Below are positions 1 through 30,133 of a stretch of 30,133 bases of DNA, piece by piece. Source of the stretch: a virus; the IMG/VR virus record IMGVR_UViG_3300021961_000419, positions 1-30,133 of that record. The stretch is one strand, 5' to 3'. Both the position numbers and the translations under genes were made by a program. The notes beneath the pieces are model-generated. The model saw only the letters and a list, made by a program, of their open reading frames with translations. It made no database searches and was not told the DNA's origin. Position 1 is the first letter of the stretch. Each line of letters starts with the position of its first letter.

Positions 1-3000
1 TGTGCCACCTGTCAACGTACCTGCAGCTGCTGTCACTGTGATGTCAGCAGAACCGTTGAATGATGTACCGTTGATGCTACGTGCTGTTTGTAACGTGGTG
101 GCTGTGGTGGCGTTACCTGACAAAGCAGCTGTGATGGTGCCTGCTGAGAAATTTCCAGAAGCGTCACGGGCCACAACTTTGGAAGCTGTGTTAGCAGAGG
201 TGGCGTCTACTGCCAGTGTAAGGCCAGCGCCTTCAGAACCACCGTTACCGCCTGTGATGTAGCTACCGTTGGTGATGCTGGCTACATAGTTACCTGTGGT
301 ATCAGTACCTAGTGCCACAGAATCAGCTGCGATTGTGGTGCTGATGCTGATGTTTCCTGACCCATCGAATGAAGCTGAAGTGCCTGTGACATCACCTGTC
401 AAAGACAATGTTCTACCAGTAGCCCATGTTGTGGCAGTGGTGGCGTTGCCTGATAGTGCTGCTGTAATTGTTCCTGCTGAGAAATTACCTGAAGCGTCAC
501 GTGCCACGATGGTGCTTCCAGTGTTGGCATTGGTTGCGTTACTGGTGACAGTGAAGGTGGCTGCAGAAGAACCGTTATATGAAGCAGAGCCTGACAAACC
601 AGTACCAGATACAGCCAAGGTCAATGCATCTAGATTAGTACCAAGTGCCTTGCCTGAAATGGTGCTGTTGGTTAATGAAGCGTTGGCAATGTTGGTGATG
701 GTGTTGCTGCTACCGCTGATGGTCTTGTTGGTCAAAGTTTCAGAACCAGCAAGTGAAGCAAAATCTGCATCAGTGACGGCAGTGTTGAATTGAGCCAAAG
801 TGCCTGTCACAGTGTTACTACCCAGAGCAATACTCTTGTTAGTTAATGTATCTGTTGTAGCTCGGCCCACCAAAGTGTCGGTGGATGTAGGTAGTGTCAA
901 TGTACCTGTGTTGCTGATGGTACTGATAACAGGAGATGTTAAAGTTTTGTTAGTGAGTGTTTGAGTACCTGTAGTGGTGACCAAAGGAACTTCAGCACCA
1001 GCTAATCCAGCCATCCATAAATCATTGGTTTCATCCCAGGTCACGCTGGCGTTAGTTGAAGTACCACGTTCCACTTCAATACCTGCGTTCTGTGATGGTG
1101 TGCCAGCTTCATCGCTGTTCAAGACAATGATGTTGTCACCGATGGTCACAGTGTTGCTGTTCACAGTTGTTGTGGTGCCTGATACAGTCAGGTCGCCGCT
1201 CAATATCAAGTTGGCAGCATTTACAGTGCCTGTGAGTGTAGGACTTGCTGAGAACACCAAACTACCTGATCCTGTTTCATCAGAGATGACACTTGCCAAT
1301 TCAGAAGATGATGTGGCTGCGAATGCGCTCAACTTGTTGGCTGTGTAAGCAACTGTGCCACCTGCACCAAATGCCACAGAGCTGGAATCAGTGCCTGTGA
1401 AGGTTAATGTGTTATTTGCAGTTAAAGTCTTGCCATCAGCAATAGTAAGTGTTGCTGATGTGGCAGGAGCTGTGAAAGCAACCTTGTTGATGCTAGTTGC
1501 TGATGCCACACCTAACGTAGGTGTAACAAGTGTTGGGCTATTACTGAACACCACAGTGCTAGTGCCAGTTTCATCAGTTAAGGCAGCCGCCAAATTTGCA
1601 GAGGAGGGAGTACCGAGGAAAGTGGCAACACCTGTACCTAATGATGTGATACCAGTACCACCATTAGCAACAGGTAATGTACCTGTTACACCCGATGTCA
1701 GTGATACGTTGGTAATAGTGTTATTACTACCATTGATGGTCTTGTTGGTCAAAGTTTCAGAACCAGCAAGTGAAGCAAAATCTGCATCAGTGACGGCAGT
1801 GTTGAATTGAGCCAATGTACCTGATACAGTATTACTACCAAGAGCAATAGTCTTGTTGGTTAGTGTTTCTGTACCTGTTAGAGAAGCTAAATTTGCGTCG
1901 CTTACTGCTGTGTTGAACTCTGCTAATGTACCTGTGATAGTATTGGTTGTAAGAGAAATGCTCTTGTTGGTCAATGTATCCGTGGTAGCACGACCTACTA
2001 ATGTATCAGTGGATGTCGGTAGAGTAAGAGTGCCTGTGTTGCTGATGGTACCAATCACAGGAGATGTCAAAGTCTTGTTGGTCAATGTCTGTGTGGTGTC
2101 AGTACCCACCAGAGTTGTTGTGGCATCAGGCAACGTGATGGTTCTATCAGCTGTTGGGTCAGTGACAGTCAATGTGGTTTCAAAATCATTAGCTGTGGCA
2201 CCTTCAAACACGATGCTGGCATCATTCAATGCCAATCCAGTTACAACTGGGCTGGTCAATGTCTTGTTAGTTAACGTTTGAGATCCTGTTAAGGTTGCCA
2301 CAGTGCTATCAATATCCAGGGTGACAGCATTATTGGTGACTGTGGATGTGATGCCTGTGCCGCCCGTGAAAGTCAAGGTGTCAGAAATCAAGGACACACT
2401 ATCAGTGCCAGTATCACCTGCGATGGCAAGTGAGGAACTTACTGATGCTGTGGATGCACTTGTGACACGACCATAGGTGTCGATGGTCAACACAGGCACT
2501 GCTGTGGATGAACCATATGAAGCAGCAGTTACACCAGATGTGGCTAAAGCAATTGTTGTGGCAGCTGACCCATTGTAAGAAGTACCTGTCAATCCTGTGC
2601 TGATGGTCAAGGCATCAAGATTGGTACCTAGTGCCTTGCCTGAAATGGTGCTGTTGGCCAGCTTGGCGTTGCTGACGGAACCATCCACAAGTTGTGAGGC
2701 ATTGATGGTCTTGTTGGTGAATGTTTCTGTGCCTGACAATGTTGCCAACGTACCCGTGGTGGGAACTGTGACGTTGGTGCTACCAGTAGTAGTAAATGTC
2801 AGTGAGTTGGCACCAGATGTAGCCAACGTGGATCCGTTAGCCAGGGTCAACGTGCCTGTGGTGCTAGAGATGGTTAATCCATTCAGCGTGGTGGCGGTCG
2901 CAGCACCCAATGCTCCACCCACAGCAGCCAAGGTACCTGATGTAGGTAATGTGATGCTGGTGCTTCCAGATGTGGTGATGGTGACAGCGTTGGCGCCTGA

Positions 3001-3096
3001 TAGTGTGAGTGAAGCGCCTGATGTACCGATATTGGTGATGCTTTGGCCGTTGTTATCTAGACCATTTTTTGCTACAAACCGTTTTGTAGTTGCCAT
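1..3096 (-). CDS. Tail fibre protein, at least 1032 residues (3' end outside window)
   Basis: The frame from the ATG at 3096 stays open to base 1 (I read all 1032 codons without a stop), so the protein continues off the left edge. The N-terminus is MATTKRFVAKNGLDNNGQSI, followed by TNIGTSGASLTLSGANAVTI. The shaft contains [73 protein letters not shown] and VPVLTIDTYGRVTSAST. AGAGGA lies upstream of the ATG. It shares many modules with the 928- and 676-residue fibres. An S74, lyase or tip domain could lie beyond the edge. Confidence 0.88.
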   Translation of the reverse strand, partial: MATTKRFVAKNGLDNNGQSITNIGTSGASLTLSGANAVTITTSGSTSITLPTSGTLAAVGGALGAATATTLNGLTISSTTGTLTLANGSTLATSGANSLTFTTTGSTNVTVPTTGTLATLSGTETFTNKTINASQLVDGSVSNAKLANSTISGKALGTNLDALTISTGLTGTSYNGSAATTIALATSGVTAASYGSSTAVPVLTIDTYGRVTSASTASVSSSLAIAGDTGTDSVSLISDTLTFTGGTGITSTVTNNAVTLDIDSTVATLTGSQTLTNKTLTSPVVTGLALNDASIVFEGATANDFETTLTVTDPTADRTITLPDATTTLVGTDTTQTLTNKTLTSPVIGTISNTGTLTLPTSTDTLVGRATTDTLTNKSISLTTNTITGTLAEFNTAVSDANLASLTGTETLTNKTIALGSNTVSGTLAQFNTAVTDADFASLAGSETLTNKTINGSNNTITNVSLTSGVTGTLPVANGGTGITSLGTGVATFLGTPSSANLAAALTDETGTSTVVFSNSPTLVTPTLGVASATSINKVAFTAPATSATLTIADGKTLTANNTLTFTGTDSSSVAFGAGGTVAYTANKLSAFAATSSSELASVISDETGSGSLVFSASPTLTGTVNAANLILSGDLTVSGTTTTVNSNTVTIGDNIIVLNSDEAGTPSQNAGIEVERGTSTNASVTWDETNDLWMAGLAGAEVPLVTTTGTQTLTNKTLTSPVISTISNTGTLTLPTSTDTLVGRATTDTLTNKSIALGSNTVTGTLAQFNTAVTDADFASLAGSETLTNKTISGSSNTITNIANASLTNSTISGKALGTNLDALTLAVSGTGLSGSASYNGSSAATFTVTSNATNANTGSTIVARDASGNFSAGTITAALSGNATTATTWATGRTLSLTGDVTGTSASFDGSGNISISTTIAADSVALGTDTTGNYVASITNGSYITGGNGGSEGAGLTLAVDATSANTASKVVARDASGNFSAGTITAALSGNATTATTLQTARSINGTSFNGSADITVTAAAGTLTGGT
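717..798 (-). repeat. 82-base perfect direct repeat, copy 1
   Basis: Bases 717-798 are identical to 1734-1815, an offset of 1017 bases (339 codons, in frame). Both copies encode the [20 protein letters not shown] plus TLTNKTI shaft segment. Identity at silent positions means a recent duplication or gene conversion. Confidence 0.95.
1734..1815 (-). repeat. 82-base perfect direct repeat, copy 2
   Basis: Second copy of the repeat at 717-798. Flanking bases diverge at once on both sides, and a related but not identical copy follows further right (about 1861-1925). Confidence 0.95.
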
Positions 3097-3122
3097 GATT
3101 CTCTATCCTCTTGGCGGGTGAA

Positions 3123-5909
3123 TTATGCGTTGATTGTGGTTGCCATCACCTTGTACACAGTTACAGCATTGGTGGGTGTAGTTAACAATCTCAAATTGCC
3201 GGAATCAATGTCGGCATCAAATGTCGCCAAGCTGGAACCTGTTGTGATGGTTCCATATTCTGTGATGTAAGCTGTTGTGCCATCATGCACCACCACCACT
3301 TCAGTCACGTGGTAGGATGTGCTAGAAGTCACTTGAATTTGATATTTCACACTACGATAAGTGGTGGCAGATATGCTGTCCAACACCTGGTCAGCTGTGT
3401 TGGCTGATGTTGTGAGACCCATGGAACGAACAATGCCATGTCCCAATGCCACTGATGTGGCTGTGGCAGCACCTAATGTAGGTGTTACTAGTGTGGGACT
3501 GTTGGCGAACACCAAGGCACCAGTGCCCGTTTCATCTGTGATGGCAGCACGTAGATTGGATGATGAAGGGGTTGCCAAGAAGGTGGCAACATCTGTACCT
3601 AAACCACTGATACCTGTTGAGACTGGCAAGCCAGTACAGTTGGTCAATGTACCTGATGAAGGAGTACCCAACACAGGTGCTGTCAAGGTGGGTGATGTCA
3701 GTGTCTTGTTGGTGAGCGTTTCTGTTCCAGCTAATGTAGCAAAATCGGCATCACTCAATGCAGTATTGAATTGAGCGATGGTACCTGCCAAGGTGTTGCT
3801 GGAAAGATTGACTGTTTTATTTGTTAATGTTTCTGTCCCAGCCAGAGTTGCCAAAGTACCAGATGTTGGCAACGTGACTGTAGTGGTTCCTGTGGTAGTT
3901 ACTGTGGTGCTATGAGCACCTGATGTGGCAAAAGTAGAACCATTAGCCAGTGTCAATGTGGCAGCAGTACCAGGGTCTGTGATGGTGACCTTGTTCACTG
4001 TAGTGGCGGTGGCCGCACCCAACACAGGTGTTACCAGCGTTGGAGTATTGGCAAACACTAGTGCGCCAGTGCCAGTTTCATCAGTGACAGCAGATGCCAG
4101 ATTTGCTGAACTTGGAGTACCCAAGAACGTGGCAACACCTGTGCCTAGCCCAGACACACCTGTGCTGATTGGAAGACCTGTGGCGTTGGTCAAGGTCACA
4201 CTGGAAGGAGTACCTAGAGCAGGTGTTACTAGTGTGGGACTGTTGGCAAATACCAAGGCTCCGGATCCTGTTTCATCAGTGACAGCAGATGCTAAATTTG
4301 CTGAACTTGGGGTACCTAGGAACGTGGCAACACCTGTACCCAATGATGTAATGCCAGTACCACCATTGGCCACAGGAAGTGTGCCAGTGACACCTGTAGT
4401 AAGGGATACATTGGTGATGGTGTTGTTACTGCCATTGATGGTCTTGTTGGTCAGTGTTTGTGTGGCAGTGGCACCTACAATGGCTTGATAATTGGTACCA
4501 TCTTCTGTGTATTGCCAGATGTCAGATGTTTCATTCCAACGCAACAACACATTGGTGTCATCACCACGTTCCACTTCAATGCCCGCATTTTCAGTAGCAC
4601 CACCTGTGGCGTTGCTGTTCAATGTGATGACATTATCTGCCAATTGAATGGTTTCTGTGTTCACAGATGTTGTGGTGCCTGAAACAGTCAAGTTACCAGC
4701 AATGGTAACGTTGGCACCAGACAAACTGATGGCTGTGGTGGATGATGAACCTGACTTGATAATCATCTCACCTGCTGATTGTGTGAAACGACCAAACTCC
4801 ACTTCATTGTCTTGCAGAATGATATCAGCTCCATCCGCATCCAACACGATGTCTGTGGCGGCATCCAACATGATGCCAGCAGCACTATCAATTTCCGCGA
4901 TGACGGGTGTGGTGATGGTTGGAGATGTTAATGTCTTGTTGGTAAGAGTTTCAGCACCTGCCAACGTGGCGAAATCAGCATCAGTAACAGCGGCATTGAA
5001 TTGAGAGATGCTGCCGGTCACGGTGTTGCTTCCTAACGCAATGCTCTTGTTGGTGAGTGTGTCTGTGGTGTCTCGACCCACCAATGTGGTGGTGGCAGTA
5101 GGAAGTGTCACAGTACCAGTGTTGCTGATGGTGCTGATGACAGGTGTGGTTAGTGTCTTGTTGGTAAATGTTTCTGCGCCTGCCAGCGTAGCCAATGTGC
5201 CAGATGTTGGCAGTGTGACATTGGTGGAAGCTGTAGAGGTCAAGGTCAGAGAATAGGCACCAGATGTTGCCAAAGTGGAGCCATCTGCCAAAGCCAATGT
5301 GGCTGACGTGGCAGGTGCTGTGAATGCTACTTTGTTCAATGAGGTGGCAGATGCCACACCCAACACAGGTGTTACAAGGGTTGGACTGGTGGCAAATACT
5401 AAGGAACCTGAGCCTGTTTCATCAGTAACGGCAGCAGCAAGATTGCTAGAGCTAGGTGTGGCAAGAAATGTGGCAACACCGCTACCTAGTCCTGAAATAC
5501 CTGTGGCAACAGGAAGACCTGTGGCGTTGGTGAGTGTGGCGGCTGATGGAGTACCTAGATTCGGTGTGGTAAGAACTGGGCTGGTAAGTGTTTTGTTGGT
5601 GAGTGTTTCAGAACCAGCTAATGTAGCAAAATCACCGTCTGTCAAGGCGGTGTTGAACTGTGCAATAGTACCAGAGACGGTGTTACTACCTAATGCAATA
5701 GTTTTGTTGGTGAGTGTGGTGCTACTGGAGCCAGTGATGGCAGATGTGTTGGACAAGTCAGCCTTGGCCAGCTCGAAACCACCTGCTGTTGTTCCATCAT
5801 GAACACGTAGCGTATCCACCGTGGTATCTACGGTTATTTCACCAACTGCACCGGTGAAGTTGTTGTTTTGAGTTGTGGTACCACGGCGAAACTGTACTTG
5901 TGTTGGCAT
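3123..5909 (-). CDS. Tail fibre protein (928 residues) with Mtd-N-like start and conserved C-terminal domain
   Basis: The N-terminus ([20 protein letters not shown], then [20 protein letters not shown]) matches the RRGTxxQ...[26 protein letters not shown] domain used by many phage fibres and by Mtd-type proteins. The shaft repeats [22 protein letters not shown], GTPSSxTLTNxTGLP, GISGLGxGVATFLxTPSS and [19 protein letters not shown]. About mid-protein is [20 protein letters not shown] with [15 protein letters not shown]. The final ~110 residues ([40 protein letters not shown]) form a conserved C-terminal domain seen in several marine phage fibres, likely the receptor-binding or capping tip. 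AGGAG lies upstream of the ATG. Confidence 0.85.
3640..3668 (-). repeat. 29-base identity shared with another fibre gene (12032-12060)
   Basis: The 29 bases are identical to 12032-12060 in the S74 fibre, 8.4 kb away; both encode the [12 protein letters not shown] module. Cross-gene nucleotide identity points to exchange between fibre genes. Confidence 0.9.
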
Positions 5910-5927
5910 CTATATTCTCCTAAAACA

Positions 5928-6284
5928 TTAAGTCAATACGCCTAAATCTTTTTCGCCTATGGCACCTAGAGGTGTCGTTAGACAATCAAAACTTGCGCTG
6001 ATGGCTTGACCAAATGCATCTTGTGTCAAAGCGGTAAGATTTCCATAGTCACCAGTTGGAAACACAATGGTAGCTGTGGCAGCTTCCAACGCCGCCAAAC
6101 GATCCAAATCTTCTTGCGTGATTCCAGTTGAATAGTTTGCTACAACAACAATGTTATCATTAGAATCACGAACGTAGATTTTTTGGTCAGCTGTGTTTAA
6201 CGCAACTTCACCTACTGCCAGATGTGTGGTTGTAGGTAGGGCACTAGCTGTTTCACTACGTTTAATCTTGATTACTGATGCCAT
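5928..6284 (-). CDS. Small fibre-related protein (118 residues)
   Basis: The N-terminus (MASVIKIKRSETASALPTTT, then LAVGEVALNTADQKIYVRDS) is the same IKxKRS...LAxGExALNTxDQKIYVRD start used by marine-phage tail fibres. It ends after a helical linker (EDLDRLAALEAATATIVF) and a short tail (SFDCLTTPLGAIGEKDLGVL). It may be a truncated fibre, an attachment adaptor that pairs with the neighbouring fibre, or a short spike. It overlaps the coiled-coil gene by 13 bases. No strong ribosome-binding site precedes the ATG, consistent with coupling. No enzymatic motif. Confidence 0.68.
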   Translation of the reverse strand: MASVIKIKRSETASALPTTTHLAVGEVALNTADQKIYVRDSNDNIVVVANYSTGITQEDLDRLAALEAATATIVFPTGDYGNLTALTQDAFGQAISASFDCLTTPLGAIGEKDLGVLT

Positions 6285-6451
6285 TGGCTATGTTCTTGGT
6301 CAGGTGATTGCGAAAGTTGTTTCTTTAATTCTTCAATTTCTTCCTGTGCCAGAGCAAGTTGAGTAGTCAACATGGTTTTTTCCATTGTCAACCCTTTCAC
6401 TTGCTCGGCCAAGGATGCAATATATTTGTTTAAAAACTTCTGTGAATCCAT
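6272..6451 (-). CDS. Small coiled-coil protein (59 residues)
   Basis: I place the start at the ATG at 6451, with GAGG 6 bases upstream; a TTG twelve bases earlier in frame is less likely. The product reads MDSQKFLNKYIASLAEQVKG, then LTMEKTMLTTQLALAQEEIE and ELKKQLSQSPDQEHSQW. The central 35 residues have heptad-like Leu/Ile/Met spacing with Glu/Lys flanks, a strong coiled-coil pattern. It overlaps the next gene by 13 bases. A fibre chaperone or trimeric connector is possible; no family is recognised. Confidence 0.72.
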   Translation of the reverse strand: MDSQKFLNKYIASLAEQVKGLTMEKTMLTTQLALAQEEIEELKKQLSQSPDQEHSQWHQ

Positions 6452-6464
6452 AACGAACCTCAAT

Positions 6465-6472
6465 TATTTATT
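6465..6472 (-). promoter_or_regulatory. Possible late promoter box AATAAATA
   Basis: AATAAATA fits the NATAAATA late consensus described in T4-like cyanophages. It overlaps the stop codon of the 564-residue fibre and lies 13 bases before the ATG of the 59-residue gene, so its leader would be very short. The good GAGG ribosome-binding site is inside that leader. Confidence 0.35.
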
Positions 6473-8165
6473 AGTATGTTCCACCGTCAATCACATTGGT
6501 CCAGGCAGGTGTGCCTGAGTTGGAATACAAGAAGTATCCATTGGTACCAGCAGCAGTTGCTTGTACAGCACTTGTTCCGTTACCGTACAACACACCGTTA
6601 GTGGTGAATGTTGTGGCACCTGTACCACCGTTTGCCACCGTGATGGCAGATGCTAGACTAGAAACAGTGCCACCTTCAAGATTGGCAACCAAGGTACCAA
6701 TGCTGTAACCAGTACCTGATGTGTTTACTGTTGTAGTAGGTTCTGATTGCAAGTCTTTGAACAACTTGAACTTGTCTGAATCAGATGCATCCTTGAACAA
6801 ACCTGCATACTTTGTGGTGGCAGATGCAACATATTCCGTGTAAAATCCTAGATCCACAGAGTTAGCTGAGTTGTCAGTTCCCAACTTCAACAACACATCA
6901 TCTACTGACAATGTGGTGCTGTTGATGATGGTTGATGAACCGTTCACAGTCAAATTACCTGCTACTGTTACATCAGCTCCTGAAAGTGTGATGGCAGTAG
7001 CGCCAGATGAAGATTTGATATCGTTTCCTGTAACTTGCAAATCACCTGCTACAGTGACATCAGCACCTGAAAGTGTCAATGCTGTAGCTGATGAAGATTT
7101 GATGTCGTTGCCTGTTACTGTCAAATCACCTGCGATAGAAACATCTGCACTTGACAAAGTAATGGCAGTTGTGCCACCTGAAGATTTGATGTCATTGCCA
7201 CCCACAGTCAAATCACCCACCAATGCCACGTCATTGGTCAATGCGATGGTGACAGCAGCAGTTTCTGAACCTGAACCTGATACTGAGATTTGATTGGTGG
7301 TGCCTGCCACAGTGGCCACATAGTTACCTGTAGTATCAGTTCCCAATGCCACTGAGTCAGCTGCAATGGTCACTACACCTGCTTCGGTTACTGTGATGTC
7401 ACCTGAGAATCCTGCATATACATAGTCAGCCATATTTTCTGCTGTAATTTTACGATTGGCTGAAGCAGAAGCATCATATACAATGAATTCATCATCATCT
7501 GCCAATGTGGTAACTGCTGTGCTGCCATTGACATCCAACTTGCTACCTTGTACAGAATTGATGGTGACCGCACCTGTTGACACAGTGAAGTTGGTGCTGT
7601 TGAATGATGCCACGCCCTTGTTGGTGGTAGTGGCATCTTCAGCGGCGATGGTCACCACATTGTCTGTGATGGTGGTGTCAATGCCTTCGCCGCCTGTGAA
7701 TGTCAATGTTTGGCCAGTACTGAACGTGTCTGAGCCTGTGTCACCTGCAATGGTGAATGATGATGAGGCAGGTGAGGCAAATGACAACACACCTGAACCG
7801 TTGGTTGTAAGAATTTGTCCATTGCTACCATCTGCAGCTGGCAATTGCAGTGTGAAGTTGGAAGCGATGGTTGCTGCTGCTTTCAATGTGATGTTATTGG
7901 ATCCATCAGCATCTTTCAATACGATGGCATCACCTACGGTGCCGTCACGTGGATCCAAGAAAGAATCCACAGTGTTGGTGTAGTACTTACCACCCACTTT
8001 GTCAATGACTGCTGTTGTACCATCTGATTGTACAGATTCAATGTATAGAATTGCACCAGCGCCATTACCAGAGCGGTCTTCAGCATAGGCTAGTTCGCCT
8101 TCTGCCAGGTCCCCTGTGGTTGGAGCGGTAGAACCTGTGGACCGCTTGATTTGAATTACTGTCAT
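6471..8165 (-). CDS. Tail fibre protein (564 residues)
   Basis: The N-terminus (IQIKRSTGSTAPTTGDLAEG, then ELAYAEDR) is the IQIKRS...LAEGELAY start of a common fibre family, also seen in the 118-residue protein downstream. It continues with VDSFLDPRDGTVGDAIVLKD, AADGSNGQILTTNGSG, three GNDIKSS units of 28 residues, and VDDVLLKLGTDNSANSVDLG followed by AGLFKDASDSDKFKLFKDLQ. The end is VANGGTGATTFTTNGVLYGN and NVIDGGTY. AGGAG lies 9 bases before the ATG. This is a long fibrous trimer, most likely a side or short tail fibre involved in receptor binding. No S74 or lyase domain is present. Confidence 0.82.
   Translation of the reverse strand: MTVIQIKRSTGSTAPTTGDLAEGELAYAEDRSGNGAGAILYIESVQSDGTTAVIDKVGGKYYTNTVDSFLDPRDGTVGDAIVLKDADGSNNITLKAAATIASNFTLQLPAADGSNGQILTTNGSGVLSFASPASSSFTIAGDTGSDTFSTGQTLTFTGGEGIDTTITDNVVTIAAEDATTTNKGVASFNSTNFTVSTGAVTINSVQGSKLDVNGSTAVTTLADDDEFIVYDASASANRKITAENMADYVYAGFSGDITVTEAGVVTIAADSVALGTDTTGNYVATVAGTTNQISVSGSGSETAAVTIALTNDVALVGDLTVGGNDIKSSGGTTAITLSSADVSIAGDLTVTGNDIKSSSATALTLSGADVTVAGDLQVTGNDIKSSSGATAITLSGADVTVAGNLTVNGSSTIINSTTLSVDDVLLKLGTDNSANSVDLGFYTEYVASATTKYAGLFKDASDSDKFKLFKDLQSEPTTTVNTSGTGYSIGTLVANLEGGTVSSLASAITVANGGTGATTFTTNGVLYGNGTSAVQATAAGTNGYFLYSNSGTPAWTNVIDGGTY
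6946..7236 (-). repeat. GNDIKSS coding repeats in the 564-residue fibre
   Basis: Three successive units of about 28 residues (84 bases) contain GGNDIKSS or TGNDIKSS, each followed by an ITLS/LTLSxADVxxAGDL stretch. The same unit occurs at about 12370-12600 in the S74 fibre (GDLTVTGNDIKSSTGAVAIS), showing a shared shaft module between separate genes. Confidence 0.85.
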
Positions 8166-8195
8166 GTGTTACTTCTCCTGGAGTGGTTTACTTAG

Positions 8196-8411
8196 TTAGA
8201 ATGTTCCACCATCTATGTTTGATACATTTAATGAGCTAGCTGCTTGTGTGACCCATTCTTCCAAATCAGCATCATATATCAAAGTATAACCATCTTCCAG
8301 AGCTGCAGAATTCACGTTTTTCAATTCTTCAAGATTCACCAAAGGCAAAGAAACTTTTTTGACGGTGGTGTTGATTTTGGGTTGAGCCGAGGTTGTGACT
8401 TTCAATGCCAT
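8196..8411 (-). CDS. 71-residue fibre mini-protein ending in IDGGTF
   Basis: The start overlaps the previous stop by one base (TAATG). Sequence: basic/Thr N-terminus (MALKVTTSAQPKINTTVKKV), then VNLEELKNVNSAALEDGYTL, IYDADLEEWVTQAASS and a terminal NVSNIDGGTF. The LxDGYTLxYDxxxxxWV pattern and the VSNIDGGTF end are recurrent in fibre proteins of T4-like marine phages; the 564-residue fibre next door ends NVIDGGTY. It looks like a stand-alone fibre tip or connector module. Function is not known. Confidence 0.65.
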   Translation of the reverse strand: MALKVTTSAQPKINTTVKKVSLPLVNLEELKNVNSAALEDGYTLIYDADLEEWVTQAASSLNVSNIDGGTF

Positions 8412-8752
8412 TAGCGTGTGACCTCAGGTGTAACTGTGATGATACCTTCTAGCACGCGGGTGACAGCACTACCTTCACCCGCAGGTGCTACAATTTCCAC
8501 ATCATACACATAACGTCCTGCTTTCAAAGCTGACGTTTGTGTGTCTGTTAACGCAATCGTCAAATCACCTGTGGTAGGTGTGGGAGATGTCACAGTGAAA
8601 GATGTGTAGCTTGTGGCTCCATAGCTTTTCCGTAACTGCGCTCTGAGGGTGTAACCAGTTAAATTAATCTCATTTCCGTTAGCGTCAGCCACGGTGATTG
8701 TCAACGAAAAAGTTGTTCCTTGGTCAATCACCAAGTTCTTAACTGTAGCCAT
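8411..8752 (-). CDS. Ig-like / BppU-N-like small tail protein
   Basis: The 113-residue product has the order of strands seen in the N-terminal domain of phage baseplate upper proteins (BppU) and similar Ig-like tail proteins: VIDQGTTFSLTITVADANGN, INLTGYTLRAQLRKSYG, TGDLTIALTDTQTSALKAGR, YVYDVEIVAP, and a final VLEGIITVTPEVTR. Small proteins of this type occur beside fibre genes in marine T4-like phages, probably as adaptors. It has its own late-promoter box upstream and a TAATG one-base overlap with the 71-residue gene downstream. The specific attachment partner is not known. Confidence 0.68.
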   Translation of the reverse strand: MATVKNLVIDQGTTFSLTITVADANGNEINLTGYTLRAQLRKSYGATSYTSFTVTSPTPTTGDLTIALTDTQTSALKAGRYVYDVEIVAPAGEGSAVTRVLEGIITVTPEVTR

Positions 8753-8785
8753 GGACGTTCTCGTTCATAGAGTGATTACTACAGT

Positions 8786-8793
8786 TATTTATA
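8786..8793 (-). promoter_or_regulatory. T4-type late promoter box TATAAATA
   Basis: A perfect TATAAATA lies in the 53-base gap after the glycosyltransferase-like gene, with its downstream end 33 bases before the ATG of the Ig-like gene at 8752. It would start a transcript covering the remaining fibre genes to the left. Confidence 0.7.
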
Positions 8794-8805
8794 ATTGTTC
8801 TGGTG

Positions 8806-9915
8806 TTAGCCGTGAGTTTCTTCAAAATATGTTTGCAACCAGTTCCAATCCACAGTCTTTTTCAGTGCATCTTTATCATCTCGGTGTTGTTCTGCATAGG
8901 CATTTCCTTCTCTGGCTCCCATCAATACCCAATCTGAATGAGGACCTTCTGCAAATGCCAACCAACGATCCAACCACAGATGTGAATCTTCACCATAACT
9001 CACAGTCAATTTCACAGCCTCACGGAAGGCTGTTCTCCATGCCTCATAAGGTGTGGTGGCGAATGTGGCTTCACTGACAGTTCTGGGAACTGTGATGGTC
9101 TTGCTGTATTGTGTGAAATCTAAACCGAAGTTCACAGGTGTGTTCAACACTAGATTGCTGTTGTAACATACCACACCCATATGACCATATTGCAATCTGT
9201 TGCTCATGTTCTTGGCATGGAAGATGATGTGAGCGTCAGCAATGGTTTCCACGGGATAATCAAACACTGTGATATCCGTGATGAAGTTTTTGCCAGTCAC
9301 CACGAAGAATTGTTTGGCATCACCTGCCAGATCCACACAACGTTGGAACATCTTTCTACGACCATCAATGCCATCAATACGAACTGCACGGGGACAAATC
9401 TTCACCAGATGATTCCAATTTTCTTCAGCATTGGTTTCACCGTTGCTAGCAAAGAACACAGGAACTGCATCCTTCTTGGCAGTCCTACGTACCTTCAATG
9501 TGTGTAATGCCACCACAGGATCCACTTCAATAATCATCTTGTCTGGCCATTCCCATGGGTCATCACTCACCTTCTTGGCTTTTTCAATCACCTTGCGTTC
9601 TCCAGCCCATCCTGCGATGAACACTTGTTCTGCGTCCTTACGGACCACAAAGATGACTGGGCCAGAAATGTGTTCCCAGGTGATGCCATTGCTACACCGA
9701 TACAACTTTCGTTCAGACCCCTTGGCATCAATGATGTCCACGTAATCAAATGCTGACAGTTCTTTGTCGCCTGCCTGGGCCCATCCTTTAGCATCTGTCA
9801 CTGTGTCAATGAAGTCCGTGAACCATCCAAGACTCCGGACCCAAGGCTTGGTTTCCAGAATCCAATATTGTTCAAACAAGTCAGTATGTGCCAGCCATGT
9901 TTCATTATTCAGCAT
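8806..9915 (-). CDS. Probable glycosyltransferase-like protein (family uncertain)
   Basis: The 369-residue product overlaps the GT2-like gene upstream by 11 bases, with AGGTGAGG just before the ATG. Residues ~151-260 look like a GT-A-type domain seen in proteins of large marine phages: VPVFFASNGETNAEENWNHL, CPRAVRIDGIDGRRK, FFVVTGKNFITD, and DAHIIFHAKNMSNRLQYGHM. The last 100 residues include TPYEAWRTAFREAVKLT, a block I recall following such domains. The N-terminal ~145 residues are Trp-rich and contain a second strand-rich part (VIFVVRKDAEQVFIAGW). I see no clean DxD, so catalytic activity is uncertain; the VDPVV and NFITD segments are possible alternatives. Coupling to the GT2 gene suggests they modify the same target. 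Confidence 0.5.
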   Translation of the reverse strand: MLNNETWLAHTDLFEQYWILETKPWVRSLGWFTDFIDTVTDAKGWAQAGDKELSAFDYVDIIDAKGSERKLYRCSNGITWEHISGPVIFVVRKDAEQVFIAGWAGERKVIEKAKKVSDDPWEWPDKMIIEVDPVVALHTLKVRRTAKKDAVPVFFASNGETNAEENWNHLVKICPRAVRIDGIDGRRKMFQRCVDLAGDAKQFFVVTGKNFITDITVFDYPVETIADAHIIFHAKNMSNRLQYGHMGVVCYNSNLVLNTPVNFGLDFTQYSKTITVPRTVSEATFATTPYEAWRTAFREAVKLTVSYGEDSHLWLDRWLAFAEGPHSDWVLMGAREGNAYAEQHRDDKDALKKTVDWNWLQTYFEETHG

Positions 9916-10621
9916 TCTTCCTCACCTTTTTCATTTTTGTGATTTTTTTCACTTCATTATCAATACGTTTTTCTTCATTGGTGCCGATGCTAGGACCGAA
10001 CGCCCATTGTCCTACATGACGAACCTGAAAACTTAGGTTCATGTCAATCAGAATCTTATGTCCTGCTTGACGAAGCTTATTTTGAAAATAAAAATCTTCA
10101 CCATGCCAATCATTGTCATAGTATTCAAAATTGAAGAAAGGAGGTTCAATGTTTTTTAAAATTTCTGTTTTCATCATCATACACCCCATACCCACACCTT
10201 CCACTTCTTGCAGTTCCTGGTCACCTTCTAGTGGTAACCAGTTGTCCCAGTTTCCTCGTTCCGGGTACGCCACAGTTTGAAGTGGGACTGAACGTTTCAT
10301 GTAGTTAGCGCACACCACATCTACATTGTGTCCCATCAATCTCATGGCAGTGGTGCTGGGAAACAGCATGTCTGAGTCCAGCCAAAGAGCGTAGTCTGCT
10401 TTAATGTTCATGGCTTGTTTTGCCAGACGTTCACGCTGAGCCAACAGAATGGTGCTTTGGTCATAGATGACATGAACATCAATACCTGCCATGGTAGTGG
10501 TTTTCACCAACTCCACCAATGCAGTTGTGAACAAACTGTACATGGATTCCTTACATGGAATCAGAATGGCTAGTTTAGTGGGGCGTGTTTTCCAAATACT
10601 TAAGTCATAGATGTTCTTCAT
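9905..10621 (-). CDS. Glycosyltransferase, GT2-like (GT-A fold)
   Basis: The 238-residue product is predicted to transfer a sugar from a nucleotide-sugar donor in the cytoplasm. The N-terminal strand LAILIPCKESMYSLF is the GT-A start, and DYALWLDSDMLFPSTTAM carries the metal-binding D82-S-D84 motif. VEGVGMGCMMMKTEIL is the acceptor-side loop typical of GT2-type phage enzymes, and WHGEDFYFQNKLRQAGHKI matches the ED-containing catalytic/acceptor motif. The C-terminus is lysine-rich (KKITKMKKVRKNAE). The start overlaps the previous gene by 4 bases and the end overlaps the next by 11. Donor and acceptor are unknown; phage fibres or virion proteins, or host surface glycans, are inferred from context. 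No membrane segment is visible. Confidence 0.82.
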   Translation of the reverse strand: MKNIYDLSIWKTRPTKLAILIPCKESMYSLFTTALVELVKTTTMAGIDVHVIYDQSTILLAQRERLAKQAMNIKADYALWLDSDMLFPSTTAMRLMGHNVDVVCANYMKRSVPLQTVAYPERGNWDNWLPLEGDQELQEVEGVGMGCMMMKTEILKNIEPPFFNFEYYDNDWHGEDFYFQNKLRQAGHKILIDMNLSFQVRHVGQWAFGPSIGTNEEKRIDNEVKKITKMKKVRKNAE

Positions 10622-11076
10622 ACACCAGCTACCCCTGCTGCCAATGAGGTGGATTGTGTGGTGATGTCACGAATCATTCCCGTGATTTCATATACACGTT
10701 TCACAAATAGTTGATAGTCAGCTAAAGGAAACTGAGTCACAGTATTTAATGTATCAATACTGTACTTATCAAAAATAAGAATTTCCATGGCGGCTTGACG
10801 AGCCCATCGTTCAATCATGGCAAACCGTGTGGTCTGTAAATCATTGTTCAGAAGGTTCAACAAATGTTCTGGGTCATGTTGAGCTAGAACATCTTCCAGA
10901 AAGGCAATACGCTCTGGCCATGTGTTGGCTTCTTTCAGGTACTTCAATTCATACAGAAGTTCCGTGAGTTTCTTTTTGTCATACCCAATGGAAACCCATC
11001 GGACATAACGTTCTTCGTATTCCGATGGGTTATCATTGATGGCATTCAGTAATGTGTCAAAGGTAATGTCTGTCAT
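10618..11076 (-). CDS. Unknown 152-residue protein heading the glycosyltransferase group
   Basis: The product is mostly alpha-helical and charged: ITFDTLLNAINDNPSEYEER, YVRWVSIGYDKKKLTELLYE, then ERWARQAAMEILIFDKYS and LADYQLFVKRVYEITGM. I recognise no family. I choose the ATG at 11076 because GGAG lies 8 bases upstream; a GTG at 11085 in the same frame would overlap that site. Its stop overlaps the ATG of the glycosyltransferase downstream (ATGA, 4 bases), so the two should be co-translated and may act together. There is no signal peptide or membrane segment. It differs sharply from its fibre neighbours in lacking Thr/Ser/Gly repeats, so it is probably not a virion shaft protein. Confidence 0.7.
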   Translation of the reverse strand: MTDITFDTLLNAINDNPSEYEERYVRWVSIGYDKKKLTELLYELKYLKEANTWPERIAFLEDVLAQHDPEHLLNLLNNDLQTTRFAMIERWARQAAMEILIFDKYSIDTLNTVTQFPLADYQLFVKRVYEITGMIRDITTQSTSLAAGVAGV

Positions 11077-11108
11077 AATTATCACTCCACATGAAAATAG
11101 TATAAAAC

Positions 11109-11116
11109 AATTTATA
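11109..11116 (-). promoter_or_regulatory. Possible late-type promoter box TATAAATT
   Basis: The 64-base gap before the 152-residue unknown gene holds TATAAATT, a 7/8 match to the late box, 32 bases before the ATG at 11076. The same gap also holds TTGACA (11132-11137) 15 bases upstream of the TATAAA, a sigma70-like arrangement with short spacing. Either could start transcription of the glycosyltransferase group; neither is certain. Confidence 0.35.
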
Positions 11117-11140
11117 TATGTGCTACAATTTTGTCAAGTC

Positions 11141-11317
11141 TTAGTAGGTGTTTGGTGTGGTTCTACCACCGAAGTCTGTGGACAACCGGATTTGACCGGT
11201 TGTGATGCCAATTTGTGCACCTAAATTAGCTCTCAGTGCCACCTGGCCTGAGAGACCGTATGCGTTACGGACTCGCCCCATGGTGATTGCTGAACCTGTA
11301 TTTGGAATTATACCCAT
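11141..11317 (-). CDS. Small 58-residue phage protein with FGG-type C-terminus
   Basis: This short gene lies between the S74 fibre and the 152-residue unknown. It reads MGIIPNTGSAITMGRVRNAY at the start and GQIRLSTDFGGRTTPNTY at the end. A good Shine-Dalgarno (AGGGG, about 6 bases before the ATG) and a tight fit (23 bases after the fibre stop) support it. The combination of a VRNAYGLSG-like start with a DFGG/PNTY end resembles short modules at the N-termini of, or beside, tail proteins in T4-like cyanophages, where EFGGS-type motifs are common. A fibre accessory or adaptor is plausible; no function is known to me. Confidence 0.75.
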   Translation of the reverse strand: MGIIPNTGSAITMGRVRNAYGLSGQVALRANLGAQIGITTGQIRLSTDFGGRTTPNTY

Positions 11318-11340
11318 TGTGAACCCCTAGAAGGCCAAAA

Positions 11341-13371
11341 TTATTTAGTGCAGTTGCAATTCTTCTTCACTTCATCTAATTCCAACTTTAAGGCCTTGAT
11401 GGCTTCTACTAATACTGGAATTAACTTCTCATACTTCACGGTCAAGTATTGTTCATCAATAGGTGCAGGTGCTACAGCTTCAGGAAGAACAATTTGCACT
11501 TCTTGAGCGCTAACACCCACTTGCATTTTGTCATTGTTGTAACCTAGTGACTTGGCCACTTCATTTTCTGTGAAGTAGTATCCATTCAATGAAGTTACTT
11601 TTTCTAGTGCATTTGGGATGGTGCCATGGAAGTTCTTCAAACGAGCGTCAGAATAGAACGCTGTGATTTCATTGGTGGCACGAATTTCACCTGCTGTACC
11701 TGAGCCTGCTGTACCCACACCCAATGAATTGAATTGAACATTGGAGCTGGTTGCTACAGCTTGTCCGATGCTAATGGTGACTGCACCTGTGGCACCAGAC
11801 ACAGTGACACCCGTGCCTGCCACATTGCTGGTAACACCTGAGTTGGTGATGGTGACGGCGCCTGTGCCACCTGACACACTGATGCCTGATCCTGCTACAG
11901 CAGAGGTTACACCTGCGTTAGTCAATGTCACAGAACCACCAAGTGATACTGAACCACCACCTGACATACCAGTTCCTGCTGTGACTGTTACTGCACTGTT
12001 CACCAAGCCAGCATTTGGAAGGCCTGTGCAATTGGTCAATGTACCTGATGAAGGAGTACCTAGAGCAGGAGTGGTGAGTGTTGGGCTTGATGCCAACACA
12101 ACAGAACCTGAACCTGTGGTACCGTTGCTCAAGTTGGAAGCAGCAATTTGTGAACCGTTGATGAGATAGTTCTTGCCTGTTGGGATGTTGATGTGTTCTG
12201 AGCTGAGCCAAGAATTAGTACCGTTGTTATAGGCCCAGGTCTTGTTACCTGCAGTTGTGGCTTCCACAGTTAGACCTGCGCCATCAGCACCTGCGTTTGT
12301 GGCATTACCCTTGGCTACTGTCAAGTTCAAATCATCAATGTCTACAGTGGTGCTGTTCACTGTTGTGGTGGTACCATTCACAGTCAAATCACCTGAGATG
12401 GTGACTGCATTACCGCTCAATGAGATGGCAACTGCACCTGTTGAGGACTTGATGTCATTACCTGTTACTGTCAAATCACCCTTCACTTCCACATCAGAAG
12501 CGTTCAATGTTAGAGCTGTGGCGCCAGTTGAGGACTTAATGTCATTGCCATTCACAGTAACATCACCTGCTAATGTAACATCAGCACCTGCCATGGTGAT
12601 GGCAGTGGTGGCGCTTGAACTGGAAGCAATAACTAGTTGACCACCTGATTGAATCAACCGACCAAATTCTGTACCACCATCCTTCAGGATGATGTCTGAA
12701 CCATCAGCATCAAGAATGATGTCAGCAGCTGCATCAAGAGTGAAATCTGCTGATGCATTCACTTGTGCAATGGTGGGTGTGGTGATGGTTGGACTGCCAT
12801 TGAACACCAACAAACCAGTACCAGTTTCATCTGATACTGCTGCCAACATTTGAGCTGATGTGGCAGTCAAAGTGTTGTTGGCAAGATTGATGGTCTTGTT
12901 GGTCAATGTTTGTGTGACATCAGTACCCACCATGGTGGTGGTGGCATCTGGGATGGTCACTGTTCGGTCAGCTGTGGGATCCACTACTGTTAGAAGTGTT
13001 TCAAAGGCATCTGCTGTGGCACCTTCAAAATACAAACCATTGGTAACAATGGCGGCATCTAGTGTTTTGTTGGTGAGTGTTTGTGCACCATCAAGTGTTG
13101 TAAGTGTTCTTGTGGCTGAGCCTGTGTAGTATTTGATATCACCGGCATTGTTCCAAACGTCACCTGATACAGGTGATGAAGGATCAGCACTACCAGCTAC
13201 AACACGAATACTAGCGGTAGAAGAACTACTTGTGACAGTAGTAAACTTACCTGTCATGGTAGTAGAACCGTCTTTTTCTACCTTGTCGGTGTTCAAATTA
13301 CTGAAGTTGTTGTCTACTTCAGTATTTGTGAGTGGAGTACCTTTTACGTTTCTTAAGGTTAGTGTGGACAT
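11341..13371 (-). CDS. Tail fibre protein with C-terminal peptidase-S74 intramolecular chaperone
   Basis: This is a 676-residue host-recognition fibre. The N-terminus (NVKGTPLTNTEVDNNFSNLN; KVEKDGSTTMTGKF) is the LTNxEVDxNF / TMTGK attachment-type start common in phage fibres. The shaft has [24 protein letters not shown] and repeated GDLTVTGNDIKSS units, then SGGTGAVTITNSGV repeats. The last ~104 residues are an S74 domain: YSDARLKNF carries the conserved Ser574-Asp dyad and SDxRLK motif, followed by LNGYYFTENE, VGVSAQEVQ, LPEAV and YEKLIPVLVEAIKALKLELD. In this family the chaperone drives trimerisation and then cuts itself off before the Ser. The product ends with a Cys-containing NCNCTK. 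AGAGGA lies just upstream of the ATG; an internal late promoter precedes it. Confidence 0.9.
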   Translation of the reverse strand: MSTLTLRNVKGTPLTNTEVDNNFSNLNTDKVEKDGSTTMTGKFTTVTSSSSTASIRVVAGSADPSSPVSGDVWNNAGDIKYYTGSATRTLTTLDGAQTLTNKTLDAAIVTNGLYFEGATADAFETLLTVVDPTADRTVTIPDATTTMVGTDVTQTLTNKTINLANNTLTATSAQMLAAVSDETGTGLLVFNGSPTITTPTIAQVNASADFTLDAAADIILDADGSDIILKDGGTEFGRLIQSGGQLVIASSSSATTAITMAGADVTLAGDVTVNGNDIKSSTGATALTLNASDVEVKGDLTVTGNDIKSSTGAVAISLSGNAVTISGDLTVNGTTTTVNSTTVDIDDLNLTVAKGNATNAGADGAGLTVEATTAGNKTWAYNNGTNSWLSSEHINIPTGKNYLINGSQIAASNLSNGTTGSGSVVLASSPTLTTPALGTPSSGTLTNCTGLPNAGLVNSAVTVTAGTGMSGGGSVSLGGSVTLTNAGVTSAVAGSGISVSGGTGAVTITNSGVTSNVAGTGVTVSGATGAVTISIGQAVATSSNVQFNSLGVGTAGSGTAGEIRATNEITAFYSDARLKNFHGTIPNALEKVTSLNGYYFTENEVAKSLGYNNDKMQVGVSAQEVQIVLPEAVAPAPIDEQYLTVKYEKLIPVLVEAIKALKLELDEVKKNCNCTK
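12032..12060 (-). repeat. 29-base identity shared with another fibre gene (3640-3668)
   Basis: Partner copy of the identity listed at 3640-3668, here in the S74 fibre shaft. It lies just after a segment encoding [12 protein letters not shown]. Confidence 0.9.
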
Positions 13372-13373
13372 CG

Positions 13374-13571
13374 TTATCCTCTATTGGCAATTAATAGTTG
13401 GAGCATATTTTTAATATCTGTTAATTCTTGTTTTACACTATTTATATCAGTTTCAAGTTCTTTCATTTTGTCTTTACTGAAACGTCTGGCTTTATATGCT
13501 GCCAACCCCTCTAAATCAGTATTCACAACCGCAGAACTGTTACTGTCTCGACGAATTTTTAGTTCATCCAT
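13374..13571 (-). CDS. Small coiled-coil protein
   Basis: This 65-residue product lies between the 739-residue structural gene (stop 5 bases upstream) and the S74 fibre (start 3 bases downstream). A basic N-terminus (MDELKIRRDSNSS) leads into YKARRFSKDKMKELETDINS, then VKQELTDIKNMLQLLIANRG; the second half has heptad-like spacing of Leu/Ile/Met and should form a coiled coil. It could be an assembly factor or a trimeric connector for a fibre, but nothing identifies a function. Tight packing and in-frame codon quality support it as real. A late-promoter box for the downstream fibre lies inside it. Confidence 0.7.
   Translation of the reverse strand: MDELKIRRDSNSSAVVNTDLEGLAAYKARRFSKDKMKELETDINSVKQELTDIKNMLQLLIANRG
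13439..13446 (-). promoter_or_regulatory. T4-type late promoter box TATAAATA inside the 65-residue gene
   Basis: A perfect TATAAATA lies within the coding region of the small coiled-coil gene, with its downstream end 67 bases ahead of the S74 fibre ATG (13371). Position and spacing suit an internal late promoter allowing extra fibre transcription. The fibre has a good Shine-Dalgarno (AGAGGA). Confidence 0.6.
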
Positions 13572-13575
13572 GATA

Positions 13576-15795
13576 TTATGCCATCAATGCCAAGGCACGC
13601 ATGCTGTTTACCCTGGGGATGTAATAGGAATCCACACTGGTCATGACAATTTTCACAGCAAACACAGTGAATTGACTAAAAGCAGAACCGTTAGATGTGT
13701 ATTCAAACACTCCAGAACTGTTCAATCCTCCCACCACAGTGGTTTCATCATGTCCATTTTTATTGAACTTGTATACTAGTTCTCCAGCACCCAATGTGTT
13801 GCTGTTCAAGCTCTTCACCATTTGTGTCCAAGGACGGCTCTTGGGATCCACGGTGTCACCAGGAGCCACTAGTTTAGCGTACAATGTGATGTCCGTACCT
13901 GATGGGATTTCAGCGTCCAAAAACACCATTAAGTCATCTGCTTCAGAACCTGTTGGAAGAGACACAAAGCGTGTGTGGTATTTGGCGTTGCCTTGTACAT
14001 CTGTGGCTTCATAATCCACTGTGATGATGTCATCGGTACCTGTTACCGCGGCGTTGGAGGTCAATGTGATGCTATCTCTGGCGGTGACGGCACGTACCAC
14101 GCCAATCACTTTGCCTTCTGAATTACGCAACACAGAACCATTGATGACTTGATTGATGAATGCAGTTTCATCACCTGTGGTCTTACCTGTTACTGTGGTA
14201 CTGCCTGTACTGAAGGTGGAAGTACCAGACAATGTTCTACGCACACTACGAACCACGTGTTCATAACCAATGATTTGTGACTTGGTGATGTCCACGATGG
14301 GTGAGATGTTGGGGTTGCTGGTGGCAAAATTCACCTTCACCATCACAGAACCCAAGGTGTCATTTGTGATGTTCAAACCACCAGCCAATGTTTCATAGCT
14401 GTGTGAGTACACAGTCTTTTCTTCACCTAATGTGAAGATGCCTTCCTTCTTCATGGCAGTGTAGGCAGCAGGTTCCACTTCAGCAGAATTGTAAATCTTA
14501 TGCTCAAATGACAATGCTGAATCATTATATTCCACATAGGAGATGGCAGGTGCCATTTGATGAATCAATTTACCTTCTGTACCATCTTCATAAGGTTCCA
14601 ATGAGATGATGGCAGTGCCTGCACTGGAAGCAGTTGGTGTTCTCTTGATGGATACAGTTTCACCGTCTGAGAAAGTACCAGAAACTATTTCTGTGTGTGC
14701 CACAGCATTATATCGGTCATAATTCAATACAGTACCAATAGCACCACTGGTTCCACCCGTTAGTGTGTCGCCTACTAAAATGTCTACTGAGTTGGCACTG
14801 ATGCCAAGATAATCAATCTTCTTGTTCTTCAAGTACAATGTACCGCTGGACACATTGAAGTCAGCACGATATAACGTAAACTTCATATCACTGGTTTCTG
14901 AGACAGTCCAACTTACACTGTTGCTAGACACATAGAATCTACCAGCAGAAGGTTGTTTGTCAATTTTTTCTTCAGTACCAATTTTGTTTTGACCTAACAC
15001 GGCTGTCCAGACTTCATAACCTTCACGACCACCTGCAGGAAGAAGCACAATGGCATATTCTTCATTGTTCTTCAAGTACACAGGTGATTCAAATGTAAAT
15101 TGTGTAGGTGCAGAAGCATCAGTAGACACATTCACATCTTTAGGATATAAGGTAACTGTGCTAAATGGGACAATTTCTGTGCCAGGATTTCCATTAGTAG
15201 TGGTGCGAATTTGTAATGTGATAGGTACGGTTGCTGAAGAAGGGCGTGTTTTGAAATACACATCCACCTTGGTGATGAAAATACCGTTATCCAAACCAGA
15301 TACAAAGAAGGTTTGTGCCACAGGATCCTTGAATGTTGTAGTGGATGGATTCACTGTAACGGTACGTTCCACAGACAATTCTCTGGGTGATGTGGAACGT
15401 GCAAATGTGATATTAGGTGCTCTTGTAGCTGCAATCTTGGCACTATCATATGTGATGGCGCCAAAAGAATTGTAGGTAGTGATAGCTACACAATCTGTCT
15501 GAGCATTTGGGTCAGAGGGATGATTGATGAGGGTGAACACGCGTGTTCCTGTCTTGAATGTTTCTGCAGGAATACGAAACACACCAGTGAGTTCACCGTT
15601 GGTATCAGTAATTAAACTACCACCAAAAGCCGTTTGAGAACTAGTTCTACAATGGTCTGTTACCAATTGTCCATCAAAGAAGGGATATACGCGAGTGTTT
15701 GGCTTCAATCCTTTGGCATTGAAGTTGACGGAAGCACTACGCATATACGGTAATGGTTCGTCAGTAGGCTGCTGTATAATTGGAGGTGTTGTCAT
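13576..15795 (-). CDS. Large virion structural protein, companion of the DUF4815-like protein
   Basis: The product is 739 residues. The N-terminus (LPYMRSASVNFNAKGLKPNT; RVYPFFDG) introduces an Ig-like sandwich seen in phage baseplate/tail proteins. Then come FRIPAETFKTGTRVFTLINH, DPVAQTFFVSG, GIFITKVDVYFKTR and PVTLQIR-like strands, a block I recognise from the C-terminal part of DUF4815-type and cyanophage gp10-position proteins. The C-terminal third (residues ~500-739) is beta-rich and ends SYYIPRVNSMRALALMA. The ATG follows the preceding stop by 13 bases, so the two giant genes form a pair. A peripheral-baseplate connection to the fibres is inferred from order; enzymatic motifs are absent. 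Confidence 0.65.
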   Translation of the reverse strand: MTTPPIIQQPTDEPLPYMRSASVNFNAKGLKPNTRVYPFFDGQLVTDHCRTSSQTAFGGSLITDTNGELTGVFRIPAETFKTGTRVFTLINHPSDPNAQTDCVAITTYNSFGAITYDSAKIAATRAPNITFARSTSPRELSVERTVTVNPSTTTFKDPVAQTFFVSGLDNGIFITKVDVYFKTRPSSATVPITLQIRTTTNGNPGTEIVPFSTVTLYPKDVNVSTDASAPTQFTFESPVYLKNNEEYAIVLLPAGGREGYEVWTAVLGQNKIGTEEKIDKQPSAGRFYVSSNSVSWTVSETSDMKFTLYRADFNVSSGTLYLKNKKIDYLGISANSVDILVGDTLTGGTSGAIGTVLNYDRYNAVAHTEIVSGTFSDGETVSIKRTPTASSAGTAIISLEPYEDGTEGKLIHQMAPAISYVEYNDSALSFEHKIYNSAEVEPAAYTAMKKEGIFTLGEEKTVYSHSYETLAGGLNITNDTLGSVMVKVNFATSNPNISPIVDITKSQIIGYEHVVRSVRRTLSGTSTFSTGSTTVTGKTTGDETAFINQVINGSVLRNSEGKVIGVVRAVTARDSITLTSNAAVTGTDDIITVDYEATDVQGNAKYHTRFVSLPTGSEADDLMVFLDAEIPSGTDITLYAKLVAPGDTVDPKSRPWTQMVKSLNSNTLGAGELVYKFNKNGHDETTVVGGLNSSGVFEYTSNGSAFSQFTVFAVKIVMTSVDSYYIPRVNSMRALALMA

Positions 15796-15808
15796 GTTTA
15801 TTTAACTG

Positions 15809-18800
15809 TTAAATTGCGTTGACATCTTGGAAGGCATAAGTGGAGATGGCTTCATTTTCTCCACCTTTCCAGCCAGTACCGCTGCCGCCGTACACAACTG
15901 GATTGGCTTGGCCGCCGCCGCCACCGTAGATGACAGGCTCTGTGTAGGCTGGTGGTACTTCTTCTGGTGGTGCTGGTGAATCATCTGGAAGTACCGGTGG
16001 TTGTCCTTCAATAATAATTGTTGGTGTTACTGAAATGATGACTGGTGGTCCTAAAGCACCTCCCACAGAATCAATTTTAATTGGCTTCAAATTCCATTCT
16101 TGTTCAATGAACATAGGAACAATTGGTTTTTCTTTCTTCTCAGGAGGAGGAGGCAAGATATGCGGCTTGAATTCATCAATGCATGGCACAGGGATGTGTA
16201 CTTCCACGATTTTTTCCACTTCACGAACCACTTCTTTCTGTACTTCTACTTCCTTGATGATAACTTCCGTGTTGTAGTGATTGATGACTTGTGGTTGTGT
16301 TCTGTGTTCATACCAGACATCTTCTGCTGGAATCAAGCCGATGCTACCTTCATATCCATATACTACATTGTTAGTTACTGATACTGATTCTGAGGCATAT
16401 GGATTTTCTGAGAACACCACGTGTTCATAAGGCAGAGTGGCAATTTCACCATCAGATGGATAGTTCACTAGGTCTGGACGGAAATCTTCTGCCAAGATGG
16501 CAGCTGTGATGCCAGTGTAGGTGATGAGACCTGTTGTACTTGTGGTGGTACCGGTGATAGTGTATGCTGTGTTAGCAACAAATGTTCCAGTGCAGTTCAC
16601 TAGATACAATCTCACCCACTTGTAGTTACCGCCTCGAGCAATTTCCACACGATGTTCCACTTCACCAGTGGCGCCTGATGTGGCTTGTGATACTGTTTCA
16701 CCAATAGCAAAGTTAACAGCACCTACAGTTTGACGAACCACAATCTTAGCATCTGTGGGAGCTAGCACCACACTGCTAGTGCTAGACACTTCCAAATCAA
16801 TGGGGTCTGCATCTAATCGTGGGGACAAAGAACCTTGATAAATCAAACAATTATTGGTTTCATTCACCAAGTTGATTCTGTCAGCTCTATCAAATGAATC
16901 CACCAACACACCATTCTTGAATCGTTCCTCACCTGTATCATTATATATCAAGGTGTTGATGGTCTTTTGTTCCAAGAAAGACAACTTAGTGAATTCTTCC
17001 AAACTGCTCAAACGTTTTTCAATCACACCAATGTCTGCCATGGTGTAGCGACGTTGCAAATCTGCCTTGCTGAAGCTTGAGGCATTGGCAGGTCGTCCAG
17101 CTAACTTGGCTGCTTTAGGAGACAGTGCAGGGAAAGGCGGCATTTGTAAAATACCCAAGTCCATGCAATTGGCTGGCAGTCTAGGTGTAAGTGGATTTTC
17201 TGATGCCTGTCCTTCAATCACTGTGAAGTTACCATCAGTATCCAGAATCACACGATCCACACGGGGGAGATTCCATTCAATATCTGTCGTGAATTCTTCT
17301 TGTGGATGTGGGATGTAATGTGGAGTGAATCCAGTGAAGGCCTTGGTGGATGATGTGTAACCGATGGGATTGATGTTGGATGATGTCAAAGTAGTTGTGG
17401 ATGTTGCCACGTTAGCCACTGTGACACGGAAATCCAAACTATCTCTCATTTCATATTTCTTACCATTGCTAGCCATGTACACAGGCATCTTGTGCCAGTC
17501 AATCTGTGTGGATGTTGGGCTACTACCTTGAGCAGGTAATGGATAGCTATCTACGTTAAAGAAGGCACCCGCATTATGTGTGAAGTGATCCAACCGAACC
17601 ACGTATCGACGTTCTTCTAAAAATCCGCCATCTACTGTTCCTAGATTGTAGTGGCTATCAGTTTGACCATTTTTGATTTTGAATTGTGCTGTGAGGTCAT
17701 CACCTGAGCTGTTGACGGTGGCCCAGCTGGTTTCCACGCCGCCTGCCTTGATGTAATCCAAAGCATAGATGTCATACAAGCCCAGTGAAGCTGAGGTTGT
17801 GAACTTTTTAGCCACCACATCCCAGTTTGGATGCACCACACGAAGAGGTGTGCTACCTGTAGTAGTGATGGTGGCGGCTGAATTAGCAGTCAATACAATG
17901 ATGGGACCTGTTGAAGTACCATCATTCTTAGGTGTCACTGATGATACAGTTCCTAGTAGTGCATTTGCTGATGTATAAATTTTGCTTCCTACAGGACAAT
18001 CTTCAGTTGTGATGTCTACAGAAGCATTATAGGCAAATGTAATATTTGCTGATGATGTACTGGCTGTACCTACCAGATAGGTGCTACCACTAATGAATCC
18101 TAACTTTTTTGTGGTTTGAATTCTAACATATCTGTTAGTGTTCAAAGTTTTTGTTCTTGGTGTAACATCTGAGCGTGACACTGAAGCCAACACGGACACC
18201 GTGGGAGAACCTGTCAAACTTCCTGGTGTGTAGATGTTGAAGTTGATGGTGTTGGTACCAGGTGTCACGGTCATGTTACCACCAGTCATGTTGATGACTT
18301 CGCCGGCTGTGTAGATGGTGCTACCTGTGCTGACAGTGGTTTCTGCAATCACGATGAATTCAGCCAAGATGGTGGCATCGTTGCTAGCAGTGAAAGCAAA
18401 TGTTTCATCACCCGACACACTGATGGAAGCTGAACCGTTGGCGGCTACAGCAACTGAGGTGAAATGTTTTCTGTATGTGAATGAATTGTCAAGTGTGGTT
18501 GGTTGTAATGTCTTGACATAGTTGTAGGTGGTGGGAATGATGTAAGGTGAGAATGTAGATTCTTTCAATTCTGCTGGTGTAACAGCCACGTCTGCATGGA
18601 AGTCTTTGGATGCGTTATCATAATACACACCAGCAATATCAGCAACACTACCACCAGTCATGTCAATATCATACAAATACACTCTGTATCTAGCAGCTGC
18701 TGCACCAGGAGTACCTGAGATATATTCCACTGTGGCAACACGTGCAGTACCAATTTGTGAACCTGGTGCTGATGTTGAGGAGTAGGTGCCAGCTGTGACA

Positions 18801-20017
18801 GCGCCTGCAGCTGCTCCACGTAGTGACACCAGAGCACCGTTAGCTGGAATGCTTCCGCACATTTCATCAACAATCAAATAGTTGCCATAGGCGGTAGACA
18901 ATTTGATGGCTGTTCTTTCTCTGGTGTCGGTGGGCTTCACAACATCCAGATACTTGGTGGCAAACAGTTCGTATTCAAATCCTCGAACATATGCCTTGCC
19001 TGGTTCCACACCCAGTGCCAACTTGCCGTTGTCACCACCTTGTCCTGAAGTGTAGACACCATCGGTGTCATCATCCACAAGATGTTCACGGATGTGATAG
19101 TTGAACGGACGAACCACATAGTCACCTGATTCATCATAGGTTCTACGTGCCAAAGTCTTGTTCAATTCTGCATATTGTGAACGGTCATATCGGCGACTGA
19201 TGGCTCCTGCGTTCACTTCATATAAAATGAAGAAACCTTCCACAACTTCATTGATAGGATAGGCCACTAGTTCTGTGGACAGTTTGAATCTGTCAGCACC
19301 AGGAGCTGTATAGTTGAAAGCACCTTGTGCTGGATCCAACAATGTTTCATCATCATCTGATGTGATGATTTCTTCATTCACTAAAAATCCTACTTTTTTA
19401 CTAGGTGTTTCACTGTACTTTTCTAGTACAATAGTTTGTGAGTAATGACGAATGAAATAACCGTTGGCATACACCACACCATCACCTACAGAAAACAAAG
19501 AACCTTTTGTGATAGGTGTCTGTGACACATCCGCAATGATAACAGTGACATTTTCATCATCAGATTGTGTAAGAACTTCATCTGCTGCAAATGTTTCTGT
19601 GGCACCACTGTCACCTTGTGAGATGTATTGTAGAAACAATGCTTTGTACGTGGTTGTTTCAGTACCTGTGGCAACTTTTTTCACCACAGCCTTTACATTA
19701 TCAGTGGCACCTACCAAAGTTTTACCTTCCAATGCCAATAAAGCAGCATCAGTGATTTCTTGACCTGAGGTATCTGTGTCCAAAATTTTCACAACATCCA
19801 CACCAAAGTTTGTGGATTCTGGGCATCCAGAAATCACAGAACCTTCCTTGAAGATGTTATCGCCAAAGCGTTTTACTTGGTCTTGAAGGATGGTTTGTAG
19901 TTGTGTAAGTTCACGTGCTTGTACAGCATATCCAGGCTTAAATAAAACTTTATGAAAGTTTTTATCTAGGTCAAAATCATCATAGTATGGATAGGTGTTG
20001 AGATTTAGCTTAGCCAT
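15809..20017 (-). CDS. DUF4815-like large virion structural protein
   Basis: At 1402 residues this is the largest complete product in the window. The N-terminus (YPYYDDFDLDKNFHKVLFKP; GYAVQARELTQLQTILQDQV; RFGDNIFKEGSVI) matches the start of the DUF4815 family of phage structural proteins. The middle is long and beta-rich with many Thr/Ser/Gly. Residues ~1249-1276 form an alternating charged/aliphatic stretch (EVIIKEVEVQKEVVREVEKI), followed by a Pro-rich segment (HILPPPPEKKEKP; DDSPAPPEEVPPAYTEP) and a Gly-rich end (VIYGGGGGQANPVVYGGSG). It follows gp8, the position of gp9/gp10 in T4, so a role at the baseplate periphery or fibre attachment is likely. Family assignment is from memory of the N-terminal motif; function is not established. 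A weak ribosome-binding site precedes the ATG. Confidence 0.72.
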   Translation of the reverse strand: MAKLNLNTYPYYDDFDLDKNFHKVLFKPGYAVQARELTQLQTILQDQVKRFGDNIFKEGSVISGCPESTNFGVDVVKILDTDTSGQEITDAALLALEGKTLVGATDNVKAVVKKVATGTETTTYKALFLQYISQGDSGATETFAADEVLTQSDDENVTVIIADVSQTPITKGSLFSVGDGVVYANGYFIRHYSQTIVLEKYSETPSKKVGFLVNEEIITSDDDETLLDPAQGAFNYTAPGADRFKLSTELVAYPINEVVEGFFILYEVNAGAISRRYDRSQYAELNKTLARRTYDESGDYVVRPFNYHIREHLVDDDTDGVYTSGQGGDNGKLALGVEPGKAYVRGFEYELFATKYLDVVKPTDTRERTAIKLSTAYGNYLIVDEMCGSIPANGALVSLRGAAAGAVTAGTYSSTSAPGSQIGTARVATVEYISGTPGAAAARYRVYLYDIDMTGGSVADIAGVYYDNASKDFHADVAVTPAELKESTFSPYIIPTTYNYVKTLQPTTLDNSFTYRKHFTSVAVAANGSASISVSGDETFAFTASNDATILAEFIVIAETTVSTGSTIYTAGEVINMTGGNMTVTPGTNTINFNIYTPGSLTGSPTVSVLASVSRSDVTPRTKTLNTNRYVRIQTTKKLGFISGSTYLVGTASTSSANITFAYNASVDITTEDCPVGSKIYTSANALLGTVSSVTPKNDGTSTGPIIVLTANSAATITTTGSTPLRVVHPNWDVVAKKFTTSASLGLYDIYALDYIKAGGVETSWATVNSSGDDLTAQFKIKNGQTDSHYNLGTVDGGFLEERRYVVRLDHFTHNAGAFFNVDSYPLPAQGSSPTSTQIDWHKMPVYMASNGKKYEMRDSLDFRVTVANVATSTTTLTSSNINPIGYTSSTKAFTGFTPHYIPHPQEEFTTDIEWNLPRVDRVILDTDGNFTVIEGQASENPLTPRLPANCMDLGILQMPPFPALSPKAAKLAGRPANASSFSKADLQRRYTMADIGVIEKRLSSLEEFTKLSFLEQKTINTLIYNDTGEERFKNGVLVDSFDRADRINLVNETNNCLIYQGSLSPRLDADPIDLEVSSTSSVVLAPTDAKIVVRQTVGAVNFAIGETVSQATSGATGEVEHRVEIARGGNYKWVRLYLVNCTGTFVANTAYTITGTTTSTTGLITYTGITAAILAEDFRPDLVNYPSDGEIATLPYEHVVFSENPYASESVSVTNNVVYGYEGSIGLIPAEDVWYEHRTQPQVINHYNTEVIIKEVEVQKEVVREVEKIVEVHIPVPCIDEFKPHILPPPPEKKEKPIVPMFIEQEWNLKPIKIDSVGGALGPPVIISVTPTIIIEGQPPVLPDDSPAPPEEVPPAYTEPVIYGGGGGQANPVVYGGSGTGWKGGENEAISTYAFQDVNAI

Positions 20018-20023
20018 AGATTA

Positions 20024-22681
20024 TTAAAAGTTGATGTACAATTTGAATGTTTCAGTTTGTTCAGCTTGACGTTGTAGTGGTGTGATATTATTGTAGTAAA
20101 TAACTTCACCAGACTTCTGAGAAGTCTCTGGTTGCACCACAGAATCTGCAACAATGGTCAATCCTGATTGGCCTGTTGTGATGTTCTCTAAAATGGACTC
20201 ATCGGTAAGACTATTTATCACAGGTAGCAGATAGATGATTTCTCCATTTACATATGCTACAATATATTTTCCTCCACTGTCTGTTTCAATCACATCATCT
20301 AAATTGTATTCGGTACCATCTGGCACTTCAATAACATAGCATCCATTGCCTGTGTTGGAAGAAAACAATCGTTCATCTCCAAACTCCTTCAAATTTTTAA
20401 TGATGCCGTATTGCCGGAAATCATTCTCCAAGAAGAAATCATCTAGAAAATCTTCAATGTTCACTGTGATGCCAACAGTGGTGGCAAACAATTCTTGAGG
20501 AACATTGGACCCGTGGCCGCCTTGTGGTGAAATGGTAGCTGTAATTTCTGCGCCTGTACCATCACCATTCACTGTGATATCAGCAAATGTATATCCTGTT
20601 CCTCGGTCTGTGATGGTGACTGCGGTAATTTCACCGTCCACTACTGTGACAGAAGCAGACGCACCTTCACCATCACCATTGATGGTTACTGTGGTGGTGG
20701 CTTGTGCGTATCCAGAACCTCCGTCCACAATTTCCATGAAGTCAATTTGTCCGTTGGTGGCTACCGCATATCCAGCAACATTTTGATTGATGATGTTTGG
20801 AAGGTCTGTGGTTTCAATTGTTACAGATCCTGTGGCACCTGTGCCTGTTCCAATGATGGAAACAAAGGCGAAACTATATCCAGAACCACCGTTTGTAAGT
20901 GTTAGTTCTGTGACCAGTCCAGCTGACACCGTGGCGGTGGCCTCGGCTCCTACACCATCACCAACAATAACCACAATAGGTGCTGTTGTGTATCCTGACC
21001 CCTGCGAATCCAGAATGATTTCACTGATAGTTCCATTATGGTCAAATCGTGTGGAAGTGCCATAGAACTTCACAGGAATGTAATCATCATTCAGAAATTT
21101 CACACGGTCAGCAGCAGGTACTTCATATATCAACTGCCACACATATCCATCTGATAAGGTTTTGGGACCTACTTCTGAGAAACTAGGTTTCACTGTGGAT
21201 GGATTTCCATTGTTATTACTCAAACATTTGTATACACGGTAGTTGTCACTGTTGAACACATAGAAATCTTGACTGGCCATGTTCACAGTATCATCATATT
21301 GGTCGTATATTGTGGCTGTGGTCCAATCAATTCTGTTTGCCAGCATGGTGATGTCACTAGGATTCACCTTTTTCACACCTAGAATGTTTCTTTTGATGGC
21401 ACTATCATCACTTCGGCAATCCACAGGAGTTGGTGGTGTTGAGTCATTGGCCCAAGCTGTTGGACGAGACAAAAACACATAGAAATAATCATGTGGATTT
21501 GGATAATTGGTGATGGTGAATGTATTGATGGTGACAGTTTGATCCAAAGGACCTGTCAAAGTGGTATCACCTAATCCAAACAAAGGTGTGATGTTGATGG
21601 CAGTTCCTGCTGTAGCATTGGCAAAACTAGATGCCAACTTAATTACATTGGCTGATACTTTAATTGTGAAATAATTAGTGGCATCAGTGAGTGTGGCGAT
21701 GCTACCAGTATCTTCTGCATAGGTAACTTCTTGTCCGGTTACAAAACCGTGATTGGGTAAGTACAAGGTGTTATCAATTTTAAGAAATGCTTGATAGCTG
21801 TTACCTGTGCCGGTAAGATTGATGGCTGACCCACCGGAGGTCAATGACAGTTGAAAGGTGTCTACAGCTGCGTTCACAACATAGTATTCAGTACCATCAG
21901 TTAGACCTGTGATACTAGTACCCCCATTGTTGTAATAAGTTACAATATCACCATTGGAAAATCCATGGGATGTGGAGGTGATGGTTTCTGTGGAGGTGTT
22001 CACACCAGTGGTAGGCACATTGATGCCATGTAAATTCATCATTTGTTCATCTACAACAGCTCCTTCAATGTATTCTTCCACCAACACTAATTGAAATGCT
22101 GACCCAGAAGGAGATCCAGCAAGATTGATGGCAGTGGGTGAGGAAGCAATTGCAAAAGCACGACTAGTAGCCAATTTGATGGTGTCATCATCAATGAAAA
22201 TCACATAGTATGATACAGCATTCACAAGATTGGTGATGCCTGTTGTGGCACCATTTTCAAAATAAATTACCTTATCACCTTCATTAAATCCATGGTCCAC
22301 ATAGGTGATGGTATCAGACCCTACTGTTACAGCCGTGTCTGCAAATTCAATGCCGTTGATGGTTAGTGTGGTGACTTCCTCACCAGTAGGTGTTAAAAGT
22401 TCCACACTAGTACCATCTGTAGCGATGTAATCATCAGTTAAAATTTTATCACCATCTACAAACACTTCAATTCTTCCAGGAGTGTAACTCAACGTTTTAC
22501 CTTTGATATCTTCACCTGAAAACGTATCATCACCAGCAGTTGCCGAATAGGTGTACATCGTGGTGTCTAGTGTGTTCAGAGTATTCAACTCTCCACTAGG
22601 CACATTCAAAGTGTTCACTACATCGCGGTGAAAACTGCGTGCGAGTTCCGTCCGGAACCTAATCGGCAATAGTGCTGGCAT
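20024..22681 (-). CDS. 8: gp8-like baseplate wedge protein, enlarged by inserted beta modules
   Basis: gp8 is a wedge component binding gp7 and gp10 in T4. This version has 885 residues against 334 in T4. The recognisable core is at about residues 390-540: NPHDYFYVFLSRPTAWAND, then NRIDWTTATIYDQYDD, FYVFNSDNYRVYKCLSNN and SDGYVWQLIYEV, all typical of the gp8 family in T4-like marine phages. Before the core, residues ~115-375 hold three tandem HGFxxGxxVxY modules. After it, residues ~555-720 hold glycine-rich GSGYT repeats (VIVGDGVGAEATATVS). The C-terminus ends TFKLYINF. The ATG at 22681 follows the previous stop by 10 bases, with no strong Shine-Dalgarno. Synteny and core motifs make the call firm; the role of the insertions is unknown. 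Confidence 0.83.
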   Translation of the reverse strand: MPALLPIRFRTELARSFHRDVVNTLNVPSGELNTLNTLDTTMYTYSATAGDDTFSGEDIKGKTLSYTPGRIEVFVDGDKILTDDYIATDGTSVELLTPTGEEVTTLTINGIEFADTAVTVGSDTITYVDHGFNEGDKVIYFENGATTGITNLVNAVSYYVIFIDDDTIKLATSRAFAIASSPTAINLAGSPSGSAFQLVLVEEYIEGAVVDEQMMNLHGINVPTTGVNTSTETITSTSHGFSNGDIVTYYNNGGTSITGLTDGTEYYVVNAAVDTFQLSLTSGGSAINLTGTGNSYQAFLKIDNTLYLPNHGFVTGQEVTYAEDTGSIATLTDATNYFTIKVSANVIKLASSFANATAGTAINITPLFGLGDTTLTGPLDQTVTINTFTITNYPNPHDYFYVFLSRPTAWANDSTPPTPVDCRSDDSAIKRNILGVKKVNPSDITMLANRIDWTTATIYDQYDDTVNMASQDFYVFNSDNYRVYKCLSNNNGNPSTVKPSFSEVGPKTLSDGYVWQLIYEVPAADRVKFLNDDYIPVKFYGTSTRFDHNGTISEIILDSQGSGYTTAPIVVIVGDGVGAEATATVSAGLVTELTLTNGGSGYSFAFVSIIGTGTGATGSVTIETTDLPNIINQNVAGYAVATNGQIDFMEIVDGGSGYAQATTTVTINGDGEGASASVTVVDGEITAVTITDRGTGYTFADITVNGDGTGAEITATISPQGGHGSNVPQELFATTVGITVNIEDFLDDFFLENDFRQYGIIKNLKEFGDERLFSSNTGNGCYVIEVPDGTEYNLDDVIETDSGGKYIVAYVNGEIIYLLPVINSLTDESILENITTGQSGLTIVADSVVQPETSQKSGEVIYYNNITPLQRQAEQTETFKLYINF
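20522..21019 (-). repeat. Glycine-rich GSGYT repeat region within gp8
   Basis: Residues ~555-720 contain four units opening with GSGY or GTGY and including VxxxGxGxGA strands: GSGYTTAPIVVIVGDG, GSGYSFAFVSIIGTG, GSGYAQATTTVTINGDG and GTGYTFADITVNGDG. The same motif type occurs in the gp7-position protein (about residue 362), so this is a shared structural module of the baseplate proteins. Confidence 0.85.
21559..22339 (-). repeat. Three tandem HGF-type beta modules within gp8
   Basis: Three homologous modules begin near residues 115, 226 and 302 of gp8: YVDHGFNEGDKVIYFENG, STSHGFSNGDIVTYYNNG and LPNHGFVTGQEVTYAEDT. Each continues with a threonine-rich turn, a YYV/YFT strand, a TIKLA/TFQLS/VIKLA strand, and an AINL/AINI strand. 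They are modular insertions ahead of the conserved gp8 core. Confidence 0.85.
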
Positions 22682-22691
22682 TAGTTTTTAA

Positions 22692-23150
22692 TTATGAAAG
22701 TGTGACAGTCCAAGTTACGGTCATAGCGTCAGAAGCACCTTTGTTCACTACTGAGAACACAGTGCGGCACAACATGGTTCCTGCTGATGAAGCATTGAAG
22801 ATACCTGCTTCTACTAGAGCACCTGTACCAGTACCAGCTGGGAATGTGCAAACATATTGCACAGAGTCATTGGTAGTTGATGAGGTGGTTTGTGTTGATG
22901 ATGTCAATGCAGTACGTGATGAAGATACAGCTGCACCTAGACCTGTGTTACCAGCTGCGGCTGCTGTGTTGTCTGTACCCACTTCCATGTGTGACATCAC
23001 GTTTGATGATGTGCCAATCATACGTGAAGTGATGTAAGCCTTACCGACACTTACCACTAGATTGTCAATTTCACGTTCTTCTCTTACTACACCATTTTCA
23101 TCATGTAGTACAATCTTCACCTTACCTGTTGCTTTGATTAGTTCTTCCAT
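22692..23150 (-). CDS. Small phage virion-associated protein, beta-rich (function unknown)
   Basis: The product is 152 residues. It opens with GKVKIVLHDENGVVREE and NLVVSVGKAYITSRM, followed by SHMEVGTDNTAAAAGNTGLG and ending MTVTWTVTLS. This layout (N-terminal beta hairpin, VGTG/VGTD-type motif, Thr/Ser-rich middle, TVTWT-like final strand) is common in small tail or tail-fibre-linked proteins of phages and prophages, but I cannot give a defined role. Start choice is supported by AGAGGA just upstream of the ATG and by its own late-promoter box. It sits between the gp7-position and gp8 genes with only a 10-base gap to gp8. A baseplate accessory or fibre-attachment role is inference from position. 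Confidence 0.6.
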   Translation of the reverse strand: MEELIKATGKVKIVLHDENGVVREEREIDNLVVSVGKAYITSRMIGTSSNVMSHMEVGTDNTAAAAGNTGLGAAVSSSRTALTSSTQTTSSTTNDSVQYVCTFPAGTGTGALVEAGIFNASSAGTMLCRTVFSVVNKGASDAMTVTWTVTLS

Positions 23151-23196
23151 TTTTTCCTCTGGTTTTTAAGTTGATGAAACTACAAATCAATACTAG

Positions 23197-23204
23197 TATT
23201 TATA
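23197..23204 (-). promoter_or_regulatory. T4-type late promoter box TATAAATA
   Basis: A perfect TATAAATA lies in the 60-base gap between the 963-residue gene and the 152-residue gene, with its downstream end 46 bases before the ATG at 23150. The predicted transcript start leaves a normal leader with the SD-like AGAGGA. A 12-base palindrome, AATACTAGTATT (23189-23200), overlaps the box and the likely start point. Confidence 0.7.
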
Positions 23205-23210
23205 CAAAAT

Positions 23211-26102
23211 TTAGAAACTGCTGACGGTTCCCACGTAAGTGGACGTAGTTGTTTGTGTGGTTACATAGGATTCAGCAAAATAACTTTCCAGAACCACAGA
23301 ACCACCTGCATCTGTTGTGGTGACCGTGTCTGTGATGTTCTTGCCCATGTCTGTGATATTCACATCAGATATGGTTACTGTGTCTGTTGAAATCACATAA
23401 TCCAGACTCAATGCCACATCATCTCCTATTGTGACATCTTCTTGCAAGTCACTACTTGCGTCATTCAATTGGTTGAAATTACGAACCATAGTGTCAGACA
23501 CAGACAATGTATCTGTAAGTGTGAAGTCTAATTCCTTCACAACAGTTTCAGATGTGGTAATAGTGTCTGTTAAAGAAACAGGAATCACAATCAACAAGTC
23601 TAAGTTGTCAGAAGTGGACACTGACTCAGTTAATGATTTAGAAACTGAAGATACCAACCCATCTGTTGTACTTTGACTATCTGATAGAGTTTTACTGATG
23701 TTCTTGGTCAATACGTCAGTGGTGTTCACAGTTTCAGACTTCACAAGATTGACATTCAAAGTGGCGTTGTCTGACTTGTTGAAACTATCAGACAACACAC
23801 TACTGGTGTTCAACACCAATGTATCAGTCATTGACACATCATCTTGTAAATCAGATGTGGCATCATTCTGTTGATTGAAATTTCTCACCAAAGAGTCTGA
23901 CACTGTAAGAGTATCAACAAGTGCCATATTTGTATTGAATGTAACTACTTCAGTTGTGCTTACTGTGTCTGATTTGAATGGTTGAGCAGTTGTGGTTGCC
24001 ACATCTGTTGCTGTTATGACATCAGAGAATGGTTTGCTAATGGACAGAACTGGGGCATCCGACATGCTCACATCATCTTGTAAATCTGATGTGGCGTCAT
24101 TTTGTTGATTGAAGTTGTAGAGTAAGCTGTCAGACACATTCACAGAATCCGTGAGAGCAATAGAATTGTTTCGTGTCATGTTGTCTGACATGGTTACGCT
24201 GTCTGACAAACTCTTATTAACATTCTTGGTCAACACATCAGCACTGGACACCACATCAGTTTTAGTGTTTGAGATGTTGAATGTCACAATTTCTGTGGAA
24301 GATACTGCCTCACTCAAAGGTAACAAGTACACAATGGCAGCGTTGAATGTTTCACTTAATGTGACATTTTCAGTAAATGGTTTGCTAATGGTCTTTGCAA
24401 TTCCCTCAGATAATGTCAACGTTTCTGACAATTCACGATATGGAAGGTCTTCAATATCTGTCTGAGTGAATGTATCTTCCACTGTTACTGTTGAAGGTGT
24501 CAACACACCTGTCAATAGCAAGTTGGCAAACATCTTGAAGCCCGCAGGATGTGTGCTCTTTAAGTAGGTATCTTTCCAGTTAGATAGTTGTTCTGTGGTC
24601 TCAATGACGTAAGAATAGGGTTGATAGTAGTCATTGTCTTGCACCTTGATGATGTCAGACAAGAACCCTGCGTTATCTTGGAACTCACCTGGTGCATGAT
24701 AAATGTGGCCAGTTGAGAACGTGATTTCTGCGGGTGATGCACCTGCTCTACCATTGTTGAAATCCACTGTGAAGGTCTTCACCGGTGTGAAGGTCGTGGA
24801 TATCACTAGTTCTAGAACTGCCCCAGTACCAGACCCTGAGACTGTCAGTGCAGTCAGAGGTAATCCGGTGACTGGATCCAATTCATTGCTGTAGTTGGCA
24901 CCACCATTCACCACAGCAACTTGTGTGATTTTACCCCCAGACACCAACACACGAAAGTCAGCACCAGTACCATCACCCACCAACACCACGTCTGTGGCGC
25001 CTGTGGCATATCCTGAACCACCATCCAAGATGGTGACAGATTCAATTACACCTGTCTTACGAACCAGGAACTTTTCACCGCTGTCCACAATGGACAACAG
25101 CTTGATTTTACCCCGGGTTGGAGCAGATGCATAATCTCCGAACAAGGTGTAATCTTGTAAGAAGTATTGTTCAGCCAGTGTGTTTTCAGTTTTTACGATA
25201 CGAACAATGGCGTTGTTTTGTAGTGCTTCATAAGCGTAGGCGGCTGATCCTGTGGTGACTTCTGTGTAGTCACCCGCGAAATACAACCCTTCAATACCTG
25301 TTTCTGAAATGAAATAACTGTCATCTCGACGAAATTTACTACCTGCTTCATCAATACTTACAACACTTGTCAACTGTTTTGAAATGGTGCCATAGGTTGT
25401 TGTGGCGGCACCTACAAATTGCACATATACGTGTGTGTCGTAGTTACCTAAACTAGCTGCCAAACTGGTGTCTGCCACAATATCATCTGGAAACACATAG
25501 TTGGGATTGATATCCACTTCCAACTGAAAAATGTTGGGTCGAGAAGTTTCATAGACATCCAAACACCGTGTGGTGGTGGTACGAACAAAACTCCCCACAC
25601 CTGAAATGAATTCCAAATATTTCAGAGTAACAATTTTTTCTTTCAGTTCAAAGATGTTTTCATCAGGGAACCGTGTGGTGTCCACTTTGATGAAACGTTT
25701 TCTGCTCCAACGACCATCAGATGCACGAAGAAGATAATCACCAGGATATTTTACAGTAGCCGTGTCATTGAACATGAAACGGAAAAACATCTCCGTGGCA
25801 TTTTCTGACCCCTTGGCTTCATAATATTGATTGATGTATTTGATTAACTTACGATTGGTAATTAAAGTGTCTGTTGGAAAATCGTAAGAATATTGACTTC
25901 TAAAATAAGGAATGAAGGTGTCAAGCGTAACATCAATGTCTGTCCAATCTGCGTTATTTAACAGAACATCATGGGCCTCACCCTGTTGTTCCAAAAATCT
26001 ATAGTAATGTTCCAGGAACGTTACAAACTGCGGGTATTCCACCCGCACAAATTCAGGAAGTTGTCCTGAAACTAAGTGATGTAACTTTCTCTTGATGGAC
26101 AT
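23211..26102 (-). CDS. 7: gp7-position baseplate wedge protein with long C-terminal repeat tail
   Basis: The 963-residue product occupies the gp7 place between gp6 and gp8; T4 gp7 is 1032 residues. The N-terminal ~200 residues (LPEFVRVEYPQFVTFLEHYY; YEAKGSENATEMFFRFMF) resemble a conserved family of structural proteins in marine T4-like phages. Residues ~355-405 hold GGSGYATGATDVVLVGDGTG-type glycine-rich beta repeats, also present in gp8 here. Residues ~485-530 (DNDYYQPYSYVI, THPAGFKMFANLLL) form another conserved block. From about residue 555 to 930 the protein becomes a tandem array of 16-20 residue units such as LSDSVTMSDNMTRN. The gp7 name rests on synteny rather than motif identity. The start overlaps the gp6 stop (TAATG). 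Confidence 0.68.
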   Translation of the reverse strand: MSIKRKLHHLVSGQLPEFVRVEYPQFVTFLEHYYRFLEQQGEAHDVLLNNADWTDIDVTLDTFIPYFRSQYSYDFPTDTLITNRKLIKYINQYYEAKGSENATEMFFRFMFNDTATVKYPGDYLLRASDGRWSRKRFIKVDTTRFPDENIFELKEKIVTLKYLEFISGVGSFVRTTTTRCLDVYETSRPNIFQLEVDINPNYVFPDDIVADTSLAASLGNYDTHVYVQFVGAATTTYGTISKQLTSVVSIDEAGSKFRRDDSYFISETGIEGLYFAGDYTEVTTGSAAYAYEALQNNAIVRIVKTENTLAEQYFLQDYTLFGDYASAPTRGKIKLLSIVDSGEKFLVRKTGVIESVTILDGGSGYATGATDVVLVGDGTGADFRVLVSGGKITQVAVVNGGANYSNELDPVTGLPLTALTVSGSGTGAVLELVISTTFTPVKTFTVDFNNGRAGASPAEITFSTGHIYHAPGEFQDNAGFLSDIIKVQDNDYYQPYSYVIETTEQLSNWKDTYLKSTHPAGFKMFANLLLTGVLTPSTVTVEDTFTQTDIEDLPYRELSETLTLSEGIAKTISKPFTENVTLSETFNAAIVYLLPLSEAVSSTEIVTFNISNTKTDVVSSADVLTKNVNKSLSDSVTMSDNMTRNNSIALTDSVNVSDSLLYNFNQQNDATSDLQDDVSMSDAPVLSISKPFSDVITATDVATTTAQPFKSDTVSTTEVVTFNTNMALVDTLTVSDSLVRNFNQQNDATSDLQDDVSMTDTLVLNTSSVLSDSFNKSDNATLNVNLVKSETVNTTDVLTKNISKTLSDSQSTTDGLVSSVSKSLTESVSTSDNLDLLIVIPVSLTDTITTSETVVKELDFTLTDTLSVSDTMVRNFNQLNDASSDLQEDVTIGDDVALSLDYVISTDTVTISDVNITDMGKNITDTVTTTDAGGSVVLESYFAESYVTTQTTTSTYVGTVSSF
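23313..24440 (-). repeat. Coding tandem repeats (SD/TD-rich 16-20 residue units) in the gp7-position protein
   Basis: The C-terminal 375 or so residues are built from roughly twenty degenerate units of the pattern [L/F][S/T][D/E]xVxxS/TD plus a hydrophobic spacer, e.g. LTDSVNVSD, LSDSVTMSD, LTDTLSVSD. A longer unit containing NFNQQNDATSDLQDDVSM occurs at about residues 663, 741 and 873 (bases 24057-24116, 23823-23882, 23427-23486); the third copy is diverged. The composition is low in aromatic and basic residues, suggesting an elongated beta or solenoid extension. Confidence 0.85.
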
Positions 26103-27988
26103 TATTGTTGTGTGTATGGACGACAGCTAATTGTTAGACCAGGTGTGATGTTAGCCGTGGAATTATTTTGGCTATCATCTAATGTGATGATGGTGTTTTT
26201 TGCTGCTCGAGCTGCCACTGCAAATGTTTCCACGTCTGATGTTCGTACCGTACCACTGGTGATGTTTTGATACAACGGTTGAGGACGGAGGCTTAGATAC
26301 AACTTGTCTACATTTCCTAGATATTCAGTAACAATGACATTGCTCAATGTGATGATGCCTCCATCATAATGCACTGTACCTACTGTGGCCACAGGTGTGT
26401 TGGTATTACGGTCTACAAATTTGATGGTGCCGTATCCAGTGTCACTTTGTACAGCGTCATTACTGAAGTCCTGAAGATACCCATTATATCGCAAGCCACT
26501 AATAGTTGTGATGAAATTACTGCTTCGAATTGTTTCTGGGTCAATGGCGGTCAAATAATTTAACGTAGCTGTATAACCTGATGTGGAACTAATTCCAATA
26601 GGCAGACGTTTTTGCAAACGCATTTTAAACAAAGAACTTACCACAGAGGTGTTCAACAGTTTCACACGTTCACTAACTCTGGATAAGAAGAACGTCCTAC
26701 TTAAAGTTCCTAGTTCATCATTGAAGTAATCTTCAACTTCTGCTTTCACAAGCACAGACAAATCTGATGCTTTCAAGTTGGTCATCTTAGGATTGAAATT
26801 CACTACTCCTTCTAAACCCAAATACAAGTAATCAGGATCCACAAATTCATGTTTGATGCTCATCACACTGCGTGGACGAAGCACTGTTTCTTTCACAAAA
26901 TTTTTATCTGCTTCTGTCAACACAGACCCAAAGATGGGGTCAATGGAAATATACACCGTGCCATACACTGGGGGACTATTTTCTTCACCACCCCAGACAG
27001 TGACTTCTCGAGCTTTGGTTAAATTCTGTTTGATGAGTGTACGATAATCTTCAGTGGTGATGGCACGATTTCTGTTGGCATTGAACTTGGGAGCATTGAA
27101 TCGAACACTATCAATACTTTCTGGAGCAGAACCGCCGGCGGCAGCAGAGATGATGGTGATATCCACTTCATCTTCTCCATCAATGTCGCCAACTAGAGTG
27201 AATGTACGTGCTCCGTTAGCTGCAGCTCCTTCTGATACCAGATATGTGATGGTGACAATGTTTCCTGTTGTTAATTGTGCACCCACCACATCATCACCGA
27301 ATACAATTTGATATTCACCTTTGTTGTTTTCTTCCACCCAGAACACTTTGCTAGTAGATGTGATGTCCACGATATTGGAGGTTTTCGTCCACGTGGTTGA
27401 TGTCAAGTCACCCACTGAATTCTGAACATCCACTTCAATCGTGGTGGTGTCCACATTGGCGTTAGGAATTACTAATGGGCCGGAGCGATTATCGGTACCA
27501 ATGATGAAATCATTAGTTAAACGAACACCTTCAACTAATTCTACATCTGTGAACACATATTTGTTTTCTCCATTCACAGTAGCAGTTTGTGATTCATTCA
27601 CATAGAAGGTGTATGAACTGCCGTTAATTGAAGCGTTGAATTTTGTACTGGGTGTGATGGATAGAGTTGGGCCTGGTGATACTGTTTTGTTTACAGATAA
27701 GTTGACTGTAGCTTTTGCTGATGTTGTGGAACGTGGTGAATATCCCAACATTTTAGCTAGAGACACCACAGAACTTCTTTTGATGGCAGTATCAATGAAC
27801 ATTTCATTGGCTTGAAGATTGGCTAACACAGCATTATAATGGGTGTTGTAGGCCAACACATCTAGCAGAAGTGACAAGGCAGAACCTGTGAAATCATAAT
27901 CCGTGAATTCAGACTGTGATGCCAGATAGTTTCTTAGATTGGTTTTAATTGTATCAAAGTCTAATTCTGTTACTGTGATTTCTGCCAT
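26102..27988 (-). CDS. 6: gp6-like baseplate wedge protein (baseplate J family)
   Basis: gp6 forms the inner ring that joins neighbouring wedges and is the conserved BPJ core of contractile injection systems. The product is 628 residues (T4 gp6 is 660). N-terminal features include LLLDVLAYNTHYNAVLANL, then NEMFIDTAIKRSSVVSLAK and MLGYSPRS, which match the gp6/gpJ helical region. A central beta region and a RAITTEDYRTLIKQN segment (about residue 310) are also typical of baseplate J proteins. It starts at an ATG overlapping the gp25 stop and ends in a TAATG overlap with the next gene, so the three wedge genes appear translationally coupled. The upstream GAGAG is a weak ribosome-binding site. 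Confidence 0.92.
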   Translation of the reverse strand: MAEITVTELDFDTIKTNLRNYLASQSEFTDYDFTGSALSLLLDVLAYNTHYNAVLANLQANEMFIDTAIKRSSVVSLAKMLGYSPRSTTSAKATVNLSVNKTVSPGPTLSITPSTKFNASINGSSYTFYVNESQTATVNGENKYVFTDVELVEGVRLTNDFIIGTDNRSGPLVIPNANVDTTTIEVDVQNSVGDLTSTTWTKTSNIVDITSTSKVFWVEENNKGEYQIVFGDDVVGAQLTTGNIVTITYLVSEGAAANGARTFTLVGDIDGEDEVDITIISAAAGGSAPESIDSVRFNAPKFNANRNRAITTEDYRTLIKQNLTKAREVTVWGGEENSPPVYGTVYISIDPIFGSVLTEADKNFVKETVLRPRSVMSIKHEFVDPDYLYLGLEGVVNFNPKMTNLKASDLSVLVKAEVEDYFNDELGTLSRTFFLSRVSERVKLLNTSVVSSLFKMRLQKRLPIGISSTSGYTATLNYLTAIDPETIRSSNFITTISGLRYNGYLQDFSNDAVQSDTGYGTIKFVDRNTNTPVATVGTVHYDGGIITLSNVIVTEYLGNVDKLYLSLRPQPLYQNITSGTVRTSDVETFAVAARAAKNTIITLDDSQNNSTANITPGLTISCRPYTQQ

Positions 27989-28386
27989 TATCGTAATCTC
28001 TCTAATGTTACTGTGAGTGATGCGGGTTGACTTATGCCTACAATAGTGAAGAACAGAGTGATTTCATATTCATTCTCATCTTCGTTAGGGACGACATCCA
28101 CATTGTCTAGTTGTAATCTGGGTTCCAATCTAGTTAATGTGTTGGCAATGGATTGTCTCAACACTTCTGTGGTGATGGGATCCACAGGCTCAAACAATAA
28201 TGCAGTGATTCCAGAACCCACTTCAGGTTGAAACAGTCTTTCTCCAGGAACTGTAAACAACAACGTTTTCAGAGATTGACGAACAGCATTCAAATCCACT
28301 TTTTTCAACACATCCTGTGTCTCTGGATGAGCTGAAAATGTCAAATCTAAGTCTTTGTATAGTTTAGCAGGAGAAAGAATAGGCAT
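27988..28386 (-). CDS. 25: gp25-like baseplate wedge protein
   Basis: This is the sheath-nucleating wedge component of contractile baseplates, in the GPW/gp25 (phage P2 gpW, T6SS TssE) family. The product is 132 residues, the same length as T4 gp25. It contains the family core RQSLKTLLFTVPGERLFQP, followed by GSGITALLFEPVDP and a C-terminal beta hairpin (EYEITLFFTIVG). The PGER motif is the typical gp25 signature. It follows gp5, with a late-promoter box in the gap, and its stop overlaps the start of gp6 by one base (TAATG), implying translational coupling. No clear ribosome-binding site precedes the ATG. Identity is secure from motif, length and synteny. Confidence 0.93.
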   Translation of the reverse strand: MPILSPAKLYKDLDLTFSAHPETQDVLKKVDLNAVRQSLKTLLFTVPGERLFQPEVGSGITALLFEPVDPITTEVLRQSIANTLTRLEPRLQLDNVDVVPNEDENEYEITLFFTIVGISQPASLTVTLERLR

Positions 28387-28396
28387 TTTTATTGAA

Positions 28397-28404
28397 TATT
28401 TATA
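28397..28404 (-). promoter_or_regulatory. T4-type late promoter box TATAAATA upstream of gp25
   Basis: A perfect TATAAATA on the minus strand lies between the gp5 stop and the gp25 ATG. T4 late promoters (recognised by gp55 with the sliding clamp) use TATAAATA, and T4-like cyanophages use NATAAATA. Only 10 bases separate the box from the ATG, so a start about 6 bases downstream would leave almost no leader. No Shine-Dalgarno sequence is visible in that gap. Confidence 0.6.
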
Positions 28405-28412
28405 TGGTTACT

Positions 28413-30133
28413 TTAGACGTTTCCTAGATTCAACAACGCACCCCGACCGCCACTTGCATACTTGTGATTCATGAAAGTACCAAATGTTCTTCTATTACCA
28501 TTTCTATTGAACGTGATGTGAATCCAAGGCATTTTACTACCTGTGGTCTTGTACTCCAGCAACAGCTGGTCAAAGGGAATATTGGCTTTGATCCACGCTG
28601 CAATTTCCATGTACCCCAACTTGGATACTCCATTGAACTGCAAATCCGCAGCTTGACCGTACAAATGTTGAGAATTCAAAGCACCGCCTTCAGGAATGAA
28701 GTCTCGAAATCCACTGGTAATCACCATGTTGGAGTACTTGTCCTTGATGGGATCCAGACATTGTTGAGCCAAGGCCTTCATGTTACAAGCCATGTCATAC
28801 ACGGTGTTGCCATTGAAGGCTCTGAGTCTGGACTGTGAAGCTGCAGCATTACAAATGTTACCCACCGTGAAGTAATCAGAAATCTTCAGTGAGTTAGTGA
28901 TTTGTTGTTGATTGGTGATGTCAGCACATCCTGGAATAGTCTGCGGACGGTCTGGAGCTGGAAGATTGTCAGTGGCAGTAGCTGCAGGTTGTGGTTGGTT
29001 CAATTCTTCTCTGGTGATAACACCATCAGTGATGGCTTCTTCTTGTAACCGTTTGATGACAGCAGCATTCTGTTCATAGTTTTCACCTAACATATCCAAT
29101 GTGAATGTCAACACTTCTTCACGGGTGGGGACAATCAAATCTGGGAAGGTGGGAAGTTTAGGTGTCTTTGGTGAAATTGTAGATGGGGGATTAATAACAG
29201 GTGGTACTGGTGGCGCTGGTGTGACAGACATACCATTCATCTTCAACATGGCAACTTCTGTTATAGGACTGGCAATAGTGGTTTTTGTAGTCCCTGTCAT
29301 CACTAACCCCTGTAAAGATTTCATGTTAATCTTTTCATTGGAGTTGATGTTTATTGTTTTGTCTGTGTGTATATCAATACCATCTACAGCAGTTAAACTG
29401 AATTTTTTCCCGGCTTTCATTTCAATGTTACCATGAACGTTGGTCTTCATGTCACCATCCACTTGTAGATTGCAATTGTTCTTCACATAGATGTTACAAT
29501 TGCCTTCCACAGTGATGTTGGCATCACCTTTAATCAACACATTGTTGTGACGAAGAAATACTTCATAGTTGTCTCCCACCACACGACGAACCATGGTGCC
29601 ATTTCTATCCACGTCGATGTGAGTGCCAGCCTTGTGATACATGGTCAAACGTTCATTGTCTTTGGTGTCATCAATTTCAATGATGTGACCTGATTCAGAT
29701 TCAAATACATGATTGAAAGGATAGGCAGCATTATATGCTGTCAGAGGCTGGTCCCAAGTGCCTTCAATGGCTTTTTTCACGCCCTTCACTCGAGCATCAT
29801 CTTTCACTTTGATGATGGTTTCATTCAACTTCTGATTACGAGCCAGCCTGTTGGTGTCAGGTTCGCTGTTAGTTAAATAGGCAGATTTTGGATATACTTT
29901 TTCTGGGTCCTGAAATCCATAGTTACTGGTGCCGCGCAATTTTTCATAGTAGCTTTTCCCAGGAATACCGCTCATGGTTCCAATCATCACAGGTTCTTGA
30001 CAATCTTCACCATCACGGAAATATCCAGTCACCCAGGTACCTTCCACGGGACCTACGGGTGTGGTTCCTAGGCCTGAGATGGCAGCAGAAGTGATGGGCT
30101 GTAATGGATAGGCCCAAGGTAGGTCTTCAGTAG
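28413..30133 (-). CDS. 5: gp5-like baseplate hub/needle protein with C-terminal M15-type peptidase domain (5' end outside window)
   Basis: This is the central spike under the tail tube; it pierces the envelope and locally digests peptidoglycan. The frame is open to the right edge, so the true start lies outside; the GTG at 30047 is internal. Visible order: an OB-fold-like N-terminal region (LPWAYPLQP, then GTWVTGYFRDGEDCQEPV, characteristic of T4-like gp5); a region around 29300-29650 with short alternating repeats (VLIKGDANITVEG, NLQVDGDMKTNVHG) resembling the gp5C/VgrG triple beta-helix; a Pro-rich linker (TPAPPVPPVINPPS); and a final domain of about 170 residues. That domain carries SQHLYGQAADLQF and WIHITF, the zinc-ligand pattern HxxGxAxD...WxH of peptidase M15-like D,D-/L,D-carboxypeptidases. 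T4 gp5 instead has a lysozyme domain placed before its helix. The gene is followed by gp25. The gp5 call is strong; cleavage specificity is inferred from the family. Confidence 0.88.
   Translation of the reverse strand, partial: TEDLPWAYPLQPITSAAISGLGTTPVGPVEGTWVTGYFRDGEDCQEPVMIGTMSGIPGKSYYEKLRGTSNYGFQDPEKVYPKSAYLTNSEPDTNRLARNQKLNETIIKVKDDARVKGVKKAIEGTWDQPLTAYNAAYPFNHVFESESGHIIEIDDTKDNERLTMYHKAGTHIDVDRNGTMVRRVVGDNYEVFLRHNNVLIKGDANITVEGNCNIYVKNNCNLQVDGDMKTNVHGNIEMKAGKKFSLTAVDGIDIHTDKTININSNEKINMKSLQGLVMTGTTKTTIASPITEVAMLKMNGMSVTPAPPVPPVINPPSTISPKTPKLPTFPDLIVPTREEVLTFTLDMLGENYEQNAAVIKRLQEEAITDGVITREELNQPQPAATATDNLPAPDRPQTIPGCADITNQQQITNSLKISDYFTVGNICNAAASQSRLRAFNGNTVYDMACNMKALAQQCLDPIKDKYSNMVITSGFRDFIPEGGALNSQHLYGQAADLQFNGVSKLGYMEIAAWIKANIPFDQLLLEYKTTGSKMPWIHITFNRNGNRRTFGTFMNHKYASGGRGALLNLGNV

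Follow-up and report, generated by a model that had tools for sequence, protein, structure and literature searches.

Gene content and linkage of the locus

The window, by which we mean the whole stretch of DNA analysed here, is a 30,133-base virus record that encodes baseplate and tail genes of a T4-like phage, nearly all on the minus strand. Recognised gene families include gp25, an S74 fibre protein and an L-shaped-fibre assembly protein. Within this cluster are the three overlapping genes that an earlier note had described: ORF152 (10618..11076, minus strand; 152 aa, or 155 aa if an upstream GTG is used), ORF238 (9905..10621, minus strand; 238 aa) and ORF369 (8806..9915, minus strand; 369 aa, comprising an N-terminal part from residue 1 to ~150 and a GT-A-like domain at ~150-367). 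Their placement and overlaps, 4 bases (ATGA) between ORF152 and ORF238 and 11 bases between ORF238 and ORF369, are as that note gave them, and they do lack the Thr/Ser/Gly bias of their neighbours (T+S+G of 15-17% versus 22-46% in the flanking fibre-cluster genes). The three-gene description nevertheless overlooked a fourth gene, P58 (11141..11317, minus strand), a promoter at 11109-11137 and a T-x-K motif in ORF369, each discussed below. P58 encodes 58 aa, a candidate acceptor or fibre-tip protein, and is located between ORF152 and a fibre gene directly upstream of the module (11341..13371, minus strand) that features a C-terminal Peptidase_S74 (endosialidase-type chaperone) domain (PF13884, 8.9e-09, above cut-off). 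The C-terminal part of this S74 fibre is common to most relatives, again upstream of the module. Downstream of ORF369, a 113-aa gene (8411..8752, minus strand) is related to L-shaped tail fibre assembly proteins by its PHROG matches (phrog_1084, 9.3e-31; phrog_3304, 4e-26). Further upstream, a 65-aa ORF at 13374-13571 (minus strand), matched via L002:5051-5248, separates a 739-aa gene from the S74 fibre gene, and ORFs of similar length occupy the same place in several relatives.

All 44 IMG/VR contigs with orthologues retain the order ORF152-ORF238-ORF369 beside fibre genes. The co-occurrence that the earlier note had proposed to look for is therefore present; neither a distribution independent of fibre clusters nor the lack of a GT-A fold, two of the outcomes it had set against its own reading, came true. 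Measured against relatives, dN/dS ranges from 0.04 to 0.07 in ORF369 and ORF238 and from 0.04 to 0.14 in ORF152. Because of the conserved order and these low ratios, we consider all three to be genuine genes and rule out chance ORFs.

A small ORF of 58-92 codons precedes ORF152 in the loci inspected. P58 matched no usable family in PHROG and Pfam scans, yet its ends are conserved, with MG.IP.TGS at the N-terminus, FGGRTTP..Y at the C-terminus and an invariant T54 (20 sequences). A scan for P58 recovered 56 loci, and homologues of ORF152 and ORF238 are directly downstream in 55 of them. ORF369 is also present in 40 of those 55, while the other 15 harbor only the P58-ORF152-ORF238 trio; L022, reached via ORF238, brings the loci of this kind to 16. 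ORF369 is thus not required for the core, and the existence of such trios indicates that P58, ORF152 and ORF238 form the older core to which ORF369 was added. In L022 and L303, the ORF152 start comes immediately after the P58 stop, which suggests that P58 is co-expressed with the enzymes there. By gene linkage, then, the tightest association of the cassette is with P58 rather than with the Thr/Ser-rich fibres. A single P58 homologue, L288:3992-4180 in a far-T4 phage, follows a fibre gene and is accompanied by none of the three enzyme genes. It keeps the T-T-P end, so this end is not specific to glycosylation. Another trio locus without ORF369, L298:5454-8241, encodes three more genes after ORF238, two of which appear glycosyltransferase-like by eye.

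A likely catalytic glycosyltransferase and a GT-A-like protein without the metal site

ORF238 is GT-A-like and belongs to phrog_1574 (6.5e-17, residues 11-208 on profile positions 9-234 of 240), a family that carries no functional assignment. The same family includes protein SSM2_091 of cyanophage S-SM2 (2e-118 to phrog_1574), a homologue that our profile of the ORF238 alignment A2 matches at 4.5e-10; a search of S-SM2 recovered this ORF238 relative and no relative of ORF369 or ORF152. The GT-A fold of ORF238 is predicted by homology, through a profile match of residues 50-184 to the GT-A protein A197 of STIV (PDB 2c0n; E 1e-5), which differs in that it is a single gene of an archaeal virus with a distant sequence. 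Pfam scores stayed below their cut-offs, for both Anp1 (PF03452, 25.4 of 28.8 bits) and Glycos_transf_2 (PF00535, 13.5 of 23.3 bits). The active site of GT-A enzymes is marked by a DxD and an xED motif, the latter supplying the base in most enzymes of the inverting type (PMC7185993). Both have counterparts in ORF238, D82-S83-D84 (codons at 10370..10378, minus strand) and G174-E175-D176 (codons at 10094..10102, minus strand), that are invariant in alignment A2; the DSD is invariant in 17 homologues and also occurs in the distant relatives inspected. ORF238 is therefore likely a GT-A-like glycosyltransferase and the putative catalytic subunit, in line with the original description of a glycosyltransferase-like protein with a DSD motif. 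Two loci of record G015, L069 and L090, have an in-frame loss of residues ~88-144 that keeps the D-S-D and could reflect either faulty assembly or genuine variation. Elsewhere, an ORF238-like domain forms one of the glycosyltransferase-like parts of multi-domain proteins of 874-1125 aa (L017:11553-14927, L097:13349-15970 and L116:3504-6179, all minus strand), encoded in the opposite orientation to the fibre genes. A methyltransferase-like part is found at the C-terminal end of the L017 protein and as a separate gene in L116.

ORF152 and P58 each represent an unnamed family. The ORF152 model (pLDDT 71) is all-helical, with eight helices, and a structure search with it returned nothing significant; tblastn against phage isolates likewise found nothing, and PHROG and Pfam provided no usable family. 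A distant homologue is encoded in L022 (1.2e-12). The role in acceptor recognition or regulation suggested in the earlier note is possible for this putative adaptor.

ORF369 had been described as a second glycosyltransferase-like protein. Fold comparison and homology uphold a GT-A-like domain, but the metal-binding motif of its relatives is gone, and it can therefore not be called an ordinary glycosyltransferase. Although AlphaFold yielded a low-confidence model (pLDDT 63), the best named Foldseek matches in both libraries are GT-A enzymes, with A197 among the matches (E 0.011). Sequence searches were less informative: tblastn against phage isolates found nothing, PHROG and Pfam scans gave no usable family, and a search with a divergent ORF369 at E 10 returned noise only. 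Comparison by hhalign shows no relation to ORF238, so the two are not close paralogues.

To sample relatives, we scanned DNA for a C-terminal signature and then applied the ORF369 profile; the metal site is outside the signature. Since the signature derives from a marine-phage family, the sample is large but neither complete nor unbiased. Among the matches listed, a large unnamed phage GT-A family aligns to ORF369 residues ~150-367, most members falling between 1e-22 and 1e-34; a second group next to it scores weaker. At least 104 aligned relatives feature D-x-D at the metal site. In at least 17 more it is shifted by one alignment column, so that the TVDAD group carries a displaced D-x-D and not a T-x-D. 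These proteins differ from ORF369 in keeping the D-x-D, in lacking its N-terminal part and in often occurring in tandem. The family, of the WVVDGDA type (at least loci L128-L207), is widespread, frequently as adjacent pairs of paralogues, one of TVDAD type and one of DGDA type, and the members scanned had no PHROG match and no above-cut-off Pfam match.

Every ORF369 encodes T-G-K or T-A-K at the D-x-D site; in the window, sequence and alignment place it at T207-G208-K209 (codons at 9289..9297, minus strand). Three further positions that are 95-100% conserved in the D-x-D group among the matches listed, H190, G246 and K249, are replaced in ORF369 by residues that are themselves invariant, while S157, E160, R179 and G185 of that family are retained. 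An invariant T-x-K together with dN/dS of 0.04-0.06 rules out a decaying pseudogene and indicates that ORF369 is kept for a function. In a preliminary, midpoint-rooted tree, ORF369 forms a single clade on one long branch, and the point of motif loss is not placed.

From its sequence, ORF369 would be either a pseudo-glycosyltransferase, that is a non-catalytic partner, or a metal-independent enzyme. Loss of the DXD does not prove inactivity: the GT6a enzyme of Bacteroides ovatus has both aspartates replaced (N-x-N), whereas related enzymes keep them, and this bacterial GT6 enzyme works without metal (PMC3961637). Similarly, GT14 has no DXD motif and works metal-free (PMC7185993). ORF369 could accordingly be an active, metal-independent GT-A enzyme of the same virion-directed module, in which the T-x-K lysine or other basic residues stand in for the metal, and two sugars are added to the acceptor one after the other by ORF238 and ORF369. 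The fixed T-x-K, the strong conservation of ORF369 and the four retained family residues would all suit an enzyme of this kind, yet the replacements at H190, G246 and K249 extend the change beyond the metal site, and the GT6a comparison is inexact in that its motif is N-x-N rather than T-x-K and its activity has been demonstrated. We know of no characterised GT-A enzyme with T-x-K, which also counts against this reading, and we regard it as doubtful.

Promoter patterns and horizontal transfer

A sigma70-type promoter, TTGACA-N17-TAAATT (11109..11137, minus strand), directly follows the P58 stop and precedes ORF152. It is the only such site in the window (1 match to TTGACA-N15-18-TAWAWT versus 0.11 expected); 9 of 100 shuffled sequences had one, which makes the single count weak by itself, and a looser promoter scan of the window found no excess of promoter-like sites. 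The strength of the site comes from its conservation: in the slightly relaxed form TTGACN...TANAWT, it precedes ORF152 by 47-63 bp in 25 of the 26 loci chosen as representatives, which otherwise contain few such sites. The neighbouring structural genes feature TATAAATA, the T4 late promoter consensus (PMC1524935), with 4 sites in the window versus 0.53 expected, all of them between genes and on the coding strand. The first (8786..8793, minus strand) separates ORF369 from the downstream fibre-assembly gene and the others are at 13439-13446, 23197-23204 and 28397-28404 (minus strand). Of the 26 representatives, 18 carry the motif 13-26 bases past the ORF369 stop, and eight, the far-T4 loci included, lack it at this position. 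A 124-kb relative has sigma70-type sites in front of DNA polymerase, ligase, endonuclease and genes of that kind, and the site of the cassette is the only one in the ~33-87 kb region that contains the module, portal and capsid genes. Taken together, these patterns suggest that the cassette is probably an early unit embedded among late genes and, given its own early-type promoter, not just one segment of the fibres' late transcript.

Module-bearing contigs were split into a near-T4 and a far-T4 group by their scores to the T4 portal and capsid families. Between the groups, capsid proteins are 30-34% and portal proteins 28-30% identical (partial alignments). In G005, G007 and G014, the far-T4 contigs that have a marker, the module is far closer to that of the window, with 81-84% identity for ORF238, 76-82% for ORF152, 68-71% for ORF369 and 78-91% for P58. 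Judged by this disparity, the module has moved horizontally between distant T4-like phages. Both groups also have the S74 fibre end in front of P58 in common (~46-65% identity), and it apparently often travelled with the module.

A mobile unit with its own promoter resembles a moron, and a promoter of early type would fit a role directed at the host as well. The enzymes could modify a host molecule, such as a surface glycan or receptor, to exclude superinfection or aid infection, with their position among fibre genes reflecting frequent recombination there; serotype conversion by phage-borne glucosyltransferases is known (PMC3851460). The promoter is recognised from its conserved sequence, and the resemblance is incomplete in that nothing terminator-like occurs between ORF369 and the next gene, and G+C (0.41-0.46 versus 0.44 for the window) is not atypical; the cassette is therefore only moron-like. 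Moreover, the constant link to P58, and usually to the S74 fibre end, does not favor a host target, nor does inspection of the cassette, in which we recognised neither a membrane flippase nor a membrane-anchored transferase like those of serotype conversion. The genomic context of ORF238 relatives in other phages argues against it as well. In four small phages (MW202711, MW202496, MW202462 and PP438425), the relative, unannotated in MW202462, is encoded 0-1 genes after the major capsid gene, and in archaeal virus vir323 it is two genes before a tail protein. This capsid and tail neighbourhood supports, without proof, virion proteins as the putative targets, and we consider a host-directed role unlikely. 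The loci with capsid-adjoining ORF238 relatives in small phages, L317, L318, L319 and L320, include one from Microcystis phage Mel-JY34, an isolate whose host is known.

Glucosylation of phage DNA, as by the T4 alpha- and beta-glucosyltransferases, is highly improbable and was dropped as a main reading, since the early-type promoter and a weak match of ORF238 in PHROG, to the family of HMC-alpha-glucosyltransferase (E 0.073), are set against much stronger matches to phrog_1574 and A197 and the linkage to P58, fibres and capsid genes.

A putative virion-glycosylation module

We tentatively propose, at a probability of about 0.4, that P58, ORF152, ORF238 and ORF369 constitute a horizontally moving virion-glycosylation module in which ORF369 is a non-catalytic partner and the acceptor is P58 or the tip of the S74 fibre. 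The cassette would probably decorate the phage's own fibre tip and work like a two- or three-component protein glycosyltransferase aimed at a neighbouring structural protein. As the catalytic subunit of a putative complex, ORF238 would bind a nucleotide sugar via D-S-D and transfer the sugar with the base of G-E-D. ORF369, a presumed former glycosyltransferase that lost its D-x-D, may now serve as a chaperone or acceptor-recognition partner of ORF238, and its unique N-terminal part may help target selection. ORF152 would be a helical adaptor of the older core. Expressed from their own early sigma70-type promoter, the enzymes would already be there when the late fibre proteins appear, and could then modify the neighbouring P58 or S74 fibre tip.

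A precedent for the partner role is COSMC, a GT31 member that lost both DxD and xED and is the chaperone of a catalytic glycosyltransferase, T-synthase (PMC7185993). COSMC is eukaryotic and serves as a works-like analogue of ORF369 only, whose own partner role is putative. The more specific proposal of a transferable machine, in which a pseudo-glycosyltransferase lacking DXD and a helical adaptor guide a single catalytic GT-A enzyme to a dedicated 58-residue fibre-tip protein as a phage counterpart of the COSMC/T-synthase principle, is quite doubtful.

Phage virion glycosylation itself is already known. In mycobacteriophages Che8, Corndog and Myrna, phage-encoded glycosyltransferases modify capsid and tail-tube proteins; these are other phages with other targets, and the account we consulted describes neither a DXD-less partner nor a P58-like gene (PMC12363180). 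What the present locus adds is a linked module of four genes, a metal site whose replacement is fixed, a promoter of early type and transfer between distant groups of T4-like phages.

Overall, the module joins a likely catalytic enzyme, a motif-less relative, a putative adaptor and a small structural-type protein, and has moved almost unchanged between very distant T4-like phages. To our knowledge, few systems with glycosylated phage particles have been described, and little is understood of how the enzymes find their targets. For freshwater phages, the module would provide a small system in which fibre or tip glycosylation can be tested directly, and ORF369 would be a case of a viral glycosyltransferase shedding its metal site under continued strong selection.
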